Assembly (NCBI GenBank): GCA_014799395.1
Contig: JAAVID010000015.1
Coordinates: 25,202 to 89,201, forward strand
From: Oscillospiraceae bacterium
GTDB lineage: Bacteria > Bacillota > Clostridia > Oscillospirales > Ruminococcaceae
Length of the DNA: 64,000 nt
Direction: 5' to 3'
Shown: positions 1 to 64,000 of the stretch, in pieces
How positions within the stretch are numbered: position 1 is the first letter of the stretch
Layout of the letters: every line of letters begins with the position of its first letter
The notes under the pieces: model-generated
What the model was told of the DNA's origin: nothing
The model's database searches: none
What the model saw: the letters and a program-made list of their open reading frames with translations, nothing else
Made by a program: the position numbers and the translations under genes

Positions 1-98
1 TTGATATTCGAGATATTGTTTCCCGTAATATCAAGATTTTTCTGCGCGATCTGCAAGGTGCGCTTCTGTGTTTCAAAGCCTAAAAATGTTGGACGCAT
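1..98 (-). CDS. flgK: Flagellar hook-associated protein FlgK, N-terminal fragment (gene continues off the left edge)
   Basis: Reverse strand from the ATG at 98 reads MRPTFLGFETQKRTLQIAQKNLDITGNNISNI, a typical flagellar rod/hook N-terminus. Next to flgN/flgM-like genes. Confidence 0.8.
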   Translation of the reverse strand, partial: MRPTFLGFETQKRTLQIAQKNLDITGNNISNI

Positions 99-119
99 CT
101 GTATATCCTCCTGAATGTA

Positions 120-602
120 TTATACCTGTCTGAAAACCTGCGCGGAGGATTGTCCTCCCGCAACCTTTGAGGCGTTTCTGTTGTAGGTCTCGGGCCTTTC
201 GAGAATGCCCGCCCTCGCCACGAACTCTTTCTGATTGTCGAGCTTGCGCTTTACGACCTCCGTCGTCTGCGAATTAAGCTCCGTTATATTGTCGACGAGC
301 TCCACAAGCTGTCTGTACAACATACTCATCTTCGGTCTGTAATCCTCGGGAGCCTCCTCAATTAGCTCACTCAGCTTTTTATCGCCGATCCCCAGCCCCT
401 TGAAAAGCTCCAGCCTCTTATCCTCCAGCGAACGGCTTTTCATCAGATAAGCCTGTTCGTCGTTGAGGGAATCCGTCAGCCACTCGAGGTCGTCCGCGAG
501 TATCTTCGTGTGCTTTTTCATCAGGAAAACGGTAAGTTCCCTGTAAAAATCCACGTCTATCTCGAGACATTTGACCACCGCGTCGGCGGTTCTTTTATCC
601 AT
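120..602 (-). CDS. flgN: FlgN-like flagellar export chaperone
   Basis: 160-aa helical ORF between flgK and flgM; assigned by synteny and size, weak sequence recognition. Confidence 0.6.
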   Translation of the reverse strand: MDKRTADAVVKCLEIDVDFYRELTVFLMKKHTKILADDLEWLTDSLNDEQAYLMKSRSLEDKRLELFKGLGIGDKKLSELIEEAPEDYRPKMSMLYRQLVELVDNITELNSQTTEVVKRKLDNQKEFVARAGILERPETYNRNASKVAGGQSSAQVFRQV

Positions 603-606
603 AATC

Positions 607-873
607 TCACCCCATGAAAATCAGTGCCGCAAGCTCTGCGCTTGTAAGTCCCTGCTCTGCCGTATTCTGCGCTTCAAGAAGCTCCTTTGGAGAAGCGTCG
701 GAGTTTACCTCCTGCGCGATAGCGAGCTTCGCGGCAGCAAGAGTTTTCTCAAACCCGAACTCAACTCTGTCGGTATTATTTTTAGCGGAAACGGCGGCAC
801 TTGTCTTTTTCGGCGACTGTACCTTTGTTGTTTTGTAGGTGGAAATTATACCGTTGATTCCCTTTATCTCCAT
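607..873 (-). CDS. flgM: Anti-sigma-28 factor FlgM
   Basis: MEIKGINGIISTYKTTKVQ...DRVEFGFEKTLAAAKLAIAQEVNSDASPKELLEAQNTAEQGLTSAELAALIFMG; FlgM-like length, character and synteny. Confidence 0.65.
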   Translation of the reverse strand: MEIKGINGIISTYKTTKVQSPKKTSAAVSAKNNTDRVEFGFEKTLAAAKLAIAQEVNSDASPKELLEAQNTAEQGLTSAELAALIFMG

Positions 874-1025
874 AGTGCCTGCCTCCTTTTTAAATTTTAT
901 AAATGGGCGCATTTTCCCCACATATATATTATCGGCAGTAAACCGTAAAACTTTAGCGTTATGCGATAATTTTCGTGTTGTTTGCTACAAAATTTCCTCG
1001 AATTAACGATAAATTTTTGTCATTA

Positions 1026-1054
1026 TTGACAAACTCGTCAAAATATGGTATAAT
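1026..1054 (+). promoter_or_regulatory. SigA-type promoter of the small toxin gene
   Basis: TTGACA (1026-1031), 17-bp spacer, TATAAT (1049-1054). Confidence 0.8.
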
Positions 1055-1106
1055 GTCATTGCCGGACCTTCCTCTCCGAGCAAAACCAAGGGAGGGGGTG
1101 AGTGAT

Positions 1107-1175
1107 ATGGAGATGCTAGTGGTGATACTCAGCTACATAATCGCGGATTTACTCTGCAAGTGGCTGGACGACTAA
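1107..1175 (+). CDS. 22-aa hydrophobic Fst/Ldr-like type I toxin peptide (MEMLVVILSYIIADLLCKWLDD)
   Basis: Single hydrophobic helix with a C-terminal K-WLDD tail. Preceded by GGGAGGGGG SD and a consensus promoter, followed by a bidirectional terminator. Confidence 0.75.
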   Translation: MEMLVVILSYIIADLLCKWLDD

Positions 1176-1187
1176 TTTAAGGACGGC

Positions 1188-1274
1188 AAAAAAAGTCCCT
1201 CGGCTTTCCCAGAGCCGGGGGACGATTTTTTTGCAAGTGATTTGGATTAAAGCTAGTGGTGACTTTCTTTATCC
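1188..1274 (-). ncRNA. Antitoxin-like small RNA 1, convergent with the toxin gene
   Basis: Minus-strand TTGACA (1304-1309), 17 bp, TATAAT (1281-1286); ends in the shared hairpin at 1195-1223 plus a T run. Contains the complement of GCTAGTGGTGA and of AGTGATTTGGA. Confidence 0.7.
1195..1232. terminator. Bidirectional terminator shared by toxin mRNA and antitoxin RNA 1
   Basis: GTCCCTCGGCTTTCCCAGAGCCGGGGGAC flanked by an A run on the left and a T run on the right. Confidence 0.75.
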
Positions 1275-1317
1275 ACCTTTATTATAACACAATAAATCTG
1301 ATTTGTCAAGCACTTTC

Positions 1318-1400
1318 CCAAAAAATCCCTCGGCTTTACCGGAACCGAGGGAATTTTTTGTGAACGCTCTGGATCAAAGCTAGTGGTGACTTCTTTATCC
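1318..1400 (-). ncRNA. Antitoxin-like small RNA 2 (tandem paralogue)
   Basis: Minus-strand TTGACA (1430-1435), 17 bp, TATAAT (1407-1412); second AAAGCTAGTGGTGAC copy and own terminator TCCCTCGGCTTTACCGGAACCGAGGGA (1326-1352). Confidence 0.65.
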
Positions 1401-1453
1401 ACATTTATTATACCACACCCCAAAAAATTTGTCAACCCCCGTTAAAAAACAAT

Positions 1454-1473
1454 CCCCCGACCAACGTCGGGGG
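1454..1473 (-). terminator. Terminator downstream of the pilin gene at 1484
   Basis: CCCCCGAC-CAAC-GTCGGGGG stem with T run on the minus strand. Confidence 0.65.
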
Positions 1474-1483
1474 AAAATCTTCA

Positions 1484-2323
1484 TTACGGTGCGGGCGTTG
1501 CCGTCGGTGTGCGGCTGAGGTACGTTCCCTCGTCGCCGATCGTTTTGCCTGCCGTGTACGGCGAGAACACACCTATTATTAGGCTGTCCTTGGTAAAGCA
1601 GTGCTGGTGGAAGAACAGGTGCTGGGTCTCGTAGTCGCCCCAGCCGCCTCCGCCGAAGATAGGCAGACGGGTCTTGGAGTAAGACGACATCGCTACCTTA
1701 ACGGGATTTACATACTCCGCGGGATTAGGTCCGACCGCAGGCGGAGCTGTGTAGTTCACCTTTATGTAGTAGTAGCCCTCGTGAATATCAAGCCTTGTCT
1801 CAAGGTCGTTCTTAAAAGCAGTGCCGAAAATCGTATCCTTTGTGTCCTCTCCGCGCTTTAAAAGCGTCTGGAACGCGGTGTTATCCGAATCGGGAGCGGC
1901 AGCCGCAACATTGACCTCCGTAATTATGCCCTTTTCGGCGCACACTTCGATATATAGATCGGTATCCTTGGGCAGGTCGGAAACGGTTATCGTTCCGGGA
2001 GTACACGGGAAATTACCGCCCGCTTTTTTATAAAATCGAACGCACTCGGAATATGTCTTTGAGCTGTCCTTTTCCGCCTCGTTGCCCTCGTTTTTCAGCC
2101 CGAGGTTGAGCGGAGCTTCGGTCAGCGAATACTTCGTGAAAATAGACTGCGCCACATTGTACATATCGCGCGCCGCCGAGCAAGCCTCGTCCACAGCCGC
2201 CTTTCTCGTATTGAGACCCGGAAGTATCATCGCGGCGAGAATGGCGATTATCGCGATGACCACGATAAGCTCTATCATAGTAAAACCGCGCTTGGCTTTA
2301 AAAATTTGAAGTCGTTTTATCAT
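1484..2323 (-). CDS. Type IV prepilin-like protein
   Basis: MIKRLQIFKAKRGFTMIELIVVIAIIAILAAMILPG, a class III signal/N-methylation motif; RBS AAGGAGG before the ATG. Confidence 0.85.
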   Translation of the reverse strand: MIKRLQIFKAKRGFTMIELIVVIAIIAILAAMILPGLNTRKAAVDEACSAARDMYNVAQSIFTKYSLTEAPLNLGLKNEGNEAEKDSSKTYSECVRFYKKAGGNFPCTPGTITVSDLPKDTDLYIEVCAEKGIITEVNVAAAAPDSDNTAFQTLLKRGEDTKDTIFGTAFKNDLETRLDIHEGYYYIKVNYTAPPAVGPNPAEYVNPVKVAMSSYSKTRLPIFGGGGWGDYETQHLFFHQHCFTKDSLIIGVFSPYTAGKTIGDEGTYLSRTPTATPAP

Positions 2324-2411
2324 AAAAACCTCCTTGAAGTCAAAGCTCTTGTTTTTACACATTCGAGAATTATGCACAAACAAAAGTTTTGATTTTAAAA
2401 TAACACTAATT

Positions 2412-2438
2412 CCCCGACAGTGCAGAGCACTGCCGAGG
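2412..2438 (-). terminator. Terminator after the pilin gene at 2479
   Basis: CCTCGGCAGTGC-TCT-GCACTGTCGGGG imperfect stem on the minus strand. Confidence 0.5.
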
Positions 2439-2478
2439 AAAATGTGTTTAATTTGCTTTTAAGCCGTTAGCCTAAAAA

Positions 2479-2985
2479 TTAGCCTGTAACATCTACCTGA
2501 CCAGCGGTTGCGGCACCCTCATTGTGAGGAGGATTGGACTCGCCAGCCTTTGCAGCGCCCTGAGTACCGTTAGTGCTGTCCCACAGAGCGGTGAAAGCAC
2601 CCTCGGTGTAAACTACCTTTGTAACCTCACCGTTGGTAAGGGTGATAGCAGCACCCTTAGTGCTGTTAGCAGCGCCGATCTCGGGAACCTGAGACAGAAT
2701 GTATGCGGACATTGTCTGTGCGCCCTTGCCGTCATCCATATCAACAGTAGTGGTAGATGTGCAAGCCTGACCGGTCTTGGACATTACCTGAGCAGCAAAT
2801 GTCTTTGCAGCACTCTGGATAGACTGGCAGGTGCTCTCTGCGGATCTCTTACGAGCGCTCTCGATTACACCGGACAGAGTAGGAATAAGGATCGCAGCAA
2901 GTACGCCGATGATAGCGATAACTACGATCAACTCAACGAGCGTGAAGCCCTTTTTGGCTCTCAGAGCCTGAAGTTTCTTTATCAT
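2479..2985 (-). CDS. Type IV pilin, probable major pilin
   Basis: MIKKLQALRAKKGFTLVELIVVIAIIGVLAAILIPTLSG; compact 168-aa pilin with its own promoter and long leader. Confidence 0.88.
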   Translation of the reverse strand: MIKKLQALRAKKGFTLVELIVVIAIIGVLAAILIPTLSGVIESARKRSAESTCQSIQSAAKTFAAQVMSKTGQACTSTTTVDMDDGKGAQTMSAYILSQVPEIGAANSTKGAAITLTNGEVTKVVYTEGAFTALWDSTNGTQGAAKAGESNPPHNEGAATAGQVDVTG

Positions 2986-3017
2986 AGTAAAGACCTCCTG
3001 TGAAAAAATTTTTTATG

Positions 3018-3240
3018 TATAACCCCGACGGGGCTATATCCGTGAAATACATCCCGACCGCGTCGGGCTAACCTCCGCAGCGGCAGCGCCGCAAATCGAA
3101 AGGCAAAATGTATTGAACAGGTCATTTTTTATGATACACTTCTTTTTAAAGTGTACATATTAAATTGTCAAAAGAACTGACAGCCGTGTAAACGTTTTCG
3201 CGTTTCCGTATTTCGTTTCCCTTGCTGTAATCTTATTATA
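3018..3240 (-). promoter_or_regulatory. Promoter and structured ~240-nt leader of the major pilin
   Basis: Minus-strand TTGCAA (3258-3263), 17 bp, TATAAT (3235-3240); leader has several stems (junction 3046-3114, hairpin 3018-3038). Confidence 0.55.
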
Positions 3241-3354
3241 TTACAACCTCAAAAAAATTGCAATAGGTTTTTTTAAAAAAACCCGAAAAACATATCATTT
3301 TTGTGAAAACTTATTCATTTTGGTAATATTTTTTGTTTATAATCACCAAAAAAA

Positions 3355-3930
3355 TTACTTGTTTTGCGGATATGTACCGATAATTCGTCCGCTCGGAGAC
3401 TTATTGCTCCAGCCGTCGAAATTCGGCAGACCGTTTACTATCGTCGGCAGCTCCGAAGCCACCTCGGCTGTGCCCGGCGCATACGCCGCAAACCGCGCAA
3501 AGCCGTCGCTAAGCACCACATATATCGAAGCGTCTCCGATACCCGCCAGATTTTTCGCAAGCTCCGCCAGCAGCATACTCTCGCCGCTCGCTTCGTTGGG
3601 CGAGCCGCTGTAGATCGCGCCCACGCCCCACGAAAAGCCGCCGCCCGAAAGCCCCGAAAGCGCGCTGCCCGTCCACGTATTCCCGCTCACCGTAACAGTG
3701 AAAACGGCGTCGCTAAGCTGAGTTATCTGATTAGTCGACATAAACACGTCAATAACCTTGACTATATTTGTAGCGTTGCTGTTCGCGGAGGTTATCCTCG
3801 CGGAAGCGACCGTATTCATCAGCAGCGGCACAAGCACCATTGCAAGTATGCCGATGACCGCAATAACAACAACAAGTTCAACTATCGTAAATCCGCGTTT
3901 TGCCTTAAGCATTTGAATTCGCTTTATCAT
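3355..3930 (-). CDS. Type IV prepilin-like protein
   Basis: MIKRIQMLKAKRGFTIVELVVVIAVIGILAMVLVPLL. Confidence 0.85.
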   Translation of the reverse strand: MIKRIQMLKAKRGFTIVELVVVIAVIGILAMVLVPLLMNTVASARITSANSNATNIVKVIDVFMSTNQITQLSDAVFTVTVSGNTWTGSALSGLSGGGFSWGVGAIYSGSPNEASGESMLLAELAKNLAGIGDASIYVVLSDGFARFAAYAPGTAEVASELPTIVNGLPNFDGWSNKSPSGRIIGTYPQNK

Positions 3931-3960
3931 GCGATCCACCTCTTTTCAACCAACCGATCA

Positions 3961-5046
3961 TCAACCGCCCATTTCGAGGAAGCGCTTGTACTCCGTAATG
4001 TCCTGGCAGCGGTTTCTCGCGATAGCGTCGTCCACCTTGCCCATACGAACCAGACGAGCCAAGTCCTGGTCGAGCGTAAACATTCCGTTCTTCTTTCCCG
4101 TTGCGATAGCCGTCGGCACCTGGAATATCTTGCCCTCGCGTATCATAGCGCGGATAGCGTCGGTCGCGCAGAGTATCTCCAGCGCCGCGCATCTGCCCTT
4201 GCCGTCCGAGGTCGGCACAAGCGTCTGCGAAACGATACCGACGATATTTCCCGACAGCTGCGAGCGTATCTGCCCCTGCGAGTGCGGGGGATAAACGTCG
4301 ATAATACGGTCGATAGTCTCCGCCGCGCCCGTCGTATGCAAGGTCGAGAGAACCAAGTGACCCGTTTCCGCCGCTGTTACAGCCGCGTTTATCGTCTCAA
4401 AGTCACGCATTTCTCCTACGAGGATAACGTCGGGGTCCTCACGGAGAGCCGCACGAAGCGAACCCGCGAACGAGTCCACGTCCTGCCCTATCTCACGCTG
4501 ATTTACCATCGACTGCTTGTGAGTGTGAACATACTCGATAGGGTCCTCTATCGTGATTATATGGCAGTTCTTCTGGCGGTTGATGTGGTCTATCATCGCC
4601 GCCAAAGTCGTCGATTTACCCGAGCCCGTAGGTCCGGTTACAAGCACCAGTCCGCGCGGCGCGAGAGCGAACTCTCCGAGCGTTGCGGGGAGGTTAAGGT
4701 CTGACAAAGTAGGAATATCATCGCGCAGCAAACGGATGGCCACCGCGTGATAGCCGCGCTGTCTGTACACGTTTACTCTGTGACGGAAGCCCGTTGCCGA
4801 GGTATACGAAAAGTCGGTATCCAACCCCTTGGAGATCTGGGACTTATGCTTTATCGAGGTTATCTGGTTGATTATATTTACAATGATAGGCTCGGTGCAG
4901 TCGGGATACCCCGAGAGCTTTCTGATAGAGCCGTGCAGACGGACGATAGGCGGCAGACCCGCGGTAAAATGCAAGTCCGAGCACCCGAGGTCGCGCGCTT
5001 CTTCCAGTATGCGGTTGATGTCCATTATGTTGTTTGTATGTTCCAT
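3961..5046 (-). CDS. pilT: Twitching motility/pilus retraction ATPase PilT
   Basis: 361 aa; Walker A GPTGSGKST, ITIEDPIEYVH, LREDPDVILVGEMRD, TGHLVLSTLHTTGA. Confidence 0.92.
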   Translation of the reverse strand: MEHTNNIMDINRILEEARDLGCSDLHFTAGLPPIVRLHGSIRKLSGYPDCTEPIIVNIINQITSIKHKSQISKGLDTDFSYTSATGFRHRVNVYRQRGYHAVAIRLLRDDIPTLSDLNLPATLGEFALAPRGLVLVTGPTGSGKSTTLAAMIDHINRQKNCHIITIEDPIEYVHTHKQSMVNQREIGQDVDSFAGSLRAALREDPDVILVGEMRDFETINAAVTAAETGHLVLSTLHTTGAAETIDRIIDVYPPHSQGQIRSQLSGNIVGIVSQTLVPTSDGKGRCAALEILCATDAIRAMIREGKIFQVPTAIATGKKNGMFTLDQDLARLVRMGKVDDAIARNRCQDITEYKRFLEMGG

Positions 5047-5057
5047 TATATTCCCCT

Positions 5058-6767
5058 TTATACAGTATACGTTGCCTTTACAAGCTCGTCAATTGAAGTT
5101 CTTCCCGCGAGAACCATCTGCGTTACGTTATCGCGAAGCAGCAGCGTGCCGCTCTTTGTCGCCATAGCGCCTATCTCCTCCGCGGTAGCGCCCGCGGAAA
5201 TGAGCTCCTTTATCTTCGGCGTGGTAACGATTATCTCGTGGATAGCGGTACGTCCCGTGTAGCCCGTGCCGCGGCAGACCCTGCACCCGCCCGCGTGCGG
5301 TCTGCATATCTGCACGGGAGTGGTCTTGTTCATCAGCTTAAGATCCTCGGGATCGTCAAGCGTAAATTGCTCCTTGCAGGAGTTGCACAACAGCTTTACA
5401 AGTCGCTGAGCGATGATCCCGACAAGCGAAGAAGCGACCATATAAGGCGCAACGCCCATATCGACAAGACGGACGATAGTCGAAGCCGCGTCGTTGGTAT
5501 GCAGCGTGGAAAGCACGAAGTGTCCCGTGATAGCCGCACGTATCGCGATGTCGGCAGTCTCGCCGTCACGGATCTCACCGACCATTATAATATCCGGGTC
5601 CTGACGGAGTATAGAACGCAGCGCCGCCGCAAAGGTCATACCCGCCTTAGCGTTTATCTGACACTGGTTTACGCCGTCGATCTTTTTCTCGACAGGATCC
5701 TCAACCGTTACGATATTAACGTTAGGCTGAGAAAGCTCGCCGAGCGTCGCGTAAAGCGTCGTGGATTTACCCGAACCGGTAGGCCCCGTAACCAGCATAA
5801 CGCCGTTCGGACAGCGGATTATCTGCTTGAACATCTGGTAGTTATAGTCCGTCATACCGAGGTCGGTTATCTTACGAGTTTTCTCGTCGGCAGTCGACAG
5901 CAAACGTATAACGCACTTCTCGCCGTATACGCAGGGGATCGTCGACACACGCATATCGAGGTTTACGCCGTCAATGCGCGTTCCGAAACGTCCGTCAAGC
6001 GGTATACGTCTCTCGGCGATATTCATACCGCCCAATATCTTGATACGGGTAATTATGGAGTTGTGGAACGAGGGAGGTATCTTCATATCCTGCTCCACAA
6101 GCTCGCCGTCTATTCTGAAACGGATACGCGTTCTGTCCTTGAACGGCTCGATATGAATATCCGTTACCTGCATTCTGAACGCCGTCTCAACCATCATATT
6201 AACGAGCTTAACGATAGGAGCGTTATCAATACGACCGTCGGACTCCGCCTGAGCGAGGCTCTGCGCCATATCGACGTTGTTCTTATCGCCCTCGTTCTCC
6301 AGCTCGTTCATCGTACTGTCGAGCGCCTGAGACGAGTAGTACTTGTTTATCGCGGCTTCTATCTGAGACCTTGTGGATATTTGAGGTACGACTTCCATAC
6401 CCGTCGTGACCTTCAGATCCTCGAAAATATAGAAGTTTACGGGATCGTTAGTCGCGACCATAAGTCGATTATGGTTTATCGCGTACGCAAAAACCGTTTT
6501 CTCCTTAGCGACCGCCTCCGGTATTTTCGCAACGGCTTCGGTGCTGACCTTTAAAGAGGAAAGATCGACAAACGGAACTTTAAGTCTTATCGACAGCGCT
6601 TGTGCAAGCTGAGTCTCGGACACCAAGCCCATTTCAAGCACGATGTCGCCGAGCATTTTTCCGCTGCCCTTCTGCTTGCTGAGCGCCTCGTCGAGCTGAC
6701 TTTGGCTGATAAATCCGCTCTCCAGAAGTACTTCGCCGATTCGTATGTTTTTTATCGGACCCGCCAT
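5058..6767 (-). CDS. pilB: Type IV pilus assembly ATPase PilB (GspE family)
   Basis: 569 aa; N-terminal MshEN-like domain, GPTGSGKSTTLYATL, LRQDPDIIMVGEIRD, C-terminal Cys motifs CNSCKEQ / CRVCRGTGYTGR. Confidence 0.93.
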   Translation of the reverse strand: MAGPIKNIRIGEVLLESGFISQSQLDEALSKQKGSGKMLGDIVLEMGLVSETQLAQALSIRLKVPFVDLSSLKVSTEAVAKIPEAVAKEKTVFAYAINHNRLMVATNDPVNFYIFEDLKVTTGMEVVPQISTRSQIEAAINKYYSSQALDSTMNELENEGDKNNVDMAQSLAQAESDGRIDNAPIVKLVNMMVETAFRMQVTDIHIEPFKDRTRIRFRIDGELVEQDMKIPPSFHNSIITRIKILGGMNIAERRIPLDGRFGTRIDGVNLDMRVSTIPCVYGEKCVIRLLSTADEKTRKITDLGMTDYNYQMFKQIIRCPNGVMLVTGPTGSGKSTTLYATLGELSQPNVNIVTVEDPVEKKIDGVNQCQINAKAGMTFAAALRSILRQDPDIIMVGEIRDGETADIAIRAAITGHFVLSTLHTNDAASTIVRLVDMGVAPYMVASSLVGIIAQRLVKLLCNSCKEQFTLDDPEDLKLMNKTTPVQICRPHAGGCRVCRGTGYTGRTAIHEIIVTTPKIKELISAGATAEEIGAMATKSGTLLLRDNVTQMVLAGRTSIDELVKATYTV

Positions 6768-6903
6768 GTGTAAACGCTTCCTTTCGGGGTAAACTTTCCG
6801 AAACGCTTCGGAATAAAATATATTTGCTAATTCTGCAAATCACTTGCAATAATTGCATTTTTATGGTAAAATAAAATTAATCTATTTAAAGGAGGGGTAA
6901 ATA

Positions 6904-7947
6904 ATGCCCGTTGCTGTTCATATTATATACGCGGTTTTCGCGTTCATACTCGGCTCGATCATCGGCAGCTTTCTGAACGTCGTTATCCTGCGCACTCCGC
7001 TCAAGCAGTCGATAGTTACCGAACCGTCGCACTGTTTTTCCTGCGGTCACAGGCTTGCTTGGTACGATATGTTCCCGATCTTCAGCTGGCTGTTTCTCCG
7101 CGGAAAATGCCGCTACTGCAAGTCGAATATCTCGCCCCGCTATATGATAGTCGAGTCTGTCACAGCGGTAAGCTATTGTCTTGCTTATCTCGTATTCGGC
7201 TTCGAGTGGGAACTCGCGTTTTCAGCAGTCCTGTTTGCCGTACTGGTCGTACTCAGCGGTATCGACATCGATCACTTTGAGATACCCTATTGGTGCAGTA
7301 TCGTCACCGCCGTACTGGGAATTGCCGCGTTTTTCATATTCCCCGCGACCCCTTGGTACGAGCGCCTTATCGCACTCGGAGTTATCGCGGTGCTGTTCGT
7401 TATCCTTGTTCTCGTCGGCGGAATGGGCGGCGGCGACCTGCAGTTGATGCTCGGCGCGTCGCTTTTGCTCGGCTACAAGGTGTTTATAGCGCTGTTCATC
7501 GGTATCGTTCTCGGCGCTGTTTACGGCATTATCAAGAAAGTTCACGATAAAAAAGCCGAAAAAGCGGTCTCCGAGAAAATAAAAGAGCTTGCTATGGACT
7601 GGTATCAAAATCAACTTGACCGCGACGTAGGCTATGTACTTAACGGTCACGAAGACATTATTGTCGGAAGTATAAGCGAGGGCGATCCCGATATTGAGTG
7701 GGAGTTCCTCGAAGAAAAGGTCTGGAAAGGTCTGCCCGATAAGGCGGCATTAAGTCAGACGCTGCGTGACAACATCACGGAAGAGCGCGAGGGGGGCTTC
7801 AAAATTTTCATCAAGGACGACCTTGTGGAAAAAGTAAAGTATTCCCGCCGAATGGTATTCGGACCGTTTCTCGCGATCGGAATATCTGCCGCGTGGCTTG
7901 TTGGTGAGTTCATAATGACCTGGTATATGAGCTTGCTGGGGATTTGA
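6904..7947 (+). CDS. pilD: Prepilin peptidase (type 4 leader peptidase)
   Basis: GSFLNVVILR, CFSCGHRLAWYDMFPIFSWLFLRGKCRYC, GIDIDHFEIP and GGMGGGDLQLM motifs. Confidence 0.92.
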   Translation: MPVAVHIIYAVFAFILGSIIGSFLNVVILRTPLKQSIVTEPSHCFSCGHRLAWYDMFPIFSWLFLRGKCRYCKSNISPRYMIVESVTAVSYCLAYLVFGFEWELAFSAVLFAVLVVLSGIDIDHFEIPYWCSIVTAVLGIAAFFIFPATPWYERLIALGVIAVLFVILVLVGGMGGGDLQLMLGASLLLGYKVFIALFIGIVLGAVYGIIKKVHDKKAEKAVSEKIKELAMDWYQNQLDRDVGYVLNGHEDIIVGSISEGDPDIEWEFLEEKVWKGLPDKAALSQTLRDNITEEREGGFKIFIKDDLVEKVKYSRRMVFGPFLAIGISAAWLVGEFIMTWYMSLLGI

Positions 7948-7978
7948 TTTAAGGCAGTATGCCTTAGTACAAACATTT

Positions 7979-7999
7979 CGGGGCGAGCGTATCGCCCCG
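7979..7999. terminator. Bidirectional terminator between pilD and the convergent pilin gene
   Basis: CGGGGCGA-GCGTA-TCGCCCCG flanked by A-rich and T-rich tracts. Confidence 0.65.
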
Positions 8000-8021
8000 A
8001 TTTTGTTTGTATTATAACGCT

Positions 8022-8948
8022 TTACGGCGTTGTGGGTTCAAAATACTTCAGTTTTCTGGTGATGTAGAAGATGTAGGTCTCGGGGTGCGCGGTAACACCG
8101 AACGTAGCAGTGAGCTCATCGTCGGTTCTCAGCTGAGTCGTTACCGTTATCGGCTGACCCATAGCGTCATTTCCGCCCTCTATGGAGTAGAGCTTGTAGT
8201 CACCGTCGGGATTTATCGACTTGGTTCTGATGTTGATAAAATCCGCGTAACCGTCGCCGCTTGCGGCAAGCGCTTCCATTCCCGAATTTGAATACACATC
8301 TATCGTGGTCTTGAGAGCAACGTTTCTCGTCGAAGTTATCGGCTTGGTGGAGTCGTTGTCCTCGTGCTCGTTATACGCCAATACCTCAAACTTTACATCG
8401 GGGAAAAGGTTTTCGTAGAAGCAGTCCTCAAAAACTCTGGTCTCGGGTGCCGAATACAGTGCGTGAACATCAAGCGAGCCGTCGTCCTTGATCTTAGGCT
8501 TGATATTCGTCAGCATATACTTGTACCGATGAGTTTTCGTATCCTCAAGCCATCTGACAGCGATGATCTTCATCTCGTAGATGTCCTTGTTGTTATCGGC
8601 TTGCATAAAGTCAACCATTTCCGTAAAGGCGTCGCTGTTAACTATCGGACCGGTGCTTTCCATATCCGTAGACTTTGAACCGTACGAGGCGTTGTTTGCT
8701 GCCGCGTTTGTAAATACAGCGCAGTAAACGGAATTTTTGATGTTCCTGTCAATATGCGCCTCCATAGCCTCGGCGATCATCAAAGCGTTCGCGTTTTTCT
8801 CGTTGCTCATAACCGTCGACATTACGGGAGTTATCATTCCCATAACCGCCAGTATCAGTATTCCGAGCAGCGCGCAGGAAACGATGACCTCAATAAGCGT
8901 AAAACCGCCGTTATTCCTGCGCTTCAGGAGCCTCAATATTTTTTTCAT
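8022..8948 (-). CDS. Prepilin-like pseudopilin
   Basis: MKKILRLLKRRNNGGFTLIEVIVSCALLGILILAVMGMI. Confidence 0.8.
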   Translation of the reverse strand: MKKILRLLKRRNNGGFTLIEVIVSCALLGILILAVMGMITPVMSTVMSNEKNANALMIAEAMEAHIDRNIKNSVYCAVFTNAAANNASYGSKSTDMESTGPIVNSDAFTEMVDFMQADNNKDIYEMKIIAVRWLEDTKTHRYKYMLTNIKPKIKDDGSLDVHALYSAPETRVFEDCFYENLFPDVKFEVLAYNEHEDNDSTKPITSTRNVALKTTIDVYSNSGMEALAASGDGYADFINIRTKSINPDGDYKLYSIEGGNDAMGQPITVTTQLRTDDELTATFGVTAHPETYIFYITRKLKYFEPTTP

Positions 8949-8960
8949 ATTGCGTCCTCC

Positions 8961-10067
8961 TTATGTGAACGGCTTGTCGCTTACTTCAAACGGATAAGAA
9001 CCGTAAATATTCGCGTGCGTTTTGCCGATTTTGGTTACGGTCTCATATTTTCCCGCGTCGTTCTTCTGGATCTCGTAAACGGAACTTTGATTGTATGTTC
9101 CACCCGACCCCTTTCCGAACGAACTAGCCGTGATCTGCGGGTCGCCATTGAAAATAACGATGAACTTTATCGGAGTACCGGGTTTGAAGCCGTCCGCGTT
9201 ATATCCGTTGGTAACGCCTATTTTCACGGAATTGCCCGAGATCTGCGACGCGGTATAAGCGGGAGGCGGATCCCAAGCATTTACGGGCATATTAGGCGCT
9301 GTCTGTATTACCTTTGCGATCTTAGCTTCATCGTAAACCTTTTTATAATAGGTATCGACAACCTCCTCGACCTCCATGCCGTCCTTTTCGACTTTCTTTG
9401 TTATATCAACCTGAGAGCTGTGATAGCTGGTAGTTGATTTGAAGTACAGTCTGATCTGAGAGTCGGGCTTATCGTCCGCCAACATATCGGAAGAATCGGC
9501 ACTAACCGTTATCTCATACGCGACCTGTCCCGCGCTTAAGGTCACACCGCTGGGAAGCGAGGGATTTTTGGAAACCGAAATGTTTATATTCTTCAATCCC
9601 TTTGTTCCCGTAATTCTTGTGTCATACTTCGAGGACTGACCGAGACCGTTGCCATCGCCGTCGGTTCCTCCTCCGCCGCCAACACCGTCAGCGTCGTAGT
9701 CGTAGTTACCGATGAAGTAGTTAAGACCTTCGTTGACATCGGAAGCGTCGGGATCGGCGGTTCTGACAACATAGTCCATATCTATATCCAACGGCGTCTC
9801 GCCTGCGTCATTCGGATCCTTTTTAAAGGAAAGGCTTACTGTACCGTCAAAGGTCGTGCCGTCGGCAATTGTAGTATCTTTTCCGTTTACAACAAGATCG
9901 TTCTGCTGCTTATTCAGACTTTGCATGTATCTGTAATTTTCATTGCGCTGCGCTATGGAAAGCTGCAGCATCTGCATTATCATCGCCATCATTATTGAGA
10001 AAACCGCGATAGCGATGATGATCTCGGCAAGCGAAAAGCCGCTTTTATTTGAGAGTAATCTTTTCAT
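8961..10067 (-). CDS. Prepilin-like pseudopilin
   Basis: MKRLLSNKSGFSLAEIIIAIAVFSIMMAMIMQML. Confidence 0.8.
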   Translation of the reverse strand: MKRLLSNKSGFSLAEIIIAIAVFSIMMAMIMQMLQLSIAQRNENYRYMQSLNKQQNDLVVNGKDTTIADGTTFDGTVSLSFKKDPNDAGETPLDIDMDYVVRTADPDASDVNEGLNYFIGNYDYDADGVGGGGGTDGDGNGLGQSSKYDTRITGTKGLKNINISVSKNPSLPSGVTLSAGQVAYEITVSADSSDMLADDKPDSQIRLYFKSTTSYHSSQVDITKKVEKDGMEVEEVVDTYYKKVYDEAKIAKVIQTAPNMPVNAWDPPPAYTASQISGNSVKIGVTNGYNADGFKPGTPIKFIVIFNGDPQITASSFGKGSGGTYNQSSVYEIQKNDAGKYETVTKIGKTHANIYGSYPFEVSDKPFT

Positions 10068-10079
10068 AAAAACGCCTCC

Positions 10080-12524
10080 TTAGTAGCTGCCCATGCCGAT
10101 CTTCCAGCTCTTGCTGGCAAGACCGACCAATTCTTCTCCGCTGCTTTCACCCATAAGCTCCCAAGGCATCTTGTCGGGATAAAGGTTTGTAACAAAGCGC
10201 GTATCATCGAACGAGAAGTCGGATACTATCAGACCTCCGCACAGCTTATTCGCGCCGCCCGAAGAACCTCTTGCCTTAAATGTCATATACGGAGCGTAGA
10301 TCATTCCGAAAAGTCCGTTGTGGTGGAGCGCTCCGCCGCTCAGATTGTTTCCGAGACGAATATCAGCACTCTCATAGCAGCTTATCAGATATACGTTTAC
10401 ATTCGGAAGAATGTTTCTGGGGAACGTTATGCCCGAAGACTGGAGCTTGTTCTTCTCCAGACGATACTCGCATACGCCCACCTCATAGGTGCCGTCCTTA
10501 AGAGAATTAAACTGCTTTCTCTGACGGTCTGCATTTTCACCGTCGGGGTGGCACTTGGGACAAATTTCAGTGAAGCTGGTTTTTCCGTGTACAGTGCACT
10601 TTATACCGACCTTTTGAACGGGACCCTCTTCGTGCTTTTTGCACACTTCGGTCGATGTATACTGCGAATAGCTGCAGCCGTCTCCGTGTACGCAGCTCGT
10701 ATGAATATACTCGGCAATCTTAAGCGCGGAGCTTTGAGCATGCAGCGCGGAACTGTCGTATACGGTCACAACCTTGTCAACCCAAGATGTTCCGTCGTAT
10801 ACGTGGAATGTTTTCTCATTACCCTCTGCGCTTACAGTCTCGCCTGCTGCGTTCGTGCTAAAGAGCGCGAGCCAGCTCTGATGTACAAACTGCTGTCTGT
10901 CGCAATCCTGATAGATAGTATCCTCGGGAATATCAATAACCAAAGAGCCCTTGCCCTTTACAAGAACGGTACAAGAAGTGCATGATGTGCGGAACCACTG
11001 GAAGATATTACCGCCGTTGTTGCCGTTTTGGTCCATATAACCGTGTACGCGAAGTGTAAGAACATCGTCCTCGCTGTCACCCGTGTCAAGAATTACGGTA
11101 AGCGGAGCCAAGTTTCCGCCATATCCGCCCTCAACGCTTATAATATCACCCGCATAGCACTTCACATCATACGCGCCCATCGAAGCCGAAGGCGAATCGG
11201 GGTGAGCTATCGTAAATGTAGTGGTCATAGCAGGAACGCCGTTCATAGGCTGATTATAATCGTTAAGCTTAATTGTGATAGGAGTGTACTTTCTCTCCGT
11301 ATCGGGCAAAGTATTCGTTGAATAATCAAGCTCGGGGAGATAGTCGCTCTTTGTCTTATCCAGACCCTTGCTCTCATCGCCGTCGTTGATTATCCACTTT
11401 GCGTATGCCCTGGTCTGAACGTCTTCTTTAAGCTGTTCCTTTATCTCCTTGAACTTGCTCATATCGGGCTTGCCGTTGTTGCCGGGGTTGTACGGACGGT
11501 TATCGGAACCGGCTACATAAACCTTTTTCGCGTTGTTGATCTGACCATAAGTAATATCTCCGCCAACGTGGAGATTTACATTGGTCGCCTGCATAGTGTT
11601 CCCGTTAAGGTTGAGGTTGCCGCAGATATAGACATCAATATCTCCGTTTGAGCCCTCCATTCCGCCGCCTCTGAAATCGTAGTCGCCTCCGATAACTATT
11701 CTGGTTCCCTTAGGGAATTTAAGAATTCCTTTACCGATAGCGCAGGTAAGGTCGCCGTTGATCTCCCATCTTACGGGATTCTTGAACTGCGAAAAATCAA
11801 TTCCGCCCGCGGAAACGCCGGGACCCATAATCTGGAAATTCTCATTAACAACCACATTACCGCCCGCTTTAAGGTTACCCGAAATTACGCAGTCGCCCGC
11901 GCCGCCGGGCAGCGAAATGTAGCTTGTCTGCGAGTCAAAGAATACATCTGTGATAAAGTAGCCGCCGCCGATATTAGCGTCGTTGTCTACATATCCCGTA
12001 GCCGCGAAGATGTTGTTATCCTCGGGAAGCTCTCCGCCCGCCATCGAAATATGGAAATAAGTGTGCACGGTATCCGCAACGCCGTTATTGATCGTCGTTG
12101 TCGCGATATCGAACGTCATATTGTCAACGCCATTCACCATCTCGTTAGGCAGACGAGTGATGTCCATGGAGTACGCGCCCATCTGTGCTACATCAGCGCC
12201 CGTCTCCGTCGAATCGAAGCTCGTAAAGCCGTTAGCTCCCGTTGTTATCGTTTCGCCTTCACCAAGCTTCTGCAAAGCCGAAAACAGGTTGGAATCGCCC
12301 GTTGTAAGCGATCCGTCCATAAGACCCGCAAGCACCATATCATTCAGCGAGATCGCCGACTGATAGGACTGCTTCTGGAAGAACGTCGCAAACTGCGTAG
12401 TACGCGCCGAAATTACCGAAAAGTACATCGCCATAACCGCTATCATCAGCGCGGTCATGGTACTGATAACCATAAACAGCGCGCTTCCGCGGTTGCTTAT
12501 GTATTTTCTTAGTGAATGTACCAT
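10080..12524 (-). CDS. Large PilX-like pilus assembly / minor pilin-associated protein
   Basis: 814 aa; SNRGSALFMVISTMTALMIAVMAMYFSVISA N-terminal helix, long beta-rich body, within the pil operon. Confidence 0.6.
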   Translation of the reverse strand: MVHSLRKYISNRGSALFMVISTMTALMIAVMAMYFSVISARTTQFATFFQKQSYQSAISLNDMVLAGLMDGSLTTGDSNLFSALQKLGEGETITTGANGFTSFDSTETGADVAQMGAYSMDITRLPNEMVNGVDNMTFDIATTTINNGVADTVHTYFHISMAGGELPEDNNIFAATGYVDNDANIGGGYFITDVFFDSQTSYISLPGGAGDCVISGNLKAGGNVVVNENFQIMGPGVSAGGIDFSQFKNPVRWEINGDLTCAIGKGILKFPKGTRIVIGGDYDFRGGGMEGSNGDIDVYICGNLNLNGNTMQATNVNLHVGGDITYGQINNAKKVYVAGSDNRPYNPGNNGKPDMSKFKEIKEQLKEDVQTRAYAKWIINDGDESKGLDKTKSDYLPELDYSTNTLPDTERKYTPITIKLNDYNQPMNGVPAMTTTFTIAHPDSPSASMGAYDVKCYAGDIISVEGGYGGNLAPLTVILDTGDSEDDVLTLRVHGYMDQNGNNGGNIFQWFRTSCTSCTVLVKGKGSLVIDIPEDTIYQDCDRQQFVHQSWLALFSTNAAGETVSAEGNEKTFHVYDGTSWVDKVVTVYDSSALHAQSSALKIAEYIHTSCVHGDGCSYSQYTSTEVCKKHEEGPVQKVGIKCTVHGKTSFTEICPKCHPDGENADRQRKQFNSLKDGTYEVGVCEYRLEKNKLQSSGITFPRNILPNVNVYLISCYESADIRLGNNLSGGALHHNGLFGMIYAPYMTFKARGSSGGANKLCGGLIVSDFSFDDTRFVTNLYPDKMPWELMGESSGEELVGLASKSWKIGMGSY

Positions 12525-12609
12525 TAAAGTATCCTCCTTTCAAGATTTAAATTTGTCCCTGCTTGCAGCGCCCGGTGCGAATAAAGATCCGCACCTGTGC
12601 CGCAGAATT

Positions 12610-13569
12610 TTACGCCGTTACACCGTCCTGAGCGTCAAGCTGAGACTTGGGATCCTGCATACGCTCTATGCAGTAGAAAGTAAACGTGTCGGTGTACGAG
12701 TACAGGTAATCAACGATCTCCGCTATTTCCTGCTCCTCTGTGTTGTTGCCGGGTGTCGCCGCGGCTGCGGTTCCGTCGGGATTAGCCGCCGCAGCGTTGC
12801 CGTTGTTGAGTATCTCGGTGGGCATGCCGGTCGCCGTAGTCAGCGCCGCTCTGCCCTCGGTCTCCATCTCGGCATTGAGCTCCTCAACGAGCTTCTCGTA
12901 CTTGTTTGTTACAAGCGGATAAACGAGCGTAAGACCGTTGATAGCAACTGCCTTTCTGGTCTCGGTGCCGTTTTCCGTCAGCTTATAGTTGTTTACCGCC
13001 TCGGCGAAATTAACCAACTCATCCTGGTCGATAGCGCTTACGGTAAATGTAACCTCGTTCGCGCCGATAGTCTGCGGGTCGCCAAGAGCCTCCGCGAGAA
13101 CCGTCTGGCGCAGAAGCACTTTCGCGTACTCCTCGTCAACCTCATCCGAGCCCTGAGTAGCGTATGTCTTAAGATCGTACTCTACCTCGGGTCTTATGTA
13201 GAAATTGGTTCCGAGCATTGCTACGGTAGGATCGCTAACAGTCAGTGCCTCAACAACTACCTTAGCGGTGCACTGTTCGAGGAACGCTCTGAATGCCATA
13301 TCCGCCTCATAAGCGCTCATCTCGGGGAAGAACATATCCGCCAGGTGCTCGCCCTCTTCATAAGCCTTTTCGATCTCTTCTCTGAGCGGAGCTTTTCTCG
13401 CCTGCTTCGCAACGTCCGCGTTATACTCCGCCTGCTTTGCCGCAAGCGACGCCTTCGTTGCGCTTATGGTCTCGATCTTCGGCTTTACAAGAAGCCAGCC
13501 GCCGAGCGCCAGAATTAAAATCACTATGATTATTATCGCGCCAATGCGCTCTTGTTTACTTAACTTCAT
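12610..13569 (-). CDS. PilO-like inner-membrane pilus assembly protein
   Basis: N-terminal TM plus coiled coil (IGAIIIIVILILALGGWLLVKPKIETISATKASLAAKQAEYNADVAKQ); position after pilMN. Confidence 0.7.
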   Translation of the reverse strand: MKLSKQERIGAIIIIVILILALGGWLLVKPKIETISATKASLAAKQAEYNADVAKQARKAPLREEIEKAYEEGEHLADMFFPEMSAYEADMAFRAFLEQCTAKVVVEALTVSDPTVAMLGTNFYIRPEVEYDLKTYATQGSDEVDEEYAKVLLRQTVLAEALGDPQTIGANEVTFTVSAIDQDELVNFAEAVNNYKLTENGTETRKAVAINGLTLVYPLVTNKYEKLVEELNAEMETEGRAALTTATGMPTEILNNGNAAAANPDGTAAAATPGNNTEEQEIAEIVDYLYSYTDTFTFYCIERMQDPKSQLDAQDGVTA

Positions 13570-15239
13570 TACTCGGTCACCTCCTGCTGAGCCTCTGTAT
13601 TCTCTGCATTCGCAGGCTCTTCCTGCTTCGTCAGATCGTTAATATCGGTGTTGTCCTCGTCACTGCCCATTTGCAGCTGCATTGTCATCTCAAACGAGAA
13701 CACGGTATCATACTTCTTGCTTCCGTCAGCGGAAATTATCGCGTATGTGCCCCAATCCGTAATGTTTTCCTTTGCAAATCCCGAATATGTGATATTCACA
13801 AAATAAGGATCGCCGTACTTGTTAAGTACCTTGGTGCTGAGATATTCCGCGTATCTCGACGGAACGGAGGAAGGATCGCCCTGCGAAAGTCCCTTGAACT
13901 TCACGGTGACCATATTTCCGCCAACCGAGACCTCTTCGATCTCAAGCTCCTCGTTGTCCGCCAAGAGCCTGTCGTCCGTAGCGGTAAGCGGCTTGCTCAC
14001 ATTATCGAAAACGAGCCTCTGCGCCTTGGGCTTGTAGTTGAACAGCAAGCCCGTCTTTTTAACGGTATCGTTGTAGCTGTTGAAGCCCGCGAGCATCGTG
14101 TCTCTGTCGTCGACTATCTGAAGATCGCGCTGCATCTGCGGATCGTCTATTCTGGCCTGGAGATTGTTTATCTGACCGGTAAGGCTGTTGTTGTAAAAGT
14201 CGCAAGCCATAACCACGCCGCCGACAACCGCCGCCGAAGCGACGATCGCGCCGAGGAATCCGAGCAGGAAGCCGTTAGCGCCCTTGGACTCCTTTGCGGA
14301 GGTAGCCTCCAACAGGTTGATGTGCTCAAGCTCCTTGTTGCGGCGGTAAAGAGCGCCGATAGCGTTCGCGTACTTCGAGAAGTCGAACTGCACGGACGAC
14401 GTAATGGAGCTTGGCATCGAAAGCATATTCGTGGGAACGTTGAACGAGGATATCGCGTTCGTTATCTCGATAAAGCTGTCGATCTCGCCGTAGAACAAGA
14501 TCTCCTGAAGCGGCTTTGCGCCCTTGCGGGATCTGATAAACTGGATCATTCTGAACAGGTTATCGTAAACCGCGCGGGTAACATAGTCGGGAGCGTTCTC
14601 GTAATCGTTCGGGTCAATGTTGAAGAAACGGGAGAACGCGAGCTGATTTTCCTCATACAGGTTCATATTGAGGAAGTTCTTGTCGATCTGGATAAGCAGT
14701 ATCGGCATTCTGTCCGCCATCTTCGGAGTGTTTATAATAAGACGCGTAACGGAGTTGTTGGAGATGTTTACACCCTTAAGCTGCAAGCCTATGTGCGAAA
14801 ACAGTCTTACATATCCGTCAACCAGTCTCTGCGGGCAGGCAGCCGCGATGACCTTGAGCATCTTGTTCTTTTCCTCGTCCTCGGTCTCGCCCGCTATAGT
14901 AAAGGATATGTTGAAGTCGCTGGATACGTTCATATTCGACTGTATCATCGCCTCGATGATAGCAGGGTTTTTCAGATTTTTCGGCTTCGCAACAACCATT
15001 TCCTTATATACAATGGAGCTCGAGGTAATGGAAACTATCGCTTCCTTTTCCTTAATATCTCTGGTCTTGATAATATCGTTCAGCTCCGCTGCGACCATAG
15101 GAACGTCGGTAATATAACCGTTTGCCACCATTCCGAGTGAGAGCTCGCGCATATCCGCGTCCTGCACTCTTATCTTGTTACCGCTGTGTACGCCTCTGAC
15201 AAGTTTTATTTGTCTGTCGGTAATATCTATTGAAAGCAT
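13569..15239 (-). CDS. PilM-PilN fusion
   Basis: 556 aa; PilM-like actin fold N-half (MLSIDITDRQIKLVRG...), then TM LLGFLGAIVASAAVVGGVVMACDFY and a PilN-like C-half. Confidence 0.72.
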   Translation of the reverse strand: MLSIDITDRQIKLVRGVHSGNKIRVQDADMRELSLGMVANGYITDVPMVAAELNDIIKTRDIKEKEAIVSITSSSIVYKEMVVAKPKNLKNPAIIEAMIQSNMNVSSDFNISFTIAGETEDEEKNKMLKVIAAACPQRLVDGYVRLFSHIGLQLKGVNISNNSVTRLIINTPKMADRMPILLIQIDKNFLNMNLYEENQLAFSRFFNIDPNDYENAPDYVTRAVYDNLFRMIQFIRSRKGAKPLQEILFYGEIDSFIEITNAISSFNVPTNMLSMPSSITSSVQFDFSKYANAIGALYRRNKELEHINLLEATSAKESKGANGFLLGFLGAIVASAAVVGGVVMACDFYNNSLTGQINNLQARIDDPQMQRDLQIVDDRDTMLAGFNSYNDTVKKTGLLFNYKPKAQRLVFDNVSKPLTATDDRLLADNEELEIEEVSVGGNMVTVKFKGLSQGDPSSVPSRYAEYLSTKVLNKYGDPYFVNITYSGFAKENITDWGTYAIISADGSKKYDTVFSFEMTMQLQMGSDEDNTDINDLTKQEEPANAENTEAQQEVTE

Positions 15240-15288
15240 ATCTTCACCTCATAATTTTTATTTTGGAATTTTTGCGGCTTACCGCTCA

Positions 15289-16482
15289 TTATCCGCCAAC
15301 GGAAAGCATTCCGCCGTAGAGCATCGGGAATACGCCCGCGAGGAAGAATCCTATCGCGATACCCATGATGATGATCATCAAAGGCTCCATCATTCCTACC
15401 AGCTTTGTGATAGCCGCGTCGGCTTCTTCGTCGTAATATTCCGCCGCTTTTCCGAGAATGGTATCCAGCGTACCGGATTCCTCGCCGACATATATGATCG
15501 AGGTAAACATACCCTCAAATATTCCCGTTTTCTCGATCGCCTTAGACATACTCTCACCGAGCTTGATGTCGTTGACGACGTCCTTAAAGCATTTGTCAAC
15601 ATACGTGTTTCCGATAGTGGCGACGGATTTCTCGATACATTCGACCATTTGCAGACCCGCGCCGTACAGGTTCGCCATACTTCTCGCGAAACGACCCGTA
15701 TACATCGTCGAAATGAGCTTTCCAACCTTCGGTATTTTCAGCAGCATTTCGTCCATTTTCAAACGCGACGCGGGAACTCTCCGCGCAAACATAAATCCGA
15801 ATACGATAACCGCAATAACGATTATGTACACATACCAATAATTGATAAGCGAATCCGAGAACGCGATCAGCGCCGCGGATATAGGCGAAATATCGTCGGG
15901 ATCCATCATCTCCGTAAACGTCGGGAGAATAGCTACGAACATGAATATCAGAACCACGAGCAGCAGCACGCCCAGAACCATAGGATAAACCATCGCGGAT
16001 TTAGCCTTGTTCGCGGTCTTGTTAGCGTTTGCGTAGTGGTCGGACAATCTGTTGAGCATCTGGTCGAGAGTACCCGAAGCCTCACCCGCCGAAACCATAC
16101 TTACAAACATATCGGGGAAAACGCCCGGCTTTGCGATAAGTACGTCGGAGAAGGATTTACCCTTTTGGACTTCCTCATAAATGTCCAGCAGGACAGCCTT
16201 AGCCTTTTTGTTCTCCTGCTGTTCCTGGAGAATGTGCAGCGCACGCACCAGCGACAGACCCGCAGCGGTCATAGACGCCAGCTGACGGCTTATGAAGGAT
16301 ACCTCCTTGGTCTTGAATTTGTACTTGACATCCACAACGCCCCCGCCCAGATCGCGGTAACTGGTGACATAGAGCTTTCGTTCCCTCAGTCTTGCCTAAA
16401 GTTCCTTATAGTCCTCAGCCAGCTCCTGTCCTCTGACGGTACGGCCGTTGATGTCGGTGGCAACATAAGAGTATTTGTTCAC
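15289..16482 (-). pseudogene. pilC: Type IV pilus inner-membrane platform protein PilC with in-frame TAG at 16396-16398
   Basis: GTG start at 16482 preceded by GGAGGTTTTCAG. Frame reads VNKYSYVATDINGRTVRGQELAEDYKEL*ARLRERKLYVTSYRDLGGGVVDVKYKFKTKEVSFISRQLASMTAAGLSLVRAL..., continuous through the stop. Confidence 0.8.
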
Positions 16483-16806
16483 CTGAAAACCTCCGTTCCC
16501 CAACAACTTTGTTGAAATATGCAGGCGGTAAAATACTCCGAATTTTGGGCGCAATTTACCCATAGCCGCCTACTTGTAAATAAATTATACCATAATTTCT
16601 TATTTTTTTCAAGCGCTTGTAAACGATTTTTTCAAATATTCGCCCGAAAAACCGCCTTTTTTAATGTAGAATTTCAACTTAAACTTATGTGCAATTTAGA
16701 CAAATAACTTTCAACATCTGTTGAAAACTTTACGGGCATTTCTCCGCAAACGGCTTGGTTGCCGCATTTATTCACAAACGAGATTTATTTAACCGTAAAA
16801 AGTCTA

Positions 16807-16835
16807 TTGACTTTATCGGGAAATTATGGTATAAT
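16807..16835 (+). promoter_or_regulatory. SigA-type promoter upstream of glgP
   Basis: TTGACT (16807-16812), 17 bp, TATAAT (16830-16835). Confidence 0.75.
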
Positions 16836-16846
16836 AATTTTGTATA

Positions 16847-17007
16847 GAGCGTGTTCACATTAACCGAAATGCTCGGATTTCGAAGCGAATTTTTCGCATA
16901 ACGAGGCGAAAATTCTTGACGTACTGTATGTACGTCAAGAATTTTCAACGAAGTTATGCAAAAAATTCGCCGAAAGACGGGCGTTGAGCGTTAATGTGAA
17001 CACGCTC
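16847..17007 (+). repeat. 161-bp near-palindromic element, copy A, in the glgP leader
   Basis: Perfect 17-bp terminal inverted repeat GAGCGTGTTCACATTAA/TTAATGTGAACACGCTC; arms pair almost throughout, centre TTGACGTACTGTATGTACGTCAA. Confidence 0.85.
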
Positions 17008-17123
17008 AGGAGCGATTTCCAAAAGGTTCCGGCACTCCGATAATAATTCGGCGCCGCGGCGGCGGCAAAACAAATCAACGGCAAAGCGGCATCATTTGCG
17101 GCATTGCCTTTAAGGAGGAAAGT

Positions 17124-19493
17124 ATGTTAGACAACACATTATTGAAGAACGATTTCGAGGACATTCTGCGCGACTCCCACGTACAGGGAAAGCAGTGCAC
17201 CCCCGCGCAGCTTCACGACGCGCTCTCCCGCGCGATAATGAAGCAGGCGGTGCCTATGATGAGCTGTTCCGCGCCTAGCGGCAAAAGCGCTTCGTATCTG
17301 TCTATGGAATTCCTCGTAGGACGCGCGGTGTACAACAACATCTTATGTCTCGGTCTGCATGACTATGCCGAGGAGCTTCTCAACAGCGCGGGCGGCAGTC
17401 TGAACGACCTTGAGGAGATCGAGGACGCTGCGCTCGGAAACGGCGGCTTGGGCAGACTTGCGGCGTGCTTCCTCGACAGCGCGGCGACTATGAAGCTCCC
17501 CTTGAACGGCTACGGTATCCGCTACAAGTACGGTCTCTTCAAGCAGACCATTGAGGACGGCTTCCAGCGCGAGTACGCGGACGACTGGACAAAATTCGGC
17601 GATCCGTGGAGCAGACGCCCCGACGACGACACCGTGATCATCCACTACTCGACGGGAGACGTAAAAGCCGTCCCCTACGATATGCCGATATTCGGCTACA
17701 AAAACGACTTCGCGGGTACTCTCCGCCTTTGGCAGGCAGAGCCCCTCAACGCGTTCGATTTCGACGCGTTCAACCGTCAGGACTATTTCGCCGCGGCAAA
17801 GGGGCAGATAGAAGCGGAGAACATCTCGGGCACTCTCTACCCCAACGACGACGCTCGTCCCGGCAAGATACTGCGCCTGAAGCAGGAGTACTTCTTCAGC
17901 GCCGCTTCCATGGCGGACTTAGTGAGAAAGCACCTCGCTGCGGGTCGTGACATCTACTCGTTCGCTGAGTATAATTCCATTCAGCTCAACGACACCCACC
18001 CCGTTATCTCCATTCCCGAGCTTATCCGCATACTCGTTACCGAGCGCAACGTTCCGTTCGCAAAGGCGCTCGAGATCGCCAAAAAGACCTTCAACTACAC
18101 CAACCACACCATTATGACAGAGGCTCTCGAGAAGTGGGACTGCGGCATTGTCGAGGAGCTTCTTCCCGACGTTTACGCGTTTATCCTGCGTATCAACGAC
18201 GAATTTATTTCGGATATGTACCGCCGCGGCATTCCGCGCGACAAGATCGAAACAATGCAGCCCGTTTCCGGCGGAATGGTTCATATGGCGAAAATGGCAA
18301 TTTACTGCTCGCAGTTCGTCAACGGCGTTGCGAAAATTCACACCGAGATACTCAAAACCGATGCTCTGCCCGAGTGGTACGAGCTGTTCCCCGAGCGCTT
18401 CCAGAACAAGACGAACGGCATTACGCCGCGCCGCTGGATAGCTCTGTGCAACCCCAAGCTCTCCGCGCTTATAACAAAGCTCATAGGCGATGAAAGCTGG
18501 ATAACCGACCTCTCCAAGCTCCGCGAGCTCCGCAAGTATATGGACGACAAAGAGGTCCTCGGCAAGTTCAGAGACATCAAGTACCTCAACAAGACCGCTC
18601 TCGCAAAGTACATCAAGGAGCACGAGGGCGTTGAGATCGACCCGAACTCCATGTTCGACATTCAGATAAAGCGCCTGCACGAGTACAAGCGCCAGCTTTT
18701 GAACGCGTTCAGCATACTGTATATTTATTATGGTATAAAAGACGGCAGTATCGCAAACTTCGCGCCCACAGCGTTCATATTCGGCGCAAAGGCGGCTCCC
18801 GGCTACGCCCGCGCCAAGGCGATAATCAAGTATATCAACGAGATAGCGAACCTTGTCAATAACGACGAGACCATAAACGGCGCTCTCAAGGTCGTTTACG
18901 TTCAGAACTACAACGTTTCCTACGCAGAAAAGCTCGTTATCGCGGCGGACATCTCCGAGCAGATCTCCACGGCGGGCACCGAGGCTTCCGGCACGGGCAA
19001 TATGAAGTTTATGCTCAACGGCACAATGACCCTCGGCACCTACGACGGCGCAAACGTCGAGATATGCGAGGAAGCGGGCGAGGAGAACAACTACATCTTC
19101 GGCGCGCGCGTTCAGGACCTCGCGCAGAGAATGCCGACCTACGACCCGAGAAAGCTCTATTCCGAGAACACCCGCATAGCGCGCGTTATAAATTCGCTTA
19201 TCGACGGCACATTCTCCGACGGCGGCAACGGCTCGTTCAGAGAGCTGTACTATTCGCTTCTGGACGGCGCTTCGTGGCACAAGCCCGACCACTACTACCT
19301 CCTCGGCGACCTCGAAAATTACGTTCAGGCAAAGCTCAAAGCCAACAGCGACTTCTGCTTCAACCACGACGAATTCATCAAGAAGTGCTGGATAAATATG
19401 ACGAGCGCGGGCAAGTTCAGTTCCGACCGCACGATCGCGGACTACGCAAAAGAGATATGGAAGATCACTTCCGCGGACGGCAAAATTTCTTAA
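17124..19493 (+). CDS. glgP: Glycogen/starch (alpha-glucan) phosphorylase
   Basis: 789 aa; LGNGGLGRLAACFLDS, QLNDTHP, KRLHEYKRQLLN, EASGTGNMKFMLNG. Confidence 0.93.
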   Translation: MLDNTLLKNDFEDILRDSHVQGKQCTPAQLHDALSRAIMKQAVPMMSCSAPSGKSASYLSMEFLVGRAVYNNILCLGLHDYAEELLNSAGGSLNDLEEIEDAALGNGGLGRLAACFLDSAATMKLPLNGYGIRYKYGLFKQTIEDGFQREYADDWTKFGDPWSRRPDDDTVIIHYSTGDVKAVPYDMPIFGYKNDFAGTLRLWQAEPLNAFDFDAFNRQDYFAAAKGQIEAENISGTLYPNDDARPGKILRLKQEYFFSAASMADLVRKHLAAGRDIYSFAEYNSIQLNDTHPVISIPELIRILVTERNVPFAKALEIAKKTFNYTNHTIMTEALEKWDCGIVEELLPDVYAFILRINDEFISDMYRRGIPRDKIETMQPVSGGMVHMAKMAIYCSQFVNGVAKIHTEILKTDALPEWYELFPERFQNKTNGITPRRWIALCNPKLSALITKLIGDESWITDLSKLRELRKYMDDKEVLGKFRDIKYLNKTALAKYIKEHEGVEIDPNSMFDIQIKRLHEYKRQLLNAFSILYIYYGIKDGSIANFAPTAFIFGAKAAPGYARAKAIIKYINEIANLVNNDETINGALKVVYVQNYNVSYAEKLVIAADISEQISTAGTEASGTGNMKFMLNGTMTLGTYDGANVEICEEAGEENNYIFGARVQDLAQRMPTYDPRKLYSENTRIARVINSLIDGTFSDGGNGSFRELYYSLLDGASWHKPDHYYLLGDLENYVQAKLKANSDFCFNHDEFIKKCWINMTSAGKFSSDRTIADYAKEIWKITSADGKIS

Positions 19494-19501
19494 ATAAAAT
19501 C

Positions 19502-19528
19502 AGCCGCTGTTCAAAACGAACAGCGGCT
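19502..19528. terminator. Bidirectional terminator between glgP and htpG
   Basis: AGCCGCTGTTC-AAAAC-GAACAGCGGCT followed by TTTTT. Confidence 0.75.
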
Positions 19529-19542
19529 TTTTGATTGTAATT

Positions 19543-21444
19543 TTATTTCGCCATTATCTCGCAAATTTTGTTGGAGAATTCAACGGGGTTCTCGATCGGC
19601 ATACCCTCGATAAGCAGCGCCTGCGAATACAGTATATCGGCGTACTCTCCCGCGGTATCCTTGTCGGTCTCGTAGAGCGATTTCAGCTTGCCGAATATCG
19701 CGTGATTGGGGTTTATCTCGAGGATTTTCTCGGCTTTCGCGCCCTCGCCGTTCGGCATAGCGGAAAGCACCTTCTCCATCTCGACGGAAAGCGCGCCCTC
19801 GCTGGTAATGCAGACGGGGTGGTTTTTCAGGCGTTGAGAGAGCTTTACCGCCTTTACCTTGCCGCTGAGCTTTTCCGTGAGGAAGTCGAACAAGCCCTTG
19901 TTGTCCTCCTGCTCCTTTTTGATCTCCTCTTTCTCCTCCTCGGTCTCCAGTCCGAGGTCGTCCGCGGAGACGGACTTGTACTCCTTGCCGTCAAGGTCGT
20001 GCATCATCTGCAAGCAGAACTCGTCGACGTGGTCGGTGAGGTAGAGTATCTCAAAGCCCTTGTCGCGGACAAGCTCGGTCTGCGGCAGGCTTTCGATACG
20101 GGAAACGCTCGAACCGCTCGCGAAGTAGATGTACTTCTGCTCCTCCTTCATACGCGAAACGTATTCCTCAAGAGTAGTAACGCCGCCGTTTGAGGTCTTG
20201 AACATCAGCAGGTCCTGCAAATCCGCCTTGTTCATTCCGTAGCTCTCGTAAATGCCGTACTTTATCTGAGTGCCGAACGTTTCAAAGAACTTCTCGTACT
20301 TCTCGCGGTCGTTCTTCTGCAACTTTTTCAGTTCGTTCTTTATCGACTTCTCGATAGATTTCGCGATTATTTTGAGCTGGCGGTCGTGCTGGAGCATTTC
20401 GCGCGAAATGTTGAGCGACAAGTCCTCGCTGTCCACAAGACCGCGCACAAAGCTGAAATAGTCGGGGAGCAAGTCCGCGCACTTCTCCATTATCATTACG
20501 CCGCTCGAATACAGCTGCAAGCCCTTTTCAAAGTTCTTGGAATAGTAGTCGTAGGGCGCTTTTTCGGGAATATACAGCAGCGCGGAATAAGTCGCCGTAC
20601 CCTCGGTCTTGGAGTGGATATGCAGCAGCGGGTCGGTATAGTCGTAGAACTTGTCCTTGTAGAACTGATTGTAGTCCTCGTCCTTAAGCTCGGACTTCGC
20701 TTTCTTCCAGATCGGTATCTGCGAGTTGAGCGTTTCGGTAACGATCTCCTTGTCGTACTCGGGTTCTTTGCCGTCCGTGCCCGTGCCCTCGCGGAGCTTC
20801 TCGTGCTCAACGTCCATTTTAATGGGGTAGCGGATATAGTCGGAGTACTTCTTTACGAGCTCCCTTATCTTATACGGGGTGAGGAATTCATCGTATTTCT
20901 CGTCCTCGTTATTGTCCTTTATTTCGAGCGTGATGACCGTTCCGTGACTGTCCTTTTCCGCCTCGGAGACCGTGTAGCCGTCAACGCCCTCGCTCTGCCA
21001 CATAAACGCCTTGTCCGTGCCGAACGCCTTAGAGATAACGGTCACGCGCTTCGCGACCATAAACGCGGAGTAAAATCCCACGCCGAACTGACCGATAATG
21101 TCCACGTCCTCGGTCTTTTCGTTATCCTTTTTGAACGCGAACGAGCCGCTTTGCGCGATAGTACCGAGGTTGTTTTCAAGTTCCTCGGCGGTCATTCCGA
21201 TACCGTTGTCGGAGATGGTGAGCTTGCGCGCGTCCTTGTCGAGCTCAAGCGTTATCGCCATATCCGAGCGCGTTACCGCCTCGGCGGAGCTGTCCTGCAT
21301 AGACTTAAAGTAGAGCTTGTCCATAGCGTCCGAAGCGTTGGAGATAAGCTCGCGCAGGAAAATCTCCTTGTGCGTGTAAATGGAGTTTATCATCATCTCC
21401 AGCAGGCGCTTGGATTCGGCTTTAAATTCTTTTGTTTCACTCAT
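19543..21444 (-). CDS. htpG: Chaperone HtpG (Hsp90 family)
   Basis: [42 protein letters not shown]. Confidence 0.95.
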
Positions 21445-21636
21445 AATATTTTCTCCCTCTCTGTATTATTAAAGCAACACCGATCAAATGGCTTTATTTT
21501 ATGCGGTCTCCCCGACTTCGGCGGGAGAGACCGCCATTATATCGGTGCTTCTTTAGCACTCTATCCCATAGAGTGCTAACTCATAATTATATTATACACC
21601 ATTTGAGAAAAAAATCAAGTGACAAATCAACAAAAA

Positions 21637-21661
21637 AAGCCGCGTATTATCACGGCTTTTT
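21637..21661 (-). terminator. Terminator downstream of tag
   Basis: AAAAAGCCG...CGGCTTTTT around ATAATACG. Confidence 0.45.
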
Positions 21662-22237
21662 GTGCAATTTTCTATTATCCGAGTGACAAAAGCAGGAAAC
21701 GACATGGTCGTCCACCATTCCCACCGCCTGCATAAACGAGTAGATTATCGTCGTGCCGACAAATTTAAAGCCGCGCTTTTTCAAGTCCCTGCTTATCTTA
21801 TCGGAGAGCGGAGTGCTCGCGGGAACGTCGGCGAGGGTTTTCGGACGGTTGACTATCGGAGTATCGCTGACGTAGCCCCAGATGAACTTGTCAAAGCTGC
21901 CGAATTCGCGCTGAATTTCCAGAAACGCCTTGGCGTTGGCGACGGCGGCGTTTATTTTCAGCCTGTTGCGGATTATCCCCGCGTCGTTGAGAAGCTCGGC
22001 GATTTTTTTATCATCGTATTCCGCGACCTTTTCGGGGTCGAAGTTGTCGAACGCGCGGCGGAAGTTCTCGCGCTTTCGGAGTATAGTTATCCACGACAAG
22101 CCCGCCTGCATACCCTCAAGTATCAGCATCTCGAACAGCTTGCGGTCGTCGTGCTCGGGGCGACCCCATTCGTTGTCGTGGTATGCGACGTAGACGGGGT
22201 CAGTGCCCGCCCATTCGCAGCGGCAAAGAGTTTTCAT
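21650..22237 (-). CDS. tag: DNA-3-methyladenine glycosylase I
   Basis: MKTLCRCEWAGTDPVYVAYHDNEWGRPEHDDRKLFEMLILEGMQAGLSWITILRKRENFRRAFDNFDPEKVA; ATG at 22237 with RBS GGAGG. Confidence 0.92.
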   Translation of the reverse strand: MKTLCRCEWAGTDPVYVAYHDNEWGRPEHDDRKLFEMLILEGMQAGLSWITILRKRENFRRAFDNFDPEKVAEYDDKKIAELLNDAGIIRNRLKINAAVANAKAFLEIQREFGSFDKFIWGYVSDTPIVNRPKTLADVPASTPLSDKISRDLKKRGFKFVGTTIIYSFMQAVGMVDDHVVSCFCHSDNRKLHKKP

Positions 22238-22303
22238 AATATCCTCCTTCAATATATAAATTATAATTTTGCTTAAAGACTTGCAGCTAAAAAAAACGGG
22301 ATT

Positions 22304-22570
22304 CCTAAGGGGCTTGCCCCTTAGGCGGAATGCAAGGGCAGAGCCCTTGCGCAGGTCAGGGCGGCAGCCCTGAATACCGCGCGTAAGCGCGGTGGCTGTG
22401 CGAAGCACAGCCGAGGGGCGAAGCCCCGCACCGCCGCGAAGCGGCGGCTCTCCCAAAAGCGCTAAAAGGGTTTGGGGAAAAACAAGAGTTTTTCCCCAAA
22501 TCAAGAAATTTGCCAACAGGCAAATTTCTTGATCAATCGGTTTTTTCTGCCGGTGGCAGAAAAAACCGAT
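22304..22570. repeat. Cluster of ten consecutive non-homologous hairpins
   Basis: Stems at 22304-22325, 22332-22350, 22356-22373, 22376-22393, 22394-22412, 22415-22427, 22431-22447, 22471-22500, 22501-22532 and 22536-22570, each a perfect inverted repeat with a 2-4 nt loop. Confidence 0.9.
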
Positions 22571-22644
22571 CCGCGCTTTGAACAGTACCGCGCTGCCGCA
22601 GCAGCCTAATAATTTGTTCGGTTCGCATTACACTAAATTATAAT

Positions 22645-23220
22645 TTACTTATACATAATCTTATCCGAATTCAACTTATCATTAAACCCGACCCAATACC
22701 CCAACTGCGTAAACACGGGAATAAGCGCGTAATACCCCATCATCAGCACGGGGAACATCACGCTCATCGCCTCGACGCGGCTTGCCTGCGAGACGAGCGC
22801 GTCCGCTTGCGGAGTAAACGCCAGCACCAACGGATACGCGCTGCCCGAAATAAACTGATATATCAGCAGATTATCCCGCTCGGGGAAAAAGAGCTTGTTT
22901 ATCAGCAGAAAAGCCGTCGGTGCTGCCGCGAACGCGAACATTATCAGCCCTATCGCTATCCAGCGGAATTTCGTCACGCCGTCCACGCGCTTCAGCTTCA
23001 CCAGACTTCGCTCCTTAACGCCGTTTTTCCACGCCGCCGTAAACACCAGCGAAAAGAAAATGACTGCCGAAAACGCGATCGCCAGCACCTTTATAAGCAT
23101 ATTGTTCCCGAAAACAAATATCGCCATAGTCATTATCAGACAGAGAATATTTCCCAGAACAACAAAACCAACGCCTTTAAGCGTTAAAATGCCGAAGCTC
23201 TCTCTCTTCATAGCTTTCAC
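22645..23220 (-). CDS. Multi-pass membrane protein, unknown function
   Basis: 191 aa with several hydrophobic helices. Confidence 0.65.
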   Translation of the reverse strand: MKAMKRESFGILTLKGVGFVVLGNILCLIMTMAIFVFGNNMLIKVLAIAFSAVIFFSLVFTAAWKNGVKERSLVKLKRVDGVTKFRWIAIGLIMFAFAAAPTAFLLINKLFFPERDNLLIYQFISGSAYPLVLAFTPQADALVSQASRVEAMSVMFPVLMMGYYALIPVFTQLGYWVGFNDKLNSDKIMYK

Positions 23221-23335
23221 CTCTTGAATTTATAGGGAGTATTGATTTAACGGCGGAGAAAACCGCATAAAAATCGATAGTAATATTTCCGCGGAAAATG
23301 CTCAAAATAATAAAAAAAGAAAGCGAGGAATTTGT

Positions 23336-23779
23336 ATGGCAAATTTTAAAAACAAGCAGAGCGCGGAAATATTGAACAGCGTTTACCGCAACGCTCAAAT
23401 GGCGTATGAAGCGGGCTCGGACGTTCTCAAGCATTGTAAGAACAACGCTCTCCGGCAAGAGATCTCCGCGCAGGTATCGCGTTACAAAAACGTCGCGGGG
23501 CAGGCGCGGCAGGAGCTCGCGCGGCGCGGCGAAGCGGCTCACGAAGCGTCTCCCTACGCTAAAACAATGGCGAAAATGGGTATCGCCATGAAAACCGCGA
23601 AAAATCAAAGCAGCGCCAATCTCGCGCGGATAATGCTGCAAGGCACCACAATGGGGATAATAGATATGCAGCACGCCGTCAACCGCTCTCACGCCGCGGA
23701 AAGCCGCATACGCGAAAGCGCCGAACGCCTCCTCGACCGCGAGCAGGACTTCTGCGAGAGCCTCAAGAGGTATCTTTGA
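23336..23779 (+). CDS. Small helical protein, unknown function
   Basis: 147-aa ORF with upstream purine-rich RBS (GAAAGCGAGGAA). Confidence 0.6.
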   Translation: MANFKNKQSAEILNSVYRNAQMAYEAGSDVLKHCKNNALRQEISAQVSRYKNVAGQARQELARRGEAAHEASPYAKTMAKMGIAMKTAKNQSSANLARIMLQGTTMGIIDMQHAVNRSHAAESRIRESAERLLDREQDFCESLKRYL

Positions 23780-23872
23780 GACGGCAGTTGTCCGAGCATA
23801 TCCCCTGCGACATCCGCGCGGGGCAGGGGAAATCCGCTCATTCGCCCGTAAACAGTGCCGGGAAAACGCCCT

Positions 23873-24667
23873 TTACTCCTCCGTCGGGGGATTGACTACG
23901 TTGCCCTCGATGATATTCCGCAGCACCGTCTGCGCGCGCTCGCGCTGCTCCTGCGCTTCTTTCTGATTGCCCGTGGCGGAGGGGTATTCGCACCGCAGAT
24001 AAAAGTTTATCTTGTCCGAGCAGGTATCCCACCGCGCGTCCTTGTGAAGATTCGTTGCGTTTATGTGCAGACCCACGCCCTTGAACAGAGCTTCCTCGGG
24101 GAAGTACTCCGAAAAGTCCACGAAAAGCTCGTCCTCCAGACCCTCCGCTTCGTACATCTGTTCCCAGAAGCCCTCGTCCGCGATGTACATCTGACTGTCT
24201 CCCGTGTAGACCTCCGCGGAAAATTTCATCGACTGCGCACTGTTGTAATCCGCCACTCCGCTTGAATTCGACAAATCGAGATAGTTCACGCCTACTTTAA
24301 CGTAGCCGTTTCCGTCGAAATCGGGGCAGTATTTTGTCAGCGCTTCCTCCAGTTCGTCGTACCTCAGACCAAGCTCCGACTGCGGTGAGGTCGAGATAAC
24401 GAGCACATACAAGTCGTTGACCTTGCGCGTGACAAGCTGAACCGTAAGGAATGTAAAGAGCGCTCCGAAAAACACCGCGATAACTATATAGAGCTTGTTG
24501 TGATACACGAAGTTTGCGAACTTCTGCCACGCGTTCATCTCCGGCATTTTAACGTAGCCCGTTTCGGGGATAAGCTCGCTCTCCTCGATAAGCCCCTGCT
24601 TCATTTTCAAGAGCTCTATATACTCCTCGCGAGACTTACGCGCTTTTTCGTCGTCCTTGTTTGACAT
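23873..24667 (-). CDS. Single-TM membrane protein, unknown function
   Basis: 264 aa, one TM segment (LYIVIAVFFGALFTFLTVQLV). Confidence 0.65.
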   Translation of the reverse strand: MSNKDDEKARKSREEYIELLKMKQGLIEESELIPETGYVKMPEMNAWQKFANFVYHNKLYIVIAVFFGALFTFLTVQLVTRKVNDLYVLVISTSPQSELGLRYDELEEALTKYCPDFDGNGYVKVGVNYLDLSNSSGVADYNSAQSMKFSAEVYTGDSQMYIADEGFWEQMYEAEGLEDELFVDFSEYFPEEALFKGVGLHINATNLHKDARWDTCSDKINFYLRCEYPSATGNQKEAQEQRERAQTVLRNIIEGNVVNPPTEE

Positions 24668-24758
24668 ATTTCACCTCGTTAAGAAAGGCAGCCGGTCACG
24701 CGAAACAAACGTCCAAACAGGGCGTTACATACGCATAACCGACTACCAAACCAATATT

Positions 24759-26261
24759 TTATACCTGCGGACGCATCGTCGGGAACAGCAGAACGTCGCG
24801 AATGCTCGCCGAATCGGTCAGCAGCATTACCAGTCTGTCAAATCCGAAGCCCAGTCCGCCCGTAGGGGGAAGTCCGTATTCCAGCGCGGTGATGAAGTCC
24901 TCGTCCACCTGAGCGTCGTTTCCGCCCTGCGCACGCTTTGCCGCTACCTGCTTCACAAAGCGCTCCTTCTGATCGAGCGGGTCGTTAAGCTCCGAAAACG
25001 CGTTGCCGAATTCCATACCGTTTATGAAATACTCAAAACGCTCCGTAAACGCGGGGAATTCGGGCTTTCTCTTAGCCAGCGGCGAATTCTCAACGGGATA
25101 ATCGTAAATGACCGTAGGCTGTATCAGCTTGTCCTCAACAAACGCCTCAAAGAACGCGATAAGCACATCGCCCTTTGTGGAGCTCGCGTTTATCTCGTCA
25201 TCAATGCCCTTTGACTTAGCGCAGGCGCGAGCGTCCTCGTCGGTCGCCCAATCGTTGTAGTCCACGCCCGCGTACTTCTTGACCGCTTCGATCATAGTAA
25301 GGCGCTCCCAAGGCTTGCCGACAGCTATCTCCTTGCCCTGATACGTCACGGTATCCGTGCCGCAGACGTTGAGCGTTACCGTTCTGTACAAGTCCTCGAT
25401 AAGGTCCATCATATCAAAATAGTTGATGTACGCCTGGTACATTTCAATAGTGGTGAACTCTGGATTGTGAGTGGAGTCCATACCCTCGTTGCGGAAGATA
25501 CGTCCCACCTCGTATACCTTGTCAAAACCGCCGACTATCAGCCGCTTTAAGTACAGCTCGGTCTCGATACGCAAGTACATATCTATATCCAGCGCGTTAT
25601 GGTGGGTCTTGAACGGTCTCGCCGCCGCGCCTATCTCCAGCGGCAGAAGCACGGGAGTATCGACCTCGACATAACCGTGACCGTCGAGGAACTTGCGTAT
25701 CTCCGACAAAATTCTCGAACGCTTTACAAAAACGTCCTTAACGTCGGGGTTAGCGATAAGGTCAAGATAGCGCTTTCTGTAACGCTCCTCCTTGTCTTTC
25801 AAGCCGTGCCACTTCTCGGGCAGCGGCAAAAGCGACTTCGACAGCAAAGTGATTTCCGTCGCGTGAACGGAAATTTCGCCCGTCTTAGTCTTGAAAACGT
25901 ACCCCTTAACGCCTATAATATCGCCCAAGTCCCACTTCTTGAACTCCGCGAACTTATCCTCGCCCACGCCGTCGATACGCACATAGACCTGCATTCTGTC
26001 CGAGCTGTCGCGAACGTCGAAAAAGCTCGCCTTGCCCATTATTCTGCGCGACATCATTCTTCCCGCGATAACAACGTCCTTGTTTTCCAGCTCCCCAAAG
26101 CGCTCGCGTATCTCGCTGTTGTAAATGTCCACGGGGAATTTCGTGATAGTATACGGGTCCTTGCCCGCGTCCTTTAAGCCCTTGAGCTTTTCGAGACGTA
26201 CCCTGTGCTGTTCGTCAAGCTCCTCTTGGGTCATCTCAACTGTCTCTTCATTTTCAGCCAT
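24759..26261 (-). CDS. lysS: Lysyl-tRNA synthetase (class II)
   Basis: 500 aa; RYLDLIANPDVKDVFVKRS, FRNEGMDSTHNPEFTTIEMYQAY, GLPPTGGLGFGFDRLVMLLTDSASIRDVLLFPTMR. Confidence 0.96.
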   Translation of the reverse strand: MAENEETVEMTQEELDEQHRVRLEKLKGLKDAGKDPYTITKFPVDIYNSEIRERFGELENKDVVIAGRMMSRRIMGKASFFDVRDSSDRMQVYVRIDGVGEDKFAEFKKWDLGDIIGVKGYVFKTKTGEISVHATEITLLSKSLLPLPEKWHGLKDKEERYRKRYLDLIANPDVKDVFVKRSRILSEIRKFLDGHGYVEVDTPVLLPLEIGAAARPFKTHHNALDIDMYLRIETELYLKRLIVGGFDKVYEVGRIFRNEGMDSTHNPEFTTIEMYQAYINYFDMMDLIEDLYRTVTLNVCGTDTVTYQGKEIAVGKPWERLTMIEAVKKYAGVDYNDWATDEDARACAKSKGIDDEINASSTKGDVLIAFFEAFVEDKLIQPTVIYDYPVENSPLAKRKPEFPAFTERFEYFINGMEFGNAFSELNDPLDQKERFVKQVAAKRAQGGNDAQVDEDFITALEYGLPPTGGLGFGFDRLVMLLTDSASIRDVLLFPTMRPQV

Positions 26262-26277
26262 TTTTATCTGCTCCTCA

Positions 26278-26763
26278 TTATTCGTCGTCTTTTCTTATTT
26301 CCAGTATCTTAAAGCGGACAGCTCCCGACGGAGTCTCCGCCTCGACCTCCTCGCCTATCTCGTGACCCATAATAGCCGCTCCGACAGGCGACTCGTCGGA
26401 AATTTTTCCGCTGTCTATATCGGCTTCCTTTGTGCCGACTATTTTAAACTCCATTTCCTCGTCCATTTCCAGATCGAGTATCTTTACGGTAGTACCGATA
26501 CCGACCTTTTCCGTGGAAACGTCCTCGTCGTCGATGACCTGCGCGTGAGCCAATGTCTGCTCTATCTCGGCGATCCTCGACTCTATCATACCCTGTTCGT
26601 TTTTCGCTTCGTCGTATTCGCTGTTCTCGGACAAGTCGCCAAACGACAGCGCGACCTTGATCTTCTCCGCAATATCGCGGCGCTTAACGGATTTAAGCTC
26701 GTTCAGTTCCTCTTTCAGCTTCTGCTCGCCCTTACGGGTCAATACGGTAATAGGTTTATTCAT
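26278..26763 (-). CDS. greA: Transcription elongation factor GreA
   Basis: GEQKLKEELNELKSVKRRDIAEKIKVALSFGDLSENSEYDEAKNEQ. Confidence 0.95.
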   Translation of the reverse strand: MNKPITVLTRKGEQKLKEELNELKSVKRRDIAEKIKVALSFGDLSENSEYDEAKNEQGMIESRIAEIEQTLAHAQVIDDEDVSTEKVGIGTTVKILDLEMDEEMEFKIVGTKEADIDSGKISDESPVGAAIMGHEIGEEVEAETPSGAVRFKILEIRKDDE

Positions 26764-26816
26764 ATTATCCTCCTAAGATAAATTATTTAAAACGGGCAGC
26801 TCAAGTGTCTGAGCAG

Positions 26817-28028
26817 TCACTGCTGCGGATTAGCCTGCGGCGAAAGTATCTCGATAGCCTTTTGCAGCTGACTGTCCGTCTCGTGCGGCAGATACTCTAT
26901 CGAAGCGCCCGAGGGAAGCTCCGTAAGGTAGTCGGGCTTAAGCCCCACGCCGTCATATGACTGCTTTGACTTATACGGTATTATCGTCGCCGTAGTAAGG
27001 CTCAGCGCGCTTCCGTCGGGGAACTCGTAGGTGCTCTGCATTACCGCTTTTCCGTAGGTCTGCGTGCCTATAAGCAGAGCGTTATGCACCTCGCGGAGCG
27101 CCACCGCAAACAGCTCCGCCGCCGAAGCCGTACCGCCGTCCACAAGCACCGCAATGGGAATATCCGTATATTCCTCCGAGTCGGTCTCGATAAGCGTTTT
27201 CGTCACGCCGCCCGCGTATTCCGCCGTTGCGACCACCGCCGCGGGGAGTATTCTGTTCAGCATAGGCTTAAGCGCCGAAATAACGCCGCCGCTGTTCTGC
27301 CGCAAGTCGATTATCAGCGCCTTTGCGCCGTCCGCGTTGAGCGAGTTCAGCGAGTTTGAAAACTGCTCCGAGGTCTTTGCGTTGAACGACGTAATGCGTA
27401 TATACCCTATATTATCGCTCAGCATCTCGTCCGATACCGACGAAATATCTATCTGCTGACGGATAAGATTTACCGTAAGCTCCTCTCCATTGCGCACCAG
27501 TCTGAGCGTGAGCTTTGTACCAATATCGCCCGCTATCCTCTCCAGACCGTCGTTCTCTCCCATAGCAAGCAGACTTCTTCCGTCTATCTCCGTGATAACG
27601 TCTCCCACGACAACTCCGTTAGCCTCCGCCGAGCCGCCCTTGTAGACGTTCGTTATCCTCAGATATCCGCTTCCGTCCGCCTCCGCTTCAAAGCCCGCGC
27701 CGTTCACAACGCCGCTGCTCGTCTGCTGAAGCTCGTAATACGCCTGCGCGGGCATATAAACCGCGTACTTATCGCCGATACCCGAAACGTAGCCGTTTAT
27801 AACAGCCGTCTGAAGCGCCTCGTCGTCTATTCTTGAGGCGTCAGTATAATTGTTGCGGACGGTAACGTCCATTTCCTGTAGCTTCTGATATACGCCCTCC
27901 AGCTTTTCCGAGCTTGAGATCTTATTATTATAGATATTCAGCGAGGTCGTCCATGTCAGCACGAACGTTATCGCACAGCCTATCGCGATAAGACTTATCG
28001 CGATACCCAGTGATATTTTCCTATTCAA
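26817..28028 (-). CDS. C-terminal processing peptidase, S41 family
   Basis: PDZ plus S41 motifs (YIRITSFNAKTSEQF, LIIDLRQNSGG, VLVDGGTASAAELFA, TYGKAVMQ). Confidence 0.9.
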   Translation of the reverse strand: MNRKISLGIAISLIAIGCAITFVLTWTTSLNIYNNKISSSEKLEGVYQKLQEMDVTVRNNYTDASRIDDEALQTAVINGYVSGIGDKYAVYMPAQAYYELQQTSSGVVNGAGFEAEADGSGYLRITNVYKGGSAEANGVVVGDVITEIDGRSLLAMGENDGLERIAGDIGTKLTLRLVRNGEELTVNLIRQQIDISSVSDEMLSDNIGYIRITSFNAKTSEQFSNSLNSLNADGAKALIIDLRQNSGGVISALKPMLNRILPAAVVATAEYAGGVTKTLIETDSEEYTDIPIAVLVDGGTASAAELFAVALREVHNALLIGTQTYGKAVMQSTYEFPDGSALSLTTATIIPYKSKQSYDGVGLKPDYLTELPSGASIEYLPHETDSQLQKAIEILSPQANPQQ

Positions 28029-28102
28029 TGTTTTCTCCTATCCCGATCGTAATTTTGTCTTGGAAAACGCCGATCAAAATCTTTTTATAAACCGGTGTTG
28101 CC

Positions 28103-29005
28103 CTACACTTTCAAATACTTACCCATACTGATAACCGTGCCGACCGCGCCGAGCAGAGCGCCCGCCGCGCAGTTTATGCCGAGAACCAGCCAGCACACGC
28201 TGTCAAACGGTATCAGATCAAAGAACCCGAACATCTCCCAAAGCGTGAAGTTGTCGGTAAACAGCGCGAAAATAGAGTCGTAAAGGAACCATACCAGCCC
28301 CCACGCCGCGGTTCCCGCAAGGATACCGACAAACATACCCTCAACAAAAAACGGGAGCTTGATAAAGCTGTTTGTCGCTCCGACATATTTCATAATGGTT
28401 ATCTCATTTCGGCGCGCAAACACGCTCGAACGTATGGTATTTGAAATAATAACGATACTTACAATAACCAGCGTAGTCAGTATTCCGATAACGATTATCG
28501 AAAACGTGCTTCTGATATTCTGAAGCGCGCTCGCGAAATCATACGGAGCCCTTACCTCCTCCACGCCGTCGATACTCGAGACCGCCGTAACCACGGGGCG
28601 TATCTTCGCCAAGTCGGTCACTCTCGCGAAAAACGAGTGCGGCACGGGGTTTTCCTCCAGATACTCCAGCAGTTCGGCATATTCGCCCAGGTTCTCCTTG
28701 AAGGATTCAACGCCCTCGTCGGGAGAGATGTACTGCACGTCGGTAAGGTCGGGGTTGCCGTTGAGCACCTGCCGTATATGCGCAATATCCGCGTCCGACG
28801 CTTCCTCCTTTATAAAGATAGCTATCTGGTTCGTATCTTCAATATTGCCCATAATTATGTTTATATTCATCATAATGAGCGCCGCAAGGCTTATTTGAAG
28901 CAGACTTACAAGCAGTATCGAAAAGCTCGCGAACGACATTACGAAATTCTTCCAAACGGAGGAAATTCCCTTTTTCACAAGGTAACTAACATTACTCGCC
29001 CTCAT
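28103..29005 (-). CDS. ftsX: Cell division protein FtsX
   Basis: Permease-like protein overlapping FtsE; FSIVVI...RSSVFARRNEITIMKYVGATNSFIKLPFFVEG. Confidence 0.92.
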   Translation of the reverse strand: MRASNVSYLVKKGISSVWKNFVMSFASFSILLVSLLQISLAALIMMNINIIMGNIEDTNQIAIFIKEEASDADIAHIRQVLNGNPDLTDVQYISPDEGVESFKENLGEYAELLEYLEENPVPHSFFARVTDLAKIRPVVTAVSSIDGVEEVRAPYDFASALQNIRSTFSIIVIGILTTLVIVSIVIISNTIRSSVFARRNEITIMKYVGATNSFIKLPFFVEGMFVGILAGTAAWGLVWFLYDSIFALFTDNFTLWEMFGFFDLIPFDSVCWLVLGINCAAGALLGAVGTVISMGKYLKV

Positions 29006-29678
29006 CGTTACCTCCGATCGTCTCGTCAAATGTTATCGAGCCCTTGTCAATATTGATTATCCTGCCTCCGTAATAGCGCACCAGCTCGTGCTCGTGAGTT
29101 ATCATGACCACGGTAGTGCCGCAGCGGTTTATCTCTTTCAGCAAGCCCACCAGCTCATACGAGCGCTTGGGGTCAAGGTTTCCCGTAGGCTCGTCGACGA
29201 TAAGCAGACCCGGGTCGTTCGCGAGAGCGCGGGCGATAGCCACACGCTGCTGCTCGCCGCCCGAAAGCTCCTTTGTCTTGCTCTTGGCTTTATGACCCAA
29301 CTCGACAAGGTTCAGCACATACGGCACTCTCTGACGTATGTATTTGCCCGACTGGTCGGCTATCCTCAGCACGAACGAGACGTTCTCATAAGCGGTAAAA
29401 TCCTGAATAAGGCGGAACTCCTGAAACACCACCCCGATAGAGCGGCGGAACTTCGCCACCTTGTTGCCTTTCAGCTTGGAGAGGTTGTATCCGTTTACGA
29501 AAACGCGTCCCGATGTCGGCACCAGCTCTCTCATCATCAGCTTCAGCAGCGTAGACTTACCCGCGCCGTTTCCGCCCACTATGAACACAAATTCTCCGTC
29601 GTTTATACGGAGATTTACGTCAACCAAAGCGTCAACGCCGCTCGAATAATGCACGTTGACGTTTTTCATTTCAACCAT
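28992..29678 (-). CDS. ftsE: Cell division ATP-binding protein FtsE
   Basis: [42 protein letters not shown]. Confidence 0.94.
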
Positions 29679-29835
29679 AAGTTTTTAACTCCCCCCGATT
29701 AAAATAAGCAATGTAAATTTCCCAATTATATACTTTCTGTCTATTATCTCTCTATAATCATTTACAACGCAAAACGTTCTAAACAAACCATATGGCTGCT
29801 TTTTGGCAAAAAGCAGCCGTAATTTACAGTTTTTA

Positions 29836-30921
29836 TCAGAACTTTGTCGGATTTGCCGCAAGGTATTTCTTTACCATAAGCGCGATCTTAAAGATTATCG
29901 CGTGGTCGAATTCGCGAAGATCGAGACCCGTCAGCTTCTTTATCTTATCCAGACGGTAAACCAGAGTATTTCTGTGAACGAACAGCTTTCTGGACGTTTC
30001 GGAAACGTTCAGGCTGTTTTCAAAGAACTTCTGAATGGTAAACAAAGTCTCGTGGTCGAGGCTTTCTATCGAGTTCTTCTTGAATACTTCCTTGAGGAAC
30101 GTATCGCACAGCGTAGTCGGCAGGTGATAGATAAGTCTCGCGATACCCAGATTGTCGTAGGATACGATATTCTTGTCGGTATCGAAAACCTTTCCGACCT
30201 CCAGAGCTGTCTGCGCCTCCTTGAACGAGCGCGCAAGCTCCTTGACGCCGAGCACGGGTGTACCGATGCCGACGTTGACCTTGGTGAAGAACTCGCTCGA
30301 CAGCGTGTCCGAAATGCTGCGAGCCAGCTTTTCGAGGTCTTTCACGTCGATATTGTTCTTGACCTCCTTGACAAGCACTATATCCGTCTCCGTGATGTTG
30401 AAAACGAAATCCTTGTTCTTGTCCGGGAACAAATTCTGAATAACGTCATACGCCGAAACGTCGTTTGAAGCGATAACGCTTATCAGGAACACCACGCGGC
30501 TTATATCGCCGTTAAAGTGCAGCTCGCGCGCCTTAAGGCTTATATCGCCGGGCAGAACGTTGTCGAGAATGATGTTCTTGACAAAGTTGTTCCTGTCGTA
30601 CTTTTCATCGTAGTACTGCTTGATACTGGAAAGAGAAATAGCGATAATGCCCGCGTACTTTGAAGCGGACTCGTCGGTACCCTCCACAAACACCGCGTAG
30701 TCGGGCTTGATATGAACGCCGAACGGCTTGTAGGTATATCCGTCGCGGATAAAGACCTCGTGCGAATCTCCCAGCTCAATGGAGAAAAAGTCGTTCCCTC
30801 CGCCCACTCTGGTAAGATCGCTGCACGCGACGATGGTTCCGTTCTCGTCAATAACGCCGATAACTCTGTTGACTGTGTCCTTCATCTGATGGACGATTCC
30901 TTGAAATAGCCTGTTTGACAT
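29836..30921 (-). CDS. PucR/CdaR-family transcriptional regulator
   Basis: MSNRLFQGIVHQMKDTVNRVIGVIDENG sugar-diacid-recognition-like N-terminus and C-terminal NVSETSRKLFVHRNTLVYRLDKIKKLTGLDLREFDHAIIFKIALMV HTH. Confidence 0.85.
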   Translation of the reverse strand: MSNRLFQGIVHQMKDTVNRVIGVIDENGTIVACSDLTRVGGGNDFFSIELGDSHEVFIRDGYTYKPFGVHIKPDYAVFVEGTDESASKYAGIIAISLSSIKQYYDEKYDRNNFVKNIILDNVLPGDISLKARELHFNGDISRVVFLISVIASNDVSAYDVIQNLFPDKNKDFVFNITETDIVLVKEVKNNIDVKDLEKLARSISDTLSSEFFTKVNVGIGTPVLGVKELARSFKEAQTALEVGKVFDTDKNIVSYDNLGIARLIYHLPTTLCDTFLKEVFKKNSIESLDHETLFTIQKFFENSLNVSETSRKLFVHRNTLVYRLDKIKKLTGLDLREFDHAIIFKIALMVKKYLAANPTKF

Positions 30922-31218
30922 CTGTATACCTCTTTCCGATTTTTTTGCTATTCTCAATAACATTCCAAGGGCGCGGACTCTCCCCCCGAGTTTGTAAAAA
31001 ATACACAGTCCAAGCCCTCGAAATTTGTGCCTATCTCTATTGTACTAAAAAACGCAAAAAAAATCAAGTCTTTTTTATGTAATATGTAAAAATTTCTTGT
31101 TTTTTTTGACAATACTTGAAAATTGCGTGAAAATGTACTATAATATAATTATATAAGTATGCGCTTTTTAAGGCAATATTTACAAATTTCACAAATGTTG
31201 GAAAAGGGGAAGATACCG

Positions 31219-33156
31219 ATGAACGAAAAAGGAAAGTATTATATAACCACTCCGATATACTATCCGTCGGGAAATCCGCATATCGGGCACTGCTACACCA
31301 CGGTAGCCTGCGATACGATAGCGCGTTTCAAGAGAATGCAGGGCTATGACGTGATGTTCCTTACGGGCACGGACGAGCACGGAATGAAGATCGAGCAGAA
31401 GGCAAAGGAGCAGGGCGTTACCCCGAAGGAGTACGTCGACCCCATAGTCGCGAACTTCAAGCGTCTCTGGGAAACCATGGATATAAGCTACGACCGCTAT
31501 ATCCGCACCACCGACGATTACCACGTCAAGAGCGTTCAGAACATCTTCAAAAAGCTCTACGACAAGGGCTACATCTACAAAGGACAGTACGAGGGCAAAT
31601 ACTGCACGCCCTGCGAGAGCTTCTGGACGGAGAGCCAGCTCAAGGACGGCAAGTGCCCCGACTGCGGCCGCGAGGTCGTTGACGCTCACGAGGAAGCGTA
31701 TTTCCTCAAGCTGTCGGATTTCGCCGATAAGGTGGAGAAGTTCCTCACCGAGACGGATTACCTCTCGCCGAAGAGCCGCGTCAACGAGATGATAAACAAC
31801 TTCATAAAGCCGGGACTGGAGGACTTGTGCGTTTCGCGCACCTCGTTCACTTGGGGCGTTCCCGTTGATTTTGACCCCAAGCACGTCGTTTACGTCTGGG
31901 TCGACGCTCTGTCGAACTATGTGACCGCCCTCGGCTACGAAAACGACGAGTATAACGACTACGACAAATACTGGCCCGCCGATATGCACATGACCGCAAA
32001 GGAGATAGTGCGCTTCCACTCGATAGTATGGCCCGCTATCCTGATGATGCTGGAGCAGCCGCTCCCGAAAAAGCTGTACGGTCACGGCTGGATAAACTTC
32101 AACGGTCAGAAGATGTCCAAGTCTATCGGCAACGTTATCGACCCGTTTGTGCTCGCGGAGCGCTACGGCTCGGACGCGGTTCGCTATCAGATACTCCGCG
32201 ATATGCCCTACGGCTCGGACAGCAACTTCTCCAACGAGATAATGATAAGCCGCATAAATTCCGATCTGGCGAACGATCTGGGCAACCTCGTTTCCCGCAC
32301 CGTCGCAATGGCGGACAAATATTTCGGCGGAACGCTCCCGACCGACCGTCAGCCCGAGCCGCTCGACGACGAGCTTATCGGTATGGCAAAGGCTCTGCGC
32401 GAAACGGTAACTCCGCTTGTCGGCGAGGCTCAGCTCTCCAAGGCGCTGGAGGAGATATTCAAGGTAGTTTCCCGCGCGAACAAGTATATTGACGAGACGG
32501 AGCCGTGGGTACTCGGCAAGAGCGAGGACAAAAAGGCGCGTCTCGCAAGCGTTCTGTACAACCTCTTGGAGACGATAAGGATTTGCTCGGGTCTGCTCGC
32601 GGCGTTTATGCCGCGCACAATGCCTATGGTATGGGAGCAGATAGGCGCGGACGAAAGCCTTGTAGCATATGATACTTTGGGAGAATTCGGCAGACTACCC
32701 GAAAACGTCACCGTTCACAAGGGCGGCGTACTGTTCCCGAGAATCGACGTTGACAAGGAGATCGACGAGCTGAACGCAATGCTCAAGCCCGAAAAGACTA
32801 TCCGCGAGGACGAGGACTTGGACAAGGCGAATATTATCAACATCGACCAATTCGCCGAAATCAAGCTCCGCAGCGGCGAAATAACCGCCTGCGAGAAGAT
32901 ACCCAAGGCGAAGAAGCTGCTTAAGCTCACCGTCGACGACGGCAGAAACGGCAGACAGATAGTTTCGGGTATTGCGAAATGGTATAAGCCCGAGGATTTG
33001 GTCGGGAAGAAGATAGTGTTCGTGGCTAATCTCGCGCCCGCCAAGCTCTGCGGAGAGCTTTCCGAGGGCATGATACTCGCCTGCGACGCGGGCGGGGACG
33101 ACGTTCGGGTGCTGTTCCTCGATAAGGACGTACCCAACGGCTCAACAATAAGATAA
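31219..33156 (+). CDS. metG: Methionyl-tRNA synthetase
   Basis: TPIYYPSGNPHIGHCYTT, FLTGTDEHG, KMSKSIGNVIDP; C-terminal tRNA-binding domain. Confidence 0.95.
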   Translation: MNEKGKYYITTPIYYPSGNPHIGHCYTTVACDTIARFKRMQGYDVMFLTGTDEHGMKIEQKAKEQGVTPKEYVDPIVANFKRLWETMDISYDRYIRTTDDYHVKSVQNIFKKLYDKGYIYKGQYEGKYCTPCESFWTESQLKDGKCPDCGREVVDAHEEAYFLKLSDFADKVEKFLTETDYLSPKSRVNEMINNFIKPGLEDLCVSRTSFTWGVPVDFDPKHVVYVWVDALSNYVTALGYENDEYNDYDKYWPADMHMTAKEIVRFHSIVWPAILMMLEQPLPKKLYGHGWINFNGQKMSKSIGNVIDPFVLAERYGSDAVRYQILRDMPYGSDSNFSNEIMISRINSDLANDLGNLVSRTVAMADKYFGGTLPTDRQPEPLDDELIGMAKALRETVTPLVGEAQLSKALEEIFKVVSRANKYIDETEPWVLGKSEDKKARLASVLYNLLETIRICSGLLAAFMPRTMPMVWEQIGADESLVAYDTLGEFGRLPENVTVHKGGVLFPRIDVDKEIDELNAMLKPEKTIREDEDLDKANIINIDQFAEIKLRSGEITACEKIPKAKKLLKLTVDDGRNGRQIVSGIAKWYKPEDLVGKKIVFVANLAPAKLCGELSEGMILACDAGGDDVRVLFLDKDVPNGSTIR

Positions 33157-33173
33157 GAAAGGACTGAATAAGT

Positions 33174-33593
33174 ATGGCAAAGCCTATCCAAGGACAAGTG
33201 TGGACGGACAAAAAGCGGACGTTTCTCGGACTTCCGTGGTCGTTCACACGCTATATACTCACCGAAAAGAAGCTGATAACCCGCAAGGGCTTTCTCAACA
33301 TAACCGAGGACGAGGTAGAGCTGTACCGAATTCTCGATAAAAGTCTGCGGCTGCCTTTCGGTCAGAGACTGTTCGGCTGCGGCACGGTGGTGCTCAACTG
33401 CAAGGACGTAGACACTCCCGTAAAGGAAATAAAGTCGATCAAGAAGCCGAGAGAATTTTCGGATCTTCTCGAAAAGTACATCGACACACAGCGCGATAAA
33501 TACGGCACGCGCGGAAGAGATATTCTCGGCTTTCAGCCGCACGAGCATGACGACGAGCTTTGCGGCGAGGATCACGACAATATGATAAGATAG
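33174..33593 (+). CDS. PH-domain-like small protein
   Basis: 139 aa; YILTEKKLITRKGFLNITEDEVELYRILDKSLRLPFGQRLFGCGTVVL resembles bacterial PH domains. Ends in TAG. Confidence 0.6.
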   Translation: MAKPIQGQVWTDKKRTFLGLPWSFTRYILTEKKLITRKGFLNITEDEVELYRILDKSLRLPFGQRLFGCGTVVLNCKDVDTPVKEIKSIKKPREFSDLLEKYIDTQRDKYGTRGRDILGFQPHEHDDELCGEDHDNMIR

Positions 33594-33628
33594 CTTTTAT
33601 TATATGCCCATGGAAGGGGGAAAGAAGT

Positions 33629-34276
33629 ATGGACATTTCAAGAATAGCGGACATAGGCTCCATAAACCAGACGACGCTCACCAAAACCGCGACGCAGAAA
33701 ACGGAAACAAAGACCACTACGCTCACCACCGAGCATACCGACAGCTTTGTAAAATCCGAAGCCGCCTTTACGCCCGCGTATACCAAGAAGTCGGCACAGA
33801 AACAGAACTCTGACAACAACCTCACGCAGAAAGAGAATACCGAGGATAAAGTCGCAAAGGTCGACGAGCAGGGCAAGCCCGCTTCTCTCGAGGAGCGTAT
33901 GACAAAGGGCGTGAGCCACATTATCCGCGCTATGTTCGTAAAACAGGGCGAGGTGCTCTCGGGGAACGTTCCGAGCGTGGGCGCGAAAATGTACGCCGAG
34001 GAATTGCTGTCGCAATTGCGTATGCTGTACGGCAACTCCGCCGCCGAGGAAAACACCGCCGAATACTGGCAGCCCGACGAGACCGCCGCGCGCCTGCTTA
34101 TGTTCTTTGACTGCGTAAGCGTAGAGGGCGAGGACAAGGCAGGTCTGCTTGAGCGCTCGTTCCTGTCGGCGTTCGGCGACACCGAGAAGCTGTTCGGCGG
34201 CCGCGGTCGTCTGCCTTTGGAGAGCTACGAAACAAAACAGCTCGTTCTCGAAGCGTATTTTAACGGAGCGGCATAA
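33629..34276 (+). CDS. Hypothetical protein
   Basis: 216-aa ORF with RBS AAGGGGGAAAG; T/K/Q-rich N-half. Confidence 0.6.
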   Translation: MDISRIADIGSINQTTLTKTATQKTETKTTTLTTEHTDSFVKSEAAFTPAYTKKSAQKQNSDNNLTQKENTEDKVAKVDEQGKPASLEERMTKGVSHIIRAMFVKQGEVLSGNVPSVGAKMYAEELLSQLRMLYGNSAAEENTAEYWQPDETAARLLMFFDCVSVEGEDKAGLLERSFLSAFGDTEKLFGGRGRLPLESYETKQLVLEAYFNGAA

Positions 34277-35059
34277 ATGGGCAGTATTTTTGACACACAC
34301 GCGCATTACATGAAAGAGGACTTCGGTGAGGAGCTTGATCTGCTTCTCGCCGAATTGCCGAGCAAAAATGTCGGTCGCGTTCTCGCAATAGGCTGCGATC
34401 TCCCGTCAAGCGCGGAGGAGATAGCGCTTGCGGAGCGTTACGATTATATTTACGCGGCAGCGGGAATCCACCCCGAACACGCCGCCGAGCTTCCCGAGGA
34501 CTGGGAGAGCAAGCTGGAGCAAATGCTGGCGCATAAAAAAGTCGTCGCGCTCGGCGAGATAGGACTTGACTACCACTATCCCGAACCGCCCAAGGATATT
34601 CAGCAAGAGGTTTTCGTTAAACAGCTTGAACTTGCCAAGCGGCTTGATATGCCCGTTGTTATCCACTCGCGCGACGCTTCGGCGGATACAATGGAGATAC
34701 TGAAACGGTTCAAGCCGCGCGGAGTGCTGCATTGCTTTTCGGGCAGCGCCGAGACCGCCCGCGAGGTCGTAAAGCTCGGTATGTATATCGGCTTTACGGG
34801 AGTGCTTACGTTCAAGAACTCAAAGAAAGCGTGGGCAGCCTGCGCGGAAACTCCGATAGACAGACTGCTGCTCGAAACGGACTGCCCGTATATGGCGCCC
34901 GTTCCCCACAGAGGAGAGCGCTCGGACAGCTCGATGATCGCGTTCACCGCCGCGAAAATGGCGGAGATAAAGGGCGTTTCCACCGAGGAAATGATAGACA
35001 TCGCGCGGAGAAACGGCGAAAGACTGTTTTTCGGAGGAGAATTGAATGATAACGTATGA
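34277..35059 (+). CDS. tatD: TatD-family metal-dependent hydrolase
   Basis: IFDTHAHYMKEDF, ALGEIGLDYHYPEPP, VIHSRDASADT, LHCFSGSAETA, LLLETDCPYMAP. Confidence 0.93.
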   Translation: MGSIFDTHAHYMKEDFGEELDLLLAELPSKNVGRVLAIGCDLPSSAEEIALAERYDYIYAAAGIHPEHAAELPEDWESKLEQMLAHKKVVALGEIGLDYHYPEPPKDIQQEVFVKQLELAKRLDMPVVIHSRDASADTMEILKRFKPRGVLHCFSGSAETAREVVKLGMYIGFTGVLTFKNSKKAWAACAETPIDRLLLETDCPYMAPVPHRGERSDSSMIAFTAAKMAEIKGVSTEEMIDIARRNGERLFFGGELNDNV

Positions 35060-35498
35060 AAAAGCCGCTCCACACCATATCGGGGATTTTATAAAGCTCC
35101 GCGTTGAGCTGCTTTGCGGCATTTACAACAAGCCCGAATCGGCGTTTGAGGGCGAGTTCACGCGGCTTTCCGAGGAGTTTTTCAAGAGCGGCGACCAGAC
35201 CACCGTGCTTGCGTTCGACGGCGAAAGGGCAGTCGGCTGCGCGACTATCTGTTACATCACGCTTATGCCGACCTTCGATCACCCGACAGGAAAACGCGCT
35301 CACATAATGAACGTCTACACCAACGCGGATTATCGCCGACAGGGTATCGCGCGGCAAATGGTAACAATGCTGCTCGACGAGGCAAGGGAGCGCGGAGCGG
35401 GTTATGTCTCCCTCGACGCGACCGAAAACGGCAGACCGCTTTATACGTCGCTGGGATTTGCTCCCAATGACGAAAATATGGGCTTAAATCTGCAATAA
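35046..35498 (+). CDS. GNAT-family N-acetyltransferase
   Basis: AHIMNVYTNADYRRQGIARQMVTMLLDEARERGAGYVSLDATENGRPLYTSLGF. Confidence 0.88.
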   Translation: MITYEKAAPHHIGDFIKLRVELLCGIYNKPESAFEGEFTRLSEEFFKSGDQTTVLAFDGERAVGCATICYITLMPTFDHPTGKRAHIMNVYTNADYRRQGIARQMVTMLLDEARERGAGYVSLDATENGRPLYTSLGFAPNDENMGLNLQ

Positions 35499-35520
35499 TA
35501 TATAATTGGAGGTGTTTGCA

Positions 35521-35739
35521 GTGAGCAATAAAGAAAAGGTGATCAGCCTGATCGACAACATTCCCGATGAGCAGTTAAACTTTATTGTCGGGTATCTTCA
35601 GAATTTGTGCGATGAAATAGAGGACGATATGTTTTGTGAGAAATTATATCAAGACTATCTGCACAGCCCCGATAAAGATGAATTTGTTCCCATTGAGGAA
35701 GTGCTTAAAGGGTTAACGCAAAATGGCATACAAGATTAA
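35521..35739 (+). CDS. Type II antitoxin, RelB-like
   Basis: Small acidic protein ending 17 nt past the toxin start; ...DEFVPIEEVLKGLTQ. Confidence 0.7.
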   Translation: MSNKEKVISLIDNIPDEQLNFIVGYLQNLCDEIEDDMFCEKLYQDYLHSPDKDEFVPIEEVLKGLTQNGIQD

Positions 35740-35971
35740 ATTGTCCAAAGACGCGGAAAAATTTCTGCAAAAGCAGCCGCCAAAGCAGCAGGCAAGAATT
35801 ATTGACGCTATTTTAAAGCTCCCGTACACGGGCGATATAAAAGTAATGAAGGGACACGGCAATTTATACCGTCTGCGCGTGGGAGCTTACAGAATAATTT
35901 ACAGCGTGGAAAACGATCAGCTTATCGTATATGTACTGGAAATCGGCAACAGAGGCGACATATATAAATAA
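35723..35971 (+). CDS. Type II toxin, RelE/ParE family
   Basis: MAYKIKLSKDAEKFLQKQPPKQQARIIDAI...MKGHGNLYRLRVGAYRIIYSVENDQLIVYVLEIGNRGDIYK. Confidence 0.88.
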   Translation: MAYKIKLSKDAEKFLQKQPPKQQARIIDAILKLPYTGDIKVMKGHGNLYRLRVGAYRIIYSVENDQLIVYVLEIGNRGDIYK

Positions 35972-35983
35972 TTTGGAGGTTTT

Positions 35984-36934
35984 ATGGATACTGACGGCAG
36001 TCGAAGTATTAACGAAAAACAGGAAAACGAACACAAAGTCGGCAAGGTGCTGTTAGCGCCGCTTATCGGCTTGAACAAAGGGCTTACGGCGCTGCTGAAA
36101 TCGGCGCTCGGCGCGAACTACGCAGACGTAACGGAGGACGAGGTCCGCGACCTTGTGGACGCGCTCGCCAATGACGACGACGAGGACGGCATCGAGGAAA
36201 ACTCGGCGCAGATGATAAACAACATCTTCGAGTTCGACAACCGCACCGCCGCCGACGTTATGACCCACCGCACGAATATCGTAGGCGTTGACGTAAACTC
36301 GATAACGCTCGACGACCTTATCTATCTCGCGCTCGACTTGGGTTTTTCGAGAATTCCCGTCTACGAGGAGACTATCGACAAAATTGTCGGGATAATCATC
36401 GTCAAGGACTTGCTCTGCCTAATAGGAAAGACCGACCTGTCCGACTTCAAGATCGGCGATTTCCTGCGCGACGTGAGCTACGTTCCCGAGTCCTGCTCCT
36501 GCCCCGACGTTTTCAAAACGCTCACCGCAATGAAGTCGGGAATGGCGGTAGTCGTCGACGAGTACGGCGGCACGGCGGGCATAGTCACGCTCGAAGACCT
36601 TATCGAAGCGGTAATGGGCAATATCCAGGACGAATACGACGACGAAAAACAGCTTATCACCAAAATCGACGCCGAGACCTACGACGTCGCGGGCGAAGCA
36701 GACCCCGAGGAGGTTTTCGGGCTGTTCGGCATAGAGCTTCCCGAGGATCACGAATACGAGACCATTTCCGGCTTCGTTACCGACAAGCTCGGGTATATCC
36801 CCGAGGGCACGGACTTAGTTCCCCCCACCGTCGAGTATGAGGGCATAATGCTCGCCGTTGTGCAGGTCGAGGACAGAAATATACTGAAAATTCGGGCAAC
36901 CAAGCTGCCCGAACCGACAGAGGACGAGGAATAA
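35984..36934 (+). CDS. CBS-domain CNNM/CorC-like transporter-associated protein
   Basis: AADVMTHRTNIVGVDVN, SRIPVYEETIDKIVGIIIVKDLL, AVVVDEYGGTAGIVTLEDLIEAVMGNIQDEYD. Confidence 0.88.
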   Translation: MDTDGSRSINEKQENEHKVGKVLLAPLIGLNKGLTALLKSALGANYADVTEDEVRDLVDALANDDDEDGIEENSAQMINNIFEFDNRTAADVMTHRTNIVGVDVNSITLDDLIYLALDLGFSRIPVYEETIDKIVGIIIVKDLLCLIGKTDLSDFKIGDFLRDVSYVPESCSCPDVFKTLTAMKSGMAVVVDEYGGTAGIVTLEDLIEAVMGNIQDEYDDEKQLITKIDAETYDVAGEADPEEVFGLFGIELPEDHEYETISGFVTDKLGYIPEGTDLVPPTVEYEGIMLAVVQVEDRNILKIRATKLPEPTEDEE

Positions 36935-36937
36935 AGA

Positions 36938-37570
36938 ATGACTAAAAAACAAAAAGCCGCCCAAGTTATCGAGCTGCTTAAACAGGAATATCCTGAGGTA
37001 AAATGCGCGTTGTTGTACACCAAGCCGCACGAGTTGCTCATCGCGACAAGGCTCTCCGCGCAGTGCACCGACAAGCGCGTAAATCTTGTCACTCCCGCGC
37101 TGTTCGAGCGCTTCCCGAGCGTCGAAGCGTTCGCCAATGCAGAGGTCTCCGAGGTCGAGGAGTACATAAGATCCTGCGGACTGTACCACACCAAGGCGCA
37201 GGATATAGTCGAAATGTGCCGCGTGCTGAAAGACGTCCACGGCGGCACAGTCCCCGACAGTATCGAGGAACTCGTAAAACTCCCGGGCGTAGGCCGAAAA
37301 ACCGCAAACCTCATAGTCGGCGACCTCTACGGCAAGCCCGCAATGGTCTGCGACACCCACGTTATCCGCCTGACAAACAGGCTCGGCTTGTCGCAGGGCA
37401 AGGACGCGGTTCAGGTCGAAAAACAGCTGCGCGCGATAGTTCCGCCCGAGGAGGGCTTGTGCCTCTGCCACCGCCTTGTGTGGCACGGCAGAGGAGTATG
37501 CTCCGCCAGAGCGCCGAAGTGCGCGGAATGTGCGCTGTCGGAAATTTGCGCCGAACACAAGAAAAAATGA
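36938..37570 (+). CDS. nth: Endonuclease III
   Basis: LSAQCTDKRVNLVTPALF, LPGVGRKTANLIV, DTHVIRLTNRLGL; C-terminal CxxxxxxCxxCxxxxxC-type Fe-S motif. Confidence 0.94.
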   Translation: MTKKQKAAQVIELLKQEYPEVKCALLYTKPHELLIATRLSAQCTDKRVNLVTPALFERFPSVEAFANAEVSEVEEYIRSCGLYHTKAQDIVEMCRVLKDVHGGTVPDSIEELVKLPGVGRKTANLIVGDLYGKPAMVCDTHVIRLTNRLGLSQGKDAVQVEKQLRAIVPPEEGLCLCHRLVWHGRGVCSARAPKCAECALSEICAEHKKK

Positions 37571-37575
37571 AATGA

Positions 37576-37600
37576 CCCCATTTTCAAAGCGAAAATGGGG
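37576..37600. terminator. Terminator between nth and the dUTPase-like gene
   Basis: CCCCATTTTC-AAAGC-GAAAATGGGG. Confidence 0.65.
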
Positions 37601-37606
37601 CGAATT

Positions 37607-38092
37607 TTATTTTGTAGTGCTTCCGAAGCCGCCGTTGCGAACGCCGTCCGCGTCGTCGTCCTCGGTAATCCCGTACTCGGTAAAAATTCCCTGCATAAAG
37701 CCCGTACCCGCGGGTATGACCACGGTCTTGCCATCCTTGCTGTCGTTGGTTATCTTCGCGAAGATATGCCCCTCGTTGTCGGAGAAATAGTAGTCGCTGT
37801 CGATTATCCCGACGGTATTGTCAAGCTGGAGACGGAACTTAAAGCCCAGCCCGCTCCTCGGATACAGCGACAGCACCCAGCCCTCCGCTATCCTTACGCG
37901 CACGCCCGTCGGCACTTTCACGGTCTCCCCCGCCTTAAGCTCAATGTCGAACGGCGCGAAAAAATCATACCCCGCCGAGCCCGAGGTCGCGCGCTTGGGC
38001 AAAACGATGTTGTCATAAACGCTGTCCGCGCCCAAAAATCCCCGATTCCATTGTTCGGCAGATACTTTCTCAAATTTTGCAATGCGTTTCAT
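37607..38092 (-). CDS. dUTPase-like nucleotidohydrolase
   Basis: RATSGSAGYDFFAPFDIELKAGETVKVPTGV, LYPRSGLGFKF, GIIDSDYYFSDNEGHIFAKI, QGIFTEYGITEDD. Confidence 0.85.
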   Translation of the reverse strand: MKRIAKFEKVSAEQWNRGFLGADSVYDNIVLPKRATSGSAGYDFFAPFDIELKAGETVKVPTGVRVRIAEGWVLSLYPRSGLGFKFRLQLDNTVGIIDSDYYFSDNEGHIFAKITNDSKDGKTVVIPAGTGFMQGIFTEYGITEDDDADGVRNGGFGSTTK

Positions 38093-38249
38093 ATATTCCT
38101 CCGGATAACACTTGATAAGCGTATGTATATAGTATGTATATATTATAATGTATAAACAAAAAGAAATCAACCGTCAATATACACAAAATACCCCGCGTTT
38201 TAACGTAGCAAGTTATTGAATTCAAGCGCTGGGAATTTTTAAAAATGGC

Positions 38250-38278
38250 TTGACTAAAAATTCAAAATGTGGTATAAT
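38250..38278 (+). promoter_or_regulatory. SigA-type promoter of the surface protein gene
   Basis: TTGACT, 17 bp, TATAAT. Confidence 0.75.
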
Positions 38279-38308
38279 GGTATTTATAAATAACAATAGG
38301 AGGTAACC

Positions 38309-41300
38309 ATGAAACTACATAAACGTATTTTAAGCGCTGTAGCAGCTTTTCTTGTGCTTACATCTGCGGTCGATCTCACTCAGATAGCACAACTCTCTGT
38401 TGTTGCGGCGGCAGATACTGTCGGCGATGAAGCTACCGGTGAAAACGGCACCGACGGCAAAGACGATGAAAACGATGAAGACAACGAAGACGGCGGCGAC
38501 GGCAACGAGGACGGCGGCGACGGCAATGAAGACGGCGGCGACGGCAACGAAGACGGCGGCGACGGCAACGAAGACGGCGGCGACGGCAACGAAGACGGCG
38601 GCGACGGCAACGAAGACGGCGGTGACGGCAACGAAGACGGCGGTGACGGCAACGAAGACGGCGGCGACGGCAACGAGGACGGCGACGATGGCAACGAAGA
38701 CGGCGACGATGGCAATCAGGGCAACGACAATAAATCCGACATCACCATCACATTTGATGGTCTTAAATATCTCATTCCCGGCGGCAGCAGCAACGCGACC
38801 GTAAAAGGTCTTGCCGCAGAATTCACGAAAGGCGAACTCGTTATTCCGTCGAAAGTGACGAATAGCGACGTTACATATACGGTAACGGCGATAGCCGCCA
38901 ACGCATTTGACGGAGAGGACGTAAACTGCGAGGGCATTACAAGCGTAGTTATTCCCAAAGGCATAACCACGATAGGGCGCAATGCATTCTATGGTTGCAC
39001 AGAGCTTGAATCGGTAGAGCTCCCCGGCAGTTTAACTTTAATAGAATATTATGCTTTCCGTAATTGTCCTATCGACACCATAAAGTTCAATGGTACCGAA
39101 AAGCAGTGGAATGATTTGATAAAAGATTCCGACCTCGGCATTCAAACCAGCTATAATGTCAATTATTCCGACGACACCGACCCAGATGAGCCCGATCCCT
39201 CGGAGACCGTCGACATAGACTTACAGGGCGGTTACTACAAACCCGAGAGTGCTTTCACTCAGAACACCAACATTATACTCCACGGCAATATTACACTGAG
39301 CGGCACTATCCGTGTTGAAAGCGGAAACGTAACCATTATCGGTAACGGTCACACCATTACCAGACACGCGGATTTCTCATCTACAATGTTCCTCGTAGAC
39401 AAGGGCGCTACCCTTACCATTAACAATGTTACAATTGACGGCAACAATGCCAAGGCAAACAGCGCGGCAATATACAACAAGGGTACTCTGTACATCAACA
39501 ATTCTGTTGTTAAAAATAACAGAAACACAGCAGTACGTACCCTCGCAGATGATAACGAAGCCACAAACGCGCTTTTCGTAGGCGGTATCGCCAACGACGG
39601 CACACTTGAGCTCACCAACAGCGCGGTATACGGCAATACCGCGGACGGCAATCAAAGCAACGTAGTTGCCGAGTACAACAACGTAAACAAAGCCACAACG
39701 ATCATCAACAGCGGTATTATCGTTGGTGAGATCGACGGCGTTACACGCAACAACGTAAACGGCGCCACACTCCGGACCGACGCCGAGGGTGAATTTACCG
39801 TTACCAACGGCACACATATCGTTAGCTGCACAAACGGCGACTTCATTTATGCAAACCCCACAGGCTTGAAAGCCATAGTTAATGGTGAAGAGAAGAATAT
39901 TGATTACGATAACAACACCTGGTCTTTCTATGTAAACGAAAAGAAGCCCGCCGACAAGCTCACTTGGGACGCGAACAGCGTTATCAACGCTCTCGATATA
40001 GACAACGATACCGAGATTACGCTTAACGGCAATGTTTCCGTAAACGGCGTTATCCACATCAAGAGCGGAAACGTGATCATTAACGGCGGCAATAAAACTA
40101 TCAGCCGTAACGCGGGTTTCCTGTACACAATGTTCCTCGTAGACAAGGGCGCGTCTCTTACCATTAACGATGTTACCTTTGACGGCAACAATAAAGTTAA
40201 TGCTTACAGCGCAATTATTGTAAACGACGGCACTTTGACCGCAAACAACTGCGTATTCAAAAACAACAATAACACCTCCGCAAAGACATTCACCAATGCG
40301 CTTAATGTCGGCGGTGTTGCAAACAACGGCACTCTCGTGCTCAACAACTGCGCGGCATTCAACAATAAATCCGGCGACGACGAGCAGAGCAACGTTAAGT
40401 CCGATAACAGCAACGTAACTATCTACGGCGGTCTTATCGTCGGCGACATCGGCTCCAACTTTACAACAGCCGAGAGCGGCACAAACAGAGTAAGCAGGGG
40501 CACTATTGAAACAAACGCAAAGGGCACTTTCTCCGTTACAAACGGTACAAAAACTGTTGAATGTAAAAACGGCGATGTTCTTTACGCATACTCCACAGGC
40601 TTGACAGCGAAAACCCCTAAAGAGACTAAAACTATTACTTATGAAAACTCCAAGTGGAAGTTCACGGTAGCAGATGAAGCGGAGACTATCGAGTGGGAAG
40701 CAGGCACGACTAAAAACGGTCTCACGATAACCAAGAATACCGAAATCAAGATCGTACCCAGCGAAAACACTTATCCCTCTCCGACAAGTGTTACTTTGAA
40801 CGGCACTATCACAATTAAGAGCGGAGCAACCGTTATCATAAGCGGCGACGGCTTCACTATCGCACGCGGTAATAGTTTCAAAGACACAATGTTTGCCATT
40901 GAAAAAGACGCGACCGTTGTCATCAAAAATGTTATCTTTGACGGCAAGAATGTTGAAGCCCAGAGTGCAATTATCGTCAATAACGGCGGTTTGGGCGTAG
41001 ACAATTGTGTATTCACAAACAATAAAAACACAGCCGCAAAATCCAACGATGTCGGCGGTATCGCTAACTTCGGCACACTCAAGTTCCGCAACAGTTCGGC
41101 ATACGGAAATACGGCAAATAAAGATAGTCAGAGCAACGTCAAGGCGCTTAACGGTTCTACAACAGACATCGAAAGCGGTCTCATCGTCGGCGAAATTGAC
41201 GCAGGCGGAAAGGCAACCATTAACAACAGTATGCGCAAGGGTACTGTAAACGCAGTCGCAACCGACTATTTCGAGGTTACAAACGGCACAAATACGGTAA

Positions 41301-42388
41301 AGGTAAAGATCGGCGACATTCTTTATGCTAACCCCACAGGCTTGAAAGCAACTATCGGAAATAAGACTTTCTCCGGGTCATTCGAGAATTCCAAGTGGAT
41401 ATTCTCCGATGAGTGCATAATTACTTATCAGCTGAACGGCGGTACTATAACAGGCACCTTTGAAAATCCCAAGTCCTATCAGTACGGCGCTAAGGTCCAG
41501 TTCCCTACCCTCACCAGAAACGGCTACACATTCGGCGGCTGGTACGAGGATTCGTTGTTCGCGTTCCCCGTAAAGGATACCGCTAACGTAACCGCAACAG
41601 GCAACAGAACATACTACGCAAAGTGGACACAGAACCCCAATACAAACCAACCCGGAACAAATCAACCCGGCACCAACCAGCCCGGAACTAATCTGTCGGG
41701 AACAAACCAGCCCGGCAACAACGATAACGAACTCATCAATAAGGGCGTTATCGTTGGAACAAACGCTCCGAACGGAGTTATCGCTTCCACACTGTCCGAC
41801 CTTATCAGATACGTTCTGACAAACGCCGACATTGAGGCTCTTGAGAACAACAAGAAGATCGACATTTCCTTGGGTATCACAAACATCAACGGTTCCGCTC
41901 CGCAGGCTGACAGAGCCGTAATCGAGGAATTCCTCAGAACTCTGAACGATTACAGACTCGGCTATCTGCTCGACCTCAAGCTCTACAAGACCGTTGGCTC
42001 CGACCTGTACACCGTAAAGGAAACAAGCGGCGAGATCACGCTCAGCATTAACGTTCCCGAAACGCTCAAGGCTTCCGGAAGAACATTTGGTATCGTACGC
42101 GTTCACAACGGCGCTGCTACATTCCTCCCGGATACCGACAGCAATGCAGGCACTATCACGTTCAAGACGGATAAATTCTCGACCTACGCGATAGTATACA
42201 AGGACGGTCAAAGCGGAAGCAACAATCCCGGCACTCCTAACAATCCTAGCAATCCCAACGGCGGTTCCAACGCAAACACAAACCCCGACACCGGCAACCG
42301 CACCTCCCCCGTTATCGCGATCGCGCCCGTAGCTTCATCGCTCACCCTCGTAGCTACCGCTAAGCGCAAGAAAAAGGAAGAGCAGTAA
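38309..42388 (+). CDS. Large secreted, cell-wall-anchored modular surface protein
   Basis: 1359 aa; signal peptide, acidic EDGGDGN repeats, BspA-type LRR (AFYGCTELESVELPGSLTLIEYYAF), three similar beta-helix-like modules, InlB-type repeat (ITYQLNGGTITG...GYTFGGWYED...YYAKWTQN), C-terminal NPDTGN + hydrophobic stretch + KRKKK. Confidence 0.88.
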   Translation: MKLHKRILSAVAAFLVLTSAVDLTQIAQLSVVAAADTVGDEATGENGTDGKDDENDEDNEDGGDGNEDGGDGNEDGGDGNEDGGDGNEDGGDGNEDGGDGNEDGGDGNEDGGDGNEDGGDGNEDGDDGNEDGDDGNQGNDNKSDITITFDGLKYLIPGGSSNATVKGLAAEFTKGELVIPSKVTNSDVTYTVTAIAANAFDGEDVNCEGITSVVIPKGITTIGRNAFYGCTELESVELPGSLTLIEYYAFRNCPIDTIKFNGTEKQWNDLIKDSDLGIQTSYNVNYSDDTDPDEPDPSETVDIDLQGGYYKPESAFTQNTNIILHGNITLSGTIRVESGNVTIIGNGHTITRHADFSSTMFLVDKGATLTINNVTIDGNNAKANSAAIYNKGTLYINNSVVKNNRNTAVRTLADDNEATNALFVGGIANDGTLELTNSAVYGNTADGNQSNVVAEYNNVNKATTIINSGIIVGEIDGVTRNNVNGATLRTDAEGEFTVTNGTHIVSCTNGDFIYANPTGLKAIVNGEEKNIDYDNNTWSFYVNEKKPADKLTWDANSVINALDIDNDTEITLNGNVSVNGVIHIKSGNVIINGGNKTISRNAGFLYTMFLVDKGASLTINDVTFDGNNKVNAYSAIIVNDGTLTANNCVFKNNNNTSAKTFTNALNVGGVANNGTLVLNNCAAFNNKSGDDEQSNVKSDNSNVTIYGGLIVGDIGSNFTTAESGTNRVSRGTIETNAKGTFSVTNGTKTVECKNGDVLYAYSTGLTAKTPKETKTITYENSKWKFTVADEAETIEWEAGTTKNGLTITKNTEIKIVPSENTYPSPTSVTLNGTITIKSGATVIISGDGFTIARGNSFKDTMFAIEKDATVVIKNVIFDGKNVEAQSAIIVNNGGLGVDNCVFTNNKNTAAKSNDVGGIANFGTLKFRNSSAYGNTANKDSQSNVKALNGSTTDIESGLIVGEIDAGGKATINNSMRKGTVNAVATDYFEVTNGTNTVKVKIGDILYANPTGLKATIGNKTFSGSFENSKWIFSDECIITYQLNGGTITGTFENPKSYQYGAKVQFPTLTRNGYTFGGWYEDSLFAFPVKDTANVTATGNRTYYAKWTQNPNTNQPGTNQPGTNQPGTNLSGTNQPGNNDNELINKGVIVGTNAPNGVIASTLSDLIRYVLTNADIEALENNKKIDISLGITNINGSAPQADRAVIEEFLRTLNDYRLGYLLDLKLYKTVGSDLYTVKETSGEITLSINVPETLKASGRTFGIVRVHNGAATFLPDTDSNAGTITFKTDKFSTYAIVYKDGQSGSNNPGTPNNPSNPNGGSNANTNPDTGNRTSPVIAIAPVASSLTLVATAKRKKKEEQ
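38486..38716 (+). repeat. Eleven-unit 21-bp in-frame minisatellite
   Basis: GAAGACGGCGGCGACGGCAAC units with few substitutions; 9 EDGGDGN plus 2 EDGDDGN. Confidence 0.95.
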
Positions 42389-42410
42389 TCTTCTGATTTC
42401 CTAAATAAAC

Positions 42411-42445
42411 AAAGCCATTGAAGCTGAAACAGTTTCAATGGCTTT
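42411..42445 (+). terminator. Terminator after the surface protein gene
   Basis: AAAGCCATTGAA...TTTCAATGGCTTTTT. Confidence 0.7.
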
Positions 42446-42563
42446 TTGTTTATCGTACACGAGGCGCGATTTATACAGTTTCACGCAAAACGGCGTTCGC
42501 GAATTGCTTTACGTATTAACGGTATATTCGTTCTTAATCGTTAGAAAAAACGCTATAAATCTA

Positions 42564-42592
42564 TTGACATCAAAGTAATAATGCGGTATAAT
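42564..42592 (+). promoter_or_regulatory. SigA-type promoter of the methyltransferase/endonuclease operon
   Basis: TTGACA, 17 bp, TATAAT. Confidence 0.75.
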
Positions 42593-42639
42593 ATAGTAGA
42601 GTATAATATTTCATTTCTATTTAAGGGGGAGTTACTTGA

Positions 42640-43476
42640 ATGCCAAAAAATAAACTTGTTTCTCCCGTGCTTAAATGGGTTGGGGGTAAAAGGCAGTTAT
42701 TGCCTCTAATAAAGCCTATGTTACCTAAAAGAATTACATCATATTGTGAGCCCTTTGTTGGTGGCGGCGCTGTTTTATTCGAACTTCAACCTAAAAAAGC
42801 TATAATTAACGATATTAACAATGATCTAATTCTTGTGTACACCGCAATTAGAGATAATGTTGAAGCACTGATTGAATTACTTGAAACCTATCCAAATGAA
42901 GAAGGTTTTTATTATGAGCTTCGAAACATTGATCGCGATCAAGCAGGGTATGATAAGCTCAATGCTCTTGAAAAAGCTGCAAGGGTTATTTTCCTTAATA
43001 AAACCTGCTATAATGGATTATATCGTGTAAATAATGCTGGTGAATTTAATAGTCCTTTTGGTAAATATAAAAATCCAAATATTGTTAATGCCCCTGTTTT
43101 ACGTGCTGTGAGTGTTTATTTTAATTCCTCGGATATAACATTTAGTTCAATTGATTTTACAGTGGTGCTTGAACAGGTGCGCAAAGGAACTTTTGTGTAT
43201 CTTGACCCGCCATATGATCCGGTATCCGATACCTCCAGTTTTACCGGCTATTCCAGAGGCGGGTTTAGTCGAGAGCAACAGATTCAACTGCGAGAATGCT
43301 GTGATAAACTTAATGCTCGTGGTATAAAATTTATGCTATCTAATTCCGCAACAGATTTTATAAGAGAGCAATATGCTAACTATCATATAACAACAGTTCA
43401 GGCCAAAAGAGCAATTAACTCAGTCGCGAGTAAACGTGGAGATGTTGATGAGGTAATAATAACCAATTATGAGTGA
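42640..43476 (+). CDS. D12-class adenine-specific DNA methyltransferase (Dam-like)
   Basis: VLKWVGGKRQLLPLIKPMLPKRITSYCEPFVGGGAVLFEL and DPPYDPVSDTSSFTGYSRGGFS. Confidence 0.93.
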   Translation: MPKNKLVSPVLKWVGGKRQLLPLIKPMLPKRITSYCEPFVGGGAVLFELQPKKAIINDINNDLILVYTAIRDNVEALIELLETYPNEEGFYYELRNIDRDQAGYDKLNALEKAARVIFLNKTCYNGLYRVNNAGEFNSPFGKYKNPNIVNAPVLRAVSVYFNSSDITFSSIDFTVVLEQVRKGTFVYLDPPYDPVSDTSSFTGYSRGGFSREQQIQLRECCDKLNARGIKFMLSNSATDFIREQYANYHITTVQAKRAINSVASKRGDVDEVIITNYE

Positions 43477-44764
43477 TATAGATAAACCTGAACACGAAAG
43501 CAGGAATAATACTGCTTGGCAGCTTTTATTTGAAAAATACGATATTCTTCATCACATAGAACAAGACGGTAGTTTTCAGATTTCTGCTACTCAAATTAAA
43601 GAATTTCGCGAACCTCGGTTAATGGCTAAATTCGATCACACCATTAATTTACCTAAACTATTTGTACAAAATAAACTATCCATACTCCCTGTTACTCGTG
43701 GAGATTATATAATTTCGCATTTTGATGCATACCATAAATTTGAGTCCATATCAAGCGATATAATAAGGGTCAGTTTACCGTATTACATCCAGAGCTTGAA
43801 TGTAGATTCTATTACAAGTGAAGCTGTTGCGTTGAATTGTGCCTATGTTTCAGGAATAATGGCTGATTTTTTAGAGGACGAACAACTTGTGCCGACAGTC
43901 AGTGGGCGAATGGGATCTGGCATTTTTGATTTTGAGATTAAAGATACAGAACATAATAGCAATATAGTCGTCAAAGTACATAATTCTCAAATAGAGATAG
44001 ATGCAGGATATGAAGGCTTACAGAAACTCGCATTAATTGAAGCAAAGCGTGATTTATCAGATGATTTCCTTGTAAGACAACTCTATTATCCGTTTAGGAC
44101 TTGGACTGAGCGTGTAAACAAAGCAGTTAAACCTATCTTTTTGGTATATTCAAACGGTATTTTTCACCTGTATGAATATCAATTTGCAAATCCAATGGAG
44201 TATAGCTCGATTATGCTTGTGAAGCAAAAAAATTATACAGTTGAGGAAGATATGACTATTACAACCGAGGAGATCAGCCAATTGCTTGATACTGTGCAGA
44301 TAGTAAAAGAACCCGATATAGCCTTTCCTCAAGCTGATAGCTTTAATAGAGTGATAAACCTGTGCGAATTATTGCTAGGACATCCTATGACAAGGGAAGA
44401 AATTACAATAAACTACGCGTTTAATGTAAGGCAAACCAATTATTACACCGATGCTGCTCGCTATCTTGGTCTGATTGATAAACAGCGAAACAATGACATT
44501 ACATTCACTCTAACTTCAAAGGGGAGAGACATTTTACGTTTAAGCTATAAACAAAGACAGTTAGCGTTTTGTGAAGCTGTATTATCACACAAGGTTTTTG
44601 CGGATAGTCTTAGATTGTGGTTTAAGCAAGGTGAAATTAACAATCAAGACATTGTTGCGACAATGAAACAGAATTATCTGTATAATGTTGAAAGTGAAAG
44701 CACATATATCCGTAGAGCTTCAACTATAAAGGGGTGGCTTGAATGGATTGTTGGATTATTATGA
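43469..44764 (+). CDS. Putative type II restriction endonuclease partner
   Basis: Overlaps the methyltransferase by 8 nt; GSGIFDFEI...ALIEAKRDLSDDF is compatible with PD-(D/E)xK; C-terminal winged-helix-like region. Confidence 0.6.
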   Translation: MSDIDKPEHESRNNTAWQLLFEKYDILHHIEQDGSFQISATQIKEFREPRLMAKFDHTINLPKLFVQNKLSILPVTRGDYIISHFDAYHKFESISSDIIRVSLPYYIQSLNVDSITSEAVALNCAYVSGIMADFLEDEQLVPTVSGRMGSGIFDFEIKDTEHNSNIVVKVHNSQIEIDAGYEGLQKLALIEAKRDLSDDFLVRQLYYPFRTWTERVNKAVKPIFLVYSNGIFHLYEYQFANPMEYSSIMLVKQKNYTVEEDMTITTEEISQLLDTVQIVKEPDIAFPQADSFNRVINLCELLLGHPMTREEITINYAFNVRQTNYYTDAARYLGLIDKQRNNDITFTLTSKGRDILRLSYKQRQLAFCEAVLSHKVFADSLRLWFKQGEINNQDIVATMKQNYLYNVESESTYIRRASTIKGWLEWIVGLL

Positions 44765-44956
44765 AACAATAACAATAGCCTATTGGCACAATTGCTTTCT
44801 GATCCAAACAACTCTAAGCCAGTATTGGGGAGCATTGTGCAAAAATCCGATTTGCAGAAAATTTAATCCACAAATCGAATTATATGGTGCAATTTTATTT
44901 GTTTTTTCGTCAAAATTACAGAATTTTTCACGATTTTCGGTTTTAGACAAAAAAAT

Positions 44957-44982
44957 AACGCGGAACACCGAAATGTTCCGCG
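44957..44982 (+). terminator. Hairpin terminator downstream of the R-M operon
   Basis: CGCGGAACA-CCGAAA-TGTTCCGCG followed by a T-rich tract. Confidence 0.55.
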
Positions 44983-45059
44983 TATCGTTTTTAGGCTCAA
45001 AACCAAATTGTCACGGCAAATCCGCCGAGGAAGTAAAAGGGTTTTGAATAATATTTTAG

Positions 45060-45135
45060 TGGTGGAGATAAGGGGATTCGAACCCCTGACCTCTTACATG
45101 CGAAGCAAGCGCTCTCCCAACTGAGCTATACCCCC
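45060..45135 (-). tRNA. tRNA-Ala (anticodon CGC), CCA encoded
   Basis: GGGGGTATAGCTCAGTTGGGAGAGCGCTTGCTTCGCATGTAAGAGGTCAGGGGTTCGAATCCCCTTATCTCCACCA; G3:U70 pair; loop TTCGCAT. Confidence 0.92.
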
Positions 45136-45200
45136 ATATACTTTTAACGTAACAATTATACCACATTTAGCACGATTTGTCAAGGGGTTTTTAAATAAAA

Positions 45201-45222
45201 ATCCCTCCCGTTTGGGAGGGAT
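45201..45222 (-). terminator. Terminator of the ribosomal protein operon
   Basis: ATCCCTCCC-GTTT-GGGAGGGAT followed by T-rich tract on the minus strand. Confidence 0.75.
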
Positions 45223-45234
45223 AAATTATTGAGG

Positions 45235-45585
45235 TCAGTCGCGGATGAGCTCAATTATCGCCATTTCCGCAGCGTCGCCGCGGCGCGGACCGAGCTTGTA
45301 AATTCTGGTGTAACCGCTGTTGCGGGAAGCGTACTTGCCCTCTGCGGTATCGTCAAACAGCTTCTTGGCAACGTCCTCCTTGGTGATGTACGAGAACACC
45401 TGACGCTTTGTGTGAAGCGTGTTTACCTTGCTTAAGGTGATCATTTTTTCCGCCTCCGCGCGAACTTCCTTAGCGCGGGTCACGGTAGTTTCGATCTTTC
45501 CGTTTTCAAACAGAAAAGTAACCATGCCTCTGAGCATTGCTTTTCTGTGGTCGCTGGCTCTACCCAGCTTTCTTGAACCTGGCAT
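45235..45585 (-). CDS. rplQ: 50S ribosomal protein L17
   Basis: [42 protein letters not shown]. Confidence 0.97.
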
Positions 45586-45654
45586 TTTATTTTCTCCTTT
45601 CGGTAGGATTTATCTTACATTGCGCAGTTTGTCGTACTGACAAACCGGCGCCAA

Positions 45655-46614
45655 TCAATTGTTTTCCTCGGAGCTCATAAGATCGCAGCCGAGCGATTGG
45701 AGCTTAGCCTTGACCTCGTCAAAGGACTTCTTACCGAGGTTTCTCACCTTCATCATATCCTCAGGCGACTTGTTTACGAGATCCTCGACGGTGTTTATGC
45801 CCGCTCTCTTCAAGCAGTTGAACGAACGCACCGACAATTCGAGCTCCTCGATAGTCATCTCGAGAACCTTGTCCTTGCGGCTTTCTTCCTTTGTTTCCAT
45901 AAGCTCCTGCGGATTTGTCTCGTCGGAGAGCTCCGCAAAAAGCTGAAGTCTTTCAATGAGGATCTTCGCCGCATAGGAAACAGCTTCCTTAGCGGAGATA
46001 GTACCGTCTGTCCATATTTCAATGATGAGCTTTTCGTAGTCTGTCCTCTGACCCACACGCGTATTTTCAACGGTGTAGTTGCACTTCAGAACGGGGGTAT
46101 AAATGCTGTCGATCGGGATAACGCCGATTACGGGCTGAAGCTGAGATTTGTTCTGCTCCGCCGCGACGTAGCCTCTGCCTCTGTCGAGCGTGATGTCCAT
46201 ATACAGCTTAGCGCCTGCGCCGAGCGTCGCGATGTGCATACCCGGATCGAGTATCTCGACCTCGGAATCGGTCTTGATGTCGCCCGCGGTAACCTCGCAT
46301 TCGCCCTCCGCTTCGATGTAAATGGTCTTGGGAGCTTCGCCGTACATCTTCGCTCTCAGTCCCTTGATATTGAGAATTATTTCGGTAACGTCTTCTTTAA
46401 CACCGGGAATGGTGGAAAACTCGTGCTGAACGCCGTCAATTTTAACGGACGTTGCAGCAACTCCCGGTAATGAGGAGAGTAACACACGTCTCAGGCTGTT
46501 GCCCAAGGTGTTTCCATATCCGCTCTGGAGAGGCTCCAGAACGAACATTCCATAAGTTCCGTCCGACCTCAGCTTTGAGGTCTCTATGTTGAGCTTTTCA
46601 ATTTTTTCAAGCAT
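45655..46614 (-). CDS. rpoA: RNA polymerase alpha subunit
   Basis: [29 protein letters not shown]-terminal [15 protein letters not shown]. Confidence 0.98.
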
Positions 46615-46899
46615 TTGGTAACCCTCCCACCAGCTTTTCCGTCGGCAGTTAAAAACTGCCCTTAGTTAATTATCCTGTGCATTGACCCGCGCCTGCGCGC
46701 AAGTCCGCCGTATCCACTGTTAATTTTAAATCACACCCCGCGCCTTATACAATAAAGTATTGACGCAAATCACGCGGCGCAAACACCGCGCCGTGCGTGA
46801 ATTAAAAATAACTGCACTAAATATCTGTATGCATCACAGCGCGTCCATATTACTCCAAAGCCGACAGACCCCGAAGCAATATAAAGCGTCCGCCTGCTA

Positions 46900-47505
46900 T
46901 TATTTAGAATACAGCTCGATAATTAAGTGCTCTGCGATCTCAAAGTCGAGATCCTCGCGCTGGAAAGAACGTGTTACCTTAGCCGCCTGCTTTTCCTTGT
47001 CAACGTCGAGCCACATAGGAGTAAGTCTGCCGCCCGCAATTTCTGCGATCTGCTCAAACTTCTTGCTCTTCTTGCTCTTCTCGCGCAGGGAAATAGTATC
47101 GCCTACCTTAACTCTGTAAGAGGGAATATCAACTCTCTTGCCGTTCACACAGAAATGACCGTGAGTTACAAGCTGACGAGCCTCGCGGCGTGTCGTAGCC
47201 ATACCCATTCTGAAAACGATGTTGTCAAGTCTGCTCTCAAGAAGTCTTATCAGGTTCTCACCTGCTATACCCTCTTCCTTTGTAGCCAGCTCATAGTAGT
47301 GATAGAACTGCTTTTCAAGAACGCCGTAAACGAACTTCAGCTTCTGCTTCTCCTTGAGCTGCTGTCCATATTCGGAAACCTTCTTGCGGCGGGCGCCGTC
47401 CTTCTGGAATCTCTTGGACTTCTTGTTCTCGGAATAGCCCAGTACAGCGGGGCTGATGTCAAGACTTCTGCACTTTTTCAAAATCGGGTCGCGATTTACT
47501 GCCAT
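46900..47505 (-). CDS. rpsD: 30S ribosomal protein S4
   Basis: RLDNIVFRMGMATTRREARQLVTHGHFCVNGKRVDIPSY. Confidence 0.97.
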   Translation of the reverse strand: MAVNRDPILKKCRSLDISPAVLGYSENKKSKRFQKDGARRKKVSEYGQQLKEKQKLKFVYGVLEKQFYHYYELATKEEGIAGENLIRLLESRLDNIVFRMGMATTRREARQLVTHGHFCVNGKRVDIPSYRVKVGDTISLREKSKKSKKFEQIAEIAGGRLTPMWLDVDKEKQAAKVTRSFQREDLDFEIAEHLIIELYSK

Positions 47506-47620
47506 AATATAAAATCCTCCGTTAATCTAATTACATATCGGCTAAACAGCCGACGCCGAGCAAACGTCGCGCTCGGTTTTTATGCTGTTGTTTTTACCAT
47601 TATAGACCTCGTATCCGTCA

Positions 47621-48016
47621 TCAGACGCGTCTTCTCTTGGGGGGACGGCATCCGTTGTGAGGGATAGGAGTTACGTCCTTGATGAGCTTGACCTCGAGAC
47701 CTGCCGCCTGAAGCGCGCGGATAGCCGCCTCACGACCCTGACCGGGACCCTTTACGAAAACCTCAACGGTCTTAAGTCCGTGCTCCATAGCAGCCTTAGC
47801 CGCAACATCGGCAGCGGTCTGCGCTGCGAAAGGAGTAGACTTTCTCGAACCGCGGAAGCCCAATCCGCCTGCGGAAGCCCATGAAAGAGCATTTCCCTGA
47901 AGGTCGGTGATAGTCACGATAGTGTTATTAAAAGACGACTGAATGTGAGCCGCACCGTTTTCGATGTTCTTGCGCTCGCGGCGTCTGCGGATAACCTGTT
48001 TTTTAGCCTGTGCCAT
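47621..48016 (-). CDS. rpsK: 30S ribosomal protein S11
   Basis: [44 protein letters not shown]. Confidence 0.97.
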
Positions 48017-48035
48017 TTATTTACCGCCTTTCCTA

Positions 48036-48407
48036 TTACTTCTTCTTGTTAGCAATTGTCTTCTTCGGACCCTTGCGTGTTCTGGCGTTGGTCTTAGTGC
48101 GCTGACCGCGAACGGGCAGACCCTTGCGGTGACGCTGACCGCGGTAGCAGTTGATCTCAACCAGACGCTTGATGTTAAGCGCAACCATTCTTCTCAGGTC
48201 GCCCTCTACAACGTAGCCGTCCTTGTCGATGACCTCACGGATCTTAGCCTCTTCATCATCGGACAGATCCTTAACGCGGGTATCGGGATTAACACCCGCC
48301 TTTGCCAGAATATCGTTAGCGGACTTTCTGCCAATACCGTATACATAGGTCAAACCTATTTCTACGCGCTTTTCCTTAGGCAGATCCACACCGGCAATTC
48401 TTGCCAT
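48036..48407 (-). CDS. rpsM: 30S ribosomal protein S13
   Basis: [26 protein letters not shown]...[25 protein letters not shown]. Confidence 0.97.
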
Positions 48408-48432
48408 AGCATTTCCTCCTTAAAAATAGGGA

Positions 48433-48546
48433 TTAACCCTGTCTCTGTTTGTGCTTGGGTTCAACACAAATAACCATAACTTTGCCCTTGCGCTTGATAA
48501 CCTTGCACTTATCGCACATGGGCTTTACCGAAGGTCTAACTTTCAT
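48433..48546 (-). CDS. rpmJ: 50S ribosomal protein L36
   Basis: [37 protein letters not shown]. Confidence 0.95.
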
Positions 48547-48634
48547 CGTAATACCCTCCTTAAAGGTTCACTGTTTGCGGCAGCGTCACTGGTGTGATGC
48601 GGTCACTTGTGATAGGCTCACGAAAGCGATCCGT

Positions 48635-48862
48635 TCACTTGGCACGCCATGTGATTCTGCCTTTAGTAAGGTCGTAGGGAGACATCTCAACGGTGACTTT
48701 ATCGCCCGGCAGGATACGGATATAATTCATCCTCAGCTTGCCGCTGATGTGCGCTAAGATCTGATGACCGTTCGACAACTCCACCTTGAACTGAGCGTTC
48801 GGGAGCGCCTCAAGAATTGTTCCTTCTACTTCCAATACGTCTTCTTTAGACAAGCTATTCAC
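48635..48862 (-). CDS. infA: Translation initiation factor IF-1
   Basis: [73 protein letters not shown]. Confidence 0.97.
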
Positions 48863-49115
48863 TCTCCTGTAACGTGCATTCGGGGCTCAACGCTCTGAGC
48901 GTCTGCCGCAGCCTTTTGTCCGTCATTCCCTCAAGCTCGATAAAAGCCGAGGTCGCGCGGACGTGCTTAATATTCTTCTTTTTCGGGGAAGCGAGCTTGC
49001 GCTCTTTTCCGTCGGCGACGAAAACAAATCCGCCGTCAGCTCCTGTCACGACCATACGTCTGCCGCCGTCGTGCCCCGCGGAGCTTATGACCACTCTTCC
49101 GACTTTAATATCCAT
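48855..49115 (-). CDS. KOW/L14e-like RNA-binding protein
   Basis: [55 protein letters not shown]; between infA and map. Confidence 0.8.
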
Positions 49116-49870
49116 CAGTGGCTCTCCAGTGTCAAGATCACGGGTTCGCCGTTCGTAATGGCGATAGTGTGCTCGAAGTGGCATGAAAGACTTCCGTCGG
49201 TAGTAACTACCGTCCACTTGTCGCTCAATATCCTTACCCGCCGCGAGTGGGAATTGACCATCGGCTCGATAGCGATCGTCATACCCGGCATAAGCCGCGG
49301 ACCATGTCCCGCCTTGCCCTCGTTCGGAACCTCGGGATCCTCGTGCATATCGCGTCCGATACCGTGTCCGATAAACTTCTCGGCGCACGCATATCCCCCG
49401 CTTTCAACGTGAGCCTGAATAGCGTGGGAAATGTCGCCTATACGGTTGCCCGCAACAGCCTGCTCAATGCCCTTGTACAAAGCCTCTTCGGTGAATTTCA
49501 TCAGCCGTTCCGCTTCCTCGGACACCTTGCCGACTTTAAAAGTCTTGGTATTGTCGCCCATAAAGCCGTTAAGCTCCGCCACGATGTCGCAGGAGACAAT
49601 GTCGCCCTCCTTAAGAATTTTCCTTTTGGAAGGGATACTGTGTATAAGCTCCTCGTTTACCGAGTAGCAGTTGTGCCCCGGAAAGCCCTCAAAGCCCTTG
49701 CAGGGAGAATGTCCGCCCTTGGAACGCACGAAGTCGTCGACTATCTTGTCGAGCTCCCACGTCGAAATTCCCGGAACGGCGTGCTTCCCCGCAAGCGCGA
49801 GAGCCTGTGCCGCAAGCTCGCCTGCTTTCATCATAGCTTTAAGCTCGGTTGGATTTTTGATCTGTATCAT
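49115..49870 (-). CDS. map: Methionine aminopeptidase type I
   Basis: GAN-type motifs: HGIGRDMHEDPEVPN, LMPGMTIAIEPM. Confidence 0.96.
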   Translation of the reverse strand: MIQIKNPTELKAMMKAGELAAQALALAGKHAVPGISTWELDKIVDDFVRSKGGHSPCKGFEGFPGHNCYSVNEELIHSIPSKRKILKEGDIVSCDIVAELNGFMGDNTKTFKVGKVSEEAERLMKFTEEALYKGIEQAVAGNRIGDISHAIQAHVESGGYACAEKFIGHGIGRDMHEDPEVPNEGKAGHGPRLMPGMTIAIEPMVNSHSRRVRILSDKWTVVTTDGSLSCHFEHTIAITNGEPVILTLESH

Positions 49871-49890
49871 TTTGTACGCTTTCTGAAAGC

Positions 49891-50529
49891 TCAGCCCTTG
49901 ACCGCCGCGAGAACCAGCTTAGAGGTATCGGCGATCTCTTCCTGTCCCTGAACTGTAACCAGCTTTCCTCTGGACTGATAGTAGTCCTTAAGAGGAGCCG
50001 TCTTTTCGTGATAGGTCTTAAGGCGCGCCAGAACCGTCTCGGGCTTGTCGTCAATTCTCTGAACGACCTTAGCGCCGCAAGCGTCGCAAACGCCCTCAAC
50101 CTTTGTCGGCCTGAACTCAATGTGGTAAGAGTTGCCGCAACCCTCGCAAACGCGTCTGCCGCTCATTCTCGCCGTGATCTTCTCGTCGGGAACGTCTATC
50201 TCCACGACCTTGTCGATCTTCACGCCCATACTCTCCAGAGCCTCCGCCTGAGCGACCGTTCTGGGGAAACCGTCGAGGATAAAGCCGTTCTTCGCGTCGT
50301 CCTGAGCTATTCTGTCCTTCAGAATGCCGATAACGACCTCATCGGGAACCAGCTCGCCCGCGTCCATAAACTTCTTTGCCGCAAGACCCGCGTCGGTGCC
50401 GTTCTTAACAGCCTCGCGCAGCATATTACCCGTAGAAACAGCGGGAATATTCAGCTCCTTGCAGACAACCTCTGCCTGTGTGCCTTTGCCGGCGCCGGGA
50501 GCGCCCAAAAAAATCATATTCATAATCAA
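49891..50529 (-). CDS. adk: Adenylate kinase
   Basis: IFLGAPGAGKGTQAEVV, GFILDGFPRTVAQAEAL, zinc-binding C motifs. Confidence 0.97.
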   Translation of the reverse strand: MIMNMIFLGAPGAGKGTQAEVVCKELNIPAVSTGNMLREAVKNGTDAGLAAKKFMDAGELVPDEVVIGILKDRIAQDDAKNGFILDGFPRTVAQAEALESMGVKIDKVVEIDVPDEKITARMSGRRVCEGCGNSYHIEFRPTKVEGVCDACGAKVVQRIDDKPETVLARLKTYHEKTAPLKDYYQSRGKLVTVQGQEEIADTSKLVLAAVKG

Positions 50530-50547
50530 GCTCCTCTTGCTACTCTG

Positions 50548-51909
50548 TTAATCCAAAAAGCCCGGGTGATGACGCATCATTATCTGGCTCTCGAGAGTAC
50601 GAACCGTTTCGAGCGCAACGCCGACGATGATAAGCATCGTAGTACCGCCAAGCGATACGGCGGAGAAGCTCGGGTTTATCCACGAGAGTATTATCGGGAA
50701 TATCGCGATAATTCCAAGGAATATCGCACCGATAAGCGTTATCTTGTTGAGCGAGTTGTAAATGAAATCGGACGTCGGCTTGCCGGGACGATAACCCGGT
50801 ATCGCGCCGTTGTTCTTTTTCAGATTGTTCGCAATCTCAACCGGATTGTAAGTGATCGCCACATAGAAGTAGTTAAACGCGATTATCAGCAAAAAGTAAA
50901 TTACCGCGTATACCGCCGAGCCCTGCGAGAAAAATCTCACAAAGCCGTCCCAGAAGCTTTCGCCCTTGCCGTCTATTCCGAAGAAGAAGCAGATCGTCTG
51001 GGGCAGCGACATAAGTGACATCGCAAAGATGATAGGCATAACGCCGCTCATCGCTACCTTGATCGGGATATGCGTAGACTGTCCGCCGTACATTTTCCGT
51101 CCCACAACGCGCTTTGCGTACTGAACGGGAATTCGTCTCTCCGCGTTCGTCATAAAGATAACGAACCAAATCATCGCAACAAAGATAATTACCGTAACGA
51201 TAATAAATACAAGGTTTACGCCGATCTGGTCGGGGTTGGACGAAATAATGCCGATAAAGTTTCCGATAGTCTCGGGAACTCTTGCCACGATACCCGCAAA
51301 CAGGATCATCGAGATACCGTTTCCGATACCCTTTTCATTTATGCGGTCGCCAAGCCAGATAATGACCGAAGCACCCGCAACAAAGCACGCGATAATGCAT
51401 ATTGCCGACAGCACTATCGAAAACTTATCGCTCGTGCTGTCATAAATATCGCCGAATTTCAAGATCGCAACGTGGTTCTCGTTTGCGTCCGTTGTTCCCT
51501 TTCTCAGCGAGAAATAGAACGCCGTCGCCTGGAATATCGCTATACCGAGCGAGGTGAACTTAGTGATCGTATTGATTTTCTTTCTGCCCTCTTCGCCCTC
51601 TTTGGATAACCTTTCAAGCGGCGGGATCGCGACAGTCAGAAGCTGAATAATGATCGACGCGTTGATATACGGCGTGATAGACATCGCCAGCAGCGTGCCC
51701 TTTCCGAGCGCGCCGCCCGTCATTACGTCGAGGTAATTCAGCAGCGACGCCCCCGAGATCATCTGCGTTATCGCGGCATTGTCGAGGAACGGAACGAAAA
51801 TGCAAGAACCCAAGCGGAACAAGAGGAGTATAAACAGCGTATACAAGATCTTCTTACGCAGTTGGGTATCAACCCACGCGTTACGAAAGACTGTAAGCAT
51901 TCCGTTCAA
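50548..51909 (-). CDS. secY: Protein translocase subunit SecY
   Basis: 453 aa; MSITPYINASIIIQLLTVAIPPLERLSKEG. Confidence 0.97.
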   Translation of the reverse strand: MNGMLTVFRNAWVDTQLRKKILYTLFILLLFRLGSCIFVPFLDNAAITQMISGASLLNYLDVMTGGALGKGTLLAMSITPYINASIIIQLLTVAIPPLERLSKEGEEGRKKINTITKFTSLGIAIFQATAFYFSLRKGTTDANENHVAILKFGDIYDSTSDKFSIVLSAICIIACFVAGASVIIWLGDRINEKGIGNGISMILFAGIVARVPETIGNFIGIISSNPDQIGVNLVFIIVTVIIFVAMIWFVIFMTNAERRIPVQYAKRVVGRKMYGGQSTHIPIKVAMSGVMPIIFAMSLMSLPQTICFFFGIDGKGESFWDGFVRFFSQGSAVYAVIYFLLIIAFNYFYVAITYNPVEIANNLKKNNGAIPGYRPGKPTSDFIYNSLNKITLIGAIFLGIIAIFPIILSWINPSFSAVSLGGTTMLIIVGVALETVRTLESQIMMRHHPGFLD

Positions 51910-52365
51910 TTACATCACCTCTGCCTTTCCGCCCGCCTTTTCAATTTTTTCCTGAGCGGCAGCGGTAAACTTGACCGCCTTTACGGTCAGGCTCTTTGTG
52001 AGCTCGCCGTTGCCGAGAATTTTCACGCCGTCCTTAGCGTCCTTGATTGCGCCGCACTCGATAAGAGCGTCAGCGTCAACAACAGCGCCGCTCTCAAATC
52101 TCTTCTCAAGCTCGGACACGTTGATAGTCGCAAACTCCTTTGCGAAAATGTTGTTAAAGCCTCTCTTCGGCATTCTTCTCTGAAGCGGCATCTGACCGCC
52201 CTCGAAGCCGGGTCTGATAGAGCCGCCCGAACGTGCCTTCTGACCCTTGTGACCCTTGCCCGCGGTCTTGCCCTGTCCCGAGCCGTGACCACGACCTATG
52301 CGCTTTACGTCCCTGACCGAACCTGCCGCCGGCTGTAATTCGTGAAGCTTCATATTGCTTTGCAC
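51910..52365 (-). CDS. rplO: 50S ribosomal protein L15
   Basis: [44 protein letters not shown]. Confidence 0.97.
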
Positions 52366-52396
52366 CCCCTAGTAAAAATTAGATGTTCTTGTATAA

Positions 52397-52573
52397 TCAA
52401 ACCTCTTCAACCTTTACCAGGTGAGCGATAGTCTTGATTTTACCTTTTGTAGCCTCGTTGTCGGGCTGTGTTGTAACAGAGTTCACCTTGCGCAGTCCAA
52501 GAGCATACGCAGTGGCGATCTGGTTTTTCTTGCAGCTGTTAAGCGAGCGTACAAGCGTTATTTTTAATGCCAT
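52397..52573 (-). CDS. rpmD: 50S ribosomal protein L30
   Basis: MALKITLVRSLNSCKKNQIATAYALGLRKVNSVTTQPDNEATKGKIKTIAHLVKVEEV. Confidence 0.95.
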   Translation of the reverse strand: MALKITLVRSLNSCKKNQIATAYALGLRKVNSVTTQPDNEATKGKIKTIAHLVKVEEV

Positions 52574-52594
52574 TTCATTACCTCCCGCGTATTA

Positions 52595-53089
52595 TCAGAG
52601 ATCCTTAACGCTCTTGCCTCTGAGCGCAGCGACCTCTTCTGCCGTTCTCAGACTTGTCAGACCCTGCATAGTAGCTCTTACAACGTTGCAGGGATTGTTG
52701 GAACGCAGAGACTTTGTACGGATATTCTTAATGCCCGCCATCTCGATAACGGCACGAACGGGACCGCCCGCGATAACGCCGGTACCCTCGGGAGCGGGAC
52801 GCATAAGAACCGCGCCTGCGCCAAACTTACCGGTTATCTCGTGGGGGATCGTAGTGCCCTTAAGAGCGATCTTGTGAAGATTTTTCTTCGCGTCGTCAAT
52901 TCCCTTGCGGATAGCGTCGGGAACCTCGTTGGATTTGCCCATACCGAAACCTACTGTGCCGTTGCCGTCGCCTACGACTACCAGCGCGGAGAACTTCATA
53001 ATACGTCCGCCCTTTACCGTCTTGGAAACGCGGTTGATAGCAACAACCTTCTCGGAGAGCTCGTTTTCTGTATTTTCAAAATTAGCCAA
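52595..53089 (-). CDS. rpsE: 30S ribosomal protein S5 (probable TTG start)
   Basis: (L)[77 protein letters not shown] before TTG. Confidence 0.95.
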
Positions 53090-53105
53090 GTTGTTTCCCT
53101 CCTTA

Positions 53106-53465
53106 TCAGAAATTAAGTCCGCCTTCTCTTGCGCCCTCTGCGAGAGCCGCAACTCTGCCGTGGTATACATAGCCGCCTCTGTCGAAAACGACGTCCGTAA
53201 TGCCCGCCTTCTTTGCAGCCTCCGCGATCGCAAGACCGACCTTCTTAGCCGCCTCAACGTTTCCGCCGTACTGTCCGAAGCCCTTTACCGCCGACGAAGC
53301 GGAAGCCAGGGTCTTGCCGTTTACGTCGTCAATGATCTGAGCGTAAATGTGCATGGAAGAACGGAAAACATTGAGTCTGGGGCACTCGGGAGTGCCTGTG
53401 ATCTTAGAGCGAACACGCTTATGACGGCGAAGTCTGCTCTTGTTTTTATCAATAGCTTTAACCAT
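53106..53465 (-). CDS. rplR: 50S ribosomal protein L18
   Basis: [37 protein letters not shown]. Confidence 0.97.
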
Positions 53466-53483
53466 TTTTCTTCAGTCCTTTCC

Positions 53484-54029
53484 TTACTTCTTACCCTTGC
53501 CGGCTTTACCTTCCTTGCGGCGGATAACCTCATCGACATACTTTATGCCCTTGCCCTTATAAGGCTCGGGAGGACGCTTGCCTCTTATCTCGGAAGCCAT
53601 CTGTCCGACCTTCTGCTTGTCGATACCCGTTACAACGATCTTATTCGGAGCGGGAACCTCGAGCTTGATGTCGTCTGTATCCTCAACCTCTACCTTGTGG
53701 GAGAAACCGAGGTTCATAACGACCTTCTTGCCCTGCTTTTCACATCTGAAACCAACACCGTTGATCTCCAGCTCCTTCTTGTAGCCCTCCGTAACGCCTA
53801 CGACCATATTGTGGATAAGCGTTCTGGTAAGTCCGTGGAGAGACTTGGAAAGGTTCTCGTCATCGGGGCGGGAAACGATTATCTCCGTACCCTCCTGAGA
53901 GATCTTCATCAGGTGATTGAACTCCTTTGTAAGAGTTCCCTTAGGACCCTTTACTGTTACAATAGGTCCGTCGATCTTTACGTCGACGCCTGCGGGAACA
54001 GTAACAGGCATTCTACCAATTCTTGACAT
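53484..54029 (-). CDS. rplF: 50S ribosomal protein L6
   Basis: [33 protein letters not shown]. Confidence 0.97.
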
Positions 54030-54045
54030 ATTACTATTCCTCCTA

Positions 54046-54444
54046 TTACCATACGAACGCAAGAACTTCGCCGCCGACGTTCAGCTCGCGAGCCTTCTTG
54101 TCGGTCATGATGCCCTTGGAAGTGGAAACTATCGCAATTCCGAGACCCTTCATTACCTTCGGCATATCCTTGCAGTTTGAGTAAATTCTAAGACCGGGCT
54201 TAGATACGCGGCGCAGACCCGTAATAACCTGAGCTCTGCTGTCGGTATACTTGAGTGTTACTCTGATAACACCCTGCTTGCTGTCATCAATGACCTTAAA
54301 AGCCTTGATGTAGCCCTCTTCAAGCAGTATCTGAGCGATCTGCTTTTTGAGGTTGGAAGCGGGAATGTCAACAGTGGGGTGCTTTGCGGAGTTAGCGTTA
54401 CGAATTCTTGTCAGCATATCCGCAATAGTATCAGTGATCTGCAT
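54046..54444 (-). CDS. rpsH: 30S ribosomal protein S8
   Basis: [33 protein letters not shown]. Confidence 0.97.
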
Positions 54445-54588
54445 TCATTTACCTCCTAAACGCAAGCCGTTACGGGCGCTATTAAAAGCTCTGAGCTTTA
54501 TGCCCGTCGTACCTGCTTGATTTTCCTCTTGATCGGACTTTAATGCAAACTTCCGTCCGATGAGGTAAAAATTCCGATTTGCTGTTAA

Positions 54589-54774
54589 TTACCAGCTTGC
54601 CTTCTTAACACCCGGGATCTGACCCTTGTAAGCAAGCTCTCTGAAACAAATTCTGCAAATGCCGAACTTACGCAGATAAGCGTGAGGTCTGCCGCAGATC
54701 TTGCATCTGTTGTAAGCGCGTGTGGAGAACTTAGGCGTTCTCATCTGCTTTTGCTTTAAAGACGTTTTTGCCAT
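54589..54774 (-). CDS. rpsN: 30S ribosomal protein S14, zinc (type Z) form
   Basis: [39 protein letters not shown]. Confidence 0.96.
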
Positions 54775-54789
54775 CTTGTTCCTCCAAAA

Positions 54790-55329
54790 TTACTTCTCAA
54801 ACGGAGCGCCCATAAGCGTGAGCAGCTCTCTTGCTTCTTCATCGGTCTTTGCGGTGGTGATAAAGTTGATATCCATACCGCGAACCGCGTCGATCTTGTC
54901 GTACTCGATCTCGGGGAAGATCAGCTGCTCCTTCAGACCAAACGAGTAGTTGCCGCGTCCGTCAAAAGAGTTGGGGTTAATGCCTCTGAAGTCACGAACA
55001 CGGGGCAGAGCCACGTTGAACAGTCTGTCGAGGAACTCGTACATGATCTCGCCGCGCAGTGTGACCTTAACGCCGATGATCTGACCCTCTCTGAGCTTGA
55101 AGTTCGCAACGGACTTCTTAGAGCGGCACGCAACGGGCTTCTGACCCGTGATAGCAGCAAGCTCCGCCATTACGTTCTCAATGATCTTCGCGTTTTCCTT
55201 AGCCTCGCCGCAGCCAACGTTGACTACGATCTTATCGATCTTCGGGGTCTGCATAACAGACTTGTAGCCAAACTTCTTAAACAGGGCGGGAGCTACGGTT
55301 TCCTTGTAGAAATCCTTCATTCTAGCCAT
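54790..55329 (-). CDS. rplE: 50S ribosomal protein L5
   Basis: [39 protein letters not shown]. Confidence 0.97.
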
Positions 55330-55432
55330 TGTTACTTTCTCCTATCTGCCGGATTTTAGCCCCGGAAGAACCTGCGGAAGCGTCCGCCGTTATCATTCCG
55401 TGCTGCTTATATCCGACACGTCGTTTAGTCGA

Positions 55433-55771
55433 TCAATATTTCAGCTCTGCGCCGCAGTGCTTGCAAACTCTGATCTTCTTGCCGTCCTCGATCTTGTGAC
55501 CAACTCTCGTAGGCTTGCTGCACTTAGGGCAAACAGGCATTACCTTGCAAGCGTAGATCGGGCTCTCCGCCTGAACTCTTCCGCCGAGCTGACCCTGCTG
55601 ACGGGGCTTAACGTGCTTGGTCACCATGTTGATACCCTCAACGATGACCTTTCCCTCCTTGGGGGAAACGGTGAGGACCTTGCCGGTCTTGCCTCTGTCG
55701 CCGCCCTTTGCGGGCTTGTCGCCCGTCATCAGCATTACGGTGTCACCAACTTTAACATGAAGCTTATTCAT
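55433..55771 (-). CDS. rplX: 50S ribosomal protein L24
   Basis: MNKLHVKVGDTVMLMTGDKPAKGGDRGKTGKVLTVSPKEGKVIVEGINMVTKHVKP. Confidence 0.96.
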   Translation of the reverse strand: MNKLHVKVGDTVMLMTGDKPAKGGDRGKTGKVLTVSPKEGKVIVEGINMVTKHVKPRQQGQLGGRVQAESPIYACKVMPVCPKCSKPTRVGHKIEDGKKIRVCKHCGAELKY

Positions 55772-55784
55772 CAGTACACCTCCA

Positions 55785-56153
55785 TTACAGTACTTCGGGA
55801 GCGAGGGACAATATCTTCATAAAGTCCTTATCTCTCAGCTCTCTGGCAACCGGCCCAAAAATACGAGTACCTCTCGGATTTTTGTCCTCCTTGATAATAA
55901 CCGCCGCGTTTTCGTCAAAGCGGATATATGTGCCGTCGTCGCGTCTCAAGCCCTTAGCGGAGCGAACGACAACGCACTTTACAACGTCGCCCTTTTTAAC
56001 AACGCCGCCGGGTGTAGCTTTTTTGACCGAAGCAACGATAACGTCGCCGATGTTTGCGTATCTTCTGCGGGTACCGCCCAGCACTCTGATACACATAAGC
56101 TCCTTGGCGCCGGTGTTGTCGGCAACCTTAAGCAATGTCTGCATCTGTATCAT
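55785..56153 (-). CDS. rplN: 50S ribosomal protein L14
   Basis: [44 protein letters not shown]. Confidence 0.97.
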
Positions 56154-56196
56154 GGCATTACTTCTCCTTTCGTAAAATTCAAATCAGTCCGCTATA

Positions 56197-56451
56197 TTAC
56201 TTAGCGCGCTCAATTACGTTTACAAGGCGCCATCTCTTGTCCTTGGAAAGCGGACGAGTTTCCATTATCTCAACTCTGTCGCCGATGTTGCAGGTGTTCT
56301 GCTCGTCGTGAGCCTTGAGCTTAATGGTGCGCTTTACGATTTTCTTGTAAAGAGGATGACGAACATTGTCCTCGATGGCAACGACGATCGTCTTGTCCAT
56401 CTTGTTGCTGACTACCTTACCGACTCTTGTCTTTCTTAAAGCTCTTTCCAT
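56197..56451 (-). CDS. rpsQ: 30S ribosomal protein S17
   Basis: [44 protein letters not shown]. Confidence 0.97.
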
Positions 56452-56473
56452 GTTTAGTTCTTATCCTCCTTCC

Positions 56474-56674
56474 TTAATTCTCTGCCGTAAGCTCGCGCTC
56501 GCGCTGAATGGTCTTAATGCGGGCGATGTCCTTCTTGACAGCCTTGATCCTCGTAGGATTATCAAGCTGATTTACGGCAAGCTGGAAGCGAAGATTAAAG
56601 AGCTCTGCTTTGAGTTCGGCGAGCTTAGTTTCAAGCTCTGTTTCCGAAAGATATTTAATTTCCGAAGCCTTCAT
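56474..56674 (-). CDS. rpmC: 50S ribosomal protein L29
   Basis: [55 protein letters not shown]. Confidence 0.96.
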
Positions 56675-57096
56675 TAAAGCTCACCTCCGTCTTCCTTCTT
56701 AACAAATTTACACTTGATAGGCAGCTTATGCATCGCGAGACGCATAGCCTCTCTTGCGGTCTCCTCGGATACGCCCGCGATCTCGAACATAACGCGTCCG
56801 GGCTTAACAACAGCAACCCAGTATTCGGGAGAACCCTTTCCGGAACCCATACGAGTGCCAAGCGGCTTAGTCGTAACGGGCTTGTCGGGGAAAATCTTTA
56901 TCCAAACCTGACCGCCACGCTTGATGTAACGCGTCATAGCGATACGAGCCGCCTCGATCTGGTTGGACTTTATCCATGCAGCCTCGAGTGCCTGCAAACC
57001 GAACTGTCCATTGGAAACGGTATTGCCTCTTGTAGCCACGCCCTTGCGGCGTCCTCTCTGCACTCTTCTGTACTTTACTCTCTTAGGAAGCAGCAT
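56674..57096 (-). CDS. rplP: 50S ribosomal protein L16
   Basis: [38 protein letters not shown]. Confidence 0.97.
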
Positions 57097-57908
57097 TATT
57101 CGTTACCTCCTTCTGTTTTTTTAGCTTCTCTCGGTCTGCGGGGGCGGCGATCGTCGCGGCTCCTGCCACCGTTATTTCTGTCATTGCGGCGTCTGTCGGG
57201 GCGCTCTGTTCTCTGTGCGGGAATTTCGCCCTTCAGTACCTCGCCGTTGTATATCCATACCTTAACGCCGATAACGCCGTAAGTGGTGTTCGCTCTCGCT
57301 ACGCCGTAGTCGATGTCCGCGCGCAGCGTCTGAAGCGGGATAGTACCCTCGTGGTAGCTCTCCGAACGCGCGATCTCCGCGCCGCCCAGACGACCGCTTA
57401 CCATTGTCTTGATACCCTTCGCGCCGCTCTTCATCGTTCTGCCGATAACCTGCTTCATAGCACGTCTGAACGATACACGACCCTCAAGCTGCATTGCGAT
57501 GTTGTCCGCAACGAGCTGAGCGTTCAGATCGGGATTCTTTATCTCTACTATGTCGAGAGAAACGCTCTTGCCGCCAACGATCTTCTCGATCTCCGCGCGG
57601 AGCTTCTCGATCTCTGCACCCTTTACGCCGATAAGCATACCGGGCTTAGCCGCGTGGATATAAACCTTGATCTTGTCAGCGCCCGTGCGCTCGATCTCGA
57701 CCTTGGCAATTCCGACAGCTCTCGAAAGCTGCTGCGCGGTCTTTTCTCCGTTAGCCTTGTTGAACATTCTCTTGTTCATCAGGTAATCACGGATATTATA
57801 GTCCTCAACAAGTGTATCACCGAAGGTTGCTTTGCCCGCGAACCAGCGAGAATCCCAATCCTTGATTACACCCACTCTGAGACCGTGTGGATTAACCTTC
57901 TGTCCCAT
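57096..57908 (-). CDS. rpsC: 30S ribosomal protein S3
   Basis: [26 protein letters not shown] domain [15 protein letters not shown]. Confidence 0.97.
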
Positions 57909-57922
57909 TGTAATTCTCCTCC

Positions 57923-58258
57923 TTATTCAGCTTCTTTAACAACCAGCGTGATGTTGGACGTTCTCTTCAAAATTCTGTGAGCACGACCGTGATCCTTAGC
58001 TCTTATACGCTTGAGCGTAATGCCGGGGCCAACATGAGCTTCCGAAACGTACAATCTGGAGGTATCCATATTGTGGTTGTTCTCCGCGTTGGCAACAGCG
58101 CTCTTCAGCAGCTTAGCAAGCGGCTCGCTTGCGGACTTGGGCGTGTTGTTGAGTATCGCCATAGCGACCTCCACAGGCTTGTTTCTGATAAGATCGAGCA
58201 CAATGCCGACCTTTCTCGGAGAAATACGAACCTGCGTCAGAATGGCTTTAGCTTCCAT
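57923..58258 (-). CDS. rplV: 50S ribosomal protein L22
   Basis: [41 protein letters not shown]. Confidence 0.97.
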
Positions 58259-58270
58259 ATTTTCTCCTCC

Positions 58271-58549
58271 TTACTTCTTGCCTGTGGTCTTGCTTCCCGC
58301 GTGACCCTTAAAGGTTCTCGTGGGAGCAAACTCGCCGAGCTTGTGACCTACCATATCCTCGGTAACGTATACCGGAACGTGCTTTCTGCCGTCATGAACG
58401 GCAAACGTATGACCTACGAAATCGGGGAAAATCGTCGAAGCGCGGCTCCAAGTCTTAAGAACCTTCTTCTCACCCTTTTCGTTCATGTCAAGAACTCTCT
58501 TCATCAGAGCCTCTTGCACGAAAGGTCCCTTCTTAATGCTTCTTCCCAT
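58271..58549 (-). CDS. rpsS: 30S ribosomal protein S19
   Basis: [54 protein letters not shown]. Confidence 0.97.
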
Positions 58550-58698
58550 TGTAAAAATTCCTTTCAGTTGAGCTGCAAGTTAATGAGCAGCGGAAAGCGT
58601 TTTTACGCGCCCGGAGGAGCTTCCGCGAGGACTGCCGCCCCCGCGCTCCCAATGCGCAACGCCGTTCTTATTAACAGCAACCGCAGAATAATAGTTGA

Positions 58699-59532
58699 TT
58701 ATTTACCGTTTCTTCTCTTAACGATGAACTTGTCGGACGCCTTCTTCTTAGAACGTGTCTTGTAACCGAGCGCGGGCTTGCCCCACGGAGTTACAGGACC
58801 GGGACGGCCAACGGGGGACTTACCCTCACCACCGCCGTGCGGGTGGTCGTTCGGGTTCATAACGGAACCGCGGACGGTAGGTCTGATACCGAGGTGACGG
58901 GTCTTACCTGCCTTACCTCTGTTTACGTTCTCGTGGTCGAGGTTGGAAACTGTTCCGATAGAAGCGTAGCAGCTTACGGAAACGTTTCTCAGCTCGCCCG
59001 AAGGCAGACGGAGCAGCGCGTAGCCGTTCTCCTTAGCCATCAGCTGAGCCATATTACCCGCCGAGCGAACGAGCTGTCCGCCCTTGCCGGGATAAAGCTC
59101 GATATTGTGAATAACGGTACCAACGGGGATATCCGCAAGCGGCAGTGCGTTGCCGGGCTTGATATCCGCGTCCGAACCCGCGCGAACGGTATCGCCTACC
59201 TTCAGACCGTCGGGAGCGATGATATATCTCTTCTCTCCGTCCTCATACTGAACCAGAGCGATAAACGCGCTTCTGTTGGGATCGTACTCAAGAGTATTAA
59301 CAGTGGCGTTCATGCCTCTCTTGTTTCTCTTGAAGTCGATAACGCGGTACTTCTTTCTGTTGCCGCCGCCAATGTGTCTAACGGTTATACGACCGTAGCT
59401 GTTTCTGCCGGCAGTCTTTTTAACGGGCTCCAGAAGGCTTTTTTCGGGAGCTACCTTTGATAACCCGCTGTAATCCGTAACGGTCATGCCGCGGCGGCTG
59501 TTATTGACGGGCTTGTATGCCTTAATAGCCAT
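58699..59532 (-). CDS. rplB: 50S ribosomal protein L2
   Basis: [23 protein letters not shown]...[32 protein letters not shown]. Confidence 0.97.
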
Positions 59533-59549
59533 AACTGTTCACTCCTTAC

Positions 59550-59849
59550 TTAAATCATTCCATCGAAGAACTCAATAGTCTTAGAGCCTTCCTTAAGGGT
59601 CACGATAGCCTTCTTCCAGTCGGAAGTGTAGCCCTCGCTTCTGCCCATTCTCTTCTTTCTTCCGCGAACGCTTACGGTGTTTACCTTAGCGACCTTCACG
59701 CCCTTGAACAGCTGCTCCACAGCCTTGGCGATCTCGACCTTGTTTGCGGACTTCGCAACCTTAAAGGTGTACTTTCCCTGCGCGAGACAATCCATAGAAT
59801 GCTCGGTGATAATGGGCTTGATGATAATGTCCTGTGCAACCTTTTCCAT
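59550..59849 (-). CDS. rplW: 50S ribosomal protein L23
   Basis: DIIIKPIITEHSMDCLAQGKYTFKVAKSANKVEIAKAVEQLF. Confidence 0.96.
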   Translation of the reverse strand: MEKVAQDIIIKPIITEHSMDCLAQGKYTFKVAKSANKVEIAKAVEQLFKGVKVAKVNTVSVRGRKKRMGRSEGYTSDWKKAIVTLKEGSKTIEFFDGMI

Positions 59850-60472
59850 TATGCGTACACCTCCTCAAGCTTCTCAACAGCGCCCTTTACGATAACGAAC
59901 TTGTTGCAGTTGAGTATATCGTAAACGTTGAGCGTGTTTACCTGCGTGGTCTTTACGTCCTCGATATTGTTAGCGGACTTGATGACCTTCTTGTCAGCGG
60001 AATCCAGAACGATAAGCGTCTTGGTATCCGCGCCGATAGCCTTGAGCATATTGACCATGGTCTTGGTCTTGAACTCATCGGTAGTGATCGCGTCAACAAC
60101 GATCATCTCATTCTCGAGAACCTTGCTCGACAGCGCCGACTTGATAGCGAGCTGTCTTACCTTCTTGTTCAGCGAGAATCTGTAAGAACGGGGCTTCGGA
60201 CCGAGCGCAACGCCGCCGTGTCTCCACTGCGGAGCTCTTGTCGAGCCCTGTCTTGCGTGACCCGTGCCCTTCTGACGCCACGGCTTCTTGCCGCCGCCGC
60301 TTACCTCTGTACGGGTAAGCGTGGACTGTGTGCCCTGACGCTGATTTGCGAGATAGTTTACAACCGCGGAATGCATTGCGGTCTTGTTCGGCTCAATGCC
60401 GAAAACCGCGTCGTTAAGCTCAAGCTCGGAAACGACTTTACCCGCCATATCAACTACGTTTATCTTTGACAT
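59849..60472 (-). CDS. rplD: 50S ribosomal protein L4
   Basis: GQRQGT...GGKKPWRQKGTGHARQGSTRAPQWRHGGVALGPKPRSY. Confidence 0.97.
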   Translation of the reverse strand: MSKINVVDMAGKVVSELELNDAVFGIEPNKTAMHSAVVNYLANQRQGTQSTLTRTEVSGGGKKPWRQKGTGHARQGSTRAPQWRHGGVALGPKPRSYRFSLNKKVRQLAIKSALSSKVLENEMIVVDAITTDEFKTKTMVNMLKAIGADTKTLIVLDSADKKVIKSANNIEDVKTTQVNTLNVYDILNCNKFVIVKGAVEKLEEVYA

Positions 60473-60489
60473 AGTATCGTCCTCCCCTC

Positions 60490-61122
60490 TTATGCTTTAA
60501 CCGCGTCGCAGATAGTTACAACGCCGCCCTTAGGACCGGGAACCGCGCCCTTTACCGCGATAAGGTTGTTCTCAGCGTCAACCTTAACAACGACAAGGTT
60601 CTGCACGGTAACATTCTCCGCGCCCAGGTGACCCGCCATCTTCTTGCCCTTGAAAATTCTCGACGGGCTGGAGCAAGCGCCCATAGAGCCCGCTTCTCTT
60701 GCAACGGGACCCGTACCGTGAGATTCTCTCAGTCTGTGCTGGTTGTGACGCTTGATAGCGCCCGCGTAGCCCTTACCCTTGGATACGCCGGCAACGTCGA
60801 TAACGTCGCCCTCTGCGAATACGTCAGCCTTGATAACGTCGCCGGTGTTGAACCCGGAAATGTCGTCAAAACGGAACTCCTTAAGGGTTTTCTTGAACGC
60901 AACGTCATTCTTCTTGAAATGACCCTGCTCGGGCTTGTTTACGTGCTTTGCGGATACTTCGCCAAAGCCCAGCTGAACAGCCTCGTAGCCGTCGTTTTCG
61001 GTTGTCTTCTTCTGAACAACCACGCAGGGACCCGCTTCGATAACGGTTACGGGAACGACCTTGCCTGCTTCGTCAAAGACCTGCGTCATGCCGATCTTCT
61101 TGCCGATGATAGCTTTTTTCAT
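60490..61122 (-). CDS. rplC: 50S ribosomal protein L3
   Basis: [40 protein letters not shown]. Confidence 0.97.
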
Positions 61123-61207
61123 TTCGGCTTTTCCTCCTTTGGTTATTGGTTGAGTTTCCTCAACGTGACCTTGCGCTGTAAAGCGCTCGGTTAGTGGTTG
61201 GCTTTTT

Positions 61208-61368
61208 GAACTTGTCCACATAGCTGCTCAAAGGCGGCTTTCGGCGGATTTTTTCGATTGCTGCGTCAAAACTCCTTGACGTACATAAAGTACGTCTGCG
61301 TCGTTTTTCCTTGCACTCGAAAAAATCCGCTTCGAAATCCGCTCTTTTCGAGCTATGCGGACAAGTTC
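61208..61368 (-). repeat. 161-bp near-palindromic element, copy B, between rpsJ and rplC
   Basis: Terminal inverted repeat GAACTTGTCCRCATAGCT; minus strand aligns with copy A (GGATTTCGAAGCGRATTTTT...GACGTAC..TATGTACGTCAAG...AATYCGCCGAAAG). Confidence 0.85.
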
Positions 61369-61419
61369 GGTACGTTCGTGAGCGAAAGACCGCCAACATA
61401 ACTCCAATCGAATCTATAA

Positions 61420-61731
61420 TCAGATATCCATTGAAATCTCTACGCCTGCGGGCAGCTCCAGCGACTGGAGAGCCTCGATGGTCTTCTGGGACGGACGGAT
61501 AACGTCGATAAGGCGCTTGTGAGTTCTCATCTCGAACTGCTCGCGGGAATCCTTATACTTGTGGACCGCTCTCAGAATAGTTACGACCTGCTTGTCTGTG
61601 GGAAGCGGAATAGGACCCGCAACTCTCGCGCCGCTGCGCTTAGCAGCGTCAACGATCTTAGCGGCAGCCGCGTCAACAACGCTGTGCTCGTAACCCTTGA
61701 CCTTGATTCTTACCTTCTCATTAGATGCCAT
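61420..61731 (-). CDS. rpsJ: 30S ribosomal protein S10
   Basis: [45 protein letters not shown]. Confidence 0.97.
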
Positions 61732-62064
61732 TGATTTTTCAACCTTTCTTCGTGATGTTTTAGCGGACGAGTAACTTTCCGCTTTCTTTAACCGCTCCTC
61801 CTTTGCGCAAGTTGGGGGAGCAGACAGCCGGCGAAGGCTTTCTGAAAAATCCACCGAGCCGTGTGTTTCATTTTCCCGAACGCACCTGTTAGTTATCCGA
61901 GTTCTCTCGGACACTTTAACGGCGCTCCCGGAACGAACCCAACGTCCCGTAAAACTTTTCGCCCGAATTCAATTCGGACATACTCCATCGAAATTACCGC
62001 GAACGCTCGCGCAACCTCCGACTTCATCGCCAAAGTGACCTGATTTAACAAGCCACCGCTAATT

Positions 62065-62093
62065 ATTTTACCACAAACAGCCGCCATTTTCAA
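62065..62093 (-). promoter_or_regulatory. Probable promoter of the S10-spc-alpha operon
   Basis: Minus-strand TTGAAA, 17 bp, TAAAAT; implies a ~330-nt leader before rpsJ. Confidence 0.55.
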
Positions 62094-62261
62094 CCACCAA
62101 AGCCAAATATTATTCCGCCGCCGCAGAGAATTTTTCGCTAATTTACGCCCGATTTTTAGGCACTTTGCACAAACCGACGTGATTTCGCACAAAAACCGCT
62201 CCCCTATTATAATAGGTAGACATAAAAGCGCACAACAAAACAGTCCGACCGCGAGGAAAAA

Positions 62262-62585
62262 TCATCTCGGCTTTATCTCCTTTATCAGCGCGAGCACAAG
62301 CTCCTGCTGCTTAAGATTGAGCCGCCGAAAACCCGCGATAAGCTCGTCGGTCTCCTTGGGGTTACGGTTATCGAAATCAAAAAATTCACTCGGAGTAACG
62401 CCGAGATATTCGCAAATATAGAAAAACCCCGTCATAGACGGAAGCGCCTTGCCGGTTTCAATACCATTTATATATGCTTCGCTTTGACCAATAGATAAAC
62501 TCATTTCACGAGCCGAAACATTTTTCATATTGCGCAACTGAGATAACCGTTTTACAAAACATTTGTCAAGCTCCGAATAATCCAT
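62262..62585 (-). CDS. XRE-family HTH transcriptional regulator
   Basis: LRNMKNVSAREMSLSIGQSEAYINGIETGKALPSMTGFFYICEYLGVTPSEFFD. Confidence 0.85.
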   Translation of the reverse strand: MDYSELDKCFVKRLSQLRNMKNVSAREMSLSIGQSEAYINGIETGKALPSMTGFFYICEYLGVTPSEFFDFDNRNPKETDELIAGFRRLNLKQQELVLALIKEIKPR

Positions 62586-62728
62586 TATTTCTCACCTCTG
62601 CATATGATTGTACTTTATATAATGGCATATTTTCTAAAATTTAATTATAGATTTTGCTTGACATATATAATCTAAAGATATATAATAGAATTGATATATA
62701 TTTTAAATATACACGGAGGTAACTCATC

Positions 62729-63214
62729 TTGGACGTTTACACAGTCAGCCTTTTCGGACACAGCCGCCTGTCCAACCCAATGGACATAGAAAAAGCCCTC
62801 GAACGCGCGGTTCGGGAGCTCATCAAAACAAAAGAATATGTTGAATTTCTCATCGGAAGAAAAGGCGATTTCGACCTCTTAGCCGCCTCGGTGATACGCA
62901 CCGTAAACAAAGAGCTCGACTACGGCAACGTCTCACTCGTCCTCGTTCTTCCCTATTCGACCTCCGAGTACCGCAAAAACAAGGAAAATTTTGAAAAGTA
63001 TTACGACGAGGTTGAGATATGCGGACAGTCCGCGCTAGCGCATTTCAAGGGCGCGTATCGTATCTGCAACCGCTCGATGGTGGACCGCTCCGACCTCATA
63101 TTATGCGGTATCGAACGCGAAAACGGCGGCGCGTATCAGACGATAGAATACGCGATAAAACAGCAGAAGCCCGTAAAAAATATCGGTTATTCCACGCTTC
63201 CCTCAAGGAAGTAG
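62729..63214 (+). CDS. SLOG/DUF1273-like protein (probable TTG start)
   Basis: (L)DVYTVSLFGHSRLSNPMDIEKALERAVRELIKTKEYVEFLIGRKGDFDLLAASVIRTV; RBS GGAGGTAACTCATC-TTG. Confidence 0.65.
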   Translation: MDVYTVSLFGHSRLSNPMDIEKALERAVRELIKTKEYVEFLIGRKGDFDLLAASVIRTVNKELDYGNVSLVLVLPYSTSEYRKNKENFEKYYDEVEICGQSALAHFKGAYRICNRSMVDRSDLILCGIERENGGAYQTIEYAIKQQKPVKNIGYSTLPSRK

Positions 63215-63774
63215 CTTGCCTCCATATCCGCCACCGACAGCGCAAACGCCAGCGGGTACTTCTCCAGCGCCCTGCCGATAGTGTTTTTGTCCTCGATACC
63301 CGAAAATCCCATATGCCAGCGTATAGCCATAGCCTCCTCGCGCGAAAGGCGGATAAATCCGCTCACCATATACACGCTTTTCTCCCCGTGACCGTAAGGG
63401 AGCGTATCGTTTATCGCGTAGTACGGCACCTTTTCCCATTGCCCGGTCTTTTCGTCTTTGGCGTTGCGGTAGGACACGGTGTAGAAGTTGACCTTGCAGA
63501 CGTCGTGCAGCAGCGCGACTATCGCCGCGGTCTCATCCGAAACGTTCAGCCCGTAGGTCTCCTTAACGCGTTCGCGGGCGAGGTATTGTACAAGACATTC
63601 GTAAACATTAAGCGAGTGCCGAAGCAGACCGCCCTCATAAGCCCCGTGAAAGCGCGTAGAAGCGGGCGCGGTAAAGAAGTCGCTTTTGTTCTCGAGAAAG
63701 TCCAACAGCTTGTCCGCACCGTCGCGGGTTATGTTGGACTTGTAAATGTCAAGAAATTTTTCTTTATCGGTCAT
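63187..63774 (-). CDS. HD-domain hydrolase-like protein
   Basis: RHSLNVYECLV...AAIVALLHDVCKVNFY...PYGHGEKSVYMVSGFIRLSREEAMAIRWHMG. Confidence 0.75.
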   Translation of the reverse strand: MTDKEKFLDIYKSNITRDGADKLLDFLENKSDFFTAPASTRFHGAYEGGLLRHSLNVYECLVQYLARERVKETYGLNVSDETAAIVALLHDVCKVNFYTVSYRNAKDEKTGQWEKVPYYAINDTLPYGHGEKSVYMVSGFIRLSREEAMAIRWHMGFSGIEDKNTIGRALEKYPLAFALSVADMEASYFLEGSVE

Positions 63775-63807
63775 AGCGTTTCTCCTTATTGAAGCACTTA
63801 GATTGTT

Positions 63808-63929
63808 AGGTTTTATTTGTTGACAGCGGTGGGTTCGTTTTTTTAATTATCGTGTTGACGCACGGGGGTAAGGTTTTATTTGTTGACAGCGGTGGTTTCG
63901 TTTCTTTTAATTTCTATGTTGTCGCACGG
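63808..63929. repeat. Two tandem ~58-bp direct repeats
   Basis: AGGTTTTATTTGTTGACAGCGGTGG...TTCGTTT...TTTTAATT...GTTG(A/T)CGCACGG at 63808-63865 and 63871-63929. Confidence 0.85.
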
Positions 63930-64000
63930 TGCAAGAGGACACCCTTCGGGAAAGAGGGGGCTGGTTGCCGTGACGAATAGAGGACGTGTTACATGCCGCC

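Follow-up and report, generated by a model that had tools for sequence, protein, structure and literature searches.

A probable IS5-type MITE with a near-palindromic body lies between the glgP promoter and coding sequence in an uncultured Oscillospiraceae bacterium

The 161-bp near-palindrome in the glgP leader of this Oscillospiraceae bacterium is, with a probability of about 90%, an IS5-type MITE, that is, a non-autonomous transposon of ~161 bp that entered the glgP leader at about transcript position +5. IS5-type MITEs are a known kind of mobile element, and the insertion is real and lineage-specific. Less ordinary in the family are a common interior carried with two kinds of ends, hairpins nested within the element, and a visible cycle of arm conversion and deletion. 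Coordinates refer to the window, the whole 64,000-nucleotide stretch of DNA that was analysed; the glgP leader and its element comprise the following features.

16807–16835, plus strand: glgP promoter TTGACT-17-TATAAT with TG before the −10 (−35 TTGACT at 16807–16812, 17-bp spacer, −10 TATAAT at 16830–16835; score 11/12), conserved in genus leaders
16845–16846, plus strand: left target TA adjoining the element, TA being preferred by the family
16847–17007, plus strand: whole element, MITE subfamily A, 161 bp, from its palindrome, hairpin and BLASTN copies
16847–16864, plus strand: left terminal inverted repeat GAGCGTGTTCACATTAAC, a perfect 18-bp arm matching IS5-type ends
16916–16938, plus strand: perfect core TTGACGTAC-TGTAT-GTACGTCAA, from comparison among copies
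16986–16990, plus strand: internal GAGCG, a direct repeat of the terminal GAGCG at 16847–16851 (element positions 140 and 1)
16990–17007, minus strand: right terminal inverted repeat, a perfect 18-bp arm
17112–17118, plus strand: glgP ribosome-binding site AAGGAGG, from sequence, ~104 nt past the element
17124–19493, plus strand: glgP, glycogen/starch phosphorylase, 789 aa (Phosphorylase, Pfam PF00343, E = 1.2e-280)

The first-pass annotation had described a near-palindrome with perfect ends and no encoded protein. Both points were borne out: the outer arms are 18 bp, not the 17 bp given there, and no ORF of at least 100 aa was found within the element. The inner arm pair matches at 94%, and the core arm pair (16908–16924 and 16930–16946) is perfect over 17 bp. 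As RNA, the 161-bp element is predicted to form a hairpin of −97.2 kcal/mol (z = −15.4), a value matched by no shuffle. A scan of 15 loci with copies against the Rfam covariance models gave no family that matches the element.

The element begins 12 bp past the −10, which places it at about +5 of the transcript, assuming a start 7 bp after the −10. The positions proposed earlier, directly after TTGACT-17-TATAAT and about 100 nt ahead of the ribosome-binding site, were both confirmed, and the proposed placement, by which the element would be transcribed at the very 5' end of the glgP mRNA, is supported. The same promoter, in the form TTGAYT-16/17-TATAAT or TAAAAT, was found in 22 of 27 genus leaders examined, that of the source genome (G000) included. 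In the closest relatives (G020, G021 and G014) the conserved glgP promoter is followed by ...TATA and the element is absent. None of the other genus glgP leaders examined holds it, and the insertion was seen in one species only. The glgP insertion is therefore lineage-specific. Its 3' flank is AG instead of TA, so the glgP-leader copy is without an intact target duplication.

An IS5-family transposase would have acted on ends such as GAGC(C/G)TGTTCACATTA, and the element would have entered a TA dinucleotide ~5 bp past the point where glgP transcription starts, solely in the source species' lineage. Since the promoter was left intact, a 161-nt hairpin would form the start of the glgP mRNA; this hairpin has no U-tract and would probably be read through.

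The proposal of a multi-copy family was upheld by a genome-wide search. BLASTN against the element's own genome returned 32 match rows, with some places counted on both strands of this palindromic element, and many further matches were found in sister species. Full-length matches in the own genome were 96, 85 and 81% identical, while partial or diverged ones went down to 66%. A profile search of all fetched DNA gave 51 non-redundant near-full-length copies. Host range was sampled by BLASTN in 61 genomes. Within one uncultured Oscillospiraceae-like genus, 20 of 37 species carried the element, and the 24 genomes sampled from other genera of the order gave no match. Named carriers are mostly MAGs of uncultured Oscillospiraceae, Ruminococcaceae or Clostridia, and no copies were found in phage records, plasmid records or viral contigs. 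By rough ORF calls, the gene orientation of the 51 copies is random (15 sense-sense, 17 antisense-antisense, 16 mixed and 3 undetermined).

Subfamilies A and B have a common interior and different ends. Those of subfamily A are GAGCGTGTTCACATTAAC, GGGCGTGTTCACATTACC and variants. TA flanks its copies on the left in 26/32, on the right in 25/32 and on both sides in 22/32, against a TA background of 6.5% (P ~1e-25 for the left flank and 5e-24 for the right). The ends of subfamily B are GAACCTGTCCACATAGCC. TA on both flanks was found in 0 of its 18 copies, and identical 3-bp flanks were found in seven of them, mostly of the form TNA, which is an apparent 3-bp duplication. For this apparent TNA duplication a second type of transposase may have to be assumed. 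The copy at L004 combines A ends with a B-like interior, showing that modules have been exchanged between the subfamilies. A GGGCGTGTTCACATTA subfamily of the MITE also exists.

The window contains a second copy, with subfamily B ends.

61208–61368, minus strand: MITE copy of 161 bp with subfamily B ends (GAACTTGTCCGCATAGC / GCTATGTGGACAAGTTC), between rpsJ and rplC, sense

This copy is flanked by rpsJ (stop at 61420) and rplC (start at 61122) of the S10 operon. As it lies there in the sense direction, a ribosomal protein operon can evidently accommodate such a hairpin. Upstream of it is an S10-Clostridia leader, at about 61959–62035 of the window. At locus L011, TTGACA-18-TATAAT is followed after ~12 bp by a B-type copy, which in turn immediately precedes a gene whose product starts MAKYFGTDGF, probably glmM. 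It is a second case of the element sitting between promoter and start codon.

The ends of subfamily A are common to IS5-family elements of sister species, incomplete in the assemblies, and of proteobacterial plasmids. In the sister species G063, G066 and G024, repeats at contig ends begin GAG(C/T)CTGTTCACATTAAA adjoining TA. These repeats encode a transposase C-terminus (...GFIPAVPPKRNRKEPWDYDKELYKRRNEIERYFRRLKRFRKVFTRYDKLDIVFLAVISL...) that is read toward that end and finishes inside the terminal repeat. The transposase fragment matches Pfam PF13586 and PF01609, and also the IS5 family model NCBIfam NF033580 (E = 1.7e-23); this match falls short of the cut-off set for whole proteins, as a fragment would. 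On plasmids of Cupriavidus and Paracoccus, IS5 relatives carry the ends GGGCGTGTTCACACTA / GGGCGTGTTAACACTA, both TA-flanked. A complete autonomous parent did not turn up: in the sister-species assemblies, the IS5 sequences that share these ends are cut off where their contigs stop. The source genome, a draft of 112 contigs from which collapsed repeats may be missing, gave no copy of a matching IS5-type transposase, and its only DDE_Tnp_1 match is truncated and located at a contig end.

Other candidates were rejected. Further DDE_Tnp_1 elements of the genus are without matching ends. An IS630/Tc1-mariner parent was suggested by the TA target, and no DDE_3 match was found in the genome. An ORF next to a solo end had looked like a transposase candidate but encodes a homoserine dehydrogenase.

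Comparison of the core arms points to conversion within the palindrome. The left core arm of the glgP-leader copy, TTGACGTAC, is the exact complement of its right arm, GTACGTCAA. The 96%-identical sibling of this copy (L002) has GCAGGCGTAC at the left core arm, and the change between them includes a 1-bp loss. Other copies have GCAGRCGTAC or similar at this position, and the glgP-leader core was found in no other copy. At L019 a similar perfect core is present with another sequence (CTCCTAGGCGTAC/GTACGCCTAGGAG). In these two copies a core arm appears to have been rewritten to the exact complement, as template-switch correction of a quasi-palindrome would leave it.

Shortened forms of the element of 55, 47 and 22 bp were also found, and short deletion derivatives roughly equal full copies in number. 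Deletion between the terminal and internal GAGCG would yield exactly the 22-bp solo form, GAGCGTTAATGTGAACACGCTC. This form is present at ~6 sites in the source genome, with further sites in sister species, and usually follows TA or CA; one of its sites is unoccupied in both G014 and G021. A different palindromic element (GTGCTGTTCCACTCAAAAT...) was observed in G020 at a 22-bp solo site of G000 (L298, G020:C23, near 1360–1490, and L013).

The near-perfect palindrome of the MITE family most likely has its basis at the DNA level. The transposase would need the outer ends of the element, while template-switch repair from one arm to the other, together with exchange among copies, would maintain the match of the inner arms; deletions between short repeats would destroy the palindrome. 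A more tentative scheme, to which we give somewhat less than an even chance, treats one palindromic interior as 'cargo' moved by two kinds of IS5-type transposase (A at TA, B at the apparent TNA). Its arms would be kept complementary by repeated template-switch conversion, with smaller hairpins nested inside.

Several further repeats were observed. A 25-bp hairpin, GCGTTTTGCGCRCAGCGCATAATGC, occurs 17 times in G000 (C6:44188, C6:44238, C81:10417, C81:10467, C81:92429, C39:19840, C21:8160, C64:59660 and nine more), nearly always nested in larger repeats. Its hosts are copies of the 161-bp MITE or of a second repeat family beginning GGCAACACCGCACAATTATTGTCG, and its stem variants change on both sides (e.g. 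GTGC/GCAC). A second nested hairpin of ~65–100 bp (..GGTGAACGCC..GGCGTTCAC..) lies near element position 128–132 in several species (loci L111, L112, L118, L119, L121 and L126). A related palindromic family with ends GAGCCTGTTCAGTATCTC was found at L221:1006-1169, L017:1636-1821 (minus) and L140:439-602 (minus), the L221 copy being ~330 bp upstream of glgP in G014. Elsewhere in the window, 38309–42388 encodes a protein of 1359 aa that combines BspA-type leucine-rich repeats with a Listeria-Bacteroides repeat domain.

The first-pass annotation had also suggested that the element was recruited as an RNA structure. The MITE would then have been taken over as a regulatory RNA whose 5' hairpin shields the glgP transcript or undergoes RNase III cleavage, with glgP expression depending on the hairpin. 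The start at ~+5 of a genus-conserved promoter and the very stable predicted RNA are consistent with this proposal. So are the many paired changes (61 plus-strand consensus pairs, 97% of cells paired, 53 further Watson–Crick pair types) and the finding that, in 50 of 51 copies, the plus strand folds better than its complement. Moreover, there are precedents in Correia elements, which are cut by RNase III, and in ERIC elements, which alter mRNA decay (PMC10969869, PMC2229807). Nevertheless, a palindromic transposon likewise displays paired changes, template switching in replication yields them at the DNA level (PMC8794818), and the strand asymmetry of folding may reflect shared ancestry. The excess of G.U-preserving over A.C-producing changes was not significant once pairs picked by one-strand folding were set aside: on the 48 pairs supported by both-strand folds, there were 22 types of change leaving G.U against 11 leaving A.C, without significance in either class. 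RNA-specific selection, as suggested by the plus-strand fold bias, was rejected because this symmetric pair test was not significant and the orientation of copies relative to neighbouring genes is random. The random orientation, the restriction of the glgP insertion to one species and the common deletion derivatives do not support the suggested recruitment, which is possible but unsupported. The element may affect glgP expression; a selected regulatory effect, and with it a regulatory RNA, appears unlikely.

A long hairpin right behind a promoter might also attenuate or terminate transcription within the glgP leader. This is very improbable, given that no terminator-like site was found in that leader and no U-tract follows the hairpin, that a sense sister copy lies between rpsJ and rplC in the S10 operon, and that copies are found on either side of genes and in either orientation. 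The first-pass annotation had named REP-like as an alternative to MITE-like, and a palindromic, intergenic and dispersed element would suit a REP or REPIN-type element moved by a RAYT (Y1 HUH) transposase. However, a TA target duplication combined with long, IS5-like terminal inverted repeats characterizes DDE transposons rather than REP elements, and the TA duplications and matching IS ends already contradict such an origin, which is scarcely tenable. The terminal inverted repeats, target duplication and IS5-type parent indicate that the element is MITE-like rather than REP-like, and an IS5-type MITE is the reading that we retain.

Similar architectures are known from other bacteria. The ERIC or IRU element (127 bp) is an imperfect palindrome with TA termini, mostly intergenic, whose transcript forms one long stem-loop (PMC2229807). 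Judged from this literature description, the likeness is one of architecture only: an imperfect palindrome of 100–200 bp with TA termini and a long stem-loop. The hosts are unrelated, and the present MITE has long perfect terminal inverted repeats and IS5-type elements with matching ends, whereas we know of no parent element for ERIC. RUP of Streptococcus pneumoniae and the Correia/NEMIS elements are MITEs with terminal inverted repeats and TA termini; the repeats of RUP are common to an IS, and it is thought to be moved by IS630-Spn1 (PMC2229807). The present element is likewise a MITE with terminal inverted repeats and TA termini, but the parent of RUP is an IS630 element, whereas the present ends match the IS5 family and the genome gave no DDE_3 (IS630) match. 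With the IS5 family itself (NCBIfam NF033580) it shares terminal repeats of the form GRGC(C/G)TGTTCACAYTA and TA flanks, but it is without a transposase gene, and its palindromic interior is unrelated to the IS interior.

To our knowledge, no IS5-derived MITE family has been described from this uncultured gut lineage, to which the present family is thus an addition. The glgP leader offers a natural experiment, with a 161-nt hairpin at +5 of a conserved promoter and sister species that have the empty site. The full, shortened and 22-bp forms, together with the arm-to-arm conversions, make the persistence and decay of long bacterial palindromes testable by comparison. If the interior is indeed moved by two transposases and maintained by template switching, the family would provide a genus-wide natural record of how palindromes arise, are repaired and are deleted in bacterial chromosomes.

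Follow-up and report, generated by a model that had tools for sequence, protein, structure and literature searches.

A string of perfect hairpins as the probable interior of a dispersed MITE-like element in an uncultured gut Clostridia genus

Bacterial MITEs are recognised as short sequences (less than ~600 bp) without coding capacity, which occur in multiple copies, carry terminal inverted repeats (TIRs) and are present or absent at a given site between relatives; a target-site duplication and an autonomous partner having the same TIRs are further marks. Hairpins are also the building material of the double-hairpin elements of fungal mitochondria, mobile units with variable stems that consist of two hairpins and are organellar. 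The REP/BIME and REPIN elements are dispersed, hairpin-forming extragenic palindromes linked to a Y1 TnpA-REP (PMC3116915, PMC8266576), and REPs measure 20–40 bp (PMC3733652). Finally, template switching, loop inversions included, has been described in RNA genes, namely microRNA and rRNA genes, in which full loop inversions were very rare (PMC8794818).

Here, we examined a hairpin string in a 64,000-nucleotide stretch of DNA from an Oscillospiraceae bacterium, hereafter called the window. A first-pass annotation had claimed ten inverted repeats at 22304–22570; every one was found there and all are perfect, so the string is real, but it is just the middle of a longer unit running from 22257 to 22647 (Table 1). 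With a stem of at least 7 bp and a loop of 2–4 bases, eight non-overlapping perfect hairpins were counted in these 267 bp; hairpin 6, with its 5-bp stem, falls outside this tally, and the greedy count is one short because hairpins 8 and 9 have one base in common. For the same length, 300 dinucleotide shuffles gave a mean of 0.1 hairpins and a maximum of 2, while the remaining 63.7 kb of the window holds 24 such hairpins. When the element was folded by itself (395 bases), the DNA fold was ~13 s.d. more stable than that of shuffles on either strand, and the RNA fold lay 12.6–15 s.d. beyond shuffles, again on either strand. Long-range helices closing the two hairpin groups appeared in the fold; judged by eye, they were not clearly kept in other copies and we set them aside.

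Table 1. Positions of the element, its parts and other features within the window
Feature	Position	Strand	Remarks
tag (DNA-3-methyladenine glycosylase I)	21650..22237	-	PF03352, E 2e-87; start 19 bp outside element
Whole MITE-like element	22257..22647	+	391 bp, TIR to TIR, TA at each end
Left terminal inverted repeat TAAATTATAATTT	22257..22269	+	equivalent TIR in G020 copies
Hairpin 1	22304..22325	+	10 bp stem, loop TT; T-A/A-T and C-G/T-A swaps among copies
Hairpin 2	22332..22350	+	8 bp stem, loop AGA; alleles differ by two paired changes
Hairpin 3	22356..22373	+	7 bp stem, loop GGCA
Hairpin 4	22376..22393	+	7 bp stem, loop GTAA
Hairpin 5	22394..22412	+	8 bp stem, loop GAA; elsewhere an allele with paired 2-bp extension
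Hairpin 6	22415..22427	+	5 bp stem, loop GAA
Hairpin 7	22431..22447	+	7 bp stem, loop GAA
Conserved unpaired core GCGCTAAAAGGG	22459..22470	+	sets element strand in the genus
Hairpin 8	22471..22500	+	13 bp stem, loop AAGA; most conserved hairpin genus-wide
Hairpin 9	22500..22533	+	15 bp stem, loop AACA; two-sided changes in 10 of 15 pairs, 14 copies
Hairpin 10	22536..22570	+	16 bp stem, loop GGT
Right terminal inverted repeat	22635..22647	-	last three bases are the neighbouring gene's stop codon
Other flanking gene, protein of unknown family	22645..23220	-	stop codon inside right TIR
S10-Clostridia ribosomal leader	61959..62035	-	Rfam RF03136, 42.7 bits

The unit is bounded by one and the same 13-mer, TAAATTATAATTT, at both ends, and its position upstream of tag, as first proposed, was confirmed by the identification of that gene with PF03352. 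In the relative G020, tag and its neighbour are present at 88–91% identity and only a short spacer without the element lies between them; this is also the arrangement in G024. The empty site in G020 is not base-exact, because the G020 spacer itself differs. It should be noted that most G020 copies begin and end with TA, which is inseparable from the TIR; this dinucleotide may belong to the TIR instead of marking a target-site duplication. Between the element and the tag start, 19 bp are left (22237–22257), compared with a tag upstream spacer of ~135 bp carrying a promoter-like TATAAT in G020; tag expression may therefore differ in the window species.

The string is not peculiar to one locus: it belongs to a TIR-bounded repeat that is dispersed through the genome, a point missing from the first-pass annotation. 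A 321-base query against the own genome (G000; 2.76 Mb, 112 contigs) matched the window copy and, at E values of up to 3.3e-18, ~45 other places with complete or partial copies, many of which lie at contig ends. Among the copies, hairpin slots keep a constant order and stems differ. Moreover, G020 contains 19 complete TIR-bounded elements of 291–399 bp with unrelated flanks; 16 are hairpin strings and three have other interiors. These elements start with TAAATCAGAATTTA or a near copy and end with its complement, and the 14-mer TIR gave 66 matches in G020 with at most one mismatch, against 1 for a reversed control. As in bacterial MITEs, the element is short, non-coding, present in dozens of dispersed and mostly intergenic copies, bounded by TIRs with TA ends, and accompanied by several types per TIR; in contrast to them, its interior is made of up to 11 independent perfect hairpins evolving arm-with-arm.

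Versions of the element particular to each genome occur in most of the sampled members of the genus; they have in common the core GCGCTAAA...GGG, a loop-AAGA hairpin and a string of otherwise different hairpins; GCGCTAAAAGGG is likewise common to versions whose other hairpins are unrelated. The core pattern was present in five of five sampled genomes of the genus, and none of 294 genomes representing the family's other genera had it. The suggestion that relatives carry hairpin strings was borne out within the genus. The named carriers are uncultured Clostridia/Oscillospiraceae assemblies. A single stray match outside, in Methanomicrobia, was taken for chance, and the element was not found in phages, plasmids or viral contigs. 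Loops are partly conserved slot by slot across the genus, and in some copies hairpin 8 has a longer loop, AAGGACACCAGTGCCAC.

Several rearranged or related repeats were also observed. At L034 and L028, a deletion fused segments of two different hairpins, and pairs of inverted arrays at most ~250 bp apart form large palindromic composites (L018, L019, L027, L084 and L085). Short palindromic repeats between ordinary genes (L017, L036, L041, L042 and L043) reuse hairpins 1 and 2, most of them adding a third hairpin, GTGAGGC-GGA-GCCTCAC; hairpin modules are common to several repeat families. Other hairpin strings occur elsewhere in the order (L267, L256 and families f20/f21), for example tandem repeats of [TCCGC-gNa-GCGGA]tacgttatgt, in which the loop is gaa, gca, gta or ata, and GCGAAGC hairpins separated by ATATCACT/ATATAACT. 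Differently designed arrays carrying cGNAg loops were glimpsed in other families of the order.

Two candidate mobilisers were rejected: Y1 transposase (PF01797) gave no match in G000, with control genomes positive, and IS630-type transposase (DDE_3) none in 8 genomes. No transposase was recognised among the ORFs at ten unpaired TIRs in G020, nor among those of an 868-bp TIR pair considered as an autonomous copy (G000:C3, L123, 715–1582). The latter and three G020 loci (L107, L109 and L106) carry the same terminal repeats around unrelated interiors and represent other MITE types, one of which contains ...GTGCAAGAGGACACCCTTCGGGAGAGG...; given that the same terminal repeats enclose unrelated interiors, one transposase probably serves several MITE families.

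We then considered how the stems change. Stem cells are paired in 99.5% of cases for hairpins 1–4 (25 copies) and in 99.2% for hairpins 8–10 (14 copies). Of 75 stem pairs, 25 changed on both sides and 1 on one side only, and stems vary at about the rate of unpaired spacers (0.107 vs 0.143 and 0.143 vs 0.050). Both the number of two-sided changed cells and the covariation score exceeded all 500 shuffles, and the covariation signal was lost when the partner was slid by 1–3 columns. In several pairs, T-A in some copies is A-T in others, or C-G is G-C, exchanges with no route through G-U; such paired, wobble-free stem states are abundant. At the insertion orthologous between G000 and G014, paired differences were seen in hairpins 1, 2, 4, 6 and 10, along with one unpaired T-G in hairpin 3. 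These paired changes bear out the idea that hairpin shape is kept and not sequence; stem decay without compensation, looked for among copies and relatives, was not encountered. The earlier wording that selection or a mechanism acts on shape stands in part: the shape is kept, but pairing need not mean selection, and the exact loop inversions described below point to a DNA-copying mechanism.

For the loops, we used 132 oriented arrays that had no core in the opposite direction close by, grouped the loops by the inner six stem bases, and retained those alleles that match the commonest loop at no position. Ten of 13 such alleles are exact reverse complements of a commoner allele found on that stem (e.g., AAGA to TCTT, AACA to TGTT and GAA to TTC), the stem being unchanged. 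Under random substitution, a reverse complement would arise with a chance of 1 in 9, 27 or 81; the binomial p values are 0.005 for 2-base, 1e-6 for 3-base and 2e-4 for 4-base loops. To invert a loop while both arms stay perfect takes a DNA event, one described as an outcome of template switching (PMC8794818). Since the same switching copies arm onto arm, the perfect stems are read as largely self-maintained; the inversions indicate DNA-level switching in about ten cases and do not prove that switching made the stem changes.

The loops also show strand polarity, with 76 GNA/GNNA loops on the core strand against 15 in the reverse orientation. Loops of the form cGNAg/cGNNAg are exceptionally stable in DNA, and they were considered as a mark of selection for DNA minihairpins. 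They were not used as proof, because the motif is almost as frequent in ordinary hairpins of these loci once it is scored in either orientation (26% vs 30%).

Overall, we consider it reasonably probable that the hairpins make up the inner part of a MITE-like, non-autonomous transposable element confined to one uncultured gut Clostridia genus, and that they are kept perfect mainly by template switching. The element largely fits a MITE by its anatomy, while it matches template-switch-maintained hairpins by its evolution. A transposase acting on the short TIRs would have spread the copies. During replication, the nascent strand would fold back or switch template at a palindrome and copy one arm from the other, so that a mutation in one arm would either disappear or be transferred to the other arm as well; were the switch to run completely round the hairpin, the loop would be left inverted. 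Recombination between dispersed copies would then reshuffle ready-made hairpin alleles, and such recombination confounds the reading of single events. Template switching would be the cause of the stem changes, and a folded RNA would not be needed, although the folding of RNA or of single-stranded DNA may be under weak selection.

Multi-base compensatory changes, loop inversion and maintained perfect stems are equally features of template-switch RNA hairpins (PMC8794818); here, in contrast, full inversions recur, in dispersed and probably mobile DNA. We found no description of such a hairpin-string family in the limited body of open-access literature searched. The fungal double-hairpin elements likewise are hairpin-built mobile units with variable stems, theirs differing by their two hairpins and organellar location.

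Could the compensation reflect RNA selection instead? The element would then be transcribed as a dispersed structured RNA, with selection acting on this multi-hairpin transcript or on an effect that it has in protection or termination. Strong compensation (25 of 75 pairs two-sided), the stable fold and the partial conservation of loops per slot in the genus agree with this. Moreover, mismatched hairpins near a perfect allele comprise 27 G-T, 13 A-C and 28 other mismatches, and this excess of G-T over A-C (~2:1) is a mild hint of folding selection and suggestive only. However, transversion-type mismatches are as frequent as G-T (28 vs 27), the two strands fold equally well, and the exact loop inversions are DNA events. 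Gene orientation, promoters and terminators, checked in the copies, gave no signal: copies have no preferred orientation to genes and contain no promoter or terminator match. A catalogued RNA was rejected, as Rfam gives nothing at the gathering threshold, in agreement with the first-pass annotation that no known ncRNA matches. We therefore regard a structured RNA as unlikely, while still giving it some weight. Somewhat more doubtful is a class of mobile elements selected for self-repairing DNA hairpins, which would act as single-stranded DNA or as cruciforms and have other versions elsewhere in the order.

Ordinary slow compensation could also have left old hairpin alleles that recombination now merely reshuffles, with no special copying. 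The few alleles per hairpin slot, recurring in varied combinations, would be expected in that case, as would L031, a chimera with its breakpoint inside hairpin 5. We nevertheless judge this improbable, as it leaves the loop inversions and the wobble-free swaps unexplained, and also the paired changes at the G000/G014 insertion unless all were converted.

An even poorer candidate is a single-stranded DNA element of REP/IS200-IS605 type whose hairpins are Y1 transposase substrates, despite the strand polarity of the arrays, their cGNAg/cGNNAg loops and an anatomy built on hairpins. The element ends are inverted repeats starting at TA, unlike those of IS200/IS605, and the own genome lacks Y1_Tnp in a search positive on controls. 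REP/BIME/REPIN elements are also dispersed extragenic hairpin-forming palindromes, but the present element is TIR-bounded and ~300–400 bp long, ten times longer, with no Y1 found in G000, and REP identity was rejected on these grounds. Chance, assembly artefact or ordinary terminators have a negligible probability despite a fragmented draft assembly with many contigs ending in copies, given eight hairpins against 0.1 expected, the same family in many independent assemblies and the absence of T-run terminators.

The MITE-like reading with template-switched hairpins bears on more than one locus. The element copies explain why contigs of these assemblies break so often. Moreover, it is common practice to regard compensatory changes as proving that an RNA structure is under selection; here, paired stem changes occur in dozens of copies per genome, alongside loop inversions that only a DNA process can make. 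If this reading is true, the element family would offer a natural system in which to study bacterial template-switch mutation, and would call for caution when RNAs are discovered by covariation.
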